Source: Pseudoxanthomonas mexicana | Lineage (GTDB): Bacteria; Pseudomonadota; Gammaproteobacteria; Xanthomonadales; Xanthomonadaceae | DNA length: 64,000 nt | NCBI RefSeq assembly: GCF_010093385.1 | Contig: NZ_PDWV01000011.1 | Span: 18,778-82,777, forward strand | Reading direction: 5' to 3' | In this document: one piece after another, positions 1 to 64,000 of the stretch | Numbering within the stretch: the stretch's first letter is position 1 | How the letters are laid out: every line of letters begins with the position of its first letter | Made by a program: the position numbers and the translations under genes | Notes under the pieces: model-generated | Told to the model about the DNA's origin: nothing | What the model saw: the letters and a program-made list of their open reading frames with translations, nothing else | Databases searched by the model: none

Positions 1-1
1 T

Positions 2-1090
2 CTGTATTCGCCTACGTCGCTTCCCGCCGAGTCGCCACCCACTCCGCGCGGCGAAGAGGGAATTAGGCAGTTTCAACTTTTGCTTTTTGATATGTGCGGT
101 CGTCGCGTGGACGTCTATCACAACCTACTGTGCTGGATGGCGCACAACGTGCAAAAGCCTGGCGTGAAAATCAGGTGGAGTCCGATCCTGAAGGGAGTCC
201 ACGGTGACGGGAAAACCTTAGCAGCTGCTGTCCTTCGCGCTGCAATGGGCTACCGCAATGTCAGCACCACCAGTAACAGCAACATTGCCAACAGCGGCAA
301 CTTCACGGACTGGAGTGTTCGCGGCGCGGTCAACGTGATCGAAGAGATCATGCTGACCGGAAAGCTGCGGCATCAACTGTATAACTCTATGAAGGAGTTT
401 ATCAGCAACAACATCGTTGACATCAATCCAAAAGGTGCCAAGCCCTACCAGGCGTACAACACCACCAACCATTGGGCAAACACCAACCACAACGACGCGA
501 TCCCGTTGGAAAGGACCGATAGACGATGGATGGTGGTGTTTACTCCGTGGTCGTCGCTTGACGAAATGCTCACCTACTGCGGCTTGGACGCCGCCGGCTG
601 GAAATCGCGCACGGATGCAATTGATCACGCTAAGAATCACTGTGCAGGCGAACTGCGGGCATGGTTCCTAAGCGTCAGCATTCCGGCGACGTTCGACGTC
701 AATGGCTCCGCACCGGTGACACCTGAGAAGCGCCGGATGATGGCTAGCAGCAAAGACGACGTTGAGAGCGTCGTTGAATCCATCATTGCCGAAGGTGGCG
801 CGGGAATCACAGACAAGGTTGTTTCAACGGCTCACCTGAGCCGGCTGCTCACGCAGCGCGCGCCAACGGGCGGCTATGACGTACCGAAGACCACGGCGTT
901 GACTTTCATGCTGGCCCGGCTTGGCTACTCCAAGCTGGACAAGCAGGTGAAGTGGCGCGGTGAGACGTTGCGGGTATGGGTTAAGGATGGCGTTGAACTC
1001 ACGCCAGAGGATGTGAGGTCACAACTGGACAACTCGTTACCTCACTTGTTACCTGGACAAACCCTTATGCCACAAGGCTTTCAACCCTAA
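2..1090 (+). CDS. P4-type primase-helicase, C-terminal part (cut by window start)
   Basis: The reading frame is open to the first base, so the true start lies outside the window. Visible is the superfamily 3-like helicase part: a Walker A motif GVHGDGKT, a hydrophobic strand ending in acidic residues (NVIEEI, Walker B-like), and the downstream block NDAIPLERTDRRW typical of phage/plasmid primase C-terminal domains (DUF5906/P4-type). The last roughly 100 residues would be the winged-helix DNA-binding tail that in P4 alpha-type proteins recognises origin iterons. Iteron-like repeats lie inside and just after its 3' end. The last residues (MPQGFQ) repeat the start of the next gene, which hints at a recombination junction. 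Role: replication of the element. The family call is confident. Confidence 0.82.
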   Translation: MYSPTSLPAESPPTPRGEEGIRQFQLLLFDMCGRRVDVYHNLLCWMAHNVQKPGVKIRWSPILKGVHGDGKTLAAAVLRAAMGYRNVSTTSNSNIANSGNFTDWSVRGAVNVIEEIMLTGKLRHQLYNSMKEFISNNIVDINPKGAKPYQAYNTTNHWANTNHNDAIPLERTDRRWMVVFTPWSSLDEMLTYCGLDAAGWKSRTDAIDHAKNHCAGELRAWFLSVSIPATFDVNGSAPVTPEKRRMMASSKDDVESVVESIIAEGGAGITDKVVSTAHLSRLLTQRAPTGGYDVPKTTALTFMLARLGYSKLDKQVKWRGETLRVWVKDGVELTPEDVRSQLDNSLPHLLPGQTLMPQGFQP

Positions 1091-1201
1091 AAGGTAACAA
1101 GTAACAGGATTTATATAAGAGAGAGTAGTTGGAGAGCAAACACATGCCTTATGTCCTGTAGCTCCAGCCAAAAACCACTTGTTACCTGCTACTTGTTACC
1201 T
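1033..1201. repeat. Iteron cluster ACTTGTTACCT, candidate replication origin
   Basis: The 11-mer ACTTGTTACCT occurs exactly at 1044-1054, 1177-1187 and 1191-1201 on the plus strand and at 1092-1102 on the minus strand, with a near copy at 1033-1042. An AT-rich stretch (about 1107-1130) lies between the inverted copy and the pair. The reverse complement AGGTAACAAGT resembles the P4 alpha-protein iteron type (GGTGAACAGT-like, from memory). The position directly behind the primase gene fits an origin bound by the primase tail. Operators for a regulator are an alternative. Confidence 0.55.
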
Positions 1202-1233
1202 ACCACCAAATTACAACGCAGGAGGAACAGCCA

Positions 1234-1530
1234 ATGCCACAAGGTTTCCAAGTTCGCGATGCAGCGGGCCAGATTGTCCTAGACGTTACGGACAGTCTGA
1301 CCCGCATCGTTTCAATCAGCACCATACCGGCTGGCGCGAGCGGAAGCATTCAACTGCCTGAAGGCCGACCCTTTTGGTACACGGGTTCGGCGTACACGCC
1401 TGGCAGCCAGCTTACCGGCTACGCACCCACCGTGACCGTCAACGGCAGCAACCTGCTTTCCTATTCTCCTGGGGCGTTGCTTCCGGGGGCCACCGCAGTC
1501 GATGTTGTTCTAATCACGGGAGTGTGGTGA
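1234..1530 (+). CDS. Small phage tail-fibre-like protein
   Basis: 98 residues, preceded by a good ribosome binding site (AGGAGGA about 7 bases upstream). It begins with the module GFQVRDAAGQIVLDV, which recurs in the next gene (GFEVRNAAGQIVF) and resembles short phage proteins of the DUF6453 type seen near tail-tip or fibre genes. No signal peptide or membrane segment is seen. Its stop overlaps the next start (ATGA), so the two are translationally coupled. The virion role is an inference from module resemblance; no tail genes are visible in the element. Confidence 0.45.
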   Translation: MPQGFQVRDAAGQIVLDVTDSLTRIVSISTIPAGASGSIQLPEGRPFWYTGSAYTPGSQLTGYAPTVTVNGSNLLSYSPGALLPGATAVDVVLITGVW

Positions 1531-2216
1531 TGTCTTCCTATTTCCTTGTACGCAATGAATCTGGACACATCCAGATAGACGATACGTTCTTCAACTATGC
1601 GTTTCACAGTAAGGGAACGGTCACCACTAGCGTGACGGTGCTGGATACTTCTTACGCGACCATCACGCTAACAGGGCTTACCGGCTATCCCATCGTTGCA
1701 GTCAGTCATGCCGCCGGGGCATACGCCTATGTTCGAAGCTTCTCAGGCGATACGGCAGAAATCGCGGTAAGCGCCAAGGGCGCGGCCGGACAGGTGGTGA
1801 GCTACTACGTTTTCACTCCGCCCAATCCTGGCGTGGCTTCGCAGGGTTTTGAGGTGAGGAATGCGGCCGGGCAGATTGTCTTTCATGCGGGCCATCGCTA
1901 CATGCGCGTTGCGGGTCAGTTTGAAGGAGTGCCGAGCACTAACGGCACCGACACCAATAGCACCACGTTATCCGCCGGAAAGACCTACGCGGTTGCCACG
2001 CTCAACCGTGCAGCAGCCAACCGCAACGTCAATCAGTCGCCCATTCCTGGGGACGTGGATTGGTGGAGCTACAACTTTTGGGGTTACTGGAAGGTCGCGG
2101 CCAACGTCGTGACGATGACATCGGCGAACTTTCAGGCGTACCACGCAGACAACACCATGCCCGCCGCCGTGAGCATCCCCGGACGATGCCTGATGCTGGA
2201 CGTGTCCGGCTACTGA
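1530..2216 (+). CDS. Phage fibre-like protein with two repeated modules
   Basis: 228 residues starting at the ATG that overlaps the previous stop. Two copies of the same short module are visible: FLVRNESGHIQIDDTF at the N-terminus and GFEVRNAAGQIVFHAG around residue 110, followed by a Gly/Asn/Trp-rich C-terminal part. The preceding 98-residue protein has the same module, so the pair probably arose by duplication. Likely an extracellular or virion-surface protein of the element. A longer reading frame extends upstream to 1374, but the overlap start is better placed. Confidence 0.45.
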   Translation: MSSYFLVRNESGHIQIDDTFFNYAFHSKGTVTTSVTVLDTSYATITLTGLTGYPIVAVSHAAGAYAYVRSFSGDTAEIAVSAKGAAGQVVSYYVFTPPNPGVASQGFEVRNAAGQIVFHAGHRYMRVAGQFEGVPSTNGTDTNSTTLSAGKTYAVATLNRAAANRNVNQSPIPGDVDWWSYNFWGYWKVAANVVTMTSANFQAYHADNTMPAAVSIPGRCLMLDVSGY

Positions 2217-2361
2217 GTTCGCGCAGTTTCATCCCTCGCCGCGATTGCCGCAGCTATCGCGAGGGGTGCGCCACGAGTCGCAAGACGTATTGCTTTACAT
2301 CACGCCGCAACCCCATTCAATGGGCAACCGGGACTGTCCCAAACACAACCCGGAGTTAGCT

Positions 2362-3609
2362 ATGACCCTCGCAGAAATCCGGCAGCGCAAAGCTGCCAAG
2401 GTGGCCGAACAGCGCGCGATGCTCGCCAAGGCCCAATCGGAAAACCGTAACCTCACCGCCGATGAATCGGCCGCGTTCGACAAGCTCAAAGGTGAAATCA
2501 CCGACCTGGAAGCGGCCGAGTCCCGCCAACAGTTCGTTGACGACCAGGAGCGCCGCGCCGCTGGCGTGACTGTCGTTGCCGGCAACGGTGGTGACACCAT
2601 CGCCGCCCTGGAAGGCCGCGTGTCCATCATGCGCGTCCTGCAGGCTGGCGTTGAGGGCCGCGCGCTGTCCGGTGCGGAACTGGAATACGCGCAGGAAACC
2701 GAACGCCGCACCGGCCGCAAGGCGCAGGGTGTGTTCGTGCCGATGTCCGCGCTGGAACGTCGCGTCAACACCACCGGCACCGCGCCGGAACTGGTGCCGA
2801 CCGATCACCGGGCGGACCTCTACATCCAGCCGCTGCGTAACCGTCTGCTGGCGCGTCGCCTGGGCGTGCGGGTGCTATCCGGCCTGCATGGCAACGTCAC
2901 CATCCCCAAGCACGGCACCGGCGTGTCCGTTGGCTGGGTGGCCGAGAACGGCGCGGTGCCGGATTCGGACGTGAACCCGTCCAACATCACCCTGTCGCCG
3001 AAGCATGCCGGCGGCGTGACCGAACTGTCGCGCCAGCTCATCATGCAGTCCAGCCCGGACGTGGAACAGCTGGTGCGCGATGACTTCGCGGCCGTGCTGG
3101 CTCAGGCCATCGACTCGGCGCTCATCAAGGGCGGCGGTGCCAACGAACCCACGGGCGTGCTGTCCACCGTCGGCATCCAGACCGCGAACCTCGCAACGCT
3201 CAACTGGGCGAACGTGCTGGCGATGAAGGCCAAGGCCGAACTGGCGAACGTGGACGCGTCGTCCTGGCTGTTCAATCCCAGCGTCGCGGCCAAGTTCGCC
3301 GGCACGGAGAAGTCCACCGGTACGGGCATCTACCTGCTGAACGACGAAGGCCGCATGGCGGGCATCCAGTCCTACAGCACCAATCAGGTTCCCAACAACA
3401 CCACGCCTGACCCGGACGCCGGCATTGCCATCCTGGGCGACTGGTCGCAGGTGCTGCTTGGCCTGTGGTCCGAGATTGACATCCTGGTGAACCCCTACGC
3501 CCAGCCGGCCTACGGTCGCGGCGGCGTGCTGGTCCGCGCGATGTCCACCGTGGACGTGGCGGTGCGTCACCCGCAGGCGTTCGTTGTCGCTTCCGACATC
3601 GCCCTGTAA
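2362..3609 (+). CDS. HK97-family major capsid protein
   Basis: 415 residues. The N-terminal 70 or so residues are charged and helical (coiled-coil delta/scaffold region), followed by the HK97 fold with typical elements such as TGVLST, GGVLVRAMSTVDVAVRHP and a C-terminal hydrophobic strand. The start is the ATG behind GGAG; a longer upstream frame (from 2245) crosses a hairpin and is unlikely. The prohead protease follows, then the portal: a complete shell-forming set, but with the capsid gene first. It builds the icosahedral shell of the particle. The family call is secure. Confidence 0.93.
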   Translation: MTLAEIRQRKAAKVAEQRAMLAKAQSENRNLTADESAAFDKLKGEITDLEAAESRQQFVDDQERRAAGVTVVAGNGGDTIAALEGRVSIMRVLQAGVEGRALSGAELEYAQETERRTGRKAQGVFVPMSALERRVNTTGTAPELVPTDHRADLYIQPLRNRLLARRLGVRVLSGLHGNVTIPKHGTGVSVGWVAENGAVPDSDVNPSNITLSPKHAGGVTELSRQLIMQSSPDVEQLVRDDFAAVLAQAIDSALIKGGGANEPTGVLSTVGIQTANLATLNWANVLAMKAKAELANVDASSWLFNPSVAAKFAGTEKSTGTGIYLLNDEGRMAGIQSYSTNQVPNNTTPDPDAGIAILGDWSQVLLGLWSEIDILVNPYAQPAYGRGGVLVRAMSTVDVAVRHPQAFVVASDIAL

Positions 3610-3663
3610 CTGCCAGCAATGTGCAGCCCGTCCATGTGGCGGGCTGCATCTTTGGAGACGCCC

Positions 3664-4188
3664 ATGACCATCGAGAAACGTGCCACGGCCGGCGTGACCG
3701 CCAACGGCCGCAAGCTGACGGGCTATATCGCCAAGTTCGACAGCCCCACCACCATCGGTGACTTCACCGAAATCATCCGGCGGGGAGCTTTCGCGGCCTC
3801 GCTGGCCTCCGGTGCTGACATCCTGGCGCTGGCGGACCACGACTACAGCCGAGTGTTGGGCCGCACGCGTAGCGGCACGCTGACGCTGGCAGAGGACGAC
3901 ACGGGCCTGGCGTTCTCGCTGGAACTGCCCGACACACAAGCCGGGCGTGACCTGGCCGCGTTGGCGCAGCGTGGCGACCTGGGCGGCTGTTCCTTTGCCT
4001 TCAACGTGCCGGCCGGTGGCGACCACTGGAACGGCGATACGCGCGAACTGCGCAATGTGGTGCTGGATGAAGTGTCCATCGTCCAGAGCCGTCCGGCTTA
4101 CGCGGACACCACCGTGAACCTGCGCAGCCTTCGCCCTGACGCCCAACGCTCACTGCTGCATTACTGGTTGGAGACCTGCCGCCCATGA
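3664..4188 (+). CDS. HK97-family prohead protease
   Basis: 174 residues, peptidase family U35 type. Visible motifs are the histidine block LADHDYSRVLGR and the downstream serine block GGCSFAF (usually GMSFGF), the expected catalytic His and Ser regions. It cuts the capsid delta domain and itself during head maturation. The ATG at 3664 follows GGAG; its stop overlaps the portal start (ATGA), so the two are coupled. Lying after rather than before the capsid gene is unusual for a phage head operon. Confidence 0.9.
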   Translation: MTIEKRATAGVTANGRKLTGYIAKFDSPTTIGDFTEIIRRGAFAASLASGADILALADHDYSRVLGRTRSGTLTLAEDDTGLAFSLELPDTQAGRDLAALAQRGDLGGCSFAFNVPAGGDHWNGDTRELRNVVLDEVSIVQSRPAYADTTVNLRSLRPDAQRSLLHYWLETCRP

Positions 4189-5360
4189 AAATCCTGGACA
4201 TGTTGCGCGGCCGCACTGAGCGCCGTGCTGAAGACCCTTCCTGGAACGCCCTGGCAAATGGTGGCAACAACACAGTAGCGGGCGCATACGTGGACAGTCG
4301 CAGCGCTGAGTCAATCTCTACCGTCTTCGCCTGTGTGCAGGCCCTGAGCGAATCCACGGCCTGCCTGCCGCTGCACACGTACCGTCGCAACGACGACGGC
4401 AGCCGGGAGCGTGCAGATAACCATTGGCTGTCTCGCGTGCTGGAACGCCCGAATGACTATCAGACGGGCATGGAGTTCCGGGAGTCGCAGACCGCCACCG
4501 TCCTGCTGTGGGGTAACGCTTACGCCCGTAAGGAGTTCAACGGCGCGGGCGAAGTGACGGCGCTGCACCCGCTGCATCCTGGCCGCATGTCCATCGTGAA
4601 GCTGGACAGTGGCCGCTATCGCTACGACTACACCGACGACAAGGGCCACCCGGTCCGGCTGCTGGCCGATGAGGTCTTGCACCTGCGCGATCGCACGGAC
4701 CCGGCCAGCATTGTCGGCAAGTCCCGCGTGACCATCGCCCGTGAGGCATTGGGCCTGGCGCTGTCGCTGCGGACGCATGGCGCTGCCAGCTTTGGGCGTG
4801 GCGCGCGCCCGGCATCTGTTCTCTACAACGATGGCAAGAGCGACCTGACCACCGAACAGATGACGGCGATTCGTGGCGTGATGGAGAACTACTCCACACC
4901 GGCCAACGCGGGCAAGACGCTCATCATGGGCGTGCGTGGCCTGAAGCTGGAAAACATCGGACTGTCCAACGAAGACGCGCAATGGTTGGAGGCCATGAAC
5001 TTCAGCGTGACCGAAGTGTGCCGCATGTTCCGGGTGCCGCCCATCCTCGTGCAGACGTTGGAACAGGCCAGCTACAACAACGTGGAAAGCCTAGGAGCGC
5101 AGTTCGTGAAGTTCAGCCTGACGCGTTGGCTGACGCTGTGGGAGTCGGCTATCTCGCAGCAGATGCTTGGCCCCATTGCTCGCCAACGCTTCTATGCGGA
5201 ACACGCTGTTGACGCTCTGCTGCGTGGCACTGCCACTGAGCGCGCCGAGTTCTACAAGACCATGATTGAGAGTGGCGTGATGGACCCGGAAGAGGCGCGG
5301 CGCTTGGAGAACCTGCCAGCGCGGCGCGTTGACGCTACACCTACACCACAGGCCAGTTGA
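4185..5360 (+). CDS. HK97-family phage portal protein
   Basis: 391 residues, typical length for the family. Recognisable stretches are the N-terminal ISTVFACVQALSES, LLWGNAYAR, the DEVLHLR strand, the FGRGARPASVL loop, and the C-terminal wing with FRVPPILVQTLEQASYNN. It forms the dodecameric ring at the head vertex through which DNA is packaged. Start overlaps the protease stop. No head-tail adaptor gene follows, only a small terminase-like gene after an 83-base gap. Confidence 0.92.
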   Translation: MKILDMLRGRTERRAEDPSWNALANGGNNTVAGAYVDSRSAESISTVFACVQALSESTACLPLHTYRRNDDGSRERADNHWLSRVLERPNDYQTGMEFRESQTATVLLWGNAYARKEFNGAGEVTALHPLHPGRMSIVKLDSGRYRYDYTDDKGHPVRLLADEVLHLRDRTDPASIVGKSRVTIAREALGLALSLRTHGAASFGRGARPASVLYNDGKSDLTTEQMTAIRGVMENYSTPANAGKTLIMGVRGLKLENIGLSNEDAQWLEAMNFSVTEVCRMFRVPPILVQTLEQASYNNVESLGAQFVKFSLTRWLTLWESAISQQMLGPIARQRFYAEHAVDALLRGTATERAEFYKTMIESGVMDPEEARRLENLPARRVDATPTPQAS

Positions 5361-5443
5361 CGGAAATCACTGGGTTTCAGTTGACGTCTAGACCGGACGT
5401 TCCCTCATTCAGAGATTAAAACCCCATTGAAGGTTCAACAAAC

Positions 5444-5899
5444 ATGACCGCAATGACCAAAAAGCAGCAGGCGTTCGTGACGCACAAGGTGGCGGGATGC
5501 ACAAACCGGGATGCCGCCATCGCAGCCGGCTACGCGCCTGGCAGCGCGGCGCAGGCCGGTGATCGGTTGGCCAAGCATCCGGCGGTCCGCAAGGCCATTG
5601 CAGCGGCCACGAAGGTCACGCCTGGCGTGGATACGAAGACCGGCGCTCCGACTATGCCGCGTGGCAAGTACACCGACCCTAAGTCGTTCCTGCTGGACGT
5701 GATGAACCTAGATGGCCTGCCTATCGCTGTCCGGGCAGATGCAGCGTTCAAGCTCATGCCCTACATGCACGCCCGCATGGGCGAGACGGGGAAGAAAGAG
5801 ACGACGAAAGAAAACGCACGGAAGATCGCGCGTGGCGGTCGCAGCAAGTTCGCAACGCGACAGGCACCGCCCAAGCTGACGGTGGTGCGCAACGACTAG
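5444..5899 (+). CDS. Putative terminase small subunit
   Basis: 151 residues. The N-terminal half (KKQQAFVTHKVAGCTNRDAAIAAGYAPGSA, then KHPAVRKAIAAA, given in parts) matches the helix-turn-helix pattern of phage small terminases that bind the packaging site; the C-terminus is basic. Translation starts at 5444 or at the internal ATG at 5453. No large terminase (ATPase/nuclease) follows before the terminator at 6019, so the element would need one from elsewhere, from a helper, or from left of the window. Confidence 0.62.
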   Translation: MTAMTKKQQAFVTHKVAGCTNRDAAIAAGYAPGSAAQAGDRLAKHPAVRKAIAAATKVTPGVDTKTGAPTMPRGKYTDPKSFLLDVMNLDGLPIAVRADAAFKLMPYMHARMGETGKKETTKENARKIARGGRSKFATRQAPPKLTVVRND

Positions 5900-6018
5900 A
5901 ACACGGTGCCCCAAGCGGATTAGGTGTGAGTGCCGCAGCGACAAAAACCGCACCAGCAGAACCGACTTAGGAGTCGTGAAACTGCACCATGCCCAAGGTG
6001 GTCAAGGCCAAGTTGGGT

Positions 6019-6058
6019 AAAGGCCCCGGTAGTGCGCCAAGGTGCTACCGGGGCCTTT
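6019..6058. terminator. Strong rho-independent terminator, bidirectional
   Basis: A perfect 14-bp stem (AAAGGCCCCGGTAG paired with its complement at 6045-6058) with a 12-base loop, followed by CTTTGTT. It separates the plus-strand head operon from the convergent minus-strand gene that ends at 6064. Confidence 0.88.
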
Positions 6059-6063
6059 CTTTG

Positions 6064-6486
6064 TTACTCGCTCAACATCGGCAAGACAGTTGCTAGCGCC
6101 GATACTATGGAGACGATTAGCGCTGCGATTGACAACCAGAATGCTTTTGTATTCTCAGTGTGCTGTGACAGATGATCCGAGAGAATCGCTGCAAGATAAG
6201 GATAATTTATGCAATGCATTTGATCGGCGATCTTGAAAGCGAATAGATCGACCCTTGCTCCGTCATCCTTCTTGTATCCGTACTCATGGGCAAGGTGATA
6301 GTACAGACGCCCAAAAAGTACGTGCGGATCATCCCCCAGCTTTGAAGCTACAGCCCGCACATCTATTGGCAGATAGATTCGGTTCCCGACGTCATCGTCC
6401 GGCATCTTCTGATTGGCGCGAAAGTCCGCCGCGTACATTTCGTAGATGCAATGCAGAATTTCCCGATCCGTACTTAGCTTCGCCAT
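6064..6486 (-). CDS. Unknown protein with C-terminal membrane anchor
   Basis: 140 residues, not recognised. The N-terminal 110 residues are soluble and charged; one hydrophobic helix sits at the very C-terminus (about residues 115-137, FWLSIAALIVSIVSALATVL), so it is probably tail-anchored with the body in the cytoplasm. GAGAGG precedes the ATG. It lies 10 bases behind 6497-7156, which also has membrane segments, so the two form an operon pointing away from tRNA-Val. Cargo of the integrated element is likely; an anti-phage role is a guess from location only. Confidence 0.6.
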   Translation of the reverse strand: MAKLSTDREILHCIYEMYAADFRANQKMPDDDVGNRIYLPIDVRAVASKLGDDPHVLFGRLYYHLAHEYGYKKDDGARVDLFAFKIADQMHCINYPYLAAILSDHLSQHTENTKAFWLSIAALIVSIVSALATVLPMLSE

Positions 6487-6496
6487 CGCCGACCTC

Positions 6497-7156
6497 TCAT
6501 TCTTCCAATTCGGGCGGCACAGCCCATGACGGTGCGTTGGCGTTCCAAGGCGCGCGCCCGGGCACCTGTGAGAGCGGATGAAGTCGGTCAGTTGCCGAAA
6601 CTACCACCCGGTAGCCCGCCACGATTTCGTCAATCATCACGCTAAATCCGTTCGCGACTTCCAGTAGCGTTACGCCCTCATCGAAGGCATAGCGTTTCTT
6701 AAAGTTGGCGAGCCATCTATCCGCAATCGTCAAATCGAACAACGCATCCGGCGGGAGGTCTCCCACAAACGGCAAGTATTTGTCCGCAATTACAGGGGGA
6801 TAGTTCTTCAGGTAGTGGGATACGCCACTCAGCCATTGCCCATAGCCGAACGGGTTTTGCTTCACTTGCTCGGCGTGGTCAACCACTGAACTCATGGCCG
6901 CGCGAAGGTTGTAGATATCGCCACTAAGGAGAATCGCTGCGGCGGCTGCTCTCTTGGCCTCATCACGCCGCTCCTTGCCGGTCTGCAAGAAAGCTAGCGC
7001 AAGTGCGACCGCCACCGCACCCACGGTTCCCACGGCAGACCACAGTTGCGTCGCCTCAGCGAAACCGAGTGCGCGCGTTCGCCAGCAGGTCACGCCCAGT
7101 CCGACCAAGATCACGACGAACAGCGCTCCGCGACCCAATGCTCTGTTTCCGGTCAT
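6497..7156 (-). CDS. Unknown membrane protein with cytoplasmic domain
   Basis: 219 residues from the ATG at 7156, which follows AGGGAGAC. The frame stays open to 7309 but would then run through a terminator hairpin, so the shorter form is preferred. Two hydrophobic helices lie in the first 60 residues (GALFVVILVGLGVTC and the VGTVGAVAVALALAFL region), followed by a charged helical stretch (KERRDEAKRAA) and a soluble domain to the C-terminus. The family is not recognised. First gene of a two-gene operon between the element's terminator and tRNA-Val. Confidence 0.6.
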   Translation of the reverse strand: MTGNRALGRGALFVVILVGLGVTCWRTRALGFAEATQLWSAVGTVGAVAVALALAFLQTGKERRDEAKRAAAAAILLSGDIYNLRAAMSSVVDHAEQVKQNPFGYGQWLSGVSHYLKNYPPVIADKYLPFVGDLPPDALFDLTIADRWLANFKKRYAFDEGVTLLEVANGFSVMIDEIVAGYRVVVSATDRLHPLSQVPGRAPWNANAPSWAVPPELEE

Positions 7157-7296
7157 CCCTGTCTCCCTGGGCACCCTAGCCCACTGAATGTCCCCTATGC
7201 CGTTCACATTAGGGGAAGGCGGGAGCGCAAACCAGCCTGCACCGCAGGCCAGAAGGGCCCGCAATTCACCCGTTGCAGGACCCTTGCAGGACGAAA

Positions 7297-7331
7297 ACAC
7301 AAAGGCCACCCGTTTAAGGTGGCCTTTGTGT
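7297..7331 (-). terminator. Terminator behind tRNA-Val
   Basis: A perfect 14-bp stem (ACACAAAGGCCACC and complement) with a 7-base loop. On the minus strand it is followed by TTTT, so it ends tRNA-Val transcription. A direct repeat TTGCAGGAC lies just beyond it (7274-7292). Confidence 0.75.
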
Positions 7332-7361
7332 CAAAAAACCCCTAAATATCAGGGGCTTATA

Positions 7362-7436
7362 TGGTGGGCGGTACAAGTTTCGAACTTGTGACCCCTGCCG
7401 TGTGAAAGCAGTGCTCTACCGCTGAGCTAACCGCCC
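7362..7436 (-). tRNA. tRNA-Val (CAC)
   Basis: The cloverleaf folds completely: acceptor GGGCGGT/ACCGCCC, discriminator A, encoded CCA. Anticodon loop TTCACAC gives CAC. The phage-satellite-like region abuts its 3' side, the usual attachment position for tyrosine integrases, but no att repeat can be confirmed inside the window. Confidence 0.95.
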
Positions 7437-7497
7437 GAATTCGTCGGGGCGCGCATGATAAACGGGGACCGGGGATGCGGTCAACGCACCCTCGGGC

Positions 7498-9120
7498 TCA
7501 GCGGTCCTTGGTATCGCACAGGGCGCTGACCCGACGCGGCGGCGCGAACGCGTCGCTGCGTGCCTCGGCCCAGAAGTCCCGGAACACCGCGTGCGAGGGC
7601 ACCCGGTCCAGCAGTTCGCCCGGCTCGAGGAACCGGTAGAGGGACGCCAGCGATCGCACCTCGATGGGCGACACGCGGCGCAGGATGTGTTCCGGCCCCA
7701 GTTGCCGGGGATGTTCCAGACCCGCCGCGCACAGCATGTCGCGCAGCGCCTTCAGGGTGTTGTCGTGGAACTGCTGCACGCGCACCGACTTGTCGGCCAC
7801 GTCCAGGTGCCTCCAGCGTGCCGGGTCCTGGGTGGCCACCCCCGTGGGGCAGCGGTCGTTGTGGCAGCTCTGCGACTGGATGCAGCCCAGGGCGAACATG
7901 AAACCGCGCCCGGCATTGCACCAGTCCGCCCCCATCGCCATTGTGCGGGCGATGTCGAAGGCGCTGATGATCTTGCCGGCCGCCCCCACGCGCACGCGGT
8001 CGCGCAGGTTCAGCCCGACCAGCGTGTTGTGGACCAGCAGCAGCGCCTCGTGCATCGGCACGCCCACATGGTCGATGAATTCCGCCGGCGCCGCGCCAGT
8101 GCCGCCTTCCGCACCGTCGACCACGATGAAATCCGGCAGCAGGCCGGTTTCGTGCATGGCCTTGGCGATGCCGAACCACTCCCACGGGTGACCGATGGCC
8201 AGCTTGAAGCCGGTCGGCTTGCCACCGGACAGTTCGCGCAGGCGCGCGATGAACTGCAGCAGCCCGACCGGCGTGGAGAACGCCGAATGCGTCGCCGGCG
8301 ACACACAGTCATGCCCCATGGGTACGCCGCGGGTGGCCGCGATCTCGGCACTGACCTTCGCCGCCGGCAGCACGCCGCCGTGGCCGGGCTTGGCCCCCTG
8401 GGACAGCTTCAGCTCGATCATCTTCACCTGCGGCGAGCATGCGTTTTCGACGAAGCGCTCCTCGCTGAAGCGACCCTGCCCGTCACGGCAGCCGAAGTAG
8501 CCGGAGCCGATCTCCCAGACCAGGTCGCCGCCCTTTTCCCGGTGATACGGCGAAATCGAGCCCTCGCCGGTGTCGTGGTAGAAACCACCCCGCCGCGCGC
8601 CCTCGTTCAGCGCCCGCACCGCGTTGGCCGACAGCGCGCCGAAGCTCATCGCCGAGATATTGAACACGCTGGCCGAATACGGCTGCGCCGAGGCCGCACC
8701 GATGACGACGCGGAAATCGTGCGAATCCACGTGCGTCGGTGCCATCGAATGGTTGATCCATTCGTAGTCCACGCCATACACGTCCTGCTGGCTGCCGAAC
8801 GGCACCACGTCCATCACGCCCTTGGCGCGCTGGTACACCAGCGAACGCTGCTGGCGCGAGAACGGCACTTCGGCGGTATCGCCCTCGATGAAGTACTGGC
8901 GGATCTCCGGGCCGACCGACTCCAGTCCGTAACGGAAGTGCGCCAGCACCGGATAGTTGCGGCGCAGCGTGCTGCGGGTCTGCAGCAGGTCCCACGTCCC
9001 CAGCAGCGCCAGGGCGCCGAAGACCGCCACGCCCCACCAGGCGACCGGCCAGAACGCGGCCAGCACGAGCATCGTCACCGCAAGCAGCAGCGTGGCGCCG
9101 TAGGCGAGGTATCGCTGCAT
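7498..9120 (-). CDS. Glutamate-synthase-like FMN-binding membrane protein
   Basis: 540 residues. Two hydrophobic helices at the N-terminus (residues about 8-45) anchor it. The rest is the glutamate synthase central/FMN barrel domain: HDTGEGSISPYH, SQGAKPGHGG, the loop DGAEGGTGAAP, and the cysteine cluster CIQSQSCHNDRCPTG that holds an iron-sulphur cluster in GltB. It lacks the amidotransferase and NADPH parts, so it is not a normal GOGAT. The true substrate of these stand-alone proteins is unknown. Confidence 0.85.
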   Translation of the reverse strand: MQRYLAYGATLLLAVTMLVLAAFWPVAWWGVAVFGALALLGTWDLLQTRSTLRRNYPVLAHFRYGLESVGPEIRQYFIEGDTAEVPFSRQQRSLVYQRAKGVMDVVPFGSQQDVYGVDYEWINHSMAPTHVDSHDFRVVIGAASAQPYSASVFNISAMSFGALSANAVRALNEGARRGGFYHDTGEGSISPYHREKGGDLVWEIGSGYFGCRDGQGRFSEERFVENACSPQVKMIELKLSQGAKPGHGGVLPAAKVSAEIAATRGVPMGHDCVSPATHSAFSTPVGLLQFIARLRELSGGKPTGFKLAIGHPWEWFGIAKAMHETGLLPDFIVVDGAEGGTGAAPAEFIDHVGVPMHEALLLVHNTLVGLNLRDRVRVGAAGKIISAFDIARTMAMGADWCNAGRGFMFALGCIQSQSCHNDRCPTGVATQDPARWRHLDVADKSVRVQQFHDNTLKALRDMLCAAGLEHPRQLGPEHILRRVSPIEVRSLASLYRFLEPGELLDRVPSHAVFRDFWAEARSDAFAPPRRVSALCDTKDR

Positions 9121-9204
9121 CGTCTGTCTCCCGTTGGCCTGCCCCGATTCTATGCGATGCCCTGCGACCGCATGCCGCGGGCGCGGATCGTCTGGTGCAG
9201 GGGT

Positions 9205-9218
9205 TTGATCCTGATCAA
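9205..9218. promoter_or_regulatory. FNR/Anr-type box
   Basis: TTGATCCTGATCAA is a perfect TTGAT-N4-ATCAA palindrome, the consensus for FNR/Anr/CRP-family oxygen regulators. It lies 57 bases before the ATG of the small membrane protein at 9276 and 85 bases before the start of the divergent gene at 9120. Confidence 0.6.
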
Positions 9219-9275
9219 TGCCCCGCCTCGCCCGGGGTGCGAGGTTGGCGCCACCACAACCGGGGAGATACCGAC

Positions 9276-9422
9276 ATGCATCCTGTCCTGCGCGAAATCC
9301 TGATGGAACCGGTGGGCTGGCTTGCCATCGGCGGCAGCATCGTGATGGTGGGGATCGCCTTCGCGGTCGCGATGTTCGTGCGCAAGAAGGTGCGCGAGGA
9401 AGAGAAGCGGCCGCCGCGCTGA
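9276..9422 (+). CDS. Small single-pass membrane protein (DUF3149-like)
   Basis: 48 residues: short N-terminus, one transmembrane helix (VGWLAIGGSIVMVGIAFAVAMF) and a basic/acidic C-terminal tail (RKKVREEEKRPPR). Size and layout match DUF3149 proteins. GGGGAGA precedes the ATG. A perfect FNR-type palindrome lies upstream, suggesting expression at low oxygen. It is the only plus-strand gene in this stretch. Function unknown. Confidence 0.65.
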   Translation: MHPVLREILMEPVGWLAIGGSIVMVGIAFAVAMFVRKKVREEEKRPPR

Positions 9423-9436
9423 GCGCATCGGCGAAC

Positions 9437-9523
9437 TGGTGCCCGGAGCCGGAATCGAACCGGCATGGCCTTGCGGCCGGCGGATTTTAAGTCCGATGCG
9501 TCTACCAGTTTCGCCATCCGGGC
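9437..9523 (-). tRNA. tRNA-Leu (TAA)
   Basis: 87 bases including encoded CCA, with the long variable arm of class II tRNAs. Acceptor GCCCGGA/TCCGGGC; anticodon loop CTTAAAA gives TAA. Last tRNA of the cluster behind pgsA, in the place of leuZ in the E. coli pgsA-glyW-cysT-leuZ unit. Confidence 0.95.
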
Positions 9524-9588
9524 ACGCGGATAGCCTGCCTCACTCGCACCGCGTTGGAAAGCGGCGCCCTTCCGGGCGCCGGAAACAG

Positions 9589-9612
9589 CGAAGCCCCGCA
9601 TGCGGGGCTTCG
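9589..9612 (-). terminator. Palindromic hairpin between tRNA-Gly and tRNA-Leu
   Basis: A perfect 24-base palindrome with core CCCCGCATGCGGGG. A related 18-base one at 9876-9893 lies at the same place behind the other tRNA-Gly. It may act as a processing or attenuation hairpin, since tRNA-Leu continues behind it. Confidence 0.5.
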
Positions 9613-9635
9613 ACGTGCTTCCGGAGAAGCGGACA

Positions 9636-9711
<76 letters not shown>

Positions 9712-9741
9712 GTGGAGGACGCGGTTGCGTCTTCCTGGTAC

Positions 9742-9815
9742 TGGAGGCCTGGGTCGGAATTGAACCGGCGTACGCGGATTTGCAGTCCGCTGCATAACCA
9801 CTCTGCCACCAGGCC
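9742..9815 (-). tRNA. tRNA-Cys (GCA)
   Basis: 74 bases with encoded CCA. Acceptor GGCCTGG/CCAGGCC; anticodon loop CTGCAAA gives GCA. It sits between the two tRNA-Gly copies. Confidence 0.95.
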
Positions 9816-9875
9816 GATGGCGACCGCGCCAGACTGGCGCAATCCAGGCGCTTTTTCAAGGCGCCTGCAAAACAA

Positions 9876-9893
9876 AACCCCGCATGCGGGGTT
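9876..9893 (-). terminator. Palindromic hairpin behind the first tRNA-Gly
   Basis: An 18-base palindrome with core CCCCGCATGCGGGG between tRNA-Gly (9921-9996) and tRNA-Cys. It shares its core with the hairpin at 9589-9612, suggesting that tRNA-Gly was duplicated together with its downstream hairpin. Confidence 0.45.
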
Positions 9894-9920
9894 GTGTCGT
9901 TGCTTCTTGCGAAGCGAATC

Positions 9921-10634
<714 letters not shown>

Positions 10635-10641
10635 TGCGGGC

Positions 10642-12489
10642 TTACTCGGCTCCTGCCTCAGGGGACGGCAGTCCGTGCAGGTTAGCGTAGATTCGCTCGG
10701 CGAGCGCGGCGTTCACGCCCTCCACCCGCGCGATCTCATCGGCACCGGCGGCCTTCAGGCCCGCCAGGCCGCCGAAGTGCTTGAGCAGGCTGGCGCGCCG
10801 GCGCGGGCCGATGCCGGGGATGTCCTCCAGCCTGCTGGTCATGCGGGCCTTCTGCCGCTTGCCGCGATGACCCGTGATGGCGAAGCGGTGCGCCTCGTCG
10901 CGGACCTGCTGGATCAGCTGCAACGCCGGCGATGCCGCCCCCGGCCGCAGTTCACGCCCATCGGGCAGCACCAGCGCCTCGTGGCCGGCACGCCGCTCCA
11001 CACCCTTGGCCACGCCGACCAGGGTCACCCCCGCCACGCCGAGGTCGGCCAGCGCGGCCTGCGCCTGCGCCAACTGGCCCGCGCCGCCGTCGATCAGCAG
11101 GACGTCGGGCAGTACGCCCCCCTCCTCCACCGCGCGCCGGAACCGGCGCTCGATGGCCTGATGCATGGCGGCGAAGTCGTCGCCCGGCGTGATGCCGGTG
11201 ATGTTGTAGCGACGGTACTGGGAGCGCACGGCACCGTTGGCATCGAACACCACGCACGAGGCGACCGTCGCCTCGCCCATCGTGTGGCTGATGTCGAAGC
11301 ACTCGATGCGCTTGGCCACCTCGGACAGGCCCAGCAGGTCCTTGAGCGCTTCGCTGCGCGCGGTCTGCGCGTTGCGGCTGGTCAGTTCGGTCGCCAAGGC
11401 GATCTCGGCGTTGCGCCTGGCCAGGTCCAGGTAGCCGGCGCGTTCGCTGCGCACGTTCCACTTGAGCTGGACCTTGCGTCCGGCCGACGCGGCCAGTGCG
11501 TGCTCGATCAGCTCCGCGTCCGGGATTTCGCGGTCGAGGACGATCTCCTGCGGCGCCGGCTGCTCGGCGTAATACTGCGACACGAAGGCGCCCAGCACCT
11601 CCGCGGCCGAGTCCTCGCCATTGGTCTTCGGAAAGAAGGTGCGCGTGCCCAGGTTGCGGCCGTCGCGGAACGCCAGCAGCAGCACGCAGGCCTGGCTGCC
11701 CTGCATGGCGCAGGCCAGCACATCGAGGTCGGCGGCGTGGCCGTCCACGTACTGGCGCGCCTGCAGCGTGCGGATCGACGCCACCAGATCGCGCAGGCGC
11801 GCGGCCTGCTCGAATTCCAGCCTGGCACTGGCCTGCTCCATGGCGGCGCCGAGTTCGCGGGTCAGTTCGTCGCTGCGGCCGTCGAGGAACAGCGTGGCCT
11901 GGCGGACCGATTCGGCGTAGTCGGCCTCGGCCACCAGGCCCACGCACGGCCCGCTGCAGCGCCCGATCTGGTACTGCAGGCAGGGCCGCGAGCGGTTGCG
12001 GAACACGCTGTCCTCGCAGTTGCGGATGCGGAACAGCTTCTGCATCAGGTTCAGCGTCTCGCGCACCGCGGTGACGCTGGGGTACGGGCCGAAGTAGCGC
12101 CCCGGCACGGCGCGCGCGCCGCGGTGGAACGCGATGCGCGGCCATTCCTCGCGAGTGAGCAGCACATACGGATAGCTCTTGTCGTCGCGCAGCAGCACGT
12201 TGTAGCGCGGCGTCAGCGACTTGATCAGCTGGTTCTCCAGCAGCAGCGCCTCGGCCTCGGTGCGGGTGACCGTCACGTCCATGCGCGCCACCTGGGACAG
12301 CATCGACTGGATGCGCGGCGACTTAGGCGAGTTGTTGAAGTAGCTGGTGACGCGCTTGCGCAGCGCGCCGGCCTTGCCCACGTACAGCAGCGTGTCGTCC
12401 GCCGCATACATGCGGTACACGCCAGGTGCCGTGTTCAGCGCGGCCGCGAAGGCCTTGCCGTCGAATTCCGCCTGGGGACTGCCGCTCAT
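10642..12489 (-). CDS. uvrC: Excinuclease ABC subunit C
   Basis: 615 residues. Order of domains: GIY-YIG nuclease at the N-terminus (GVYRMYAADDTLLYVGKAG), UVR motif that contacts UvrB (LEFEQAARLRDLV), RNase H-like nuclease, and a C-terminal helix-hairpin-helix (DIPGIGPRRRASLLKHFG). It makes both cuts in nucleotide excision repair with UvrA and UvrB. The ATG at 12489 overlaps the stop of the preceding NHL gene by 4 bases; pgsA follows. Confidence 0.97.
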   Translation of the reverse strand: MSGSPQAEFDGKAFAAALNTAPGVYRMYAADDTLLYVGKAGALRKRVTSYFNNSPKSPRIQSMLSQVARMDVTVTRTEAEALLLENQLIKSLTPRYNVLLRDDKSYPYVLLTREEWPRIAFHRGARAVPGRYFGPYPSVTAVRETLNLMQKLFRIRNCEDSVFRNRSRPCLQYQIGRCSGPCVGLVAEADYAESVRQATLFLDGRSDELTRELGAAMEQASARLEFEQAARLRDLVASIRTLQARQYVDGHAADLDVLACAMQGSQACVLLLAFRDGRNLGTRTFFPKTNGEDSAAEVLGAFVSQYYAEQPAPQEIVLDREIPDAELIEHALAASAGRKVQLKWNVRSERAGYLDLARRNAEIALATELTSRNAQTARSEALKDLLGLSEVAKRIECFDISHTMGEATVASCVVFDANGAVRSQYRRYNITGITPGDDFAAMHQAIERRFRRAVEEGGVLPDVLLIDGGAGQLAQAQAALADLGVAGVTLVGVAKGVERRAGHEALVLPDGRELRPGAASPALQLIQQVRDEAHRFAITGHRGKRQKARMTSRLEDIPGIGPRRRASLLKHFGGLAGLKAAGADEIARVEGVNAALAERIYANLHGLPSPEAGAE

Positions 12490-13910
12490 TCGTCGATGGG
12501 CACGTGGCTCAGTTCGCCGGTGGCGATATCGTAGCGCAGCACCGCATGGGCATCGGTTTCGGCGATCCACACCGCGCCCGCGGCCACCGACAGACCCGCG
12601 GGCCCGTGCAGCGCGCGCGGCAGCGCGACCGTCGCCAGTTCGCCGCCGCCCAACCGCAGCGTGCGCAGGCTGCCGTTGCCGCTGTCGGCGATCCACATGA
12701 CCGGCGTATCGGGCCCCAGCGCGATGGCCTGCGGATGCTGCAGGCGCGCGCGATCGCGCGGACCGTCGTCGGCGCCGAAGGTCCAAGCGCCCTGCCCGAT
12801 CAGCGTCTGCACGACGTCCCCGCGCAATTGCATCGAACGGATCGCCGAGCCGGCCGCATCGCACACGTACAGCGTCTGCAGCACGGCGGCCAAGCTGGCG
12901 GGCTGCGCGAATGCGGCCATCGGCCCGCTGCCGTCACGCACGTCCAGCTGGCCCGAGCCGGCGCGGGCACGGATCTCGCGCGTCCCCAGGTCGTAGCTCC
13001 AGATGCGGTTGTCGCCCGCCATCGCCAGGAACACCTGGTTGTTGTTGACCACCAGGGCCTGCGGCTGGTTCAGCGCGACATCGCGCGGCGCCACCACCAC
13101 GCCTTCGGCGGGCTCGCCCGCGCGTCCGTTGCCGCACAGCGTGTCCACCGTGCTGGTGGGCAGGTTGATGCGGCGCAGGGCGTGGTTGCCGGTGTCGGCG
13201 ACGTACAGCGACTCGCGCACCAGCGCCAGCCCATGGGGCCGACGGAACGCGGCGTGGTTCAGTTCGCCGTCGGCCAGGTCCGGCGTACCCATGCCGAACT
13301 GGCGGATCACCCGGCCCTGATGGTTGCACTCCAGCACACGGTGATGGCCGGTGTCGGCCACGAACAGGCGATCCGGCGTGGCCACCAGTCCCGTGGGGAA
13401 GCACAGGGGCATCCGCGGCTCCGGGTGGGCCTCGCGAAAGGCACGCAGGTCGTCGTCCGGCGGCGCATGCAGGCCGTCGCACAGACGGGCGATCTGCCGC
13501 TCCAGCTCGGCCAGGCCTTCCGCGCCCACCGCGCGATGACGCACGTGGCCTTCGCCATCGATCAGCAGGACAGTGGGCCAGGCGTCAACGCCGAAACGCT
13601 GCCAGGCCACCCAGTCGGCATCGTGCGCCAGCGGCAGCCCATTGCCGTGCCGCCGGAGCCGCTTCAGCGCGGCCTGCGGTTCGCGCTCGCTGTCGAAGCG
13701 CGGGACGTGGATGGCCAGCGCCTGCAGGCGGCCCAGGTAACGCGCCTGCAGCACGGCCAGGTCGTTGAGCCGTTGCGCACACCAGGCCGAAGCGCCATTG
13801 ACGAACGCCAGGGCGACGATGCGCCCGCGCTGCTCGTGCAGCGTGGTCGCGGGCGCGTTCAGCCATTGCAGGCTGCGCGGCAGTTCAGGAGCCAGGGTCA
13901 TGTCCGTCAT
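12486..13910 (-). CDS. Thioredoxin-like / NHL-repeat beta-propeller protein
   Basis: 474 residues. The N-terminal 140 or so residues look like a thioredoxin fold (FVNGASAWCAQRL, then WPTVLLIDGEG), but the redox site has only one Cys (WCAQ instead of WCxxC). It is followed by NHL repeats (LFVADTGHHRVLE, LYVADTGNHALRRI, LYVCDAAGSAIR, MWIADSGNGSLRTL), each a propeller blade. The architecture resembles NHLRC2. No signal peptide, so probably cytoplasmic. Function unknown; the position between uvrC and a phosphatase gives little hint. Confidence 0.78.
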   Translation of the reverse strand: MTDMTLAPELPRSLQWLNAPATTLHEQRGRIVALAFVNGASAWCAQRLNDLAVLQARYLGRLQALAIHVPRFDSEREPQAALKRLRRHGNGLPLAHDADWVAWQRFGVDAWPTVLLIDGEGHVRHRAVGAEGLAELERQIARLCDGLHAPPDDDLRAFREAHPEPRMPLCFPTGLVATPDRLFVADTGHHRVLECNHQGRVIRQFGMGTPDLADGELNHAAFRRPHGLALVRESLYVADTGNHALRRINLPTSTVDTLCGNGRAGEPAEGVVVAPRDVALNQPQALVVNNNQVFLAMAGDNRIWSYDLGTREIRARAGSGQLDVRDGSGPMAAFAQPASLAAVLQTLYVCDAAGSAIRSMQLRGDVVQTLIGQGAWTFGADDGPRDRARLQHPQAIALGPDTPVMWIADSGNGSLRTLRLGGGELATVALPRALHGPAGLSVAAGAVWIAETDAHAVLRYDIATGELSHVPIDE

Positions 13911-13932
13911 CTTCCGTGATTATGCCCAAGTC

Positions 13933-14397
13933 TCAACCGGCAGCGAGCCGGGCCACGACCGCCTGTGCGGCCGAATCGACCAGTCGCCAGACCCGCTGGA
14001 AGTCGTCCGGCCCACCCGTGTAGGGGTCGGGCACCTCGCCTCCGGCCCGGATGCCGGCCCATTCCAGCAGCAGCGCGACGCGCTCGCGGCGTGCCGCGGG
14101 TGCCAAGCGCAGGACATCGCGGACATTGGCGCGGTCGGCGCACAGGATCCAGTCGAACGCCTCGAAGTCGGCGGCGTGCAGCTGGCGCGCCCGTTGCCCC
14201 GCGATGTCCACGCCATGGCCGCGGGCGCAGGCGATGGCGCGCCTGTCCGGCGGTTCGCCGGCATGCCAGCCGCCGGTGCCGGCGGAATCCACCTGCACCC
14301 GGCCGGCCAGCGGCGACGCCGCCAGGCGCGCCTGCAATGCGCCCTCGGCCATTGGCGACCGGCAGATGTTGCCCAGGCAGACGACCAGCAGTTTCAC
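13933..14397 (-). CDS. Low-molecular-weight protein-tyrosine phosphatase
   Basis: 154 residues, usual size. The P-loop CLGNICRSP near the N-terminus holds the catalytic Cys and Arg, and DPYTGG near the end supplies the general-acid Asp. The GTG start at 14397 overlaps the kdsB stop (GTGA). Such enzymes often control tyrosine kinases for exopolysaccharide; no kinase is visible here. Confidence 0.9.
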
Positions 14398-15155
14398 GCC
14401 TGCGCCTGCAGGATCGCTTCCGCCCGCGCCAGGTCCTCCGGCGTGTCCACGCCGGGCGGAAACGGCGCCGGGGTCAGGGACACCGCGATGCGATGCCCTG
14501 CTTCCAGCACCCGCAGCTGTTCGAGCGACTCCACCTGCTCCAGCCTGCCCGGCGGCATGGCCGCGAACCGGCGCAGGAAACCGGCGCGATAGGCGTAGAT
14601 GCCGATGTGGCGCAGCCACTGACCCTCGGGCAAGGCATCGCGGGACTGCGCGAAGGCGTCGCGATGCCAGGGGATGGGCGCGCGACTGAAGTACAGCGCG
14701 TCGCCGTTCGCGGCGCGCACCAGCTTGACCGCATTCGGATCGAACAGCGTCGCCGCGTCCTCGACGGGCACCGCCAGCGTGGCCATGTCGGCGCCGCTGG
14801 ATGCCAGCGTATCGGCCACGGCGCGGATCCCTGCCGGCGGCGCGAAGGGCTCATCGCCCTGCAGGTTCACCACCATGGTGTCGTCCGCCCACCCGGCGAT
14901 GTCGGCGCATTCGGCCAGCCGGTCGCTGCCGGAAGCATGCCGTTCGGACGTCATCGCCACGCGTACCCCCGTTTCCAGCAGGGCGTCGCGGATGCGCGTG
15001 TCGTCGGTGGCCACCCACACCTCGCGCGCGCCGGCCGCCAGCGCGCGCCTGGCCACGTGCACGACCAGCGGGGTGCCGCCGAGCAGGCGCAGCGGCTTGC
15101 CGGGCAGGCGCGAGGCGGCATGCCGGGCGGGAATGGCGACGATGAAATCGGTCAT
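14394..15155 (-). CDS. kdsB: CMP-KDO synthetase
   Basis: 253 residues, 3-deoxy-manno-octulosonate cytidylyltransferase. It has the nucleotide-binding start [19 protein letters not shown], the block [10 protein letters not shown] and [13 protein letters not shown]. It activates KDO for lipopolysaccharide inner-core synthesis in the cytoplasm. It follows lpxK by 27 bases in the same envelope operon. Confidence 0.96.
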
Positions 15156-15182
15156 CGGGCAACACTCACTAAAGGAAGGGAT

Positions 15183-16190
15183 TCAGGCCTTGCCGGCCCG
15201 GGCGGCCGTCGCCTCCGCCAGCCGTTCCAGCAACGCGATCCAGAAGGCTTCCGGCAGCTTGGCCGCCACCGGCACGCTGTAGAACCACCCGTTGGCGAAC
15301 GTCGCGCATTTCACCGCGTCCTTCTCGGTCATCAGTACGGGCAGTTCGCTGCCGAACTCGAAATCCTCGGCGCGATAGGCATGGTGATCGGCGAAGGCGT
15401 GCGGCACCACGCCCAGGCCGTGGCGGCGCAGCATGGCGAAGAAGCGCGCTGGATGACCGATGCCGGCGACCGCGTGCACGCGCTGACCCGCGAACGCGGA
15501 CAACGGCCTGGGCCGCCCGCCGCGCAACGGCAGCGCATCGTCGGCCTGCAGGTGCAGCGGCCACTCACCGAATCCCGCGGCGCCTTCGGTGTCCGGCAGG
15601 TTGACCACGCGAAAGTCGCACTCTGCCGCGCGCGCGGCCGGCTCGCGCAGGGGGCCGGCCGGCATCAGGCGACCGTTGCCGTAACGGCGCGCACCATCGA
15701 TCACCTCGATCTCGATATCGCGCCGCAGGCGGTAGTGCTGCAATCCGTCATCGCAGATGACGACATCGCACCCGGCTGCGACCAACGCCTTCGCCGCCGC
15801 CACCCGATCGCGATCCACGCGCACCCGGGTCCCGGTATGGCGTGCGATCAGCACGGGCTCGTCGCCGCCTTCGCTGGCCGGCGTGCCCGCGTCCACCCAG
15901 CGTGCCTGCGCTTCGTTCCCGCGCCCGTAGCCGCGGCTGGCCACGCCGGGGCGGAACCCCGCGGCCCGCAGCCGCTCCACCAGCGCGATGGTCAGCGGCG
16001 TCTTGCCGGTGCCCCCGGCGATGATGTTGCCCACCACGATGACCGGCACACCGACACGGTGGCGGCGCAGCACGCCCATCCGGTAGAGCCGGCGACGCAG
16101 GGCGATGACGGCACCGTACACGCCCGCCAGCGCGCGTGCCCAGGCCGGCACGGGTGCGTTGCCGAACCAGTAGCCCGGAGGTTGCGGCAT
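15183..16190 (-). CDS. lpxK: Tetraacyldisaccharide 4'-kinase
   Basis: 335 residues. An N-terminal hydrophobic helix region is followed by the Walker A motif of the family ([14 protein letters not shown]) and later [17 protein letters not shown] and MTEKDAVKC. It phosphorylates lipid A precursor at the inner membrane. The ATG at 16190 lies 11 bases behind msbA; the msbA-lpxK pair is conserved in Gram-negatives. Confidence 0.96.
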
Positions 16191-16201
16191 CGTGCGCCTG
16201 C

Positions 16202-17956
16202 TCACCCCGCCTCGCCCTCGCGGAACTGCATCTGGTACAGGTGCGCGTAAAGGCCGCCACGTGCAAGCAGTTCGCCGTGGGTCCCCTGTTCGACCAGGCG
16301 ACCCTGGTCCAGCACCAGCACCTGGTCGGCATGCTCGATGGTGGACAGGCGGTGGGCGATGACCAGCGTGGTGCGGTCGGGCATCAGCTTCTGCAGTGCG
16401 TTCTGCACCAGCCGTTCGGATTCGTTGTCGAGTGCGGCGGTGGCTTCGTCCAGGATCAGGATGGGCGCGTCCTTCAGCATCGCGCGCGCGATCGCCAGGC
16501 GCTGCCGCTGGCCACCGGACAGGCGCCCACCCTTGTGGCCGATCGGCGCGTGCAGCCCTTCCGGCAGCTCGCTGACGAACTCCATCGCGTTGGCGCCGCG
16601 CACCGCCTCTTCCATGGCGCCGGCCTGCGCGCCCTGCAGCTCGCCGTACGCCACATTGGCGGCGACGGTGCCGTCGAACAGCATCACCTGCTGCCCCACC
16701 AGCGCGATCTGCCGGCGCAGGTCGGCCAGACGGTAGTCCTGCAGGGGATGGCCGTCGAGCAGGATCTGGCCTGATTCTGCCTCGTAGAAGCGCGGTATCA
16801 GCTTGATCAGCGTGGATTTGCCGCTGCCGGAACGGCCGACGATGGCGGTGACGGTCCCCGGCCGCGCGGTGAAGTGGATGCCCTCCAGCGCGGGACGGCT
16901 CTGGCCGGGGTAACGCGCGGTGATGTCGCGGAATTCGATCACGCCCTTCGCGCGGTCCAGCGGGCGGGTGCCGTGATCCTGCTCGTCGTCCGCGTCCAGC
17001 ACCGTGAACAGGCGCTGCGCCGATGCCACGCCCCGCTGCAGCATGTTCTGCACGTTGGTCAGCTGTTTCAGTGCGGGAATGATGGCCATCATCGACACCA
17101 TCAACGATACGAACCCCCCTGCCGTCAGGCGCCCGGCCATCGCCTCGCGACCGGCGAAGAACAGCAGCAGCGCCAGGCCCACCGCGCCCATCAGCTGCAC
17201 CATGGCCGAGGAAATGCTGCGCGTGGCCTCGACCTTCATCGCCAGCTTCAGGTTGGTGTCCGCCAGCCCGGCGTAGCGCTTCAGTTCGGTCCGCTGGGCG
17301 CCGTAGATCTTCACTTCCTGCTGGTTGGACAGGGTCTGGTCGGCGGCCTGCATCATCTCCGCCCCGCTCTCCTGGATGCGGTGGCTGATGCGGCGGTATC
17401 GCTTGGCCACCCGGTCCATCATCCATGCCAGGGGTGGTGCCATCAGCAGGATGGCGATGGTCACCTGCCAGCTGGTGTAGAGCATCACGGCCAGCATCGC
17501 GACGACCTGCAGCGACTGCTGGATCATCACCTTCATCGCGTCCACGGCCGCCTGCGCCACCTGATCGCTGTCCGATCCCAGGCGCACGAGCATCGACGGG
17601 ACGGGTTCGGTGTCGAAGCGCAGGCCGGGCAGCCGCAGGTACTTGCCCAGCACCTCGACACGGAAATCACGCGCGATGCTGCGCGCCGCCTTGCCCATGC
17701 CCATGTCGGTAATGTAGCCGGCCACGCCGCGGATCACGAACAGGCCCACGATGTAGGCGGGCAGCAGCAGGCTCTTGGCTTCGTCGCGCTTGATGAAGGT
17801 CTCGTCGACCACGCTTTCCATCAACTTGGCGAACGCACCGCCGGCGCCCGCCTCCAGCAGCATGCCGACTCCGGCCAGCAGCAGCAGCCCCCGGTACGGT
17901 CTGGCGAACCCGAGCAGCCGGGTATACACCTTCCATGGCGAATCGGTTCCGCTCAC
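16202..17956 (-). CDS. msbA: Lipid A export ATP-binding/permease protein MsbA
   Basis: 584 residues. Six-helix transmembrane domain followed by the ATPase domain with Walker [10 protein letters not shown], signature LSGGQRQR and Walker [13 protein letters not shown]. It flips lipid A-core across the inner membrane. The start is GTG at 17956, overlapping the exbD stop by 4 bases. Confidence 0.96.
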
Positions 17957-18375
17957 TTCTGCGCCTCCGGCGCGGTGGCGATGTTGACCTTGCGGAAGCC
18001 CAGCTGGCCCAGCGCATCCAGCGCGGTCACCACGGCCTGGTGCGGCGTGCGCGCATCGGCGCGCAGCAGCACGGGCCGGCTGCGATCGCTGCCGGCGACC
18101 TGCTGCAGGGTCTGTTTGAGGGCATCTATGTCGGGCCGCAGCACTTCGTGTTCATCGACGAAGTAGCGCCCATCGGCATTGACCAGCACGCTGAGCGCCT
18201 TCACCTGCGCGGCCACCGGCTCGCCCGCGGCACTGGGCAGCTGCAGCTGCAGCATCGAGCGGGCGTCGAAGGTGGTGGTGCTGACGAAGAAGATGATCAG
18301 CACCAGGATCACGTCGATCAACGGCACCAGGTTGATCTCGGGCTCTTCCTGCGCGCGGTCGTCGCGGATGCGCAT
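17953..18375 (-). CDS. exbD: ExbD/TolR family biopolymer transport protein
   Basis: 140 residues. One N-terminal transmembrane helix with the conserved Asp (INLVPLIDVILVLIIFF) and a periplasmic domain. With ExbB it uses the proton gradient to drive TonB-type or related energy transfer. The start is the ATG at 18375. No tonB is next to it; in xanthomonads this exbBD pair sits within the comEC-msbA block. Confidence 0.9.
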   Translation of the reverse strand: MRIRDDRAQEEPEINLVPLIDVILVLIIFFVSTTTFDARSMLQLQLPSAAGEPVAAQVKALSVLVNADGRYFVDEHEVLRPDIDALKQTLQQVAGSDRSRPVLLRADARTPHQAVVTALDALGQLGFRKVNIATAPEAQK

Positions 18376-18383
18376 GCGGCGCC

Positions 18384-19049
18384 TCAGGCGCTGGTCGGCG
18401 CCGGCGCCGCGGCGGCCGCGCCGGACGGGCGCACCACCGGGCGCGGATGGCGGGCCTCCAGCGCATCCACCAGCGCCGTGGCCTCCTTCTCCATCTCCAT
18501 CACGTAACCGGTGACCCGGCCACGGAAGTAGCGGTGGAACAGCAGCGCCGGGATGGCCCCGATCATGCCCGCCGCCGCGCACCCCAGCGCCTTGCCGATG
18601 CCGCCCGCCAGGGCGTTGACGTCGCCCACGCCGCTGTCCTGGATGCCCAGGAACATCTGGATCATGCCGACCACGGTGCCCAGCAGCCCCAGCAGCGGCC
18701 CCGCCGAAGCGATGCTGCCCAAGGCGTTGAGGAACTTCTCCATCCGATGGACCACGTGGCGACCGGTGTCCTCGATGCGCTCGCGGATCTGGTCGCGTGG
18801 CCTGTTGCGCACGTCCAGCGCCGCCGCCAGCAGCTCACCCAGCGGCGAGTTGCGGCGCAGCGAGTCGATATGGGCCGGTTCCAGCTGGCCGCGGGTGGCC
18901 CAGGCGCGGACCTCTTCGCCCAGTCCCGGCGGCAGGATCTCCTTGCGACGCAGCGACCAGAAACGTTCCACCACGATGGCCAGGGCCAGCACGCCGAGCA
19001 GCAGCAGCGGGATCATCGGCCAACCGCCGGCCTTCACCAGTTCCAGCAC
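18384..19049 (-). CDS. exbB: ExbB/TolQ/MotA family proton channel protein
   Basis: 221 residues, three transmembrane helices, including the family block LNALGSIASAGPLLGLLGTVVG. It forms the proton-conducting complex with ExbD, 8 bases downstream. The GTG at 19049 lies 2 bases behind the comEC stop and uses GAGGAC, part of the comEC end, as ribosome binding site. The C-terminus is Ala/Pro-rich. Confidence 0.9.
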   Translation of the reverse strand: MLELVKAGGWPMIPLLLLGVLALAIVVERFWSLRRKEILPPGLGEEVRAWATRGQLEPAHIDSLRRNSPLGELLAAALDVRNRPRDQIRERIEDTGRHVVHRMEKFLNALGSIASAGPLLGLLGTVVGMIQMFLGIQDSGVGDVNALAGGIGKALGCAAAGMIGAIPALLFHRYFRGRVTGYVMEMEKEATALVDALEARHPRPVVRPSGAAAAAPAPTSA

Positions 19050-19051
19050 GT

Positions 19052-21448
19052 TCAGTCCTCCGGCGCATCGGGCCGTTCCTCTTCCGGCCGATAGGATAGC
19101 CCACCGGCCCGCTGGCGCCGCACCGCGTCCCACCAGCGCGGCCGGTCGTGACGCCGTTCACGCACCTGCAGCCCGTCCGCGCCCACCCACACCCGCAGCG
19201 CACCGCTGGACTGCGTATCCAGCAGTTCGCTGCCGCGGGCGCGCCAGCGTGCGACCACCGGCGCCCGCGGATGACCGAAGCGGTTGCCGGCGCCGCTGGA
19301 GTTGAGCACCAGCCGGGGAGACGTGGCGGCGACGAAGGTCGGATCGGACGAACCGGCGCTGCCGTGATGCGGCAGCACCACCACGTCCGCACGCAGCGAT
19401 GCCGCGTCGCGATGCACCAGCCCGCGTTCGACGATGGCGCCGATATCGCCGGGCAACAGCAGGCTGCCGTGCGCCGTTTCCACCTTCAGCACGCAGCTGG
19501 CCTCGTTGCCCAGGTAGGGGAAGTAGCGCCCTGGATGCAGGAACCGGAAACGCACCCCGTCCCACGTCCAGGCGGCGCCGGCCACGCAGGGCGCCCGCGC
19601 CGGCACCCCACTGCCCAGCGGCGACAGCACGGTACGCACCGACAGGCTGTCGCGCACCGCATCCACCCCGCCCGCATGGTCGTTGTCGCCATGACTGACC
19701 ACCAGGGCGTGCAAGTGCGTCACGCCCAGCGCTCTCAGGGCCGGCACGACGGCCCGTTCGCCGGCATCGAATCCGTCCTCGACCGCCGGGCCGGCATCGA
19801 ACAGCAACGCATGGCGCGAGGTACGCACCAGCGCCGACAACCCCTGCCCCACGTCGATCACCACCAGTTCCACCTCGCCCGCGCGCGGCCGCTCGCGATC
19901 CGGCCACACCAGCGGCAGCCACAGCAGCACGGCCAATGCCTTGCCCGACACGCCGCGCGGCATCAGCAGCCAGAACCCACCGGCCAGCGCCAGCCACAGC
20001 GTCCAGGCCGGACTTTCGGGCAACCAGTGCAGGGCGTGGGGATGGGCGGCCACGACCTCGAAGAGGCGCCAGGTGGGCCCGAAACACGCGGCCGCGGCCT
20101 GCCACGCCCACGCGCCTGCCCCCGCATGAACCGTATCCAGTGCCGTTCCCAGCAAGGCCAACGGAACAACCACCAGACTCCACCACGGGATCGCCACCAG
20201 ATTCGCCACCGGCCCTGCTAGCGACGTCTGCCCGAACAGCACCGCCGTGAACGGCAGCAGGCCTATCGTGGCCACCGCCCGCGCGGGCAGGAACGCCTTC
20301 GCCCAATGCATCGACGCAGGCAGGCACCAGGCCAGCCAGGCCACGCCGCCGAAGCTGAGCCAGAACCCGGCCGCCAGCAGCGACAACGGGTCGAACACCA
20401 GGACGGCCAGCATCGCCAGCGCGAGCACGTCCACGAGGCGCACATGGCGGCGCGCCAGACGGGCCAGCACCACCACGGCGATCATCAGCACCGTGCGCAC
20501 CGTCGGCAACGCGAACCCGGCGGCGGTGGCATAGGCCACCGCGCCTGCCAACGCCATCGCGCCGGCCACCTGCGGACGTGGCACCCATCGGGCGAGCGCC
20601 GGGAACAGCCACCACAGTCCGGTCCCGATCAGGGCGCAGCCGCCTGCCACCAGCCCCACATGGAATCCGGAGATCGCGATGAGATGTGTCAGGCCCGTGG
20701 CGCGCAGGACCTGCCAGTCCGCATCGTCCAGTGCCCGCGTGTCGCCCAGTGCCAGGGCGCGCACGAAGCGGGCCGCGTCGCTGCGTACTTCCCGCGCGAT
20801 GCGATGGGACATGGCATCGCGCCAGGCGTCGATCCCGCGTGGCGGCGCGAGCTCTCGCGCCAGCGCGGCATTGCGGAGGTAACCGGTCGCCGCGATACGC
20901 AGCGCCAACGCATGGCGTTCGGCATCCATCCCGCCCGGATTGGCCAATCCCCGCGGCGCACGCACGCGCACCTGCAGCCGCCAGCGTTCGCCCGCACCCA
21001 GCCGTGTGCGGGGACCGGCCACCTCGGCACCGAAGTCGTCGTACCACGCCAGCCGGACCAGTTTCCCGCGCAGCGGCGCCGGCTGTGTGTCGGCATCGTC
21101 CACCCGCAGCAGGAAGCGCGTGCGCCGGGCCTGCGGTTCCGGCAAGCCCACCACGCGTCCACTGACGATGACATCGCGCCCCTCCCAGGCGAGCGGCAAC
21201 TGCGCACTGAAGCTCCACGTGGCATGCAGGCCAGCCCAGGCCCCCCCCGCCAGCATCGCCCCCGTCCAACGCCAACGTGCGCCTGCGCACCAGCCACCTA
21301 TCCCTGCGACCAGCCCGACCCACAGAACGGCGACCGGAGGCAGTACAGGAGACCACAGCAGAGCCACCATGCCCAGCAAGACCGCTGCGGTACATGTCAG
21401 GCCGAAAGGCGGCAGCGGATATCGTGCCGGACGGGCGGCGGCCGTCAT
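19052..21448 (-). CDS. comEC: DNA internalization competence protein ComEC/Rec2
   Basis: 798 residues. N-terminal membrane helices and DUF4131-like domain, central Competence domain with GLTHLIAISGFHVGLVAG, and a C-terminal metallo-beta-lactamase domain with VVSHGDNDHAGG (zinc ligands). It forms the inner-membrane channel for single-stranded DNA in natural transformation. Its ATG at 21448 comes one base after the stop codon of the integron integrase (TGA-C-ATG), so translation may be coupled to intI. Confidence 0.95.
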   Translation of the reverse strand: MTAAARPARYPLPPFGLTCTAAVLLGMVALLWSPVLPPVAVLWVGLVAGIGGWCAGARWRWTGAMLAGGAWAGLHATWSFSAQLPLAWEGRDVIVSGRVVGLPEPQARRTRFLLRVDDADTQPAPLRGKLVRLAWYDDFGAEVAGPRTRLGAGERWRLQVRVRAPRGLANPGGMDAERHALALRIAATGYLRNAALARELAPPRGIDAWRDAMSHRIAREVRSDAARFVRALALGDTRALDDADWQVLRATGLTHLIAISGFHVGLVAGGCALIGTGLWWLFPALARWVPRPQVAGAMALAGAVAYATAAGFALPTVRTVLMIAVVVLARLARRHVRLVDVLALAMLAVLVFDPLSLLAAGFWLSFGGVAWLAWCLPASMHWAKAFLPARAVATIGLLPFTAVLFGQTSLAGPVANLVAIPWWSLVVVPLALLGTALDTVHAGAGAWAWQAAAACFGPTWRLFEVVAAHPHALHWLPESPAWTLWLALAGGFWLLMPRGVSGKALAVLLWLPLVWPDRERPRAGEVELVVIDVGQGLSALVRTSRHALLFDAGPAVEDGFDAGERAVVPALRALGVTHLHALVVSHGDNDHAGGVDAVRDSLSVRTVLSPLGSGVPARAPCVAGAAWTWDGVRFRFLHPGRYFPYLGNEASCVLKVETAHGSLLLPGDIGAIVERGLVHRDAASLRADVVVLPHHGSAGSSDPTFVAATSPRLVLNSSGAGNRFGHPRAPVVARWRARGSELLDTQSSGALRVWVGADGLQVRERRHDRPRWWDAVRRQRAGGLSYRPEEERPDAPED

Positions 21449-21449
21449 G

Positions 21450-22457
21450 TCAGCGGTCTAGCGGACTGAGCACCGCGCCCGCGCCGCGGTTCAGGACATG
21501 GGTGTAGATCTGGGTGGTGGCGACGTCCTTGTGCCCCAGCAGTTCCTGCACGGTGCGAATGTCGTAGCCTGCTTCGATGAGATGGGTGGCGAAGGAATGG
21601 CGCAGCGTATGCGCCGTCACCGGCTTGTTGATGCCCGCGGCAAGCTGCGCACGCTTCAGCGCCCGCGACAGCATCGCCTCGTCCAGGTGATGCCGCCGCC
21701 ACCGGCCATCGCGCGGGTTCAGGCTCAAGTTCCGCGCAGGGAACACGTACTGCCACCCGAGTTCCCTTGACGCCTTGGGATACTTGCGCGACAGCGCATG
21801 CGGCAGCCACACCTCGCCCGCGCCCCGCCCGAGATCGCACTGGTGCAGGACGTGTACGCGCTCCACCTCCGCCTGCAACGCCGGCACCAGCGACGCCGGC
21901 AACACGGTCCGGCGATCCTTGCCGCCCTTGCCCTCCCGCACCGTGATCTCGTTGCGGGCGAAATCCACGTCCTTCACCCGCAGGCGGACGCCTTCCATCA
22001 GCCGCATCCCGGTGCCGTACAGCAGCCGCGCCAGCACCGCCATGCGCCCCTCCATGTTGGCCAGCAACGTGCGCACTTCGGTTCGCGACAGGACCGTGGG
22101 AATACGCCGCGGCCGCTTGGCGCGTACCACGTCGTCCATCCAGGCCAGCTTCATGCCCAGCACGTCGCGATAGAGGAACAGGATGGCCGACAGGGCCTGG
22201 TTCTGGGTGCTGGCCGCCACGTGCCCCTCCACCGCCAGACCGGTCAGGAACGCCTCGACGTGCGTCGCCCCCAACTCACGGGGATGACGTGTCCCATTGG
22301 CCAGGATGAACCGTCGTATCCATCCCAGATATGCCCGCTCGGTACGCAAGCTGTAGTGACCGACCCGCAAACGCCGGACAACGTCCTCCAACAAGCGCCC
22401 ACGTACCCCGCCCTCGCCCGCCTCCGATACCGCCCCGACCTTCGGCTGATATTCCAT
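21450..22457 (-). CDS. intI: Integron integrase IntI
   Basis: 335 residues from the ATG at 22457 (a GTG at 22511 would add 18 residues but has no clear ribosome site). Tyrosine recombinase with Arg in [33 protein letters not shown] (nucleophile Tyr), plus the extra IntI-specific segment ([19 protein letters not shown]) between the Arg and His blocks, which separates IntI from XerC/D. It recombines attC with attI in single-stranded form. Stop lies one base before comEC. I saw no clear LexA box upstream. Confidence 0.95.
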
Positions 22458-22554
22458 GACCGCCGCATTCCCTGCGAATAACGCCCCCACGCTCGCACCC
22501 GCCGGCAACACCCGCCATCAGGCAAGGCACTGAACTCGCATAGGAAAACCCCGA

Positions 22555-22583
22555 TTGACGCCCACCGGCACGACCTGAATACT
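22555..22583 (+). promoter_or_regulatory. Candidate cassette promoter Pc
   Basis: TTGACG, 17 bases, AATACT: five of six and four of six matches to sigma-70 boxes, reading towards attI and placed between intI and attI, as Pc is in several integrons. No other promoter for the cassettes was recognised. Confidence 0.4.
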
Positions 22584-22610
22584 CGGCGCTATTACCCCTT
22601 TTTGGGGTCT

Positions 22611-22624
22611 ACTAGGTGTTATAC
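22611..22624 (+). other. attI core (cassette insertion point)
   Basis: ACTAGGTGTTATAC resembles the right ends of the attC sites (CTGGTGTTATGC). Recombination would occur between G22618 and T22619. It lies about 160 bases from the intI start, a usual distance. A short GC hairpin with a T5 loop (22594-22608) precedes it. Confidence 0.6.
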
Positions 22625-22970
22625 GGCAGGGCGGAATCAGATCCCTTTGGCATGGGCAAGGTCTGACATCACTGCGCGCCGCTTTCCGATTGTCAGCCGC
22701 TTCGCTCACCTGCTACAAAAGCGGCGCAACCGGCGCGCCACAAGCCGGGGCTTGCGGTGCTCCGGTCAGCCGCTTTTACCGGGCGCTTCCGCGGAGGGGT
22801 TTCAGGTAGCAGGCATGGCCAGGAGTGACGCTCCGCATTGCAGGCATCCGGACCGCTGCCGCATAACTAGTCGTTCAACCGGAACCCGCATCGGGGCCCG
22901 CGTCTTCGGCAGGGATCCGGCTATCATCGGCGTCGGAGCGGACCCATGGCGGGTCCGGTCAACTCAGGTG
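22619..22970 (+). other. First cassette, no convincing gene
   Basis: 352 bases between attI and the first attC-type core. No ribosome binding site with a reasonable frame on either strand; the open frame 22602-23063 crosses attI and attC and is an artefact. The cassette ends in a long divergent attC. Confidence 0.5.
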
Positions 22971-22976
22971 TTAGGC
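22861..22976 (+). repeat. attC site 1 (long, divergent)
   Basis: 116 bases. R'' GCATAAC at 22861, R' GTTAGGC at 22970. The arms TTCAACCGGAACCCG and CGGGTCCGGTCAA pair with bulges. The loop region is much longer than in the other sites, so this cassette has a different origin. Confidence 0.65.
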
Positions 22977-22980
22977 CTTG

Positions 22981-23310
22981 ATGGAAACCTTCGTGGGCAT
23001 CGTATTCCTGCTTTCCGCGCTCGCGGTGCTGCCTGCATTCGCGGCATCCATCCATTGCTCTAGCCGCTTAAACAGCTACCTGCGGCAAAGGCACCCGAGC
23101 ACCTGGGCCAAGATCGCGCCAGACTCACTCTCCGAGCCCTCCCTTTCCGCTCCGGCGACCAGATTCGTCACACAGCGTGCCTATCGAGAGATCGACGACG
23201 CTCATCTCAATGCGCTAGGAGATAGCTGTTTTCGGCTACTCTACGTTGCGGCCACAATCTTCTTGGTCTTCGTGCTTTCCGGGCTGACTTATGGTGCACT
23301 CAAGACCTAA
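22981..23310 (+). CDS. Cassette protein with two membrane helices (UspB-like layout)
   Basis: 109 residues. Transmembrane helices at residues about 3-25 and 86-104 flank a charged cytoplasmic or periplasmic part with Arg/Asp-rich YREIDDAHLNALGD. The layout recalls UspB proteins, but the match is weak. Short leader from the cassette boundary, no promoter. Stop overlaps the R'' box of its attC. Confidence 0.6.
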   Translation: METFVGIVFLLSALAVLPAFAASIHCSSRLNSYLRQRHPSTWAKIAPDSLSEPSLSAPATRFVTQRAYREIDDAHLNALGDSCFRLLYVAATIFLVFVLSGLTYGALKT

Positions 23311-23364
23311 CAATTCATTCAAGCCGAACCCGCTTCGCGGGTCGGCTTAATTCAGGTGTTAGAC
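23305..23364 (+). repeat. attC site 2
   Basis: 60 bases, R'' ACCTAAC, R' GTTAGAC; standard arms of this array. Confidence 0.9.
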
Positions 23365-23369
23365 CTGCC

Positions 23370-23798
23370 ATGAGAGAAATCTACAGCTCAGTGGTTTTTT
23401 CTCTCGGCATCGCGCTGTGCGCGTGCGCTGCGGCTGCGCCGCTCCCACGCTGCTCATCCGAGCTTGCCCCTACAGCTACGGTTGTACCTAGGCTGCCACC
23501 CCGGCTACACAACGAGTTTTCTGGCAAAGCCCAAGTCGCCTTTGTCATTCGGCCTAACGGGCATGTGCAATCCCCAGTCATTGTCTCTGCGGAGTGGCAA
23601 CCGATCGGACGCAGTCGCGGCAAGCCAGTTGGCTACAACGACGCCATTCTTTCTGCTGTAGCAGAGTGGCGCTATCCGTTGCGAGAGCAAGCCTGCCGCC
23701 ACCAGGTTCCGGTAGAGTTTCACTTTGAGGGCTCCAGCCCCACGGCTGGCAGGTCTAACAATTCATTCAAGCCGAACCCGCTTCGCGGGTCGGCTTAA
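23370..23798 (+). CDS. Secreted cassette protein with TonB C-terminal-like domain
   Basis: 142 residues. N-terminal signal peptide ending near CACAAAAPLPRC. The middle part (GKAQVAFVIRPNGHVQSP, then AILSAVAEWRYPL) matches the alpha/beta pattern of TonB C-terminal domains. No TonB helix or proline-rich spacer, so it is not a classical TonB. The last 14 residues (NSFKPNPLRGSA end) are encoded by attC itself, the stop coming from its right arm. Confidence 0.65.
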   Translation: MREIYSSVVFSLGIALCACAAAAPLPRCSSELAPTATVVPRLPPRLHNEFSGKAQVAFVIRPNGHVQSPVIVSAEWQPIGRSRGKPVGYNDAILSAVAEWRYPLREQACRHQVPVEFHFEGSSPTAGRSNNSFKPNPLRGSA

Positions 23799-23812
23799 TT
23801 CTGGTGTTATGC
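23753..23812 (+). repeat. attC site 3
   Basis: 60 bases, R'' GTCTAAC, R' GTTATGC. The GTTATGC core precedes the first copy of the triplicated cassette. Confidence 0.9.
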
Positions 23813-23983
23813 GTGGGTAGGTGTGTTGGTGTTGTCGGCTTCGGTGATGTGCTGGATGCCGCCACGCCATCGACTTCGGCGTTGATCGGCCACTGATCTG
23901 TCCGACTCACTCGCGCTCCCCGGCTTCGCTTCAATCGGCTTCGGACGCACCTTGTTCGCGCCGCTCGGCACAAGGACGGCTTC

Positions 23984-24166
23984 ATGACTTTCGGATTGGC
24001 GGCGCTCTCGACTTCGGCCTTTGATGGCCTCGACCTGCTCCGTGCTTGCGGATGCTTTGTCCGTGCTCCCCACTCTGCCCGCCCGGTTGCGGACCATCGG
24101 CTTCGGGTTTACCTTGGCGCGCATAACAGTTCGTCCAAGCCGAACCCGCTTCGCGGGTCGGCTTAA
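23984..24166 (+). CDS. Triplicated cassette, copy 1: 60-residue ORF
   Basis: 60 codons behind AAGGA at proper spacing; hydrophobic N-terminal half, then LRVYLGAHN and an attC-encoded tail. Copies 2 (25941) and 3 (27741) encode the same length with no indel. A 27-codon frame at 23813-23896, starting with GTG, is also kept at the same length in all copies. Substitutions between copies are not concentrated at third codon positions, so coding is uncertain. A minus-strand frame from 24124 is an alternative, but it is frameshifted in copy 2. Confidence 0.4.
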   Translation: MTFGLAALSTSAFDGLDLLRACGCFVRAPHSARPVADHRLRVYLGAHNSSSKPNPLRGSA

Positions 24167-24180
24167 CTCAGGTGTTAGAC
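24121..24180 (+). repeat. attC site 4
   Basis: 60 bases, R'' GCATAAC, R' GTTAGAC. Confidence 0.9.
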
Positions 24181-24183
24181 CTT

Positions 24184-24729
24184 ATGAGAGCTTGCCGACT
24201 TGTTACGCTTCTGATCATTGCGGCAAGTGCTAGTGCACAGGCCCATCAAGACAGGCAGATCGACATCAAGCAGGACGGCAGGCTTGAGGGCCTTCCCGAC
24301 GCTTATGCCCCTGCAAAGCTAAACGTAAACTTCAAAAGGACACCTGAGAACTCCTATATTGAGTCTATAGAGCTTAGTGTTTCTGGTGTCAACACCGTGG
24401 TTCCGTCTTGCGCATCTGCAATCATCGCGTCTCGCTCGATGAGTGAAGTCAGAGCATCAGCTTCTTGGTACCACACCAGATCGACACTTCCGCCTTACCT
24501 CAATGTTTCGTTCTTCGATCCTGGAGTAGATCCCGGATCATGGCCGGCTCCAAAGTTCAGCCTCCTTTTCAATCTTGAGACGTCCAAACTCATATCAGTG
24601 GTTGTACATGTTGCGCGTAAAAATCCTACAAGCGAACAAATGCTGCCAATTGATCTTTCTTCCAGATGCCCCAAAGAACAGCTGGATATCTTCTATGCCC
24701 CTCTGGATCGGCTATCCGCTCAGGTCTAA
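24184..24729 (+). CDS. Secreted cassette protein, unknown
   Basis: 181 residues. Signal peptide (RLVTLLIIAASASAQA, cleavage near ASA-QA), then a beta-rich domain with two Cys (PSCAS, SSRCPKE) that could pair in the periplasm. Family not recognised. ATG lies 10 bases after the cassette boundary; stop just before R''. Confidence 0.65.
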   Translation: MRACRLVTLLIIAASASAQAHQDRQIDIKQDGRLEGLPDAYAPAKLNVNFKRTPENSYIESIELSVSGVNTVVPSCASAIIASRSMSEVRASASWYHTRSTLPPYLNVSFFDPGVDPGSWPAPKFSLLFNLETSKLISVVVHVARKNPTSEQMLPIDLSSRCPKEQLDIFYAPLDRLSAQV

Positions 24730-24783
24730 CAGTTCGTTCAAGCCGACGCCGCTTCGCGGCGCGGCTTAACTCAGGCGTTAGCG
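24724..24783 (+). repeat. attC site 5
   Basis: 60 bases, R'' GTCTAAC, R' GTTAGCG; the loop arms read GACGCCGCTTCGCGGCGC instead of GAACCCGCTTCGCGGGTC. Confidence 0.9.
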
Positions 24784-24786
24784 GGC

Positions 24787-25227
24787 ATGAGCAAACACTT
24801 CCGCCAGTCATTGATTGCCGTAACTTGCCTGCTTACTTCTGGTTGCTTCTGGGAGACAACCGACGCTTCTTACTCAACAGCCAAAGAAGTCATTGATAGC
24901 GGCTACTTGGAGAAAGGATGGATTCCCCGCTGGCTGCCTTCGGACGCCATCAATCTCCAGGAGACCCACAACATTGACTCAAATGCCAGTGAGTTGTCTT
25001 TCTCAATCCCTAGTAGAGACTCGCTGTCGCTTCCAGAAAGCTGCATTCCGACAGATTTCAAAGGCACCGTCCCGGCTTACATCCAGCGCCGCTGGTGGCC
25101 AAACGAAAAGGAGCTCCGCGAGTCTTATGCTTTCTATAAATGCCCGGCCGATGCAACAGACTTTACGTTCGTTGGTGTCAGGGCAGATGGACAGCGGGTG
25201 CTTCACTGGCGCACTTATGCCCGCTAA
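24787..25227 (+). CDS. Cassette lipoprotein, unknown
   Basis: 146 residues. Lipobox LLTSGC at residues about 15-20 predicts lipid attachment at the Cys. The mature part is rich in Trp and has two further Cys (SCIPTD, YKCPAD), probably a disulphide. Family not recognised. ATG 9 bases inside the cassette. Confidence 0.65.
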   Translation: MSKHFRQSLIAVTCLLTSGCFWETTDASYSTAKEVIDSGYLEKGWIPRWLPSDAINLQETHNIDSNASELSFSIPSRDSLSLPESCIPTDFKGTVPAYIQRRWWPNEKELRESYAFYKCPADATDFTFVGVRADGQRVLHWRTYAR

Positions 25228-25281
25228 CAATTCATTCAAGCCGACGCCGCTTCGCGGCGCGGCTTAATTCAGGTGTTAGCC
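25222..25281 (+). repeat. attC site 6
   Basis: 60 bases, R'' CGCTAAC, R' GTTAGCC; GACGCCGC arm variant as in site 5. Confidence 0.9.
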
Positions 25282-25284
25282 CCC

Positions 25285-25698
25285 ATGCGAGCAATCATTG
25301 CGTTCCTACTTTTAGTTGCCTTTTCTCCTGGAGCTTCTGCCAAGTGCGCGACGCAACTATTCCTTGTTACAGGGGTGGCTCTTGATTCTGATGGTGCCCC
25401 TGTGTCCGGCGCCTTGGTCGGAGCATCATGGCTGGCCCACTCCGTACCGGGTGGGCCAGCCATGTCTTTGACCGATCGCAACGGGAAATACTCGATACCG
25501 GTCTGGTTCGACACTTACTCTGGGCACTCGCTTCTATGGGGCGACGAGTGCGATGAAACGCTTAGCCAAGTTTCAGTTTCCGCCTACACCAGCACTGAGT
25601 ACTCTTTACCATTGCTCGTTCCTATCAGTAACGCACAACAAGTCACTGTCCCCGCTCTCATGATTGAGTATCCGATTCGCCGTGAGCCAATTTGGTAG
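25285..25698 (+). CDS. Secreted cassette protein with carboxypeptidase-regulatory-like fold
   Basis: 137 residues. Signal peptide (IIAFLLLVAFSPGASAK). The segment GVALDSDGAPVSGALVGASW, then LTDRNGKYSIPVWF, matches the beta-sandwich pattern of CarboxypepD_reg/transthyretin-like repeats. Probably periplasmic or surface-exposed. No catalytic domain is attached. Confidence 0.6.
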   Translation: MRAIIAFLLLVAFSPGASAKCATQLFLVTGVALDSDGAPVSGALVGASWLAHSVPGGPAMSLTDRNGKYSIPVWFDTYSGHSLLWGDECDETLSQVSVSAYTSTEYSLPLLVPISNAQQVTVPALMIEYPIRREPIW

Positions 25699-25710
25699 AT
25701 CGTGTGTGGG

Positions 25711-25770
25711 GGCTAACAATTCATTCAAGCCGAACCCGCTTCGCGGGCCGGCTTAATTCCGGTGTTATGC
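25711..25770 (+). repeat. attC site 7
   Basis: 60 bases, R'' GGCTAAC, R' GTTATGC; precedes the second copy of the triplicated cassette. Confidence 0.9.
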
Positions 25771-25940
25771 GTGGGTAAGTGTGTTGGTGTTGTCGGCTTC
25801 GGTAATGTGCTGGATTCCGCTCCGACGCTGGCTTCGGCGTTGATCGGTCGCTGACGCAGCCGGGCTGGTCTCATCACACGGCTTCGCTTCAGTAGGCTTC
25901 GGACGTATCGCGTTCGCGCCGCTCGGCAAAGGATGGCTTC

Positions 25941-26123
25941 ATGGCTTGCGGATTGGCGGCGCTCCTGGCTTCGGTCTTTGCTGGCCTCGACCTGCTCCGT
26001 GCTGACGGAGGCTTCTTCCGCGCCCCCTGTCTTCCCAGACCCGTTGCGGGCCCCTGGCTTCGGGTTTACCTTGGCGCGCATAACAGTTCGTTCAAGCCGA
26101 ACGCGCTTCGCGGGTCGGCTTAA
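25941..26123 (+). CDS. Triplicated cassette, copy 2: 60-residue ORF
   Basis: 60 codons behind AAAGGA, aligned without gaps with copies 1 and 3. The cassette is one base shorter than the others; the missing base lies just upstream of the ribosome site and breaks the alternative minus-strand frame while leaving this one and the 27-codon frame at 25771-25854 intact. Hydrophobic N-terminal half; attC-encoded tail. Confidence 0.4.
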   Translation: MACGLAALLASVFAGLDLLRADGGFFRAPCLPRPVAGPWLRVYLGAHNSSFKPNALRGSA

Positions 26124-26137
26124 CTCAGGTGTTAGGT
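26078..26137 (+). repeat. attC site 8
   Basis: 60 bases, R'' GCATAAC, R' GTTAGGT; arm has AACGCGC instead of AACCCGC, a one-base mismatch in the stem. Confidence 0.88.
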
Positions 26138-26140
26138 GCC

Positions 26141-26458
26141 ATGCAAGCCAATCGCAAGGTTATAAAATCAACGGCTGCTTGCTTGGTTGCCACTCTCGCC
26201 GGCTGCTCCAACGGCGTTTCATCACGCGCGATCGAGCAGGCCAGTGTTTTCGGCTCTGAGGAGATGGCCGCATATGAGGGCTCAATCAATCACCCGGCTC
26301 AAGTTCCTCTCGTAACGTTGAGTCGCGGCGCTAGTGTCAACGTTCTACACGATGCTTATGGCAAGGACTATTGGGCGTGCTACGTTCGCACAGCCAATGG
26401 AGTTGAAGGGTGGGTGCTTTGTACTTCGCTTGATTACAAGCGATCGACTGGCACCTAA
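26141..26458 (+). CDS. Cassette lipoprotein with SH3-like domain
   Basis: 105 residues. Lipobox TLAGCS at residues about 22-27. The C-terminal part (GASVNVLHDAYGKDYWACYVR, given in part, then GVEGWVLCTSLDY) fits a bacterial SH3-like fold with the typical GW pair, used for binding cell-wall or protein ligands. Domain call moderate. Confidence 0.6.
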   Translation: MQANRKVIKSTAACLVATLAGCSNGVSSRAIEQASVFGSEEMAAYEGSINHPAQVPLVTLSRGASVNVLHDAYGKDYWACYVRTANGVEGWVLCTSLDYKRSTGT

Positions 26459-26512
26459 CAATTCATTCAAGCCGAACCCGCTTCGCGGGTCGGCTTAATT
26501 CAGGTGTTAGGC
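26453..26512 (+). repeat. attC site 9
   Basis: 60 bases, R'' ACCTAAC, R' GTTAGGC. Confidence 0.9.
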
Positions 26513-26517
26513 TGCAC

Positions 26518-26850
26518 ATGAGAAATCCGTACCAGCCTCCACAAGCGACGCCCTCAGCTGTCCCTCGAGCTTGGCGCTTCGGCCATTCGTTCACGGCGTT
26601 TGCTTCCGGACTAGTAGTGCCGCCTTTGATCCTCTACCTTACGGTTCGCCTTGTATTTCCCGACGCCCCGCTTGCCCGAGGCAATTCAATTTTCTGGGGA
26701 GCGGTCATCTTGGGGAGCATGCTGGCTGCGGTTGCGGTCTATCGGCATAAGCGCATTCCCCTGTGGCTCGCTGCGGCAGTCGGACCTACTATCGTTCTCG
26801 TGCTGGCCCTCGCGCCTGCGGTATGGTCAGAGGTGCTGGGTGCAGCCTAA
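26518..26850 (+). CDS. Cassette membrane protein, three helices
   Basis: 110 residues. Proline-rich cytoplasmic start (NPYQPPQATPSAVP), then helices at about 26-46, 57-75 and 83-103. Such NPYxPP starts are common in small DUF-type inner-membrane proteins; function unknown. Confidence 0.6.
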   Translation: MRNPYQPPQATPSAVPRAWRFGHSFTAFASGLVVPPLILYLTVRLVFPDAPLARGNSIFWGAVILGSMLAAVAVYRHKRIPLWLAAAVGPTIVLVLALAPAVWSEVLGAA

Positions 26851-26904
26851 CAATTCATTCAAGCCGAACCCGCTTTGCGGGTCGGCTTAATTCTGGTGTT
26901 AGGC
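26845..26904 (+). repeat. attC site 10
   Basis: 60 bases, R'' GCCTAAC, R' GTTAGGC; loop GCTTTGC instead of GCTTCGC. Confidence 0.9.
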
Positions 26905-26920
26905 CTCAAGAGCAAGCACC

Positions 26921-27148
26921 ATGAGATTTTCTGTCAGGGCAATCGGCTACTTGGTTTCCGCACTCGGCCTAGGTGTCGTGATCTTTGGTTTATTGGCCCT
27001 TGCTGATCCACAAGGCGTGCAGCTAGCCAATGACTCAGATCCTTTTGGGGCGCCACCTCAGACTGGCCAGCTATTACTTCACGTCGCAGTCGGCGTGGCC
27101 TTTTTGGCCCTCGGCATCTGGCTTGTCGCACGCAAGCCGCGGGTGTAG
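26921..27148 (+). CDS. Small cassette membrane protein, two helices
   Basis: 75 residues with helices at about 8-28 and 50-69 and a short polar loop (NDSDPFGAPPQTG) between them. Unknown function. ATG lies 22 bases into the cassette. Confidence 0.58.
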   Translation: MRFSVRAIGYLVSALGLGVVIFGLLALADPQGVQLANDSDPFGAPPQTGQLLLHVAVGVAFLALGIWLVARKPRV

Positions 27149-27154
27149 CTTGAG

Positions 27155-27214
27155 GCCTAACAATTCATTCAAGCCGAACCCGCTTCGCGGGTCGGCTTAA
27201 TTCAGGCGTTAGGC
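27155..27214 (+). repeat. attC site 11
   Basis: 60 bases, R'' GCCTAAC, R' GTTAGGC. Confidence 0.9.
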
Positions 27215-27218
27215 CCTA

Positions 27219-27515
27219 ATGGCAATCTTCAATGACACTCCGCCACTTCCTTTTCGGGCTGCCCTGAGCAAGTATCGCGTTCGTCTCGCTGCATTATTGC
27301 TCCAGCCAGTTGGGGCTCTAGTTCTGTCGTATCTTGTGCCCGCCTTGGCTTCGCACATTGCACTCGCTTGGCTCGGCGTTGCCGCGTCAGCTAACCTGTG
27401 GGTCGCCGCGGTCAGAGATGCACCTTTCAAGTACTGGGCCGTCGGGTGCGTGGCGTGGTTCGCCACCTCTGTTCTCTGCTTAGCGTTTATCCCAGGCGCC
27501 TCGGTTGGCGCCTAA
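27219..27515 (+). CDS. Small cassette membrane protein, unknown
   Basis: 98 residues, mostly hydrophobic: helices at about 23-43, 45-65 and 70-92. No recognised family. The ATG is 11 bases behind the cassette boundary; no clear ribosome site, as for many cassettes of this array. Confidence 0.58.
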   Translation: MAIFNDTPPLPFRAALSKYRVRLAALLLQPVGALVLSYLVPALASHIALAWLGVAASANLWVAAVRDAPFKYWAVGCVAWFATSVLCLAFIPGASVGA

Positions 27516-27569
27516 CAGTTCATTCAAGCCGAACCCGCTTCGCGGGTCGGCTTAATTCTGGCGTTATGC
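27510..27569 (+). repeat. attC site 12
   Basis: 60 bases, R'' GCCTAAC, R' GTTATGC; precedes the third copy of the triplicated cassette. Confidence 0.9.
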
Positions 27570-27740
27570 GTGGGTAGGTGTGTTGGTGTTGTCGGCTTCG
27601 GTGGTGCTGCGATTCCTGCCGCATCACAGACTTCGGCGTTGATCGGTCGCTGACCTGCCAGGTTCGCTCGCGCCTCCCGGCTTCGCTTCACTCGGCTTCG
27701 GACGCATTACGTTCGCGCCGCTCGGCACAAGGATGGCTTC

Positions 27741-27923
27741 ATGGCTTACGGATTGGCGGCGCTGTTGGCTTCGGCCCTTGCTGGCCTCGACCTGCTCCGT
27801 GCCTTCGGATGCTTTGTCCGTGCTCCCCACTCTGCCCACCCCGTTGCGAGCTGCTGGCTTCGGGTTTACCTTGGCGCGCATAACAGTTCGTCCAAGCCGA
27901 ACCCGCTTCGCGGGTCGGCTTAA
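27741..27923 (+). CDS. Triplicated cassette, copy 3: 60-residue ORF
   Basis: 60 codons behind AAGGA, gap-free with copies 1 and 2; cassette length 368 as in copy 1. The 27-codon frame at 27570-27653 is also kept. A minus-strand frame 27881 to 27624 is open here. Coding status uncertain, as for copy 1; a structured RNA is another possibility given the many CTTCGG motifs. Confidence 0.4.
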   Translation: MAYGLAALLASALAGLDLLRAFGCFVRAPHSAHPVASCWLRVYLGAHNSSSKPNPLRGSA

Positions 27924-27937
27924 CTCAGGTGTTAGGC
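27878..27937 (+). repeat. attC site 13
   Basis: 60 bases, R'' GCATAAC, R' GTTAGGC. Confidence 0.9.
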
Positions 27938-27942
27938 GCCGC

Positions 27943-28248
27943 ATGAAAGTAGATCGCCTCACAAAGGCTCTGATAACTTTACCGACGCTCGCCTTGCTGT
28001 TGTCCTTTGCCGCTGGATTCATCATTGCTTCCCAGTCAACCCCCCGACATGCAGCTGTGCCGATCTTCTGGGCTGGCTTGCTGTACACGGGCATTGGCCT
28101 ACCAGCTGCGTTTTCTGCGGCTCGTTTCATAAGTAGAAATCCTGATGCCCGCACGGGCGAGAATCGCTTCTATGTTTTGTTTGGACTATCACCGCCTGTG
28201 GGCTTCGCTATCGTGTTTATATGGACGGCGCTGCGGAACGGCGCCTAA
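27943..28248 (+). CDS. Small cassette membrane protein, unknown
   Basis: 101 residues with three hydrophobic helices (about 9-30, 40-60 and 77-97). Unknown function. ATG 12 bases into the cassette; the stop overlaps R''. Confidence 0.58.
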   Translation: MKVDRLTKALITLPTLALLLSFAAGFIIASQSTPRHAAVPIFWAGLLYTGIGLPAAFSAARFISRNPDARTGENRFYVLFGLSPPVGFAIVFIWTALRNGA

Positions 28249-28302
28249 CAATTCATTCAAGCCGAACCCGCTTCGCGGGTCGGCTTAATTCAGGCGTTAG
28301 GC
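28243..28302 (+). repeat. attC site 14
   Basis: 60 bases, R'' GCCTAAC, R' GTTAGGC. Confidence 0.9.
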
Positions 28303-28317
28303 CGCAGGGAGAGACCG

Positions 28318-28653
28318 GTGCAAGTTGAGATAGTCGAGCTGAACGCCTGGACTGTCGCTGGTCGTTGGCATTTCGATCATTCGCCCCTTCGTGGCGAGAT
28401 GTACGTGACCGCCATTTATTTCCACAGTAAGCACTCGGAGCTTGCCGTGGAGGGATGGCTCCCACTTAGGCCAAATGTCCGCCCCACTACAGTCACTCCA
28501 ACCACAGACGGTTTGCTCGTTAACTGGCCGGACTCCTCACAGGCCCGGATATATTTCAAAAGAGTTGAGGGTGTTTATTGGGATGCTTTATCAGGTGTCG
28601 GACACACCGATGAGCAAATGGCCGCAATCCGGAGCGCGCTCGGTGCGGCCTAA
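28318..28653 (+). CDS. Soluble cassette protein, unknown
   Basis: 111 residues, GTG start with a clear ribosome site (AGGGAGAG, 5 bases before). No signal or membrane helix; beta-strand-rich N-terminal half, C-terminal short helices. One of the few cytoplasmic products of the array. Family not recognised. Confidence 0.58.
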   Translation: MQVEIVELNAWTVAGRWHFDHSPLRGEMYVTAIYFHSKHSELAVEGWLPLRPNVRPTTVTPTTDGLLVNWPDSSQARIYFKRVEGVYWDALSGVGHTDEQMAAIRSALGAA

Positions 28654-28716
28654 CAATTCATTCAAGCCGAACTTGTCCGCTGACGCGGCCAAGTCGGCTT
28701 AATTCCGGTGTTAGGC
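28648..28716 (+). repeat. attC site 15 (variant stem)
   Basis: 69 bases, R'' GCCTAAC, R' GTTAGGC. The outer arms match the array, but the inner stem is different (ACTTGTCCGC...GCGGCCAAGT), so the cassette comes from another source integron. Confidence 0.85.
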
Positions 28717-28720
28717 GGCA

Positions 28721-29056
28721 ATGAACCTTCCCCATATCCTACGGAAGCTCTTCTCATCGCCGATCTTATTCGTTGCTCTTGGCTATTTAGCAGCGATTGC
28801 CTCGCTGCTGGCGCAAGACGCGGTGCTTCGAGGTGACCTGATTCCCGGCAGCACATCCAGTGACCTATTGGCAGTCACTATTGTGCCCCTCACCTTCTTT
28901 GGGCCCGCGATCGGAGCTGGTCTTGGAGTTCGCAACGTCTTAATTCGCCGGAGACTTGGGGAGAGCGCTCTTGGGCTGCTGGCATCATCGCCCCTTCTAC
29001 TCCTGTGGGCTCTAGCACTTGTTCGGTCGATTCGCTATGGCATGCTTGCCGCCTAA
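28721..29056 (+). CDS. Small cassette membrane protein, unknown
   Basis: 111 residues; helices at about 14-32, 49-68 and 84-102, basic loop RRRLGES between the last two. Unknown function. This cassette carries a normal attC, although the preceding one is a variant. Confidence 0.58.
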   Translation: MNLPHILRKLFSSPILFVALGYLAAIASLLAQDAVLRGDLIPGSTSSDLLAVTIVPLTFFGPAIGAGLGVRNVLIRRRLGESALGLLASSPLLLLWALALVRSIRYGMLAA

Positions 29057-29110
29057 CAATTCATTCAAGCCGAACCCGCTTCGCGGGTCGGCTTAATTCT
29101 GGTGTTAGGC
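29051..29110 (+). repeat. attC site 16
   Basis: 60 bases, R'' GCCTAAC, R' GTTAGGC. Confidence 0.9.
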
Positions 29111-29113
29111 CGC

Positions 29114-29662
29114 ATGAATCCATTGACCCCCGTAATCATTGCGTTGTATTGGGAGCAGCGTGCCGCATCTGTTGAAGAGGCCGCACAACAACTACTAGTA
29201 GCATTTCACGCTTTAGAGGATGCTGGCCTAGAGCGATGGTTCCAAAAAGCGCGCGCTCGTAGAGATGCAGAATCAACGGCTTTCACTCCTTCAGCTGACA
29301 CAATTCTTGCACTGCTCAGAAATGGAGTGAATCGCAGAGACATTGATCGCAGCATCATTGCAGAGCTTGGATTCTCAATGAGCCTATGGTCAGGCGGCCA
29401 AGATGAAGCTGCCTACAGTCTTTCCACTCATATTGGGTGCGTATTGCCGCATGTAGGCAACAACTTTATTGTGCAGCTTCCAGCAACAGGACCATTCGCG
29501 CTACAGACAGATCTAGAGAAGACGAACTTACTATTTCATAGGCTCATTCAAGCACTTCGCCCAAAGCAAGGCATCGTTTGTGCTGCGGAAGAAATTGAAT
29601 GGCATGACAATCTTCTGTCGCCAGACATCAGGTCGCTCGCTCGGTATACGCATGCGGCCTAA
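29114..29662 (+). CDS. Imm52-like immunity protein (orphan)
   Basis: 182 residues, soluble. The start (LYWEQRAASVEEAAQQLL), a Trp-containing second helix region (LERWFQKARARRD), the block IIAELGFSMSLW and GNNFIVQLP follow the pattern I know for Imm52 family immunity proteins, which protect against polymorphic toxins. No toxin gene lies nearby. The family call rests on pattern memory only. Confidence 0.5.
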   Translation: MNPLTPVIIALYWEQRAASVEEAAQQLLVAFHALEDAGLERWFQKARARRDAESTAFTPSADTILALLRNGVNRRDIDRSIIAELGFSMSLWSGGQDEAAYSLSTHIGCVLPHVGNNFIVQLPATGPFALQTDLEKTNLLFHRLIQALRPKQGIVCAAEEIEWHDNLLSPDIRSLARYTHAA

Positions 29663-29716
29663 CAATTCATTCAAGCCGAACCCGCTTCGCGGGTCGGCTT
29701 AATTCTGGTGTTAGGC
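29657..29716 (+). repeat. attC site 17
   Basis: 60 bases, R'' GCCTAAC, R' GTTAGGC. Confidence 0.9.
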
Positions 29717-29720
29717 CCCA

Positions 29721-30071
29721 ATGGATGCTTCCAAGCTAGTCGCAGAGGAACTCGCCAAAGATCTACTTGGCTCCCATCTGGATAGATATAGAAAGATTCT
29801 TTCTAAGTACGACCCGGACAAAGCCGCGCCGGTCTTTGGGGCAGCTATTCGCGCTTTTCAGCACCTCGCACCCCAAGACCAAGCCGCAATAGCTGCATTT
29901 CTCGGAGTTGTCATCACTGACACAGCCTCCATAATCTTGGGGGTGATCGATGGATCGACTGGGGTGGACAACCTGGCTGGCGAGTTTCAGCTTTCCTATG
30001 AAGGCTCCTTGGTTTCCGGCAGCCTGCAAGATCATTTTTTAGCGGCCTCAGAGACTCGCTTTGGGGCCTAA
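29721..30071 (+). CDS. Soluble cassette protein, unknown
   Basis: 116 residues. Helical, charged N-terminal half (ELAKDLLGSHLDRYRKIL), a hydrophobic stretch around ITDTASIILGVIDG, and an acidic C-terminal part (AGEFQLSYEGSLVSGSLQDH). No signal peptide. The family was not recognised; small acidic cassette proteins of this type are sometimes immunity proteins, but nothing specific supports that. Confidence 0.55.
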   Translation: MDASKLVAEELAKDLLGSHLDRYRKILSKYDPDKAAPVFGAAIRAFQHLAPQDQAAIAAFLGVVITDTASIILGVIDGSTGVDNLAGEFQLSYEGSLVSGSLQDHFLAASETRFGA

Positions 30072-30125
30072 CAATTCATTCAAGCCGAACCCGCTTCGCG
30101 GGTCGGCTTAATTCTGGTGTTAGGC
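30066..30125 (+). repeat. attC site 18
   Basis: 60 bases, R'' GCCTAAC, R' GTTAGGC. Confidence 0.9.
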
Positions 30126-30128
30126 CCC

Positions 30129-30445
30129 ATGACAAAGCTCAGCCACGAGATTGAAAAGATCGCACCGTATCGGGTTCCGAGTTCATCGGAGTGGACTTTG
30201 CTCCTGACGACCCAGCGCGGCCATTCTGGGTGTGGTCCGGTGTTGGTTACCACACGCACGCTGCGCGCATCTCTGCTGGTGAGCTTCTAGGCGATTGGCC
30301 CGAGCACTATGGCTTGGTTAAGACATGGCTTGGGCCAGTTCTCAGCCGCTTGGCTAGCGGTGCCCCGCTCGATCCCGCAGACGTACTATTGGCATACTCT
30401 GCTTATCACGGTAAAGAGGCTCCGGTTGCTAGTACTGGGGCCTAA
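30129..30445 (+). pseudogene. Frameshifted cassette gene
   Basis: The ATG at 30129 opens a frame (TKLSHEIEKIAPYRVPSS) that ends early at about 30290. From about 30176 another frame continues as EFIGVDFAPDDPARPFWVWSG and runs to the stop in front of attC. Joining the two by one base near 30175-30185 gives one protein of about 105 residues. So there is either a true frameshift or a sequencing error. The family is not recognised. A short form starting at GTG 30191 is possible. Confidence 0.5.
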
Positions 30446-30499
30446 CAATTCATTCAAGCCGAACCCGCTTCGCGGGTCGGCTTAACTCAGGTGTTAGGC
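30440..30499 (+). repeat. attC site 19
   Basis: 60 bases, R'' GCCTAAC, R' GTTAGGC. Confidence 0.9.
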
Positions 30500-30503
30500 G
30501 GCT

Positions 30504-30782
30504 ATGGAGAGTAGCGACGAGGCTAGTCTGAGAGACATTGCTGATAGGCTCTTGGCAAACGACTTCCATGCCTATATCAGACATGATGGCGCCACCCCTT
30601 TGCTCTTTGCGCTCGGTACCAAGAAGTCCCATTCCGTTGACTTCCGACGCATAGACAAGGCTTTAGTAATTGAGTACTGGTATGGACACCCGGACGATGA
30701 TTTCATCTCAGAGCAGGTGGTACCCACATTTGAGGCGGCCTTTGGTCCCATCAGCGCATGGCTTGCCCGGGACGCCGCCTAA
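30504..30782 (+). CDS. Soluble cassette protein, unknown
   Basis: 92 residues, acidic, no membrane helix. Predicted mix of helix (SLRDIADRLLANDF) and strands (LVIEYWYGH). Not recognised. ATG 11 bases into the cassette; stop overlaps R''. Confidence 0.55.
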   Translation: MESSDEASLRDIADRLLANDFHAYIRHDGATPLLFALGTKKSHSVDFRRIDKALVIEYWYGHPDDDFISEQVVPTFEAAFGPISAWLARDAA

Positions 30783-30836
30783 CAAATCATTCAAGCCGAA
30801 CCCGCTTCGCGGGTCGGCTTAATTCAGGTGTCAGGC
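30777..30836 (+). repeat. attC site 20 (GTCAGGC core)
   Basis: 60 bases, R'' GCCTAAC, but R' is GTCAGGC instead of GTTAGGC: the second T of the core is changed, which should lower recombination at this site. Confidence 0.85.
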
Positions 30837-30839
30837 GAA

Positions 30840-31244
30840 ATGTCAAAGATAATCGCAGTAGTAGCGATGCTCCTTGCGTTCCTCACTGGCTGCGCCACAG
30901 ATGCAACCGTGCGCACGCATGACAGTGAATTGGCCGGCACCTACTACAGCGGTGACGGCCTTGGCCGCTTGGTATACATCACCCTTCGCCCCGATGGGAC
31001 CTTTGCTAGCGACTGGCAGGGTTGCTTGGGTGTCTACGGAGAGGCGACAGGCTCTTGGCAACTGCAGGGCGATCAGATCATCTTCAGCCCTGCTGCCGAG
31101 CGTGACGCTCTCGCAGGCTACTTGCGTCGGGCTACAACCATTCGGCATGACGGGCGAATTGGCTTTGCCCGTACTCAGGACGTGGCGCACGACAAGATTC
31201 GCCAGGACCTGGTCTTCTTTAAACAGGACGGCGGCGCTTACTAA
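30840..31244 (+). CDS. Cassette lipoprotein, unknown
   Basis: 134 residues. Lipobox AFLTGC at residues about 13-18. The mature part (SELAGTYYSGDGLGRLVYITLRP, in part) looks beta-rich, like small META/lipocalin-type lipoproteins, but is not assigned. Last cassette of the array; the attC behind it is decayed. Confidence 0.6.
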   Translation: MSKIIAVVAMLLAFLTGCATDATVRTHDSELAGTYYSGDGLGRLVYITLRPDGTFASDWQGCLGVYGEATGSWQLQGDQIIFSPAAERDALAGYLRRATTIRHDGRIGFARTQDVAHDKIRQDLVFFKQDGGAY

Positions 31245-31248
31245 TGCC

Positions 31249-31304
31249 GCCTAGCACTTCTTTCAAGCCGAATCCGCTTCCCGGGCCGCTTAGCTCCGTT
31301 CGCG
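31249..31304 (+). repeat. Decayed terminal attC
   Basis: GCCTAGC, then a left arm CTTTCAAGCCGAATCCGCTT and CCGGGCCGCTTAGCTCCGTTCGC: recognisable but with many changes, including the R' core, so it is probably no longer recombined. It marks the array end 55 bases before lolD. Confidence 0.65.
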
Positions 31305-31358
31305 CCGGGGTGAGTGCGGACGACTGACGCATCGGACGGCTGACCAGCCTGCGTCCGC

Positions 31359-32066
31359 TCACACTGCGTCGGGCGCCAGCTCGCGCAACTTGCCCTCGTG
31401 CAGTTCGAGCACTCGGTCCAGCCGGCGTGCCAGGCGCCGGTCGTGGGTGACCAGCACCAGGCTGGTCTTCTGGGCGCGATTGAGCTCCAGCATCAGGTCG
31501 AACACCGTCGCCGCCGTCTTCTCGTCCAGGTTGCCGGTCGGTTCGTCGCCGAGCACGCAGGCAGGCTGGTTGACCAGGGCACGAGCGACCGCGGCGCGCT
31601 GCCTTTCACCGCCGGACAGCTCGCCGGGCTTGTGCTCGAGGCGGTGCCCCAGGCCCACGGATTCCAGCAATGCCTTCGCGCGTGCGGCGGCGTCGGCCGC
31701 ACCGGTGCCGCCCAGCATCACCGGCATCATCACGTTCTCCAGCGCGGTGAACTCGGGCAGCAGGTGATGGAACTGGTAGACGAAGCCGAGCGACGTATTG
31801 CGAAGCTGCCCGCGCGCGGCGTCCGACAGCGACGACATCTTCTTGCCGGCCACGTAGACCTCGCCGGACGTGGGCGTGTCTAGGCCACCCAGCAGATGCA
31901 GCAGCGTGCTCTTGCCGGCACCCGAGGCACCGACGATGGCCACGGTCTCGCCGGGCTGCACGTTCAGTTCGAGGCCGTCGAACACGGGGGTGCGCAGCTT
32001 GCCTTCGGCGTAGGTCTTGCCCAGTGCTTCGGCGTGGATGACCGCGGAACGGATGGACTCATTCAT
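31359..32066 (-). CDS. lolD: Lipoprotein-releasing ABC transporter ATPase
   Basis: 235 residues with Walker [10 protein letters not shown], signature LSGGERQR and the expected D-loop region ([13 protein letters not shown]). With the LolC/E permease it extracts outer-membrane lipoproteins from the inner membrane and hands them to LolA. The start overlaps the permease end by 8 bases. A possible hairpin (31311-31322 with 31351-31362) lies over its stop. Confidence 0.95.
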
Positions 32067-33306
32067 AGCGCAGCGCCTCCGCGGGCTGTGTGCGGGCGGC
32101 GCGCCACGCGGGATACAACGTAGCCAGGAAGCTCATGGTCAGCGCGACCGTTGCGATCAGCACCACCTCGCCCGCATCCAGTTCGTAGGGCAGGCCCGTG
32201 ATGTAGTAGACATCCGACGGCAGCAGGGTGACGTTGAACACCGCTTCGATGGCCGCGAGGATGTGCTCCAGATTGATCGTCAGCAGGATGCCACCGATCA
32301 CGCCCAGTACGGTGCCCATCACGCCGATCAGCACGCCCTGCACCATGAAGACCTGCATCACGCCGCGCGGCGTCAGGCCCAGCGTGCGCAGGATGGCGAT
32401 GTCGGCCTGCTTGTCGGTGACCAGCATGACCTGCGAGTTCACCAGCGAAAAGGCGCCCATCAGGATGATGAAGGACAGCAGGATGCCCATCACCGTCTTC
32501 TCCATTTTCAGCGAGTGGTAGAGGTTGGCGTTCTCGCTGGTCCAGTCGCTGATGCGGTACGGCCCCTGCAGCCGCAGCGCGAGATCCCGCGCCACGTCCC
32601 AGGACTGGTACATGTCGTGCAGCTTCAGGCGCACGCCGGTCACGCCCTCGCCCATCCGCAGCACGCGCTGCAGGTCGCCCATGTGCACGAGCGCCAGGTT
32701 GCGGTCCACATCGTTGTGACCGACCGCGAAGATGCCGGTGACGGTGAAGCGTTTGATCCTTGGAGACACGGTGAATGCAGTGCTCTGCAATTCGCTCGTC
32801 GTCACCATAACGCTGTCGCCCACACCGACCCGCAGCCAGGCCGCCAGTTCCTGTCCCAGCAGGATGTGGAACTCGCCCGGCTTCAGCGAATCCAGCGTGC
32901 CCGCCTTCATCTTGTCGCCGATGACGGAGACCTTGGGCTCCTCGCCCGGCAGGATGCCGGTGACCAGCGCGCCCTGCGGGTCGGCGTTGCCGGTCAGCAT
33001 GGCCTGCACGTGGATGAAGGGGGCGGCCCCGGACACGCGGGGATCATCCATCGCGATCTTGGTGGCATGCGGCCAGTCCTGCATGGCCTCGCCCGCCCCC
33101 ATCACGGTGGCGTGCGCGGTGGCCTGCAACAGGCGGTCGCGGATCTCGCGCTGGAAGCCGCTCATCACCGACAACGTGGTGATCAGGATCATCACGCCCA
33201 GCGCGATGCCGACGACCGAGGCCAGCGAGATGAAGGAGATGAAACCGTTGCGGCGCTTGGCGCGGAGATAGCGCAGGCCGATGGCGACGGGGATGGGCTT
33301 GAACAT
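32059..33306 (-). CDS. lolC: LolC/E-type lipoprotein-releasing permease
   Basis: 415 residues, four transmembrane helices with a large periplasmic domain between the first and second; the FtsX/MacB-type C-terminal helices end in [18 protein letters not shown]. Only one permease gene is present, as in bacteria with a single LolF-like or LolC/E protein; a second copy outside the window is not excluded. ATG at 33306. Confidence 0.9.
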
Positions 33307-33310
33307 GCGC

Positions 33311-33766
33311 CTATGGTGCCCGATCCCCCCGGTGCCGCCCAGCGTCCCCGGCGCCCGCAGCAAGCCGGAGTTCACGCCGCTGCTGTGCCGGCAGCGTATC
33401 GGGCCACCACGCGGCATGCTGCCAGCGCCGCCCTGCACCCTCGCGCCACCGCAGGAACGCCAGCGGGCCACGCCAGAGGACGTGCGCGTCCTGCATCGGC
33501 GTACCGTCGACGGTGGGCAGGCGGTCGTTTCCCGGAAACCAGAAGGCGCGCCGAGGCCTCCTCCCCTCGCTGCGTGCCTGCCATCCGCCCCAGGCCAGCG
33601 CCGCGACCGCGACAGGCCAGGCCCATGGACGGGGCATTTCGCTCGCCAGGACGGAGGCCGCACCCAGCGCCCCCAGCAGGATCAGCACCGCCTGCAGCAG
33701 GCGCGAGGGACGCCACTCAAGCCGGCAGTTGACGGATCCTTTCGACCAGCGCGGCGAGTTCCGCAT
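33311..33766 (-). CDS. YgfX-like membrane protein
   Basis: 151 residues in the open frame. Two adjacent transmembrane helices ([19 protein letters not shown] and [15 protein letters not shown]) followed by a basic cytoplasmic part, the layout of YgfX/CptA, which pairs with SdhE in E. coli. The only ATG (33766) lies 50 bases inside sdhE, so the exact start is uncertain. Toxin function was proposed for E. coli YgfX; here it is untested. Confidence 0.65.
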
Positions 33767-33965
33767 CGGGACAGTGCTCGTAGCCCATGAACCAGCGCCA
33801 GAGCTTATCGTCCTCGCAATCGAGCAGGCGTAGGAAAACCACCCGTTGCGGTTCGGATTCGGTCGCCCAGCAGCGCGCCAGGTAACGGTCGAACAACTGG
33901 TCCAGTTCGCGCATGCCGCGCCGGCAGCGCCAGCGGATACGCTTGAGTTCGGGATCGTCGCTCAT
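33717..33965 (-). CDS. sdhE: FAD assembly factor SdhE
   Basis: 82 residues with the RGxxE motif ([11 protein letters not shown]) and [10 protein letters not shown] near the C-terminus. It helps attach FAD to SdhA. It overlaps the MAPEG gene by 4 bases and lies in the same operon as sdhCDAB, so enzyme and maturation factor are co-expressed. Confidence 0.93.
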
Positions 33966-34393
33966 GCCGCTGCCAGTGCGAAGGCCAGGCGCGCCCAGAA
34001 GGCGATCAGTACCAGTGTCGCCAGCGCATAGGCGACGAAGCGCGTCATGACGTGGTTGAAGGTGCAGTGGACCGCACTGTGCACGGCCCGCAACCCGACG
34101 AAGGCCCACGCGAGGGCAAGCGAGACCATGTCCGACATGCCGATGTGGGCCGCCAGCAGCACACCGGCGTAGAACAGCACCGGCAACTCGAACAGGTTGC
34201 GGAAGTTGTCCGACGCGCGGGTATCGGACAGCAGGCGCACCGAATCGGCCGCACTCGCCAAGGCCTGCGCGTGGATGCGCTTGCGGGCCATCTCACCCAG
34301 GCGCAACTGGTACAGCCTGACCCACACCAGGAAGGTCAGGCCAGCCATCGCCACCGCGGGCCAGAGGATCGCCGTGACAGGTGCGGCACCCAT
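33962..34393 (-). CDS. MAPEG family membrane protein
   Basis: 143 residues with about four hydrophobic helices and the family-type middle segment [14 protein letters not shown] and [14 protein letters not shown]. Eukaryotic MAPEG proteins conjugate glutathione; the role of the bacterial ones is unclear. It sits between sdhB (4-base gap) and sdhE. Confidence 0.8.
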
Positions 34394-34397
34394 GCGG

Positions 34398-35180
34398 TCA
34401 GGCGCGACGCGCCATCATCAGCTTCTTGATCTCGGCGATCGCCAGCGCCGGGTTCAGGCCCTTCGGACAGGTGCGGGCGCAGTTCATGATGGTGTGGCAG
34501 CGGTACAGCTTGAACGGATCTTCCAGATCGTCCAGGCGCGCACCCGTGTCCTCATCGCGCGAGTCGATGATCCAACGATAGGCCTGCAGCAGGATCGCCG
34601 GGCCGAGGTAACGCTCGCCGTTCCACCAATAGCTGGGGCAGCTGGTCGAGCAGCAGGCGCACAGGATGCACTCGTACAGGCCGTCCAGCTTCTTGCGGTC
34701 TTCCGGCGACTGCAGGCGCTCGCGGTCCGGCGGTGCCGGGGTCTGCGTGCGGATCCACGGCTTGATCGAGGCGTACTGCGCGTAGAAGTGGGTCAGGTCC
34801 GGAACCAGGTCCTTCACCACGTCCATGTGCGGCAGCGGATAGATCGGCACTTCCGCCTTGGTGCAGTCGCCGATGGCCTTGGTGCAGGCCAGCGTGTTGG
34901 TGCCATCGATGTTCATGGCGCACGAACCGCAGATGCCCTCGCGGCACGAACGGCGGAACGTCAGCGTGGGATCGATCTCGTTCTTGATCTTGATCAGCGC
35001 GTCCAGGACCATCGGGCCGCACTTGTCGAGGTCGATCTCGTAGGTGTCGGTGCGCGGATTGGCGCCGTCGTCCGGGTTCCAGCGGTACACCTTGAAGGTG
35101 CGCACGTTTTTGGCGCCCTTCGCGGGGAAGTGCTTGCCCTGGGTGATGCGCGAGTTCTTCGGGAGGGAAAATTCAGCCAT
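34398..35180 (-). CDS. sdhB: Succinate dehydrogenase iron-sulphur subunit
   Basis: 260 residues. [2Fe-2S] ligands in [15 protein letters not shown], [4Fe-4S] and [3Fe-4S] ligands in [16 protein letters not shown] and [14 protein letters not shown]. It passes electrons from SdhA flavin to the membrane quinone site. 17 bases behind sdhA. Confidence 0.97.
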
Positions 35181-35197
35181 GTGTCGGGTCTCCCGGC

Positions 35198-36988
35198 TCA
35201 GTAAACGCGCGGCTTGGGCGGCACCACATCCACGTCCTTGCTGAGCGTGTACATGTGCACGGGGCGGGAATCGAAGCTGCAGGTGCCGTCGTCTGCGACA
35301 TTGACCAGCGTGTGCTTCTGCCAGTTGACGTCGTCGCGCTCCGGGAAGTCCTCGTGCGCGTGCGCGCCGCGGCTCTCGTGGCGCTGTTCGGCCGAGTTGA
35401 TCGTGGCCACGGCATTGAGCAACAGGTTGTGCAACTCGTAGGTTTCGATCAGGTCCGAATTCCAGACCAGCGAACGGTCGCTGCCCTTCACGTCCTGGAA
35501 GCTGGAGAAGATGTCGGCCATCTTGTCGCAGCCTTCCTTCAGCGTCTTGCTGGTGCGGAACACGGCGGCGTCGGCCTGCATCGTGCGCTGCATGTTGTCG
35601 CGGATGACCGCCGTGGGCGTATCGCCGTTGGCGTTGCGCAGCTTGTCCAGGTGCGACAGCGCCTTGTCGCAGGCGTCGCCCGCCAGCGGCTTGTGCGACG
35701 AACCGCTCTTGATCGTCTCGGCGCAGCGGTTGGCCACCGCGCGACCGAACACCACCAAGTCCAGCAGCGAGTTCGAGCCCAGGCGGTTGGCGCCATGCAC
35801 GGACACGCAGGCGGCTTCGCCGATCGCGTACAGGCCCGGCACGACCGCGTCCGGGTTGTCGCCGACCTTGCGCACCACTTCACCGTGGTAATTGGTCGGG
35901 ATGCCGCCCATGTTGTAGTGCACGGTCGGGATGACCGGGATGGGCTGCTTGGTCACGTCCACGCCGGCAAAGATGTGGGCGCTCTCGGCGATGCCGGGCA
36001 GCTTCTCGTTGATGACTTCGGGGCCCAGGTGGGTCAGGTCGAGCAGGATGTGGTCCTTGTGCTCGCCCACGCCGCGGCCTTCGCGGATCTCGATGGTCAT
36101 CGAACGGCTGACCACGTCGCGCGAGGCCAGGTCCTTGTAGTGCGGCGCATAGCGCTCCATGAAGCGCTCGCCGTTGCTGTTGCGCAGGATGCCGCCTTCG
36201 CCGCGCACGCCCTCGGTGATCAGGCAGCCCGCGCCGTAGATACCGGTCGGGTGGAACTGCACGAACTCCATGTCCTGCATCGGCAGGCCGGCGCGCATCA
36301 CCATGCCGCCACCGTCGCCGGTGCAGGTATGGGCAGACGTCGCCGAGAAGTAGGCGCGGCCGTAGCCGCCGGTGGCCAGCACCACGCCGTGGGCGCGGAA
36401 CAGGTGCAGCGTGCCGGTGGCCATGTCCAGGGCGAGCACGCCGCGGCAGGCGCCCTCTTCGTCGAAGATCAGGTCCAGCGCGAAGTACTCGACCATGAAG
36501 CGCGCATCGTGCGCCAGCGACTGCTGGTACAGCGTGTGCAGCATGGCGTGGCCGGTACGGTCGGCCGCGGCGCAGGTACGCTGGGCCGGCGGGCCTTCAC
36601 CGAACTTGGTGGTCATGCCGCCGAACGGACGCTGGTAGATCTTGCCGTCCTCGGTGCGGGAGAACGGCACGCCGTAGTGCTCCAGCTCAATGATGGCCGG
36701 GATGGCCTCGCGGCACATGTACTCGATGGCGTCCTGGGCGCCCAGCCAGTCCGAGCCCTTGATGGTGTCGTAGAAGTGGTAGCGCCAGTCGTCCTCGCCC
36801 ATGTTGCCCAGCGCGGCGGAGATGCCGCCCTGCGCCGCCACGGTGTGCGAGCGGGTCGGGAAGACCTTGGTCAGGCATACGGTCTGCAGGCCCTTGGCGG
36901 CCAGGCCGAAGGTCGCGCGCAGGCCGGCGCCGCCGGCGCCCACCACGACCATGTCGTACTTGTGTTCGGTGATCTTGTAAGCGGACAT
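35198..36988 (-). CDS. sdhA: Succinate dehydrogenase flavoprotein subunit
   Basis: 596 residues. N-terminal FAD-binding [13 protein letters not shown], flavin-attachment region [16 protein letters not shown] (His), active-site block [20 protein letters not shown] and catalytic Arg region near [15 protein letters not shown]. It oxidises succinate to fumarate. The ATG at 36988 lies 5 bases behind sdhD. Confidence 0.97.
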
Positions 36989-36993
36989 GTGGC

Positions 36994-37377
36994 TCAGTTC
37001 CCCAGCGCGATGCGGGCCACGGCGAAGACGCTCACGATGGCGCCCAGCACGGCGATGAATTTGACGGTGGTCTGCACCGCGAGGGCGAGCAGCGAGTTGT
37101 GCACGTAGTCTTCCAGTACGACCTGCAGGCCGAGCTGGGCGTGCCAGAACATGGCGACCAGGAAGCCGACCAGCAGCATGGCGTTCCAGGGCTGGGCGAT
37201 GGCCGCCGTGGCGGTGACGTAGTCGGCGCCGGACAGGCTCAGCACGAACACCAGGAACCAGATGGTCAGCGCGACCAGCGCGGGGGCGGTCAGGCGCTGG
37301 TGGACGAAATGTTCGGTACCGGTCTTCGCCGAGCCGAGGCCGCGCGCGGTCTTGATGGGGGTACGGAAGTCGCTCAT
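36994..37377 (-). CDS. sdhD: Succinate dehydrogenase membrane anchor subunit D
   Basis: 127 residues, three transmembrane helices, the middle helix with [15 protein letters not shown] (haem/quinone region). The start overlaps sdhC by 4 bases. Confidence 0.92.
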
Positions 37378-37766
37378 GCGCCACCTCCCAGCAGCACGTA
37401 GCCCCACACCAGGGCGGTGATGACCAGGCTGCCGATCACCGACAGCCAGCTGTTGCGCACGAACGTGGCGATGCGGTAGCCGATGGCGAAGTCCTGCACG
37501 ATGTGGCGGATGCCGTTGCACAGGTGGTAGGCGAAGGCCCAGGTCCAGCCGAACAGGAACAACTGGCCGTACCAGGCGCCCGCATGTCCGGTGAAGCAGT
37601 TCCAGGCATCCGGGCCGATCATCAGCCCCACCAGCCCCGCCGTGATCAGCAGGGCGCCCGCGGCCAGGACGATGCCGGTGGCGCGATGCAGGATGGAGGT
37701 CACCATCTGGATCTGCCAACGGTAGACCTGCAGATGGGGGGAAAGCGGACGTTGTGGAGTCGCCAT
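37374..37766 (-). CDS. sdhC: Succinate dehydrogenase cytochrome b556 subunit
   Basis: 130 residues. Start [20 protein letters not shown] and the SILHRATG motif are typical; three helices, the haem-ligand His in [14 protein letters not shown]. Together with SdhD it holds the complex in the membrane. Confidence 0.95.
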
Positions 37767-37825
37767 GCGTTGCGCTCGTTGTCTCGGCTGGGCGGTCAGG
37801 ACCGCGTTGGCTTTACGCGCACTGC

Positions 37826-38011
37826 TCAGAAATCGATGCAGCGCCCGTTCTTTTCCCAATCCCCGTAACGCGTGGGCTCGGGCCCGTCGCGGCCGCCGAT
37901 CTCCTTCTGCACGGCCGTGTCTGCTGCCCCTTCGCCCGGTGTCGGCGGTGAGGTATCGGACGGCTGTGTTCCGGGATCGGGGTCGGGAGTCGGGGGTGTT
38001 TGACCTATCAT
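37826..38011 (-). CDS. Succinate dehydrogenase assembly factor 4 (DUF1674)
   Basis: 61 residues. The C-terminal block EIGGRDGPEPTRYGDWEKNG ending in RCIDF is the DUF1674/SDHAF4 signature; the N-terminal part is Pro/Thr-rich and disordered. SDHAF4 protects flavinylated SdhA before it joins SdhB. First gene of the sdh operon, 59 bases before sdhC. Start at the ATG 38011 or a GTG at 38029. Confidence 0.88.
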   Translation of the reverse strand: MIGQTPPTPDPDPGTQPSDTSPPTPGEGAADTAVQKEIGGRDGPEPTRYGDWEKNGRCIDF

Positions 38012-38050
38012 GGTGGTCTCGCAACGCACAAAATTTTAATCCTCGCCCCC

Positions 38051-38914
38051 TTGGCTTACAACCTTTCCCCTACCACTCCGCCGGTTTTCAGCCTGCCCGA
38101 CCATGCGCTGGTGACGCTGGAAGGCCCGGATGCCGTGGCTTTCGCCCACGCCCAGTTCGCCAACGATGTCGCCGCGCTGGCGCCGGGATGCTGGCAGTGG
38201 AACGCGTGGTTGACGCCCAAAGGGCGCGTGATCGCGGTGTTCGCGCTGGCCAGGCTGGCCGAGGACCGCGTGTGGCTGGTGCTGCCCGACCACCACGCCG
38301 AGCTGTTCGCCGAAGCGCTGCGGCGTTTCGTGTTTAGACGAAAGTTGAAGATCGAAGTCCCCGCGGACAGGGCCATCGGTGGCGCCAACGCCGCGCCCGC
38401 GCACGCGCAAGGCAACCTGCTGGGTACGGCGGGCGACGCCGTTGAACTGGACATGGGGGGCGATGGCGGTCCGCGCACGTTGCGGATCGGCACCGCGGCG
38501 CCGGACGACGAGGCTGCACGTCTCGCGTGGCAGGTGTCGGACCTGCGCCACGGCCTGCCCCGCCTGCCGGCCTCCCAGCGCGAGCAGTGGACGCCGCAGC
38601 AACTGGCACTGGACCGGCTGGCCGCCTACAGCGTGAAGAAAGGCTGTTACCCGGGGCAGGAAATCGTGGCGCGCACGCATTTCCTCGGCAAGGCGAAGCG
38701 CTCGCTGCAGTGCTTCGCCGCCGCGGGCCCTGTCGTGGCCGGCGCCGCCGTTCGTCACGAGGCGCAGGACGTGGGCGAGGTGGTGTGCGTGGCGCCCGAT
38801 GACGCGCGCACGCTGCTGCTGGCCGTGATGCCGTTGGACCATGCGGGCACCGGCCTGTCCGCCGAGGGCAACGCACTGGAACGGCTGCCCCTGTACGACG
38901 GCCTGCGCCGCTGA
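38051..38914 (+). CDS. ygfZ: Folate-binding protein YgfZ
   Basis: 287 residues from a TTG at 38051; start uncertain because no ATG/GTG with a ribosome site is seen. Aminomethyltransferase-like fold with the family motif KGCYPGQEIVAR (conserved Cys). It supports iron-sulphur enzymes (such as MiaB) in a folate-dependent way. Divergent from the sdh operon, whose SdhB needs three clusters. Confidence 0.88.
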   Translation: MAYNLSPTTPPVFSLPDHALVTLEGPDAVAFAHAQFANDVAALAPGCWQWNAWLTPKGRVIAVFALARLAEDRVWLVLPDHHAELFAEALRRFVFRRKLKIEVPADRAIGGANAAPAHAQGNLLGTAGDAVELDMGGDGGPRTLRIGTAAPDDEAARLAWQVSDLRHGLPRLPASQREQWTPQQLALDRLAAYSVKKGCYPGQEIVARTHFLGKAKRSLQCFAAAGPVVAGAAVRHEAQDVGEVVCVAPDDARTLLLAVMPLDHAGTGLSAEGNALERLPLYDGLRR

Positions 38915-38932
38915 GGGACAACCGCGCCGGGA

Positions 38933-38946
38933 TTGATCCACGTCAA
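38933..38946. promoter_or_regulatory. FNR/Anr-type box
   Basis: TTGATCCACGTCAA fits TTGAT-N4-ATCAA in 9 of 10 fixed positions, 59 bases before the UbiM-like start. It shares the TTGATCC start and CAATGCC end with the box at 9205-9218. Confidence 0.5.
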
Positions 38947-39004
38947 TGCCGTTCGCGCGTGCCTGCCTAGACTGCCCGGAACCTCCGCAGCAGAAGGCAT
39001 GCGC

Positions 39005-40234
39005 ATGCATCACGACGTCATCATCATCGGCGCCGGCCCGGCCGGCCTGTGCCTGGCCAAGGCACTGTGCGACCTCGACCTGAAGGTGGCGCTGGTGGAG
39101 CGTCAGGCGCGTGCCGCAATCGCCGAACCCGCCTTCGACGGACGCGAGATCGCCCTCACGCACGCCTCGATCCGGCAACTGCGCGATCTCGGCATCTGGC
39201 AGCACCTGCCCGACGACGCCGCGTCGCCCCTGCGCGCCGCGCGGGTGATGGAAGGCGACTGCCTGCACGACATGCGCATCGATGCCGCGCTGGCAGGCAA
39301 GTCCGAGCTGGGCATGCTGGTGCCCAACCAGCGTATTCGCGAGGCGGCGTGGAAGGCGGTGGGCGACATGCCCGGACTGGATTTCTTCGATGGCGCACGC
39401 GTGCATGCGGTCCGCACCACCGACGACCACGCCTGCGTGACCCTGGGCGACGGCCTGCGACTGGAGGCGCCGCTACTGGTGGCCGCCGACAGCCGGTTCT
39501 CGGAGACGCGCCGTGCGATGGGCATCGGCGCGGACCAGTACGATTTCGGCAAGAGCATGCTGGTGTGCCGCATGCACCACGAGCAGCCGCACCAGGGCGT
39601 GGCGTGGGAATGGTTCGGCCATGGACAGACGCTGGCCCTGCTGCCGCTGCAGGAACACCAGGCCTCGGTCGTGGTCACCCTGCCGGACAGCGCGGCCAGG
39701 CGTCTGGCCGCGCTGGACGTCGACGCGTTCGCCCACGAAATGGAGCAGCGCTATGGCCATCGGCTGGGCCACATGCGGCTGGAAAGCAGCCGCCACGTGT
39801 ATCCGTTGGTGGGTGTTTACGCGCGACGTTTCGTCGCACGCCGCTTCGCCCTGGCGGGCGATGCGGCGGTCGGCATGCACCCGGTCACCGCGCACGGCTT
39901 CAACCTGGGCCTGGACAGCGTGGCGCGGCTGACGGACATGGCACGCCAGGCCGTGCGTTGCGGTGGCGACCTGGGATGCGCCGAAGGCCTGGCCCGCTAC
40001 GAGCGGCGGCACCGTCGGGGCACGCGGCCGCTGTACCTTGCCACCCGGGCGATCGTGGAGCTCTACACCAACGATCGTGCGCCCGCGCGCGTCGTGCGCG
40101 AAACGGTGCTGCGCGCGGGGCGACACCTGACGCCCTTCCGGCGCGCCCTGGCCCGCACCCTGGCCGACGACGCTCCGGCGACCCGCCCTCCCCTGCAGCG
40201 GCTGCGCGACGGGCTGGCGCTCCTGCGCCCGTAG
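39005..40234 (+). CDS. UbiH/COQ6-family FAD monooxygenase, UbiM-like
   Basis: 409 residues. FAD-binding VIIIGAGPAG at the N-terminus and the second FAD motif FALAGDAAVGMHPVTAHGFN, both typical of ubiquinone hydroxylases. It most resembles UbiM, a C5 hydroxylase of demethoxyubiquinol. Starts at 38999 or 39005; AAGG at proper distance favours 39005. An FNR-type box lies upstream. Confidence 0.75.
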   Translation: MHHDVIIIGAGPAGLCLAKALCDLDLKVALVERQARAAIAEPAFDGREIALTHASIRQLRDLGIWQHLPDDAASPLRAARVMEGDCLHDMRIDAALAGKSELGMLVPNQRIREAAWKAVGDMPGLDFFDGARVHAVRTTDDHACVTLGDGLRLEAPLLVAADSRFSETRRAMGIGADQYDFGKSMLVCRMHHEQPHQGVAWEWFGHGQTLALLPLQEHQASVVVTLPDSAARRLAALDVDAFAHEMEQRYGHRLGHMRLESSRHVYPLVGVYARRFVARRFALAGDAAVGMHPVTAHGFNLGLDSVARLTDMARQAVRCGGDLGCAEGLARYERRHRRGTRPLYLATRAIVELYTNDRAPARVVRETVLRAGRHLTPFRRALARTLADDAPATRPPLQRLRDGLALLRP

Positions 40235-40282
40235 GCCGCGGGGTGAGCAGAGGCCCCCGCCCGGAACGGGGCGCATGCCCCG

Positions 40283-40834
40283 CTACGCGGCCAGCCAGGC
40301 CTCGAAGCGGTCGAGGAACAGCTGCAGGCGCTTGCGCAGGCGTTCGTCGCTGACGTTGCCATCGGCGTCGATCTGGCCTTCGCGATACTGGATGGCGATT
40401 TCCGGCTGCGGAAGGACCGCCAGGTCCACGGCGGACAGCACGTTGCGAAGGTGCTGCTGCGCCGACACCGTGCCATGCGCTCCCGGCGACGTGCCGATGA
40501 TCGCCGCGCGTTTGCCCGCGAATGAGTTGCTGCCGCCGGGACGCGACCCGATGTCGATGGCGTTCTTCAGGACGCCGGGAATGGAACGGTTGTACTCCGG
40601 CGTGACGAACAGCAGCGCGTCGCAGGCCTCCCCCTGCTGCTTGAAGCGCAGGCCGGCAGCGGGAAACGCCGCGTCGTCGTCCTGGTCGTACAGCGGCAGG
40701 TCGCCGATGCCGATCTCCTCGAAGACGAAGCGGCCGCCCGCCAGCGTCCGCACGGCGTCGGCCAACTGGCGGTTGAAGGAACCGGCGCGCAGGCTGCCGA
40801 TGAGGAGGCCGATCCGGAGCGTGGGCATATCCAT
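40283..40834 (-). CDS. NADPH-dependent FMN reductase (quinone/chromate type)
   Basis: 183 residues. FMN-binding GSLRAGSFNRQLA at the N-terminus and TPEYNRSIPGVLKNAID in the middle identify the flavodoxin-like reductase family (ChrR/YieF). Soluble; it reduces quinones or flavins with NAD(P)H. The second ATG (40828) has a better placed GAGGA than the first. Confidence 0.87.
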   Translation of the reverse strand: MDMPTLRIGLLIGSLRAGSFNRQLADAVRTLAGGRFVFEEIGIGDLPLYDQDDDAAFPAAGLRFKQQGEACDALLFVTPEYNRSIPGVLKNAIDIGSRPGGSNSFAGKRAAIIGTSPGAHGTVSAQQHLRNVLSAVDLAVLPQPEIAIQYREGQIDADGNVSDERLRKRLQLFLDRFEAWLAA

Positions 40835-40857
40835 TCCTCAGTGAAGGGGAATGGCGA

Positions 40858-43119
40858 TCATGCCAGCCTGTCCGCCGCCGCGACGATGTCCTCATCGCCG
40901 GGCAGCACCAGGAACGCCGCGCCCGCCAGCGGGGTGTAGGTGTCGGCCCCCACCACGCGCTGGAACGGACGCGCATGGTGGCCCGCTTCGGCGATGGCCG
41001 TGATGACGCCCTCGCCGACGCCTGCGGCGTGCCGGCCTTCGTCCACCACCAGGATGCGCTTGGCCGTCTTCGCCTGCGCCGCGATGAAAGCCTCGTTGAG
41101 CGGCACCAGCCAGCGCAGGTCGACCACGCGCACCTTCCAGCCGTGCCTGCCCTCGATGGTGCGCGCGGCGCGCAGGCTCATCGGCACGCCGTTGCCGTAC
41201 GTGAAGATGACCAGGTCGTCCGCATCCTCGCCGTACACGCGACCTTCGCCGAGCGGCATCGCCTCGTCCTGCGGCGGATACGGGAACAGCCACTGTCCGT
41301 CGCCGGCCTCGTGCAGGTCCTTGGTCATGTACAGCGCGATCGGCTCCAGGAACACGGTGACGCGCCCATCCACCTTCGCCAGCGCGGCCAACGTGCGCAG
41401 CATGGTGGCCGCGTCGTCGCCGCGCGAGGGACAGCCCACGACCAGGCCCGGGATGTCGCGCAGGGCGGTGATCGAGTTGTCGTTGTGGAAATGCCCACCG
41501 AAGCCTCGCTGGTAGCCCAGGCCGGCGATGCGCACGACCATCGGGTTGCGGTACTGGTCGTTGCTGAAGAACTGCAGGCTGGCGGCTTCGCCACGGATCT
41601 GGTCGCAGGCGTTGTGGAAGTACGCCAGGTACTGGATCTCAGGCAGCGGCAGCATGCCCATGTTGGCATAACCCTGGGCCAGGCCCAGGATCATGGTCTC
41701 GTCCAGCAGCGTATTGAACACGCGGCTGCCCTTGAATGCCTTCTGCAGGCCCTTGGTCACCGTGTACACGCCGCCCTTCTGCGCCACGTCCTCGCCGAAC
41801 AGCAGCGTTTCGGGGTACTTGCAGAACAGGTCGTGCAGCGCGTTGTTGATCTGGATGGCAAGGTGCCTGGGCGGCAGCTTCTCCGGCAGTCTGTCCTCGC
41901 TGCCGAAGGCGGCCACGCGCCTGTCGTGCGGCGCCGTGCGTGCCGCCTCGGCCGCCACCGCATCGGGGGTATACGGCGCCAGCGGCGCCATCACCTGCTC
42001 CAGCGTGGTGATGCGCGGCCGGCGGTCGGCGTCCACGGCCGCGGCGAAACAGCGCGCGCGCGTGGCTTCGTACAGCCCGAGCAGCGCGTCCTTCGTCAGC
42101 AGTCCCGATTCCAGCGCGATCGCCGCCGAGCGCAGCAGCGGGTCGGTCGCCTCGACCGCGCACAACTCCTCCAGCGGACGCCACTCGATCTCGAAATCGG
42201 TACCCGCGTGACCCATGATCCGGGTGGTGCGCAGGTGCAGGAACGTCGGCCGGCGCGTACGGCGGCAATGCTCGACGGCCGCCTGCACCTGGCCATAGCC
42301 GGCCGCCAGGTCCAGGCCGTCGGCGTGGAAGTAGTCCAGGTCCGCGCGATCGCGGAAGTTGCGGCCGATCCAGCCGTCGGGCGTCTTCACCGAAATACCG
42401 ATGCCGTTGTCCTCGCAGACGAACAGCACCGGCGCCGGCAGCTTCTGGTACGCGGTCCACGCGGCGGCGTTGAAGGCGGTCTGCGCCGTGGCATGGTTGC
42501 TCGAGGCGTCGCCGAACGAACAGATCGCGATGCTGTCCTCGGGAATCGGGAGCGCATGGCCGATGCGGCGCGCCTGTTCGATCGCCACCGCGGTACCCAG
42601 TGCTTTCGGCAGGTGCGAGGCGATGGTCGAGGTCTGCGGCAGCACCCACAACGGCTTGCTGCCCCACACCTTGTGGCGGCCGCCGGACGCCGGGTCCTCG
42701 GCGCTTGCGGCGAAGCTCAACGCCGAGTCCATCACCGGGTCCATGCCGGGCAACTTGCGGAACCGTTCGGCCATGAAACCGCCGCTGCGGTAATGCAGGA
42801 ATGCGGGGTCGGTGTGGCGCGCCAGCCGCGCGACCATCGCGTTGCCTTCGTGCCCACTGGAGCCGATGGTGTAGAAGACCTTGTTCTGCACGCGCAGCAC
42901 GCGCGCCATCAGGTCCAGGTGGCGGCTGATCAGCTGCGACTCCAGCAGCTCGACGAAGCTGCGCGCATCCAGCGCACTGCCGGGCAGCACGGGATCGGTG
43001 GCGGCCGGCGCGCTGCGCACGGGGCCGTCCCACTCCTTCACGAATTCGATGAAATTCTGGTCGCAGATCTCGGCCCGGTTCAGGCCCTTCATGCGTGCGG
43101 GGATCGCTTTCAACGTCAT
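40858..43119 (-). CDS. 2-oxo acid dehydrogenase E1, alpha-beta fusion
   Basis: 753 residues. The first half is an E1-alpha domain with the thiamine diphosphate motif (SFGDASSNHATAQTAFNAAAW in part, VCEDNGIGISV); the second half, from about residue 405, is an E1-beta domain (LFGEDVAQKGGVYTVTKGLQ, in part). The two subunits normally separate are joined in one chain. No E2 or E3 gene is nearby, so substrate (branched-chain or other oxo acid) is not decided. Confidence 0.82.
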   Translation of the reverse strand: MTLKAIPARMKGLNRAEICDQNFIEFVKEWDGPVRSAPAATDPVLPGSALDARSFVELLESQLISRHLDLMARVLRVQNKVFYTIGSSGHEGNAMVARLARHTDPAFLHYRSGGFMAERFRKLPGMDPVMDSALSFAASAEDPASGGRHKVWGSKPLWVLPQTSTIASHLPKALGTAVAIEQARRIGHALPIPEDSIAICSFGDASSNHATAQTAFNAAAWTAYQKLPAPVLFVCEDNGIGISVKTPDGWIGRNFRDRADLDYFHADGLDLAAGYGQVQAAVEHCRRTRRPTFLHLRTTRIMGHAGTDFEIEWRPLEELCAVEATDPLLRSAAIALESGLLTKDALLGLYEATRARCFAAAVDADRRPRITTLEQVMAPLAPYTPDAVAAEAARTAPHDRRVAAFGSEDRLPEKLPPRHLAIQINNALHDLFCKYPETLLFGEDVAQKGGVYTVTKGLQKAFKGSRVFNTLLDETMILGLAQGYANMGMLPLPEIQYLAYFHNACDQIRGEAASLQFFSNDQYRNPMVVRIAGLGYQRGFGGHFHNDNSITALRDIPGLVVGCPSRGDDAATMLRTLAALAKVDGRVTVFLEPIALYMTKDLHEAGDGQWLFPYPPQDEAMPLGEGRVYGEDADDLVIFTYGNGVPMSLRAARTIEGRHGWKVRVVDLRWLVPLNEAFIAAQAKTAKRILVVDEGRHAAGVGEGVITAIAEAGHHARPFQRVVGADTYTPLAGAAFLVLPGDEDIVAAADRLA

Positions 43120-43132
43120 GTGCTCGCTCGGA

Positions 43133-43783
43133 TCAGGAGGACGCCAGGCGCATGGCGACTTCGTCGCTCACGCCGGGCATGGGAACAAAACCCGGCTGCG
43201 CGCGCACCCGCGCCAGCCAGTCGGTGATATGGGGAAACGCGGCCAGGTCGAAACCGCCCTCTGCCGCGCAGTGGGTGTAGGCGAACAGTGCGATGTCGGC
43301 CACGCCGTAGTTAGGACCGGTGAACCACGCTGCCTGCGCGAGGTGCTTCTCCATCACCGCCAGCGCCTGCATGCCCCGCTCGTGCAGGCGCGGCAGGTCG
43401 GCACGACGCGGCGAATCCAGCGGTGTCCAGCCGCGGATGAAGCGCGCGACGGCGATGTATGGCTCGTGGCTGTACTGCTCGAAGAACAGCCAGCTCAATG
43501 CCTGCGCACGCTGCCATGCATCGGCCGGCAGGTAGGTGCTGCCCTCCGCCAGCCAACAGAGGATGGCGTTCGACTCCACCAGGATGGCGCCATCGGCGCG
43601 CTCCAGCATCGGCACCTTGCCGTTCGGGTTCTTCGCCAGGTATTCGGGCGTGCGGGGGCCGCCGTGGGCGCTGTCGACTTCGATCCACGTGTAGGGCCGG
43701 CCCAGCTGCTCGAGCAGCAGGCGCACCTTGTGGCAGTTGCCCGAGGTGGACATGCCATGGACGGTGACGGGATCAGGCGACAT
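43133..43783 (-). CDS. Glutathione S-transferase family protein
   Basis: 216 residues. N-terminal thioredoxin-like domain with SGNCHKVRLLLEQLG and PNGKVPMLE plus ESNAIL (glutathione-binding), C-terminal helical domain. Cytosolic; substrate unknown. It overlaps the previous gene (nucleotidyltransferase-like) by 11 bases. Confidence 0.88.
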   Translation of the reverse strand: MSPDPVTVHGMSTSGNCHKVRLLLEQLGRPYTWIEVDSAHGGPRTPEYLAKNPNGKVPMLERADGAILVESNAILCWLAEGSTYLPADAWQRAQALSWLFFEQYSHEPYIAVARFIRGWTPLDSPRRADLPRLHERGMQALAVMEKHLAQAAWFTGPNYGVADIALFAYTHCAAEGGFDLAAFPHITDWLARVRAQPGFVPMPGVSDEVAMRLASS

Positions 43784-44258
43784 GCGGATGCTCCGGAAGG
43801 GCGATGCGGGCGGCCTTGGCGAGGTCCTTGTCGCGTCCGAATGCGCGCAGGATGCGGCGCTGCTCTTCCAGCGTCGGGATGCACACGGCGATCCCTGCGG
43901 CATCGATGCGCATGTCATGGTTCACCCGTACGGGCTGCCATCCGGCCTCCGCCAGCAGCTCCAGCCCGCCCATGACTTCCACCGGCATCGGCAGGTGTGC
44001 GAAACGCGCGAAGGTGGAACGGAAGCGGGTTTCGTCCGCGGGTCGGTGAGCCGTATCGACATGGTCGGCCCATGTCTGGCACAAGCGCAGCGCGTCCTGC
44101 CGGCTGCAGAGCACGTCAATGTCCTGCGGCACGATACCGGGGACTCCGGCCAGCGCCAGCGCGGCGCTGCCGATGATCCACCAGGGGTCGCGGAAGGTCC
44201 GCGCCATCTGCGGCAGGGCATGGTGCAGGCCTGCATGCAGTGCGGACGTGGACGTCAC
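43773..44258 (-). CDS. Nucleotidyltransferase-like protein, unknown substrate
   Basis: 161 residues. WIIGSAALALAGVPGIVPQDIDVL follows the nucleotidyltransferase pattern (GSxAL, then a D-x-D pair here as DIDVL). No known subfamily. GTG start at 44258 overlaps the stop of the acetyltransferase gene (GTGA). Confidence 0.6.
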   Translation of the reverse strand: MTSTSALHAGLHHALPQMARTFRDPWWIIGSAALALAGVPGIVPQDIDVLCSRQDALRLCQTWADHVDTAHRPADETRFRSTFARFAHLPMPVEVMGGLELLAEAGWQPVRVNHDMRIDAAGIAVCIPTLEEQRRILRAFGRDKDLAKAARIALPEHPHVA

Positions 44259-44806
44259 GGATGCACGGCCTTTCGCGCTTGCCACTGCGTACGCGTCTGG
44301 CCCCAGACTTCGACCGGCTTCTCGTGGTGCGGTTCGGGCAGGCGGTCCATCCGCAGATAGGTCGAACCCAGCTTGGCGGCCACCGTCTTGGAATTGGCGT
44401 TGTCCGGATCGATGGTGTGGATCACCTCGCTCCAGCCCAGGTGATCGAACGCCCAGTCGGTACTGGCCGCGGCGGCTTCGGGCGCATAGCCCCTGCCCCA
44501 GGCTTCGCGCGCGATGCTCCAGCCCACCTCGGTCCCCGGCCAGCCTTCCGGTTGCCACGGTCCGACCCGGCCGACCCAGCGACCGGTCGCCTTCTCGATC
44601 ACCGAGAACATGCCGAACCCCTGCAGGTGCCAGCTGCCGAGCGTCGCGGCGAGGCTCCGCCACGCAGGCGAGCGGGCCTGCATGCCACCGATGAAGCGCG
44701 TGGCTTCCTCATCGGCACCGAACGCCGCCCAGGCTTCGTAATCGTCCCGTCGCGGCAGCCTCAGCAACAGGCGTGGAGTTTCAAGCTGGAGATCGGAAAG
44801 GTCCAT
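44255..44806 (-). CDS. GNAT-family N-acetyltransferase (RimJ type)
   Basis: 183 residues. LETPRLLLRLPRRDDYEAW at the start, EVGWSIAREAWGRGYAPEAA as acetyl-CoA pocket, and HTIDPDNANSKTVAAKLG. Substrate unknown. First gene of the three-gene minus-strand set with the nucleotidyltransferase and GST. Confidence 0.87.
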   Translation of the reverse strand: MDLSDLQLETPRLLLRLPRRDDYEAWAAFGADEEATRFIGGMQARSPAWRSLAATLGSWHLQGFGMFSVIEKATGRWVGRVGPWQPEGWPGTEVGWSIAREAWGRGYAPEAAAASTDWAFDHLGWSEVIHTIDPDNANSKTVAAKLGSTYLRMDRLPEPHHEKPVEVWGQTRTQWQARKAVHP

Positions 44807-44898
44807 CGACGCCACACCATCCCACCAGAAATCCGGACACGACGAGCGGCGACGCTCGACTTCGCTGCACCCGCGCCCACGCGCGGGAGCGGACGGCG

Positions 44899-46062
44899 TC
44901 AGAACGCGTTGATGCCCGTCAGCTCGCGGCCGATCACCAGCTGGTGCACGGTTTCGGTGCCCTCGTAGGTGATGACCGACTCCAGGTTGAGCGCGTGGCG
45001 GATGGCGGCATGCTCGGTGGTGATGCCGGCGCCGCCCAGCAGGTCGCGACATTCGCGCGCGATGTCGATGGCCATGCGGCAGTTGTTCCACTTCGCCAGC
45101 GATACCTGCTGCGGCGCCATGGTGCCGGCGTCCTTCAGCCGCCCCAGCTGCAGCGAGAGCAGCTGCGCCAGGGTGATGCGGCGGGCCATCTCGGCCATCT
45201 TGATCTGCGCGCTCTGCGTGGCGGCCACCGGGCGGTCGAACAGGATGCGTTCCTTGGTATAGGCCAGCACCTCGTCCAGACAGGCGATGGCCGCGCCGAT
45301 CGGGCCCCAGGTGATGCCGTAGCGCGCCTGGGTCAGGCAGCCCAGCGGGCCCTTCAGGCCCTTCACGTTCGGCAGGCGGCTGCTGTCGGGCACACGCACG
45401 TTGTCGAAGAACAGCGCGCTGGTGACCGACGCACGCAGGCTCATCTTGTGCTTGATCTCCTGCGCGGTGAAGCCGGCCATGCCCTTTTCGAGCAGGAACC
45501 CCTGGATGCCGTCGTCGGTTTGCGCCCACACGATGGCGATGTCGGCCAGGTTGCCGTTGGTGATCCACATCTTGGAGCCGTTGATCACCCAGTCGTCGCC
45601 ATCGCGGCGCGCATGGGTCTTCATGTTGGCCGGGTCGGAGCCGCCGTGTGGTTCGGTCAGGCCGAAGCAGCCGATGACCTTGCCGGCGGCCATGTCCGGC
45701 AGCCAGCGCTGGCGCTGTTCCTCGCTGCCGTAGGCGTAGATGGGATACATGCACAGCGAGGACTGCACGCTGACGAAGCTGCGGATGCCGCTGTCGCCGC
45801 GCTCGAGTTCCTGGCAGATCAGGCCGTAGCTGACGGCGTTGAGGCCGGCGCAGCCGTACTTCTCCGGCAGGGAGGAGCCCAGCAGGCCCAGCTCGGCGAT
45901 CTCCGGCACCAGTTCCTTCGGGAAACGGCCCTGGTCGAAGGCGTCGCCAATGATCGGCCGCACGCGCTCGTCGGTGAAACGGGCGACGGCGTCCTGGACG
46001 GCGCGCTCCTCTTCGCTCAGCAGGGAACGCACATCGAACAGGTCGTACGGGTTCAGAGCCAT
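44899..46062 (-). CDS. gcdH: Glutaryl-CoA dehydrogenase
   Basis: 387 residues, acyl-CoA dehydrogenase fold. GCFGLTEPHGGSDPANM contacts the flavin, and TYEGTETVHQLVIGRELTG carries the active-site Glu followed by the C-terminal INAF, typical of glutaryl-CoA dehydrogenases of lysine/tryptophan breakdown. No transporter or regulator is next to it. Confidence 0.9.
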   Translation of the reverse strand: MALNPYDLFDVRSLLSEEERAVQDAVARFTDERVRPIIGDAFDQGRFPKELVPEIAELGLLGSSLPEKYGCAGLNAVSYGLICQELERGDSGIRSFVSVQSSLCMYPIYAYGSEEQRQRWLPDMAAGKVIGCFGLTEPHGGSDPANMKTHARRDGDDWVINGSKMWITNGNLADIAIVWAQTDDGIQGFLLEKGMAGFTAQEIKHKMSLRASVTSALFFDNVRVPDSSRLPNVKGLKGPLGCLTQARYGITWGPIGAAIACLDEVLAYTKERILFDRPVAATQSAQIKMAEMARRITLAQLLSLQLGRLKDAGTMAPQQVSLAKWNNCRMAIDIARECRDLLGGAGITTEHAAIRHALNLESVITYEGTETVHQLVIGRELTGINAF

Positions 46063-46140
46063 CGTGCTTCAACCGGCGTTTGAGGTATCCGGCGATTGTA
46101 TGCGGTGGCCCCCGCGCGGGTAAGCGCCAGTCCGCAAAGC

Positions 46141-46165
46141 GAAGGCCGGCGAAACGCCGGCCTTC
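46141..46165 (-). terminator. Hairpin terminator behind glycine-zipper gene
   Basis: A perfect 10-bp stem GAAGGCCGGC with a 5-base loop, 45 bases behind the stop at 46211. T-run is poor on both strands. Confidence 0.5.
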
Positions 46166-46210
46166 GAGGGGTGCCACGTTGAAATGCAGGTCCGGGCGGG
46201 ACCCCGGGCT

Positions 46211-47026
46211 TCAGCCCTGCCCGGGCGCATCCACGCTGGCGGTCTGGGTCACGACCTGGCCGTCGATGACCGGCAGGCGCTCGCCCGGCTTCTGGTCCAT
46301 CCGGATGGTCTTGTCCTGACCCTCGAAACGGTAGGTCACGTCATAGCCGATCACCTTGTCAGTGGTGCCCATGGCGATGCGGGTGCCCGGCTTGCTGTCC
46401 ATGCGCATGGTGCCGGTGGTGCCGTCCGGGTTGCGGTAGGTGACGTTGTAACCGGTCACGCGCGAGGACTCGGAGGTCGCGTTCTCGGTGTGGCACTGGC
46501 GCTCGGTGCGGTTGACGACCTTGCCGCCCACGTGACGCTTGTCCACCTGGTTGCCGATCACGCCGCCGGCCACGGCACCGGCCACGGTGGCCGCCTTCTT
46601 GCCGCTGCCGCCGCCCACCTGGTTGCCCAGCAGGCCGCCGATCACCGCGCCTGCGACCGTGCCGCCGGCATTGCCGTCGCGCTCGGGCAGGCGCTCCTGC
46701 ACGACCACGTCTTCGCAGACTTCGCGCGGGGTGCTGGTGGTGGTGGTTTCGCGCACCGGCTCGGTGCCGATGACGGTCGCGTAAAGCTTCTCCGAACTGG
46801 TGATCGGCTCGGCCTTCACCACCTCGGCGTACTGCAGGGTGCCGACCGGCAGCTGATTGTCGGTGGCCGCGGCATCATCGGCGACCAGCGCGCCGTCTGC
46901 GGCGGTCACCAGGCCGTCCTGCGCCGTGGGGCTCTTGTCGCCGCCCTTGAGGAAAGCCGCGGTGGCCACACCGCCCACCAGCAGCGCGCCAACGGCGACC
47001 AGGATCGTAGTGGTATTGCTCTTCAT
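46211..47026 (-). CDS. Glycine-zipper 2TM-domain envelope protein
   Basis: 271 residues. N-terminal signal/anchor helix (TTTILVAVGALLVGGVATAAF), then two glycine-zipper helices (GTVAGAVIGGLLGNQVGGG and KAATVAGAVAGGVIGNQV), as in 17-kDa-antigen-type proteins. The C-terminus has two similar strands (VTGYNVTYRNPDG, VIGYDVTYRFEG). GGAGG precedes the ATG at 47026. Envelope stability role is inferred. Confidence 0.8.
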   Translation of the reverse strand: MKSNTTTILVAVGALLVGGVATAAFLKGGDKSPTAQDGLVTAADGALVADDAAATDNQLPVGTLQYAEVVKAEPITSSEKLYATVIGTEPVRETTTTSTPREVCEDVVVQERLPERDGNAGGTVAGAVIGGLLGNQVGGGSGKKAATVAGAVAGGVIGNQVDKRHVGGKVVNRTERQCHTENATSESSRVTGYNVTYRNPDGTTGTMRMDSKPGTRIAMGTTDKVIGYDVTYRFEGQDKTIRMDQKPGERLPVIDGQVVTQTASVDAPGQG

Positions 47027-47197
47027 CGCTGCCTCCAAGTCGGGCTGACCCCGATTCACATTGGTCATCATTGCACCACTGCGAACCTGAACCAAGTACC
47101 CGGACAAGGCCACGAAAACCAACGGAAAATGAACGATTCCGTCAGGCGATGATCATGTTAGCGTGATGCCATTCCACCGCGGTCGAGTGCCTGCGTC

Positions 47198-47422
47198 ATG
47201 CCCAATCCCGTTCTCCTGCCTCTCCTCGACTGGGCGCGCAAGCTGCGCTATCCCACCCTGTTCAAGATCACCGCCGCACTGTTCGTGGTGACCCTGTTCC
47301 TGCCCGATCCGGTCCCGTTCGTGGACGAGATCCTGTTCGGCCTGGGCACCCTGCTACTGGCCAACTGGAAACGCCGCAAGGATCCGCCGTCCTCGCTCGA
47401 GGCCACGGACGCCCGACGCTGA
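47198..47422 (+). CDS. Small membrane protein (DUF6116-like)
   Basis: 74 residues. LLPLLDWARKLRYPTLFKITAAL, VTLFLPDPVPFVDEIL and a short second helix (FGLGTLLLANW) match small xanthomonad proteins filed as DUF6116. The stop is directly followed by tatD. Function unknown. Confidence 0.65.
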   Translation: MPNPVLLPLLDWARKLRYPTLFKITAALFVVTLFLPDPVPFVDEILFGLGTLLLANWKRRKDPPSSLEATDARR

Positions 47423-47426
47423 CGTG

Positions 47427-48194
47427 ATGCTGGTCGACAGCCACAGCCACTTCGACGCGCCCGAGTTCGACGGCGACCGCGATGCGGCGCTGGCGCGGGC
47501 ACGCGCCGCTGGCGTGACCCGGCAGGTGGTGCCGGCCGTGGCCGCCTCGAGCTGGCCGAAACTGCGCGAGGTCTGTGCGCAAGGCGCAGGCCTGTTCCCG
47601 GCCTACGGACTGCACCCGATGTACCTGACCGAACACCGGCCCGCGCATCTGGACGCGCTGCGCGCATGGATCGAGCGCGAGCACCCACTGGCGATCGGCG
47701 AATGCGGACTGGATTTCTTCGTCGAAGGCCTGGATGAAGACGAACAGCGCCGCTACTTCGAGGGACAGCTGCGACTGGCGCGCGAGTTCGACCTGCCGCT
47801 GATCGTGCATGCGCGGCGCGCGGTGGACGCCGTGATCGCGTCGGTAAAGCGGGTCGGCCGCCTGCGCGGCGTGGTGCACAGTTTCTCCGGCAGCCCGGAG
47901 CAGGCGCGCCAGCTGTGGCAGCTGGGATTCCTGATCGGGCTGGGAGGACCGGTGACCTACGAGCGCGCCAACCGCCTTCGCGCCCTCGCCCGCACGAGGC
48001 CGCTGGACTACCTGCTACTGGAAACCGACGCGCCCGACCAGCCCGATGCCGGCATCCGCGGACAGCGCAACGAACCCGCCCGGCTGCCGGTGGTGCGCGA
48101 CGTCATCGCGGGCCTGCGCGGGATCACCGCCGACGAAGTGTCACAGGCCACCACGCGCAACGCGGAACGGCTGTTCAACCTTCCGCCGGCGTGA
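47427..48194 (+). CDS. TatD-family metal-dependent hydrolase
   Basis: 255 residues (GTG at 47424 would add one). Metal-binding DSHSHFD at the start, IGECGLDFF, IVHARRAVD, VVHSFSGS and LLETDAPD in order: the complete TatD signature, YjjV-like. Probably a 3'-5' DNA exonuclease. It overlaps the convergent tcdA by 20 bases. Confidence 0.92.
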   Translation: MLVDSHSHFDAPEFDGDRDAALARARAAGVTRQVVPAVAASSWPKLREVCAQGAGLFPAYGLHPMYLTEHRPAHLDALRAWIEREHPLAIGECGLDFFVEGLDEDEQRRYFEGQLRLAREFDLPLIVHARRAVDAVIASVKRVGRLRGVVHSFSGSPEQARQLWQLGFLIGLGGPVTYERANRLRALARTRPLDYLLLETDAPDQPDAGIRGQRNEPARLPVVRDVIAGLRGITADEVSQATTRNAERLFNLPPA

Positions 48195-48990
48195 TGCCCC
48201 GCTTGGCCGGTTTTGCCAGCAGCTCCAGCGCCTTGCCCACCATGGCGAACGCGAACGCGCCGGTGATGTGGGTGGCCGCTCCCAGTCCCACGCCGCAGTC
48301 CAGTTTCAGCGCCGCATCCGCGCCCAGTTGCGGGCGCAGGCCGCAGACCGTGCCATCGGCTTGCGGATACTTGACGTTCTCCAGCGAGTAGACGGCCTGC
48401 ACGCCGAAGTAGCGGTCCTTGTTCTTCGGAAAATTGAATTCCGCGCGCAGCTTCTTGCGGACCAGGGCGAGCAGCGCGTCGTGTTCGGTGCGGGAGAGAT
48501 CGCGCAGCCGGATCTGGGTGGGATCGGTGCGTCCACCGGCCGAGCCGGAAACCACGATGGGCAGCTTGCGGCGGCGGCACCACGCGATCATCTCCACCTT
48601 CACCCGGAAGCTGTCGCAGGCATCGAGCACCAGGTCGAAACCGCGATCCAGCAGGTCGGCCATGTTGGACGCCGTCAGGAACTGCGGGATGACGTCCACC
48701 TCGACCAGCGGGTTGATCGCGCGGCAACGCTCGGCCATCGCCTCGGCCTTGTTGCGCCCGTACTGGCCATCCAGCGCAGGCAACTGCCGGTTGGTGTTGG
48801 ACACGCAGATGTCGTCGGCGTCGATCAGGGTGAGATGGCCCACGCCCGAGCGCACCAGGGCTTCCACCACCCACGAGCCCACGCCACCCATGCCTACCAC
48901 CGCCACGCGCGCAGCCGCATGGCGTTCCACCGACCCCACGCCGTACAGCCTGTCGATGCCGGCGAACCGGTCCCTGAGTTCTTTCTTCAT
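48175..48990 (-). CDS. tcdA: tRNA threonylcarbamoyladenosine dehydratase
   Basis: 271 residues, E1-like ThiF fold: VVGMGGVGSWVVEALVRSG as ATP-binding loop, then DDICVSNTNRQ and DACDSFRVK. It makes the cyclic form of t6A at position 37 of tRNA. Convergent with tatD. Confidence 0.93.
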   Translation of the reverse strand: MKKELRDRFAGIDRLYGVGSVERHAAARVAVVGMGGVGSWVVEALVRSGVGHLTLIDADDICVSNTNRQLPALDGQYGRNKAEAMAERCRAINPLVEVDVIPQFLTASNMADLLDRGFDLVLDACDSFRVKVEMIAWCRRRKLPIVVSGSAGGRTDPTQIRLRDLSRTEHDALLALVRKKLRAEFNFPKNKDRYFGVQAVYSLENVKYPQADGTVCGLRPQLGADAALKLDCGVGLGAATHITGAFAFAMVGKALELLAKPAKRGITPAEG

Positions 48991-49066
48991 GCCACCAGTG
49001 TAAGCCGTGGCGCAAACCGTGACGGCCGTCGTACCATCGCCGCGTCATCCACAAGGAGCCCGCCGC

Positions 49067-49507
49067 ATGGCCAGCCAGCCCGAGACCAAGAAGCCTTCCG
49101 CCGCGTCGCGTTACCTGTTCCTGTTCCTGATCGGCCTGGTCGTGGGCGCCATCTGCACCGTAATGGCGATGCGCGCACTGCAGGCGCGGCAGGACCCGTT
49201 CCCGGACAGCGTGATGCAGGTGATGGCCAAGCATTCGGGCCAACTTGCCGACAAGGTGAAGCAGAACCGCTGCGCCGCCACCGACACCATCCCGCACGTG
49301 CGCACGCTGCGCGCGATGGCGAACGATCTGGAGATGGCGTTCCCCGGCATCGCCGACGACAGCCGCTTCAAGACGCACACCAGCCAGTTCCGCGCCGACC
49401 TGGATGCCGCGTTGAACGCGCCGCCCACCGACTGCGCCGCCGCCGGGGCGCTGGTGGAGAAGGTGGGCACGGACTGCAAGGCCTGCCATCAGGACTTCCG
49501 CGGCTGA
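49067..49507 (+). CDS. Membrane-anchored c-type cytochrome (c'-like)
   Basis: 146 residues. N-terminal anchor (YLFLFLIGLVVGAICTVMAM), a helical domain and a single haem motif CKACH near the C-terminus, the place seen in cytochrome c'. Electron carrier or NO-binding role possible; partner unknown. AAGGAG lies before the ATG. Confidence 0.75.
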   Translation: MASQPETKKPSAASRYLFLFLIGLVVGAICTVMAMRALQARQDPFPDSVMQVMAKHSGQLADKVKQNRCAATDTIPHVRTLRAMANDLEMAFPGIADDSRFKTHTSQFRADLDAALNAPPTDCAAAGALVEKVGTDCKACHQDFRG

Positions 49508-49645
49508 GGCGTGTCGCAGGTCTGAATCGCACCTGACATCCGGGCCGCGCAAGCGGCCCGATTGTCATGGTGTTCACACGTCCGTGTGGAGCATGCCGGT
49601 GAAGGGACCGCGCCATGTCGGCGGCCCCACCCTCCAGGAGGCTCC

Positions 49646-50119
49646 ATGAACATGCGTCTGATCGCCATCGGCCTGACCGCCACCCTCGCCCTCGCCGGCT
49701 GCGCCAGCACCTCGCCCGGTTACTCCAGCGGTTACGGCGGCGGCTACAACACCGCACCGGCCAACCGCTACTGCGCCGACTGCGGCATTGTCGAGCGCAT
49801 CGACGTGGTCCCGTCGGGCCGCAGCGCGCCGTCGGCCACCGGCGCGGTGCTGGGTGGCATCGTCGGCGCGGTCGCCGGGCGCCAGATCTCCGATCGGACC
49901 GGCGGCAGCGAGGGCAACAAGAACGTCGCCACCGTGGCCGGCGCGGTCGCCGGCGCAGCGGCCGGCAACGCGATCCAGAACCGGACCACCGGCGATACCT
50001 ACAACATCACCGTGCGCATGGACGACGGCCGTCGCGTGACCATCAACCAGCACGATCTGGGTGGCGTCCGCGAGAACACCTATGTGCGCATCCAGAACGG
50101 CCGCGTGGTCATCCGCTGA
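49646..50119 (+). CDS. Glycine-zipper 2TM lipoprotein
   Basis: 157 residues. Lipobox LALAGC, a CADCG pair, and two glycine-zipper helices (ATGAVLGGIVGAVAGRQ, ATVAGAVAGAAAGNAIQ), then strands ending in YVRIQNGRVVIR. SlyB/17-kDa-antigen type, probably outer-membrane anchored. AGGAGG precedes the ATG. Confidence 0.85.
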   Translation: MNMRLIAIGLTATLALAGCASTSPGYSSGYGGGYNTAPANRYCADCGIVERIDVVPSGRSAPSATGAVLGGIVGAVAGRQISDRTGGSEGNKNVATVAGAVAGAAAGNAIQNRTTGDTYNITVRMDDGRRVTINQHDLGGVRENTYVRIQNGRVVIR

Positions 50120-50139
50120 CCCCCGGACCGCTGAAAAAG

Positions 50140-50167
50140 AAAAAGCCCGGCGCATGCCGGGCTTTTT
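50140..50167. terminator. Bidirectional terminator
   Basis: 12-bp stem AAAAAGCCCGGC with 4-base loop and a T-run on both strands, between the glycine-zipper lipoprotein and the convergent cold-shock gene. Confidence 0.88.
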
Positions 50168-50204
50168 CGTGGAGCACGCGCGGATGCGCGGTTCGGCGGT
50201 CGGG

Positions 50205-50414
50205 TCAGACCGGCTGCACCGCATCGGCCTGCAGGCCCTTCTGGCCCTGCACGACGGTGAAGGTGACCTTCTGGCCTTCCTTGAGGCTCTTGAAGCCCTG
50301 GGTCTGGATGGCGCGGAAATGCACGAACACGTCTTCACCATTCTCGCGGCTGATGAAGCCGAAGCCCTTGGCATCGTTGAACCATTTCACGGTTCCGGTT
50401 TCACGATCAGACAT
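50205..50414 (-). CDS. Cold-shock protein (CspA family)
   Basis: 69 residues with RNP1 ([12 protein letters not shown]) and RNP2 (VFVHF) motifs. RNA chaperone in the cytoplasm. AAGGAG precedes the ATG; about 230 bases separate it from the divergent gene, enough for the long leader typical of csp genes, but no cold box was identified. Confidence 0.95.
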
Positions 50415-50643
50415 CTACTTGCTCCTTGAAACGGGTGGTGGATACGCCTGCTGGGCGGCTGGTTGCAAGGAGGAAGCGAGGTACAAGGATGCAGCGGATC
50501 ATGGATCTACCCCATCAGGCCACGATTCACGGTGACCTTGGCAACGGCAGCGGCCGCACAGTAACCCGGCATTTGTGAAAATGCAAACGCCCGGACGATA
50601 AAGTCAAGCCCCCGGCAACCCCTTGATTCCGTAGGAGAATTGA

Positions 50644-51129
50644 TTGGACATCCAGTTCCTGTATTACGCCCTGGCCATCGTGCTGATCCTGGTCGGCATC
50701 GCCGGCGTGCTGCTACCCGCCCTGCCCGGCCTGCCGCTGGTGTTCGCGGGCATGCTGCTGGCCGCCTGGGCGGGTGATTTCCAGCAGATCGGCTGGGTCA
50801 CGCTGGTCGTGCTGGGCGGGCTGACGGCGCTTTCCTTCGTGGTGGACATCGTCTCCACCGCCATCGGCGCGCAGCGCGTGGGCGCCAGCCGCAAGGCGTT
50901 GCTGGGCACGGTCATCGGTACCTTCGCCGGGCTGTTCTTCATGCCCATCGGCCTGTTGGCCGGCCCCTTCGTCGGCGCGCTGCTGGGCGAACTGTGGCAC
51001 GGCCGCGAATTCCGCCAGGCCACCAAGGTCGGGCTGGGGACGTGGCTGGGCATCGTGCTGGGCGTGGTGCTGAAGCTGGGGGTGGCCTTCGCGATGCTGG
51101 GCCTGTTCGTCTTCGCCTGGATCTTCTGA
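50644..51129 (+). CDS. DUF456 membrane protein
   Basis: 161 residues with five or so glycine-rich hydrophobic helices (LPALPGLPLVFAGMLLAAW, VVDIVSTAIGAQR and GLGTWLGIVLGVVLKLG are typical of DUF456). TTG start at 50644 behind TAGGAG. Unknown function. Confidence 0.82.
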   Translation: MDIQFLYYALAIVLILVGIAGVLLPALPGLPLVFAGMLLAAWAGDFQQIGWVTLVVLGGLTALSFVVDIVSTAIGAQRVGASRKALLGTVIGTFAGLFFMPIGLLAGPFVGALLGELWHGREFRQATKVGLGTWLGIVLGVVLKLGVAFAMLGLFVFAWIF

Positions 51130-51182
51130 TCTTCGCGCGCCGGCTGGCAGAATGGCGGCGCCCCCACCGAGCGACCCCCTGC

Positions 51183-52367
51183 ATGACGCATCGCATCCGA
51201 CTGCTTCCGCTGGTAATTGGCGTTTCATACGGGTTGACCGCTCACGCCCAGGACGGCGCGCCGACGACCACGCCCGCCGAGGCCTGCTTCTCGCTGGAGA
51301 ACGATGCTGCCCGCCTGGCCTGTTACGACGCTGCGCTGGGACGCAGCGCAGCCGACACCCGGCGTGCCGACGAGGAAGCCGTGGCGGCGAAAGAGGCCGA
51401 AGCGGCCGCACGCGCGAAGGCGCGGGCCGACGCCCGCGCCGCCGCCGAGGCGCAGGACCAGGACCTGGCGCTGAGCGAGCGCACCCGCCGGCGGCTGGGG
51501 GCCTGGTTCCGTGCCGACGATCCGGGCGATGCCGACCTGATCGCCAATGCCGGCCGCGGCTCCCTGCTGGACAGCCGCTGGGAACTGGCCAAGGACTCCA
51601 AGCTGGGCGTGTTCCAGTTGCGCGGCTACAAGCCGCTGTACCTGCTGCCGGCCTTCTGGACCAGCCGGGTCAACGAAACGCCCTCGTCCCCGAATCCCGA
51701 CAACACGGTGACCGAACCGCAGGCCTTGCAGGACATCGAGGCCAAGTTCCAGCTCAGCTTCAAGACCAAGTTCGCCGAGAACGTGTTCGGCGACAACGGC
51801 GACATCTGGGGCGCGTATACCCAGAGCTCGCGCTGGCAGGTCTACAACGGCGAGGAATCGCGCCCGTTCCGCGAGACCAACTACGAGCCGGAAGTGATGC
51901 TGGTGTTCCGCAACAACTACAGCATCGCCGGCTGGAAAGGCCGCATGGCCGGCATCGGTATCAACCACCAGTCCAACGGCCGCGGCGACCCGCTCTCGCG
52001 CAGCTGGAACCGCGTCATCGCCACCATCGGCCTGGATCGCGAGAACTGGGCCTTCGTGGTGCGGCCCTGGTACCGCGTCCCCGACGGCAACGACGACGAC
52101 AACCCGGACATCGAGGACTACATCGGCCGTGGCGACGCCATGCTGACCTATGCGAAAGACGGCCACGTCTTCACCGTACTGGGACGGCACTCGCTGCGCG
52201 GTGGCGACGACTCGCACGGCGCGCTGCAGGTGGACTACGGCTTCCCGATCAATCGCACGTTCCGCGGCCACGTACAGGTCTTCCATGGCTACGGCGAAAG
52301 CCTGATCGACTACAACCACAAGGCGACCTACGTGGGCCTGGGCATCTCGCTGCTGGACTGGTACTGA
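51183..52367 (+). CDS. pldA: Outer-membrane phospholipase A
   Basis: 394 residues. Signal peptide (LLPLVIGVSYGLTAHAQ), a charged Ala/Arg coiled-coil spacer (residues about 60-105), then the OMPLA barrel with catalytic NHQSNGRGDPLSRSWNR (His and Ser). It cuts membrane phospholipids when the outer membrane is disturbed. The spacer makes it longer than E. coli PldA. The stop overlaps the arsC start. Confidence 0.9.
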   Translation: MTHRIRLLPLVIGVSYGLTAHAQDGAPTTTPAEACFSLENDAARLACYDAALGRSAADTRRADEEAVAAKEAEAAARAKARADARAAAEAQDQDLALSERTRRRLGAWFRADDPGDADLIANAGRGSLLDSRWELAKDSKLGVFQLRGYKPLYLLPAFWTSRVNETPSSPNPDNTVTEPQALQDIEAKFQLSFKTKFAENVFGDNGDIWGAYTQSSRWQVYNGEESRPFRETNYEPEVMLVFRNNYSIAGWKGRMAGIGINHQSNGRGDPLSRSWNRVIATIGLDRENWAFVVRPWYRVPDGNDDDNPDIEDYIGRGDAMLTYAKDGHVFTVLGRHSLRGGDDSHGALQVDYGFPINRTFRGHVQVFHGYGESLIDYNHKATYVGLGISLLDWY

Positions 52368-52786
52368 TGGACGAGGTGACGATCTACCACAACCCCGCCT
52401 GCGGCACCTCGCGCAACACGCTGGGACTGATCCGCAATGCCGGCATCGAACCGCAGGTCATCGAATACCTGCGCACGCCACCCGATCGCGCCACGCTGTT
52501 GTCGCTGATCGCGGCCATGGGCGTGCCCGTGCGTGACGTGGTGCGCGCGAAGGAACCGCGTTACGCGGAACTCGGCCTGGCCGACGCCGACGACGCGGCC
52601 CTCATCGACGCCATGCTGGCCCATCCGGTGCTGATCAACCGTCCCATCGTGGTCACTGCCCTGGGCACGAAGCTCTGCCGCCCGTCGGAAGCGGTGCTGG
52701 ACATCCTGCCGCAGCCTCAGCGCAGCGCCTTCAGCAAGGAAGACGGCGAGCCGGTGGTGGACGCGGCCGGAAACCGCATCGCCTGA
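52367..52786 (+). CDS. arsC: Glutaredoxin-dependent arsenate reductase
   Basis: 139 residues. Catalytic Cys in NPACGTSRNTL, Arg-containing RTPP and NRPIVV. Typical ArsC of the glutaredoxin type. No arsB or arsR follows, so it may serve redox or general use. Starts inside the pldA stop (TGATG). Confidence 0.93.
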   Translation: MDEVTIYHNPACGTSRNTLGLIRNAGIEPQVIEYLRTPPDRATLLSLIAAMGVPVRDVVRAKEPRYAELGLADADDAALIDAMLAHPVLINRPIVVTALGTKLCRPSEAVLDILPQPQRSAFSKEDGEPVVDAAGNRIA

Positions 52787-52833
52787 CGTAAGATCGGGCG
52801 CAGGATCCGTACCGCCTGCCAAGGAAGCCGCCC

Positions 52834-53943
52834 ATGCCGCGCCCGCGCCGTTCGTTCTTCGCCTATGCCTCCGCCATGCTGGGCCTGCTCAGCCTGATGG
52901 CGGTGGCCTGCTTCCATTTCCCGGAACTGCTGACCAGCAAGGAGTTCCGCGCGGCGTACAACGAACAGTTCGCCCGCCACCTGCTGCTGGTGGGGCTGGC
53001 GGCGGCGTTCGCCATGGGCACCTGGGCCATCCTGCGCGACCGCAACAAGCGCATCGCGCTGGTCGGCGGGGGCAGCGCGGCCCTGGCCGTGCTGCTGGGC
53101 GGCACCAACGTGCAGTTCGACGCCATCGGCAAGACCCCGTACTCGCTGGGGCTGGACTGGTTCGTGATCTCGCTGTTCTTCTCGGCGCTGGTGTTCGTGC
53201 CGCTGGAGCACTACCTGGGCAAGCGCCGGATCTCGCCGCTGCGGCCGGGCTGGCGCACGGACGTGGCGTACTTCTTCATGAGCCATGTGCTGGTGCAGTT
53301 CATCCTGATCCTGGTGACCGCATCCACGTCCACCATCGCAGGGCTGGCCGCGTTCCCGGCCCTGAAGGACGCGATCCAGTCGCTGCCGGTCTGGGCGCAG
53401 TTCCTGATCGCGGTGTTCGTGGCCGACCTGGCGCAGGCGCTGCTGCACCGCGCCTACCACAACATTCCCTGGCTGTGGCGCTTCCACGCCGTGCACCACT
53501 CCAGCCGCGAAATGGACTGGCTGGCGGGTTCCCGCATCCATATCGTCGAGATCGTGCTGACCCGCAGCGCCGTGCTGCTGCCGCTGCTGGTGCTGGGCTT
53601 CTCCACGCCGGCGGTGAACGCCTACGTGATCCTAGTCGGCCTGCAGGCCGTGCTGGCGCACGCCAATCTCGGCATCCGCTTCGGCTGGCTGGAGTACCTG
53701 CTGGTGCTGCCGCGCTACCACCACTGGCACCATGCGCGGCACAAGGACTACCTGGACGTGAACTACGCCATCCACCTGCCGCTGGTGGACATGCTGATGG
53801 GCACCTTCAAGCTGCCGCCGAAGCAGGAAGACTGGCCCGGAGAGTACGGCGTGATGAAGCTGGAGACGGTGCCGCGCGGCATCCTGCGCCAGCATCTGAT
53901 GCCGTTCCAGGGTGGAAAGAAGTTCGACGAATACGTGGACTGA
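52834..53943 (+). CDS. Sterol desaturase / fatty-acid hydroxylase family protein
   Basis: 369 residues, several membrane helices, then the di-iron histidine motifs HRAYH, HAVHH and HHWHH in order. Catalyses oxygen-dependent C-H oxidation of lipids; substrate unknown. Followed by a REP pair. Confidence 0.88.
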   Translation: MPRPRRSFFAYASAMLGLLSLMAVACFHFPELLTSKEFRAAYNEQFARHLLLVGLAAAFAMGTWAILRDRNKRIALVGGGSAALAVLLGGTNVQFDAIGKTPYSLGLDWFVISLFFSALVFVPLEHYLGKRRISPLRPGWRTDVAYFFMSHVLVQFILILVTASTSTIAGLAAFPALKDAIQSLPVWAQFLIAVFVADLAQALLHRAYHNIPWLWRFHAVHHSSREMDWLAGSRIHIVEIVLTRSAVLLPLLVLGFSTPAVNAYVILVGLQAVLAHANLGIRFGWLEYLLVLPRYHHWHHARHKDYLDVNYAIHLPLVDMLMGTFKLPPKQEDWPGEYGVMKLETVPRGILRQHLMPFQGGKKFDEYVD

Positions 53944-53962
53944 GCGAACGCGCTGCTGCCTC

Positions 53963-54100
53963 TGTAGGAGCGACGTAAGTCGCGACCGCACGCCATGGCA
54001 GCCGCTGGCGCATTTCATTCGTTGCGTATCGGCGTCGTCATTCGCGAACCAGAATCGACGCCACTCAAGGTCCGCGGTCGCGACTCACGTCGCTCCTACA
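53963..54100. repeat. REP/BIME pair (GTAG-type)
   Basis: TGTAGGAGCGACGTAAGTCG at 53963 and its inverted partner ending CGTCGCTCCTACA at 54100 flank about 80 unrelated bases. Same REP family as 60624-60775; known type for xanthomonads, moved by RAYT transposases. Confidence 0.8.
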
Positions 54101-54113
54101 GAGACAGCTCCGC

Positions 54114-54749
54114 TCACGTCCAGTCCGTCAGCCCCTCGCGGGCATAGACTTCCCTGAAGCTCGGCAGCGCCTTCATGCGCTGCGCGTGGGCATGCAACAC
54201 CGGCCAGCGGTCGGTCGGCCTGGGCATGTTGCGCGACCAGCGCATCAGCATGGTCAGCAGGAAGTCGGCGGCGGAGCGCTGCGCGCCCAGCAGGTAGGGG
54301 CCGTGCGCCTCCAGATGGTCCGCGACCTGCTGCCACGCGCGTTCCAGCTTGAGTCGTGCATGCAGCCGGCTGGCCTCGGCGTTCTCCGGGCCCGCGATCT
54401 CGTCCGCATAGAACCACGCGCGGTACGCAGGCATCAGCGTGTTGGCGCAGAACAGCATCCAGCGGTAGTACTGCGCGCGCTGCGTGGTCGCCACCGCCGG
54501 CGCAAGCTCCGCGCGGGGATGCGTATCGGCCAGATGCATGAGGATAGCCGCGGTCTCGGTGATCACCTGCCCGTCCATCACCAGCGTGGGCACCACGCCG
54601 GCGGGATTGAGCTTCAGGTAGTCGTCGGACTTCTGGTCGCGCTTGTCGAAATCCAGTTCATGCAACTCGTGCGGGATACCGAGTTCGATCAGCAGCCAGT
54701 GGACGACCAGGCTGGCGGTGCTGCGGGAGTAGTAGAGCATGGTGGACAT
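54114..54749 (-). CDS. Glutathione S-transferase family protein
   Basis: 211 residues. SRSTASLVVHWLLIELG at the N-terminus, LNPAGVVPTLVMDG and ETAAILMHLAD are the glutathione-binding blocks; helical C-terminal domain. Unrelated in detail to the GST at 43133. ATG at 54749. Confidence 0.88.
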   Translation of the reverse strand: MSTMLYYSRSTASLVVHWLLIELGIPHELHELDFDKRDQKSDDYLKLNPAGVVPTLVMDGQVITETAAILMHLADTHPRAELAPAVATTQRAQYYRWMLFCANTLMPAYRAWFYADEIAGPENAEASRLHARLKLERAWQQVADHLEAHGPYLLGAQRSAADFLLTMLMRWSRNMPRPTDRWPVLHAHAQRMKALPSFREVYAREGLTDWT

Positions 54750-54771
54750 GTAGGGACCTCTGAAGTTTGAG

Positions 54772-54891
54772 CCCCTCTCCCTGCGGGAGAGGGGTTGGGG
54801 TGAGGGGCGATGCAAGTCCGGATGACTCAGGCATTCCGGCTCCGCTCGCCCCTCATCCGCCCTTCGGGCACCTTCTCCCGAAGGGAGAAGG
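54772..54891. repeat. Inverted CCTCTCCC-type repeats
   Basis: A palindrome CCCCTCTCCC/GGGAGAGGGG at 54772-54794 and another CCTTCTCCC/GGGAGAAGG at 54871-54891, with CCCTTCGGG at 54860-54868. This dispersed type is common between genes of GC-rich bacteria and lies between the GST and fumarase genes. Confidence 0.65.
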
Positions 54892-54899
54892 AAACAGCG

Positions 54900-56417
54900 T
54901 CAGGCCACCACCACCGGGATCTTCCCGATCCGCGCCTGCCATTCCTTCGGCCCGGTCTGGTGGACCGAGGTCCCCTGCGAATCGACGGCCACGGTCACCG
55001 GCATGTCCTGCACGGTGAACTCGTAGATCGCTTCCATGCCCAGGTCGGCGAAGCCGACGACCTTCGCCGCCTTGATCGCCTTGGATACCAGGTAGGCCGC
55101 GCCGCCGACCGCCATCAGGTAGGCCGATTGGTGCTTCTTGATCGCCTCGATCGCCGCCGGGCCGCGCTCGGCCTTGCCGACCATGCCCAACAGGCCGGTC
55201 TGTGCCAGCACCTGTTCGGTGAACTTGTCCATGCGGGTGGCGGTGGTCGGACCAGCGGGACCGACGACCTCGTCGCGCACCGGATCGACCGGGCCCACGT
55301 AGTAGATGAAGCGGCCCTTCAAGTCGACCGGCAGCGGCTCGCCCTTGTTGAGCATGTCGACCATGCGCTTGTGCGCGGCATCGCGGCCGGTCAGCAGCTT
55401 GCCGTTGAGCAGCAGCACTTCGCCCGGCTTCCAGCTGGCCACGTCTTCGCGGGTCAGGGTGTCGAGGTCGACGCGACGGCCCTTGGAGGCGTCGTAGGTC
55501 AGCTCCGGCCAGTCCTCCAGCGACGGCGGATCCAGCATCACCGGACCGCTGCCGTCGAGGGTGAAATGCGCGTGGCGCGTGGCAGCGCAGTTCGGGATCA
55601 TCGCCACCGGCAGGTTGGCCGCGTGGGTCGGGTAGTCCTTGACCTTGATATCGAGCACGGTGGTCAGGCCACCCAGGCCCTGCGCACCGATGCCCAGCGC
55701 GTTGACCTTCTCGTACAGCTCCAGGCGCAGCTCCTCGGCGCGGTTCGACGGACCGCGGGCCTGCAGGTCGGTGATGTCGATCGGCTCCATCAGCGACTCC
55801 TTCGCCAGCAGCATCGCCTTCTCCGCGGTGCCGCCGATGCCGATGCCGAGCATGCCCGGCGGACACCAGCCGGCGCCCATGGTCGGCACGGTCTTCAGCA
55901 CCCAGTCGACGATGGAGTCGGACGGATTGAGCATCGCGAACTTCGACTTCGCTTCGGAACCGCCGCCCTTCGCAGCGACGATCACGTCGACGGTGTTGCC
56001 CGGCACTACCTTCACGTTGACCACGCCCGGCGTGTTGTCCTTCGTATTGGTGCGTTTGCCGGCCGGGTCGGCCAGCACGCTGGCGCGAAGCTTGTTGTCG
56101 GGATGGTTGTAGGCGCGGCGCACGCCTTCGTGGACCATGTCCTCCACGCCCATCGTGGCGTCGTCCCAGCGCACGTCCATGCCGATCTCGAGGAACACGG
56201 TCACGATGCCGGTGTCCTGGCAGATCGGACGGTGGCCTTCGGCGCACATGCGCGAATTGATCAGGATCTGGGCGATGGCATCCTTCGCCGCCGGCGACTC
56301 CTCGCGCTCGTAGGCGGCGGCGAGGTTCTTGATGTAGTCCACCGGGTGGTAGTAGCTGATGTACTGCAGGGCATCGGCGATGGACTGGATGAGGTCTTCT
56401 TGCTTGATCGAGGTCAT
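54900..56417 (-). CDS. Fumarate hydratase class I
   Basis: 505 residues, the iron-sulphur (4Fe-4S) type: SRMCAEGHRPICQDTGIVTV, then GGSEAKSKFAMLNPSDS, GAGWCPPGMLGIGIGGT supply cluster and substrate contacts. Converts fumarate and malate in the TCA cycle; also the step after SdhABCD in this genome, but far from it. Confidence 0.95.
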   Translation of the reverse strand: MTSIKQEDLIQSIADALQYISYYHPVDYIKNLAAAYEREESPAAKDAIAQILINSRMCAEGHRPICQDTGIVTVFLEIGMDVRWDDATMGVEDMVHEGVRRAYNHPDNKLRASVLADPAGKRTNTKDNTPGVVNVKVVPGNTVDVIVAAKGGGSEAKSKFAMLNPSDSIVDWVLKTVPTMGAGWCPPGMLGIGIGGTAEKAMLLAKESLMEPIDITDLQARGPSNRAEELRLELYEKVNALGIGAQGLGGLTTVLDIKVKDYPTHAANLPVAMIPNCAATRHAHFTLDGSGPVMLDPPSLEDWPELTYDASKGRRVDLDTLTREDVASWKPGEVLLLNGKLLTGRDAAHKRMVDMLNKGEPLPVDLKGRFIYYVGPVDPVRDEVVGPAGPTTATRMDKFTEQVLAQTGLLGMVGKAERGPAAIEAIKKHQSAYLMAVGGAAYLVSKAIKAAKVVGFADLGMEAIYEFTVQDMPVTVAVDSQGTSVHQTGPKEWQARIGKIPVVVA

Positions 56418-56491
56418 GGAGCGACGGGCGGCTGCCGGTGGGGTAGCGGGCGGAAGCGCCCATTTTAGGCCAAAGTGACGGCCCGCCCGGG

Positions 56492-56518
56492 TGTCACGGG
56501 CGGGCGCCCTCGCCCGTC
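56492..56518 (+). promoter_or_regulatory. ECF41-type promoter before the sigma gene
   Basis: TGTCACG, 16 bases, CGTC: agrees with the published ECF41 type (TGTCACA-N16-CGTC) in all but one position. It lies 10 bases before the sigma ATG, so the mRNA would have almost no leader. Suggests autoregulation. Confidence 0.72.
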
Positions 56519-56527
56519 TTTGGTCGC

Positions 56528-57415
56528 ATGAACGCCGAAAACACCTTCGAAGCCCACCGTTCCCGCCTGTTCGGGCTGTCCTATCGCCTGTTGGGCAGCC
56601 GCAGCGACGCCGAGGATGTCGTCCAGGACACCTGGCTGCGCTGGCAGCAGGCCGACCGGACCGGCATCCGCGACCCCGAAGCCTGGCTGGTCACCGCCGC
56701 CACCCGGCTGGGCATCGACCGCCTGCGCGCCGCACGGACGCAGCGCGAGCACTACACCGGACCGTGGCTGCCGCCCCCCTCGGAGATCGACGAATCGCCC
56801 TCGCCAGAGCAGTCGGCCGAGGTGGCCGAACAGGTCTCGCTGGCCTTCCTGGCCGTGCTGGAGCGGCTGGGTCCGGAGGAACGCGCGGCCTTCCTGCTGA
56901 AGGAGGCCTTCGACTACGACTACGCCCAGATCGCGCCCTTGCTGGGCCAGAGCGAGGCGAACTGCCGGCAGATGGTCCACCGCGCGCGCGAACGCGTGCA
57001 GGCGGGCCGGCCGCGCTTCGATGTTCCCCGCGAGAACCATCGCCGCCTGCTCGAGCGCTTCATGCAGGCCGCGCGGCGCGGCGACCAGCCCGCGATCACC
57101 GCCCTGCTGCGCGAGGACGCGCAACTGGTCTCCGACGGCGGTGGCAAGGCCGTCGCGGTCATCCGCCCGCTGCTGGGCGCGATCCGCATCGCGCGGCTGT
57201 TCTGGGCCGCCTATCGACGACAGGATCCGGCCATCGACTGGCGCATGGGCACGGTGAACGGCGAGCCCGCGATCCTGCGCTACCGCGACGGCGTGCTGGC
57301 TGCGGTGATGGTGGCGGTGAGCGACGGTGAGCGCATCAGCGACATCTTCACCATCGCCAATCCTGACAAGTTGGGCTCGGGTGTCACGCCGAAGGACGGT
57401 GGCGCGTCCTGGTAG
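56528..57415 (+). CDS. ECF41-type RNA polymerase sigma factor
   Basis: 295 residues. Sigma region 2 (RLFGLSYRLLGSRSDAEDVVQ in part) and region 4 (DYAQIAPLLGQSEANCRQMVHRA in part), followed by a SnoaL-like domain of about 100 residues. The linker motif WLPPP and the tail NPDKL are ECF41 hallmarks; in ECF41 the C-terminal domain replaces an anti-sigma factor. Its usual partner, a carboxymuconolactone decarboxylase, follows. Confidence 0.9.
   Translation: MNAENTFEAHRSRLFGLSYRLLGSRSDAEDVVQDTWLRWQQADRTGIRDPEAWLVTAATRLGIDRLRAARTQREHYTGPWLPPPSEIDESPSPEQSAEVAEQVSLAFLAVLERLGPEERAAFLLKEAFDYDYAQIAPLLGQSEANCRQMVHRARERVQAGRPRFDVPRENHRRLLERFMQAARRGDQPAITALLREDAQLVSDGGGKAVAVIRPLLGAIRIARLFWAAYRRQDPAIDWRMGTVNGEPAILRYRDGVLAAVMVAVSDGERISDIFTIANPDKLGSGVTPKDGGASW
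57382..57408 (+). promoter_or_regulatory. ECF41-type promoter before the decarboxylase gene
   Basis: A second TGTCACG, 16 bases, CGTC, inside the last codons of the sigma gene and 45 bases before the next ATG. Same spacing as the first. Confidence 0.75.
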
Positions 57416-57452
57416 TGAAGGTGGCCATCGTGGCCGCCATTGAGGCACTGCC

Positions 57453-57899
57453 ATGAGCCAGAAGTTCCATCGCGTCGATTACCCCAAGCATGTTCCCGAC
57501 GCCTTCCGCGGCTTGTATGCCGCCAGCACCGCCATCCACAACGGCGTGCTGGGGAAGGAATTCCTCGAACTCATCTTCCTGCGCGTCTCCCAGATCAACG
57601 GCTGCGCCTTCTGCATGGACATGCACGGCGGGGCACTGCGCAAGGCCGGGGTGGAACCGCGCAAACTGGACACCCTGGCCGGCTGGCGCGACAGCCGCTT
57701 CTTCGACGCCCGCGAGGGTGCCGCACTGGCCTGGGCGGAACAACTGACCACCCTGCCCTCGGGCGCGCCCGCCGATGCGACCTACGAGGCACTGAAGGAC
57801 CACTTCGATGAGTCCGGCATCGCCGAACTGACCATGGCGGTGGCCACGATCAACGCGTGGAACCGCCTGGGCGTGGGCATGCAGCCCATCCTGCCCTGA
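57453..57899 (+). CDS. Carboxymuconolactone decarboxylase / AhpD-like protein
   Basis: 148 residues, all-helical. CxxC site in INGCAFCMDMH with the neighbouring His identifies the AhpD-like peroxidase subgroup. Partner gene of ECF41 sigma factors and here preceded by an ECF41 promoter, so probably the sigma factor's main target. Confidence 0.9.
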   Translation: MSQKFHRVDYPKHVPDAFRGLYAASTAIHNGVLGKEFLELIFLRVSQINGCAFCMDMHGGALRKAGVEPRKLDTLAGWRDSRFFDAREGAALAWAEQLTTLPSGAPADATYEALKDHFDESGIAELTMAVATINAWNRLGVGMQPILP

Positions 57900-57932
57900 C
57901 CCGGCACGCCGCCACGCGGCACAATGGGGGCC

Positions 57933-58577
57933 ATGGAAACCCTGGTCCTCATCCTCGACCTGGTCGGCACGTTTGTGTTCGCGCTCAGCGGCGCCATGCT
58001 GGGCGTGCGGCGCCGACTGGACCTGTTCGGCGTACTGGTGCTGTCGTTCGCCGCAGCGACCGCGGGCGGCATCACCCGTGACCTGCTGATCGGCGCCACG
58101 CCGCCGGCAGCGCTCAGCGACTGGCGCTATCCGGTCACCTCGCTGGCCGCCGGCGTGGTGACCTTCTTCCGCGCATCGCTGATCGAGAAGCTGCACCACC
58201 CGGTGCGGCTGTTCGATGCGATGGGCCTGGCCCTGTTCGCGGTCGCCGGCACGCAGAAGGCCCTGGAATACGGCATCGCGCCGCCGATGGCGGCCGCGAT
58301 GGGCATGCTGACGGGCATCGGCGGGGGCATCGCCCGCGACGTGCTGCTGGCGCAGGTGCCGCTGGTGCTGCGCGCCGAGCTCTACGCCGTCGCTGCGCTG
58401 GCCGGTGCACTGATCGTCGCCCTGGGCCACTGGCTGCAACTGCCGCCTCTGCCCTGCGCGCTGGTGGGTGCCCTGGTGTGCTTCGGCCTGCGCATGGCCG
58501 CGATCACCTTCGGCTGGCACCTGCCGGTGGCCCTGCAGTCCGGCGGCGACGGCGAGCCACCCGGTCCGTTGCAGTAA
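57933..58577 (+). CDS. TRIC/UPF0126 family membrane protein
   Basis: 214 residues, about seven helices with two inverted repeats: FALSGAMLGVRRRLDLFGV, then AGGITRDLL and IGGGIARDVLL. YicG-like; may be a cation channel. ATG at 57933 behind GGGGG. Confidence 0.85.
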   Translation: METLVLILDLVGTFVFALSGAMLGVRRRLDLFGVLVLSFAAATAGGITRDLLIGATPPAALSDWRYPVTSLAAGVVTFFRASLIEKLHHPVRLFDAMGLALFAVAGTQKALEYGIAPPMAAAMGMLTGIGGGIARDVLLAQVPLVLRAELYAVAALAGALIVALGHWLQLPPLPCALVGALVCFGLRMAAITFGWHLPVALQSGGDGEPPGPLQ

Positions 58578-58683
58578 CGCCCGGGCCGCCTGCGCCCAAG
58601 CGTGCGCAGGGGCCGACGAACCGTGCGGCACGCGCCGGCGCATGGGCTTAGCATGGCGGCACCTGCGCCCATCCACGTCCGCC

Positions 58684-59769
58684 ATGGCCATCGCCGCCTC
58701 ACGTCCGCTCGACATGCCCCGCCAGCAGGCCTTCTGGCTGCTGCACCTGGCCGGCTGGAGCGCGTACTTCGCGCAGGGCTGCCTGTACGCGGTCGCCCAC
58801 GGCAAGCCGTCGGGATACTGGGTGGTGCCGGCCACCGCCGCCACGATGGGTGCGCTGGTCACGCTGGGGCTGCGCTTCGTGCTGCGAAGTTACTGGAACC
58901 TGCCGCCGCGCAGACTGCTGGCGCTGATGATCCCGCTGGTGCTGGCCAGTTCGGCCGCCATCGACTTCGTCACCCGCGAAGCCCTGGTCGACTTCTGCGA
59001 GACCTGCAGGCCCACCACGCGACTGGAGTTCGTCGCCTACTCGCTGGGCTACATCTACGTGGTGCTGGCGTGGGTGGGCGCCTACATGGGGATCAAGTAC
59101 TACCGCCAGCTGCAGGGCGAGACCGAGCGCGCGCTCGCCGCGCGCAGCATGGCCCACCAGGCGCAGCTGAAGATGCTGCGCTATCAGCTGAACCCGCACT
59201 TCCTGTTCAACACGCTCAACGCCATCTCCACGCTGATCCTGGACCGCGACAACGCCACCGCCAACCGCATGGTGCAGGGTCTGTCGTCGTTCCTGCGCCA
59301 CTCGCTGGACAACGACCCGATGCAGCGGGTGACGCTGCGCCAGGAACTGGACGCGCTGACGCTGTACCTGGACATCGAGAAGATCCGCTTCGCCGAACGT
59401 CTGCGCATCGAGACCGCCATCGAGGAGGACTGCTGGCGCGCCCTGTTGCCCAGCCTGCTGCTGCAGCCGCTGGTCGAGAACGCCATCAAGTACGCCGTCG
59501 CCAAACAGGTCGCCGGCGGCCTGCTGCGCATCGAGGCCGAGCGCGACGGCGAGCAGCTGGTGCTGCGCGTGATCGACGACGGCCCCGGCTGCAGCGCCAT
59601 CGAAGGCGACCAGCTGCCGCCCGGCAAGGGCGTGGGCCTGCGCAACACGCGTGAACGCCTGCACGTGCTGTACGGCGACACCGGCGGGTTCTCCGTGCGC
59701 AACCGCGAGCGCGGCATCGAGGTGACGCTGCGCCTGCCGTTCGAAACCTCGCAGACCCTGGGGGACTGA
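58684..59769 (+). CDS. LytS/YehU-type sensor histidine kinase
   Basis: 361 residues. Four membrane helices in the first 150 residues, coiled linker, then the His_kinase domain with LRYQLNPHFLFNTLNAI (phosphorylated His) and an ATPase part (LVENAIKYAVAK, DDGPG, GVGLRNTRERL). No separate sensor domain. Partner regulator follows after 3 bases. Confidence 0.92.
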   Translation: MAIAASRPLDMPRQQAFWLLHLAGWSAYFAQGCLYAVAHGKPSGYWVVPATAATMGALVTLGLRFVLRSYWNLPPRRLLALMIPLVLASSAAIDFVTREALVDFCETCRPTTRLEFVAYSLGYIYVVLAWVGAYMGIKYYRQLQGETERALAARSMAHQAQLKMLRYQLNPHFLFNTLNAISTLILDRDNATANRMVQGLSSFLRHSLDNDPMQRVTLRQELDALTLYLDIEKIRFAERLRIETAIEEDCWRALLPSLLLQPLVENAIKYAVAKQVAGGLLRIEAERDGEQLVLRVIDDGPGCSAIEGDQLPPGKGVGLRNTRERLHVLYGDTGGFSVRNRERGIEVTLRLPFETSQTLGD

Positions 59770-59772
59770 CGC

Positions 59773-60609
59773 GTGGATGCCGCCGTTTCCGCACCATTGC
59801 GCGCCATCGTCGTGGACGATGAGCCGCTGGCCCGCCGCGGCCTGGAGATCCGGCTTGCCGCCCATGCCGACGTGCAGATCGTCGGTTATTACGGCGACGG
59901 TGCTTCGGCCATCGGCGGGCTGCGCGAGCATCGCCCGGACCTGATGTTCCTGGACGTGCAGATGCCGGGCATGGACGGCTTCCAGACGCTGCGGGCGATC
60001 CCGGCCAACGAGATGCCGCTGGTGGTGTTCGTCACCGCCTACGACCACTACGCGATCCGCGCATTCGAAGCCTCGGCCACCGATTACCTGCTGAAGCCGG
60101 TGGAGGACTCCCGCCTGGCGCAGGCACTGGCACGGGTCCGCCAGGCACGCGCCCAGCGCGAGGCCAGCGGCCATTGCGCGCATCTGCTCGGCCTGCTGGG
60201 CGAACTCAGCGGCCGCCCGCCGCTGGACCTGGACGAAGCGCTCAAACCCGACGCCCTGGACCTGCTGCGCCGCGAGGAGAAGCTCGCCGTGCGCGATGGC
60301 GGCCGTACCGTGCGCGTGGACCTGCACAGCATCCGCTGGATCGACGCGGCCGGCGACTACATGTGCATCCACACCGATGGCGATGGGCCGAACGGCAATA
60401 CCCTGGTCCTGCGCGCCACCATGCGCGAGCTCGAGAAGCAGCTGGACCCGCAGCGCTTTCCGCGCATCCACCGCTCCACCATCGTCAACGCGCGCCGCGT
60501 GGTGGAGATGCGCCCGCACACCAACGGCGAAAGCTTCCTGCGCCTGGACTGCGGCCAGGAACTGAAGCTGTCGCGCAGCCATCGCGACAAGCTGGCGGTG
60601 TTGCTGTAG
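59773..60609 (+). CDS. LytTR-family response regulator
   Basis: 278 residues, GTG start. Receiver domain (VVDDEPLARRG, phosphorylation Asp in LMFLDVQMPGMDG, YLLKP), spacer, and a LytTR DNA-binding domain (FPRIHRSTIVNARRVVEM). Two-component partner of the kinase upstream. The target is unknown; an RND efflux gene lies downstream behind a REP pair. Confidence 0.93.
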   Translation: MDAAVSAPLRAIVVDDEPLARRGLEIRLAAHADVQIVGYYGDGASAIGGLREHRPDLMFLDVQMPGMDGFQTLRAIPANEMPLVVFVTAYDHYAIRAFEASATDYLLKPVEDSRLAQALARVRQARAQREASGHCAHLLGLLGELSGRPPLDLDEALKPDALDLLRREEKLAVRDGGRTVRVDLHSIRWIDAAGDYMCIHTDGDGPNGNTLVLRATMRELEKQLDPQRFPRIHRSTIVNARRVVEMRPHTNGESFLRLDCGQELKLSRSHRDKLAVLL

Positions 60610-60623
60610 GCGGGGTCATCCGT

Positions 60624-60775
60624 TGTAGGAGCGACGTCAGTCGCGACCGCACGTCCCGGACTCCGTTGGACCTCACGCGCGAGGCAGATTCGTGCCCACG
60701 TCTGCTCCCGTGTCGCGCGCTTCATCCTTCCCCTGATATTCACCGCGCACGGTCGCGACTGACGTCGCTCCTACA
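60624..60775. repeat. REP/BIME pair (GTAG-type)
   Basis: TGTAGGAGCGACGTCAGTCG at 60624 and the inverted CGACTGACGTCGCTCCTACA ending at 60775, same family as 53963-54100. Nothing else is recognised in the 325-base gap 60610-60934. Confidence 0.8.
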
Positions 60776-60934
60776 AAGACGCTACTTGCGGGCAACATCC
60801 ATTTTCCACCTTCGCTTCAACGCACCGCATCCACCACTCGCCGCAACGCCGCACCACGCATGACTTCCGGGCCATAACGCCGCTTGCGACTGCGTGCATC
60901 GTGCGCACCGCCGACCACCACGCGGACCTGCACG

Positions 60935-63900
60935 ATGAAACTCACCGAGGCCTCCCTGCGCAATCCCGCCGCCGTCGCGGTCGTGGTGGCGATGGTCTGC
61001 GCGTTCGGCCTGATGAGCCTGGGCAAGCTGCCGCTGCAGCTGTTTCCCGACATCGAACGTCCGCAGATGTCCATCCAGACCGGCTGGCGCGCCGCCTCGC
61101 CGCAGGAGATGGAGTCGGAGATCGTCGAGCCGATCGAAACGGTGATGCAGGGCCTGCCCGGACTGGAGGAAATGGCCTCAAACGTCAATGCCGGCAACAG
61201 CTTCATCAACCTGACCTTCGCCGTCGGCAGCGACATGGACGCGATGCTGGTGGAAGTGCTGTCGCGGATGAACCGCCTGCAGCCGCTGCCGCGCGACGCC
61301 ACGCCGCCGGTCGTGCAGGCCGGCGCGGACAACGCCAACAACTCGCTGACCTACTTCTTCGTGCAGAAGCTGCCCGGCACGCGCGGCGACATCCTCGACT
61401 ACCGGCAGTTCATCGAGGACCGCATCGTGCCGCGATTGACCTCGGTCGACGGCGTGGCCGGCGTGGACATCAATGGCGGTGCAGCGGAGGAGCTGACCAT
61501 CACCCTGGACCTGGCGCGCGCCGCGGCGCTCGGCATCCAGATCCCGGAAGTCGCGGCCGTGGCCGCGCGCGCCACCGACGTGTCCGGCGGGGTGGTCGAA
61601 GCCGGCCGCCGCGAGTACGTGCTGCGCTTCGCAGGGCGCTACTCACCCGACGTGCTTGGCAACCTGATCCTCGCCTGGCGCGATGGCCGCCCGGTACGAC
61701 TGGCCGATGTCGCCACCGTCGAGGTCAAACGGCCCGAACAGCGCTTCTTCGCTTACCAGAACGGCAATCCCGCCATCGGCCTGCGCATCCTGCGCGAGAG
61801 CGGCGCCAACGTGCTGGACACGCTGGACGAGGTGAAGCGCGTCGTCGCCGACGTGCGCGAGCAGGAACTCAACCCGCTGGGCCTGGACATCGCCCAGAGT
61901 TTCGATGCCTCGGTCTTCATCAATCGCGCGCTGGGCCTGCTGTCCGGCAGTCTCACCGTTGGCGTGCTGCTGGCCGTGGGCTGCCTGTGGTGGTTCCTGC
62001 GCGATGTGCGCGCCACCGCGCTGATTGCCTGCGCCATTCCCATTTCGCTGCTGGCCACCTTCATCGTGCTGCAGCTGACCGGACGCAGCCTCAACGTCAT
62101 CTCGCTGGCCGGCCTCGCGTTCGCGGTGGGCATGGTGATGGATGCCGCGGTGGTGGTGGCCGAGAACATCGTGCGCCTGCGCGAGCCGGGCCTGCCTGCG
62201 GCGCGTGCCGCGCGGGAGGGCACGCGCCGGGTCGGCGGCGCGCTGGTCGCTTCCACGCTGACGACGGTGGCGGTGTTCCTGCCGGTGATCTTCATGGAGG
62301 ACGTGGAAGGCCAGCTCTTCGCCGATCTCGCCCTGACCATTTCCATCGCGGTGGGCATCTCGCTGCTGATCGCCGTCACCGTGTTGCCCGCAGCGGCCGG
62401 GAGCTGGCTGCGCACGCGCCCCGGCGAGGAGCGCCAGCACCGGTTCTGGTCGCGCCTCAGCGACTGGGCACTGAAGACCACCGAAGGCCGCACGCGCCAG
62501 CTCGGCTGGGTCGGCGCGCTTGTCCTCGCGCCCGCCCTGCTCGCGGCCGTGCTGATGCCGCAGATCGACTACCTGCCGCCGGTGAAGCGCGCGGCCGTCG
62601 ACGCCTTCTTCAACTTCCCGCCCGGCATGAGCCCGGAGCGGGTGAACCGCGAGATCGCCCCGGCCCTGCTGGAGCGCATGCGCCCCTACATGGACGGCGA
62701 GAAAGGTCCGCAGCTGAGCAACTGGTATCTCAATCTGTGGCCGGGCGGCGGCACGCTGGGCGCGCGCGTGGTGGACCCGGACGACATCGGCGAACTGGAG
62801 CGCATCGTGCGCGACGAGATCGTGGTCGGCTTCCCGGACACGCGCGCCTTCGCCAGCGAAGGCGAGCTGTTCGGCAGCTTCGGCGGCTCTGCGCGCGCCA
62901 TCGCCATCCACCTGCAACACAGCGACGGCGATGCGCTGGCGCGCGCCGCGGAGGCGGGACGCAAGGCGCTGTCGGACCGTTTCGCCGGTGCCAACGTGCA
63001 GGCCTGGCCCAGCGCCGACGGCGGCACGCCGGAACTGCGCGTCCATCCCGACGACCGTCGCCTGGCCGAAATCGGCTGGCGGCGCCCGGAGCTCGGCACG
63101 GGGGTGCGCACGCTGGGCGACGGGCAATGGCTGGGCGAGCATTTCGATGGCGACCGGCGCCTTGCGATCATCCTGCGCAGCAACGGCGATGACGACATCG
63201 CGCGCCTGGGTGCTGCCCCGCTGGCCACGCCGCAGGGCGGCGTGCTGAGCCTGGCCGACCTGGCACAGGTGGACACCGTGCTGGCGCCGAACCAGCTGCG
63301 CCGCATCGACCGTCGCCGCACGGTCACTCTCACCGTCGATCCGCCGGCCGCGATGTCGCTGGAAGAAGCGCTGGACATCGTCAACGACGAGATCGTGCCC
63401 AGCCTGCGCGACGCGCTGCCGCCCGACGCCGCCATCCGCATTTCCGGCAGCGCCGACCGGCTGGGCGAAGTGGTGCGCAGCATGGGCCTCAACTTCGTGA
63501 TGGCGCTGGTGGTGCTGTTCATGCTGATGGCCGCGATGTTCCGCTCGCTGCGCGACAGCGCCTTCGTCATGGCCACGCTGCCGATGGCGGTGCTGGGCGG
63601 GGTGGCAGGCCTGCGCGCGCTGGACCTGGCGGCCGGTCAGACGCTGGACCTGCTGTCGATGATCGGCTTCATCATGCTGCTGGGCATGGTGATCAACAAC
63701 GCCATCCTGCTGGTCGCACAGACGCGCGGAGCGCAGGCCGAAGGCGCCTCGCTGGACGATGCCCTGAAGCAGGCCCTGCAACAGCGCCTGCGCCCGATCC
63801 TGATCGCCGCCCTCACCGGCGTGCTGGGCGCGTTACCGATGGCCATCAATCCCGGCCCCGGCGCGGTGATCTATCGCGGCCTGGCCGCCGTGTCGGTAGG

Positions 63901-64000
63901 TGGCGTGGCACTGAGCCTGCTGTTCACCGTGGTGCTGGTGCCGGCGCTGCTGCGCCTGGCCGCTCGCCGCACACCCCCCGTCGCCGTGTCGTCGATGCAC
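60935..64000 (+). CDS. RND efflux transporter permease (cut by window end)
   Basis: 1022 codons are visible without a stop, so only the C-terminal few residues are missing. Start KLTEASLRNPAAVAVVVAMV, then the porter region (QLFPDIERPQMSIQTGW), transmembrane block with GMVMDAAVVVAENIVRLRE (proton-relay Asp), and the second half ending MVINNAILLVAQTRGAQ. HAE1/AcrB-like trimeric inner-membrane pump. No membrane-fusion partner lies upstream, so it would be expected further downstream. Confidence 0.9.
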   Translation, partial: MKLTEASLRNPAAVAVVVAMVCAFGLMSLGKLPLQLFPDIERPQMSIQTGWRAASPQEMESEIVEPIETVMQGLPGLEEMASNVNAGNSFINLTFAVGSDMDAMLVEVLSRMNRLQPLPRDATPPVVQAGADNANNSLTYFFVQKLPGTRGDILDYRQFIEDRIVPRLTSVDGVAGVDINGGAAEELTITLDLARAAALGIQIPEVAAVAARATDVSGGVVEAGRREYVLRFAGRYSPDVLGNLILAWRDGRPVRLADVATVEVKRPEQRFFAYQNGNPAIGLRILRESGANVLDTLDEVKRVVADVREQELNPLGLDIAQSFDASVFINRALGLLSGSLTVGVLLAVGCLWWFLRDVRATALIACAIPISLLATFIVLQLTGRSLNVISLAGLAFAVGMVMDAAVVVAENIVRLREPGLPAARAAREGTRRVGGALVASTLTTVAVFLPVIFMEDVEGQLFADLALTISIAVGISLLIAVTVLPAAAGSWLRTRPGEERQHRFWSRLSDWALKTTEGRTRQLGWVGALVLAPALLAAVLMPQIDYLPPVKRAAVDAFFNFPPGMSPERVNREIAPALLERMRPYMDGEKGPQLSNWYLNLWPGGGTLGARVVDPDDIGELERIVRDEIVVGFPDTRAFASEGELFGSFGGSARAIAIHLQHSDGDALARAAEAGRKALSDRFAGANVQAWPSADGGTPELRVHPDDRRLAEIGWRRPELGTGVRTLGDGQWLGEHFDGDRRLAIILRSNGDDDIARLGAAPLATPQGGVLSLADLAQVDTVLAPNQLRRIDRRRTVTLTVDPPAAMSLEEALDIVNDEIVPSLRDALPPDAAIRISGSADRLGEVVRSMGLNFVMALVVLFMLMAAMFRSLRDSAFVMATLPMAVLGGVAGLRALDLAAGQTLDLLSMIGFIMLLGMVINNAILLVAQTRGAQAEGASLDDALKQALQQRLRPILIAALTGVLGALPMAINPGPGAVIYRGLAAVSVGGVALSLLFTVVLVPALLRLAARRTPPVAVSSMH

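Follow-up and report, generated by a model that had tools for sequence, protein, structure and literature searches.

An integrated element of 10.98 kb, measured from att to att, lies across the left end of the stretch of Pseudoxanthomonas mexicana DNA analysed here (the window, 64,000 nucleotides), and its gene content makes it probable that this is a phage satellite whose head is built from its own genes and would be filled by the large terminase (TerL) of a helper phage and joined to a helper tail. Because no recognisable packaging-motor, lysis or whole-tail genes are present, both motor and tail are predicted to be borrowed from the helper. The element would also be more dependent on its helper than the standard capsid-forming phage-inducible islands (cf-PICIs), which are its likely ancestors.

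The element is bounded by a 45-bp direct repeat and sits inside the 3' end of tRNA-Val (Table 1), and an empty site is found in the genus, where 13 out of 37 further genomes give a full-length match to the joined flanks. Its left part lies outside the window (contig C18 15204-18777) and, read to the other att end, holds an integrase, an HTH-like ORF and small ORFs, with no prophage module of tail, lysis or terminase genes, as the original prediction had anticipated for a satellite; on the right, the element continues beyond position 6066 with two minus-strand ORFs, followed by attR. The HTH-like ORF gave no accepted match in the Pfam search, while its profile relatives in four other loci (L055, L102, L104 and L117) match HTH_17 (PF12728) above the cut-off. 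From att to att, the only phage modules are the head genes, the small terminase (TerS) and the orfA/orfB pair, which is not the content of a complete tailed prophage. No TerL and no complete tail were found when the ORFs of the element were compared with Pfam and PHROGs, and an iterated TerL profile, which reached 96 ORFs across 127 loci, had no match in the element.

Table 1. Features of the element and its integration site (window positions unless contig C18 is given).
Feature	Position	Strand	Basis or remark
attL (twin of attR)	contig C18 15204-15248		left of the window
Integrase	contig C18 15375-16547		adjoins attL; phrog_1 4.4e-40
HTH-like ORF	contig C18 17108-17386		
DUF5906 helicase/primase-like gene, 3' part	1..1090	+	PF19263 6.8e-14; phrog_1156 3.2e-34
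orfA	1234..1530	+	phrog_2427 8e-14
orfB, partner of orfA	1530..2216	+	phrog_4062 2.2e-29
HK97-type major capsid protein	2362..3609	+	PF05065 2.7e-37; TIGR01554 1.2e-40
HK97-type prohead protease	3664..4188	+	PF04586 4.7e-40; TIGR01543 5.1e-29
Portal protein	4185..5360	+	PF04860 1e-93
Small terminase TerS, PF03592 type	5444..5899	+	PF03592 2.5e-8; phrog_641 1.3e-34
Terminator-like stem-loop after head module	6019..6058	+	17-pair stem, T-rich tail; CTTTGTTACT
ORF m1, 140 aa	6064..6486	-	slot between TerS and attR
ORF m2, 219 aa	6497..7156	-	slot between TerS and attR
attR	7362..7406	-	45-bp direct repeat in tRNA-Val 3' end
tRNA-Val(cac)	7362..7436	-	ARAGORN; integration target, left intact

The predicted gene order of capsid, protease, portal and small terminase is borne out by the matches to PF05065, PF04586, PF04860 and PF03592, and the profile of this TerS matches the solved TerS chains 4zc3, 2cmp and 3zqp over the DNA-binding part. 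The module had been described as reversed; the order is indeed as described, but it is normal for capsid-forming satellites, and the capsid gene lies upstream of the portal gene in 116 of the 127 loci compared. A terminator had also been proposed after the module, where a stem of 17 pairs followed by a T-rich tail does occur, but the terminator scan alone is no evidence for it, since two terminator-like sites were counted in that stretch and shuffles average 2.3. The replication gene, which in full occupies contig C18 18230-19867 and encodes 545 aa, is a DUF5906 helicase/primase-like gene, but the more specific label of a P4-type primase holds only in part, as the model for the C-terminus of the P4 family (TIGR01613) scored 23.4 bits, far under its cut-off of 108.7.

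The described cf-PICI gene set comprises capsid, head protease, portal, TerS, TerL, HNH nuclease, connectors, integrase, an AlpA-type regulator and a primase-replication gene, and cf-PICIs are described as needing only helper tails (PMC10690885, PMC10448857). Of this set, the element has its own major capsid protein, head protease, portal (PF05065, PF04586, PF04860), TerS (PF03592) and primase-replication gene (PF19263, phrog_1156), whereas neither TerL nor HNH was found by Pfam and PHROGs scans of the ORFs, the iterated TerL profile or an HNH profile. The connector profiles gave no match, but orf4 occupies the connector-like gene position of the canonical relatives and shows weak profile similarity to the gene found there, so that connectors may not be lost; the structure model of orf4 is four-helix with no clear fold match. 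The original reading as a satellite is largely supported by both att ends, the integrase, the replication gene, the head genes and the absence of TerL and a complete tail, but the described cf-PICI gene set is not complete here. In a comparison with LR881103, which is read here as cf-PICI-like, and with 44 loci whose TerS is of the P27 or Ant type, the element agrees in its integrase, putative HTH regulator and primase-like gene and in the order capsid, protease, portal, TerS that follows them, and its portal falls within the same larger clade. It differs in having no TerL, HNH or recognisable connectors, in a TerS from another family, and in its size of 11.0 kb against the cf-PICI mean of 14 kb given in PMC10803314.

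This difference in the packaging genes extends to a lineage. Among the 127 loci, 12 carry a PF03592-type TerS, the present element included, and none of the 12 has a match to the TerL, HNH or connector profiles; these loci are partly dependent, L092 and L093 having identical portals and L095 one that is almost the same. With at least 600 bp required downstream of TerS, TerL is present in none of 10 such loci, whereas all 40 loci that have another type of TerS carry it; two of the 12 end within 100 bp of TerS. The TerS of the element belongs to a different family from that of the canonical relatives (PF05119 in L105), with a profile-profile probability of at most 0.4%. The portals of the lineage, including that of the element, form one 13-row clade with support 100/100, nested inside the TerL-bearing satellites, whereas the capsids form no clade and are intermixed with those of TerL-bearing satellites. 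Judged from these trees, the portal, the docking place of TerL, tracks the type of TerS and the capsid does not.

These data bear on a second reading, in which the element is a cf-PICI that supplies connectors as well as the head, with orf4 as a diverged connector, and for which any helper TerL suffices without specific redirection by TerS. It draws on the portal tree, where the lineage is nested among canonical cf-PICI-like loci, and on the position and weak profile match of orf4. We consider this reading unlikely, because another TerS family is present in 12 of 12 loci and is paired with a separate portal clade, which suggests a matched TerS-portal-TerL set rather than indifference.

The satellite reading with a borrowed motor also draws on loci newly fetched with the TerS profile (L175-L194), in which TerL is present in 17 of 20; wherever it is visible on the contig, the gene order is that of phages. 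HNH lies upstream of the PF03592-type TerS in 14 of the 17 TerL-bearing phage contig loci, the remaining three starting within about 250 bp of TerS, so that HNH too may need to be borrowed. L177 and L194 carry the PF03592-type TerS with no TerL or portal call, and L175 has it beside a portal of the TerL-bearing sister clade, the contig stopping at TerS. The host genome gave no match to four TerL Pfam families, and the helper would therefore come from outside; an ordinary prophage with a PF03592-type TerS was not found at an E-value of 1e-5 among 297 genomes of the host family.

A defective prophage or decaying remnant, with head genes kept by chance, would also account for the absence of TerL and a complete tail, and a likely remnant does exist in one genome (G264), where a TerS without other match to the element lies near tRNA-Pro. 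This explanation is quite improbable, however, as relatives in other genera and in IMG/VR contigs keep the same core genes in the same order. Three elements have a tRNA-Val repeat on either side, namely L037/L053 from Luteimonas endophytica, L038/L054 from L. weifangensis and the present one, and all of them span 10.7-11.0 kb. The reading frames are intact. Moreover, dN/dS is at most 0.25 in 35 of 40 gene pairs with the present element, values that are rough because many dS values exceed 1; the five higher ones belong to the capsids of L054, L092 and L096 (0.42-0.55), the TerS of L006 (0.36) and the integrase of L096 (0.65). That the head genes mainly interfere with the assembly of helper heads, the role put forward for TG93 of Vibrio (PMC13230959), or act as an anti-phage device, as the phage-defence candidates in the cargo slot of two relatives might suggest, is very improbable, since the portal is retained with capsid, protease and TerS under constraint, a combination not required for interference alone.

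The orfA/orfB pair, originally described as two fibre-like proteins, is related to genes downstream of a phage tail fibre gene, but the PHROGs annotation of both families (phrog_2427 and phrog_4062) is unknown function. Phages of the host family carry small homologues of orfA on the downstream side of their central tail fibre gene; the matches are six phage records from five phages, with hosts all Xanthomonas or Stenotrophomonas, and this position is seen in phiXacJX1, Silvanus, Yut1 and CP1. Homologues of orfB are gp21 of phiXacJX1 ('tail protein') and gp22 of Silvanus, for which phmmer, run over nine proteins, gave E-values of 4.5e-17 and 1.4e-14; tblastn matched phiXacJX1 (7e-7) and one Pseudomonas fluorescens phage (two records, 9e-6). 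The predicted structure of orfB is all-beta, at low confidence (pLDDT 62).

The slot between TerS and attR appears to hold cargo. No convincing family was found for m1 in Pfam, PHROGs, NCBIfam or PADLOC, the one weak match being CorA-like (0.042), and m2 had no match in NCBIfam or PADLOC. Two lysis-type families matched m2 weakly, an Rz-like spanin at 0.0066 and a holin at 0.072, and neither match was accepted; with this caveat, the predicted absence of tail, lysis and large terminase genes stands. In relatives, the slot holds the defence candidates PDC-S59 (L054) and PDC-S52 (L006).

SaPI-type PICIs encode TerS without TerL, as does the present element, and P4 integrates at a tRNA gene, again like the present element. 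SaPI-type PICIs also turn packaging to their own DNA by their own TerS but remodel the helper capsid (PMC10690885), whereas the element encodes capsid, protease and portal. P4 likewise has a primase/helicase-type replication gene and depends on a helper, a dependence that is predicted from the genes for the element; it differs in that Sid redirects P2 capsid assembly (PMC10690885), and the P4 primase model is under its cut-off in the element. The Streptomyces satellites MulchRoom and MiniFlayer have their own head genes, and MiniFlayer a tail-fibre protein, but a large terminase and a head-tail adapter are encoded as well (PMC10690885). Published examples already exist of satellites that carry capsid genes and have few terminase genes or none (PMC13230959, PMC10448857). 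One is Vibrio TG93 (PISP), with a capsid gene, head protease and small terminase and no large terminase mentioned in its description; it differs in its capsid protein E family and as a plasmid without integrase, the description does not mention a portal, and its authors propose disruption of head assembly (PMC13230959). The E. coli satellites targeted by Odn-like nucleases lie mostly beside tRNA genes and have capsid genes with terminase genes absent, but are described as having tape-measure and baseplate-like genes and no prohead protease, alpA or Pri-Rep (PMC10448857); the element, unlike these, has protease, portal and TerS.

A working model for the satellite would begin with entry of a helper phage, upon which the element would be cut out of tRNA-Val by its integrase and replicated with the help of the DUF5906 protein. 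Capsid, protease and portal would form heads that might not be large enough for the helper genome, and the PF03592-type TerS would mark element DNA and present it to helper TerL docked on the element portal, with the helper HNH nuclease joining in if a cos cut is needed. The particle would be completed by helper connectors and tail, with the orfA/orfB products perhaps added onto the borrowed tail tip. The ancestor was probably a canonical capsid-forming satellite with TerL, in which the loss of TerL, HNH and recognisable connectors accompanied replacement of TerS and a change of the portal. More tentatively, the lineage as a whole could have split the packaging machine, supplying its own head, portal and TerS, relying on a siphophage of the host family for TerL, nuclease and tail, and placing its own orfA/orfB on the tail tip.

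If this is true, a tailed virus can have its head encoded in one genome and its motor in another. The finding concerns Lysobacteraceae, a family that PMC10803314 does not list among the main hosts of cf-PICIs. The lineage would offer a natural system for learning which contacts, TerS-TerL or TerL-portal, decide whose DNA enters whose head, and because the portal tree follows the type of TerS and the capsid tree does not, this question is directly testable.

The element lies on contig C18 of a 3.97-Mb draft genome (the window being C18:18778-82777), where a 45-bp direct repeat flanks 10.98 kb. The right-hand copy forms the 3' end of a complete tRNA-Val, and the left copy is a truncated piece at which no tRNA was called. 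A long host gene on the minus strand, which we take to be gyrA, lies to the left of attL. The element-free site is common in the genus, as a 460-base query of the two joined host flanks aligned end to end in 13 of 37 other genomes (matches spanning 1-459 or 1-460, 80-91% identity). Two sister elements, L053 and L054, are also flanked by tRNA-Val repeats (48 and 52 bp), with 10.6-10.7 kb between the copies. Read from the left, the element carries an integrase, a 150-aa ORF, an HTH-like ORF, three small ORFs, a DUF5906 gene, the fibre-like pair orfA and orfB, capsid, protease, portal, small terminase (TerS), a stem-loop, and two minus-strand ORFs (m1 and m2), and it has no match to any large terminase (TerL), tube, tape-measure, tail-terminator or endolysin family. 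A role of m2 as a lysis gene was considered, and its similarity to spanin (0.0066) and holin (0.072) families was too weak to be accepted as evidence.

Coordinates of the element's features and of regions in the compared loci
Feature	Sequence	Position
Left repeat copy	C18	15204-15248
Right repeat copy	C18	26139-26183 (window 7362-7406)
orfA	window	1234-1530
orfB	window	1530-2216
m1 (minus strand)	window	6064-6486
m2 (minus strand)	window	6497-7156
Cargo slot	window	6064-7156
Cargo gene	L054	11898-13247
Cargo gene	L006	8749-9387
Lone TerS	L172 (G264:C3)	9959-10315
Region with integrase and TerS	L173 (G174:C4)	9596-14790
TerS	L175	7576-8163
Phage regions	L178	904-3456 and 10001-16932
Region without TerS or TerL call	L077	2192-12519
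Satellite region	L096	426-10166

The type of TerS and the absence of TerL go together across the compared loci, which were annotated with iterated profiles built in this analysis from reference genes. TerL is present in 40 of 40 loci with a P27- or Ant-type TerS and at least 600 bp downstream, and in none of the 10 loci with a PF03592-type TerS and the same length downstream (0 of 12 when two loci ending within 100 bp of TerS are counted). These 12 loci also gave no profile match for HNH or for connectors, but the element's orf4 sits at the connector position with weak similarity, so that connectors may not have been lost. The PF03592-type TerS profile did not match the P27 and Ant TerS profiles (0.4% or less), and it aligns with the solved small terminases 4zc3, 2cmp and 3zqp across the DNA-binding part. 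In Pfam, TerS of the element, L053, L006 and L092 matches PF03592, that of L105 matches PF05119 and that of L116 does so weakly; L055 has no Pfam match for TerS, and its TerL matches PF03354/PF20441. A region of Rhizobium sp. GN54 (L077) has an integrase and a primase-like gene along with capsid, protease and portal genes, and no TerS or TerL call; it may be an independent second case without TerL, or else one in decay. In L096, unlike the element, the head module is on one strand and the primase and integrase are on the other.

The 24 phage rows of a 145-row portal tree stand apart from its 121 satellite-type rows. The 12 PF03592-type loci group with L008, whose sequence stops short of TerS, in a 13-row clade inside the TerL-bearing loci (SH-aLRT 100); this clade received 100/100 (ultrafast bootstrap, SH-aLRT) in a 66-row tree. 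The exception is the later-fetched L175, which has a PF03592-type TerS, where its contig ends, and a portal in the TerL-bearing sister group, possibly reflecting a second TerS exchange. The PF03592-type group does not hold together in the capsid tree (58 rows, 12 of them from the group), which shows five changes, at least three of them forced by well-supported branches. On these trees, capsids have been swapped across the two groups, with portal and TerS type remaining linked. Because TerL docks on the portal, we read this linkage as a change of motor. Relative to the element, dN/dS is 0.25 or less in 35 of 40 gene pairs, with many dS values above 1; values above this belong to the capsids of L054 (0.48), L092 (0.42) and L096 (0.55), the L006 TerS (0.36) and the L096 integrase (0.65).

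The original prediction took the order capsid-protease-portal-TerS to be reversed and hence special, which is not borne out. The capsid gene precedes the portal in 116 of 127 portal-bearing loci, a set drawn from one single-protein scan, two portal-alignment scans and a family search, taking 12 of 28 places from one scan and the best 80 of 144 from another; the order is therefore normal for satellites of this kind. Of the 11 that remain, seven (L043-L047, L090, L091) are in phage-type regions where TerL precedes the portal; the other four, L061, L068, L101 and L135, are either truncated or without a capsid call.

In phages Bcep176 and Silvanus, a PF03592-type TerS precedes TerL, as it does in 17 of 20 newly fetched loci (L175-L194), the others being L175, L177 and L194. 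In L177 and L194 it lies near integrase genes, with no TerL or portal call. None of the TerL families PF03354, PF20441, PF03237 and PF05876 has a match in the host genome, and we therefore infer a helper phage from outside it. A 44-kb phage contig (L178) encodes a protein related to the DUF5906 gene product (3e-175), as well as a PF03592-type TerS with TerL, portal and connectors behind it, and is possibly a helper-type relative.

The fibre-like pair has phage counterparts: orfA matches six records from five phages, all of Xanthomonas or Stenotrophomonas, and orfB matches phiXacJX1 gp21 and, with similar strength, one Pseudomonas fluorescens phage (two records). Within a nine-protein set, phmmer also linked the two ORFs, orfA and orfB, to gp21 and gp22 of Silvanus. 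The pair closes the tail module in phiXacJX1, Silvanus, Yut1 and CP1, where it follows the central tail fibre gene with none, one or two genes between. Six other places were found in the host family, and all five that were fetched adjoin tail-fibre or tape-measure homologues. Within the satellite clade, the element and L004 have the pair, and L008 has a divergent orfB. Our guess is that the satellite adds these proteins to a borrowed tail tip.

The stretch from TerS to attR varies among the elements examined and is a cargo slot. In L054 it encodes a 449-aa protein matching the PADLOC defence candidate PDC-S59 (2.8e-64), and in L006 a protein matching PDC-S52 (5.6e-54); m1 and m2 could therefore be a defence gene pair. 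Nothing convincing matched either of them or the tested L053 cargo protein. Elsewhere, the TerS of L172, which shares 69% identity with that of the element, stands alone about 2 kb from a tRNA-Pro and likely remains from a sister element at a different site. L173, from the same genus, has an integrase, a 700-aa ORF and a PF03592-type TerS with an in-frame stop, and no match to the element's capsid genes.

In the available portions of three papers, cf-PICIs (capsid-forming PICIs) carry terminases and head-tail adapters (PMC10690885, PMC10448857, PMC13230959), and two of the three also ascribe HNH to them. The element differs in having neither TerL nor HNH, both tested, and is thus not filed as a cf-PICI. 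Capsid-bearing satellites lacking a full terminase are described in the same portions, namely TG93, with capsid protein E, protease and a small terminase (PMC13230959), and satellites of E. coli that have capsid genes and lack those for terminase (PMC10448857). No precedent was found, in the portions available of published satellite descriptions, for a lineage within the cf-PICI-like elements that combines capsid, protease and portal with an exchanged TerS. The predicted capsid-forming island thus survives in part, without the TerL and HNH of cf-PICIs: the element looks like a cf-PICI-derived lineage, one that would work like a cross between a cf-PICI and SaPI-type TerS redirection.
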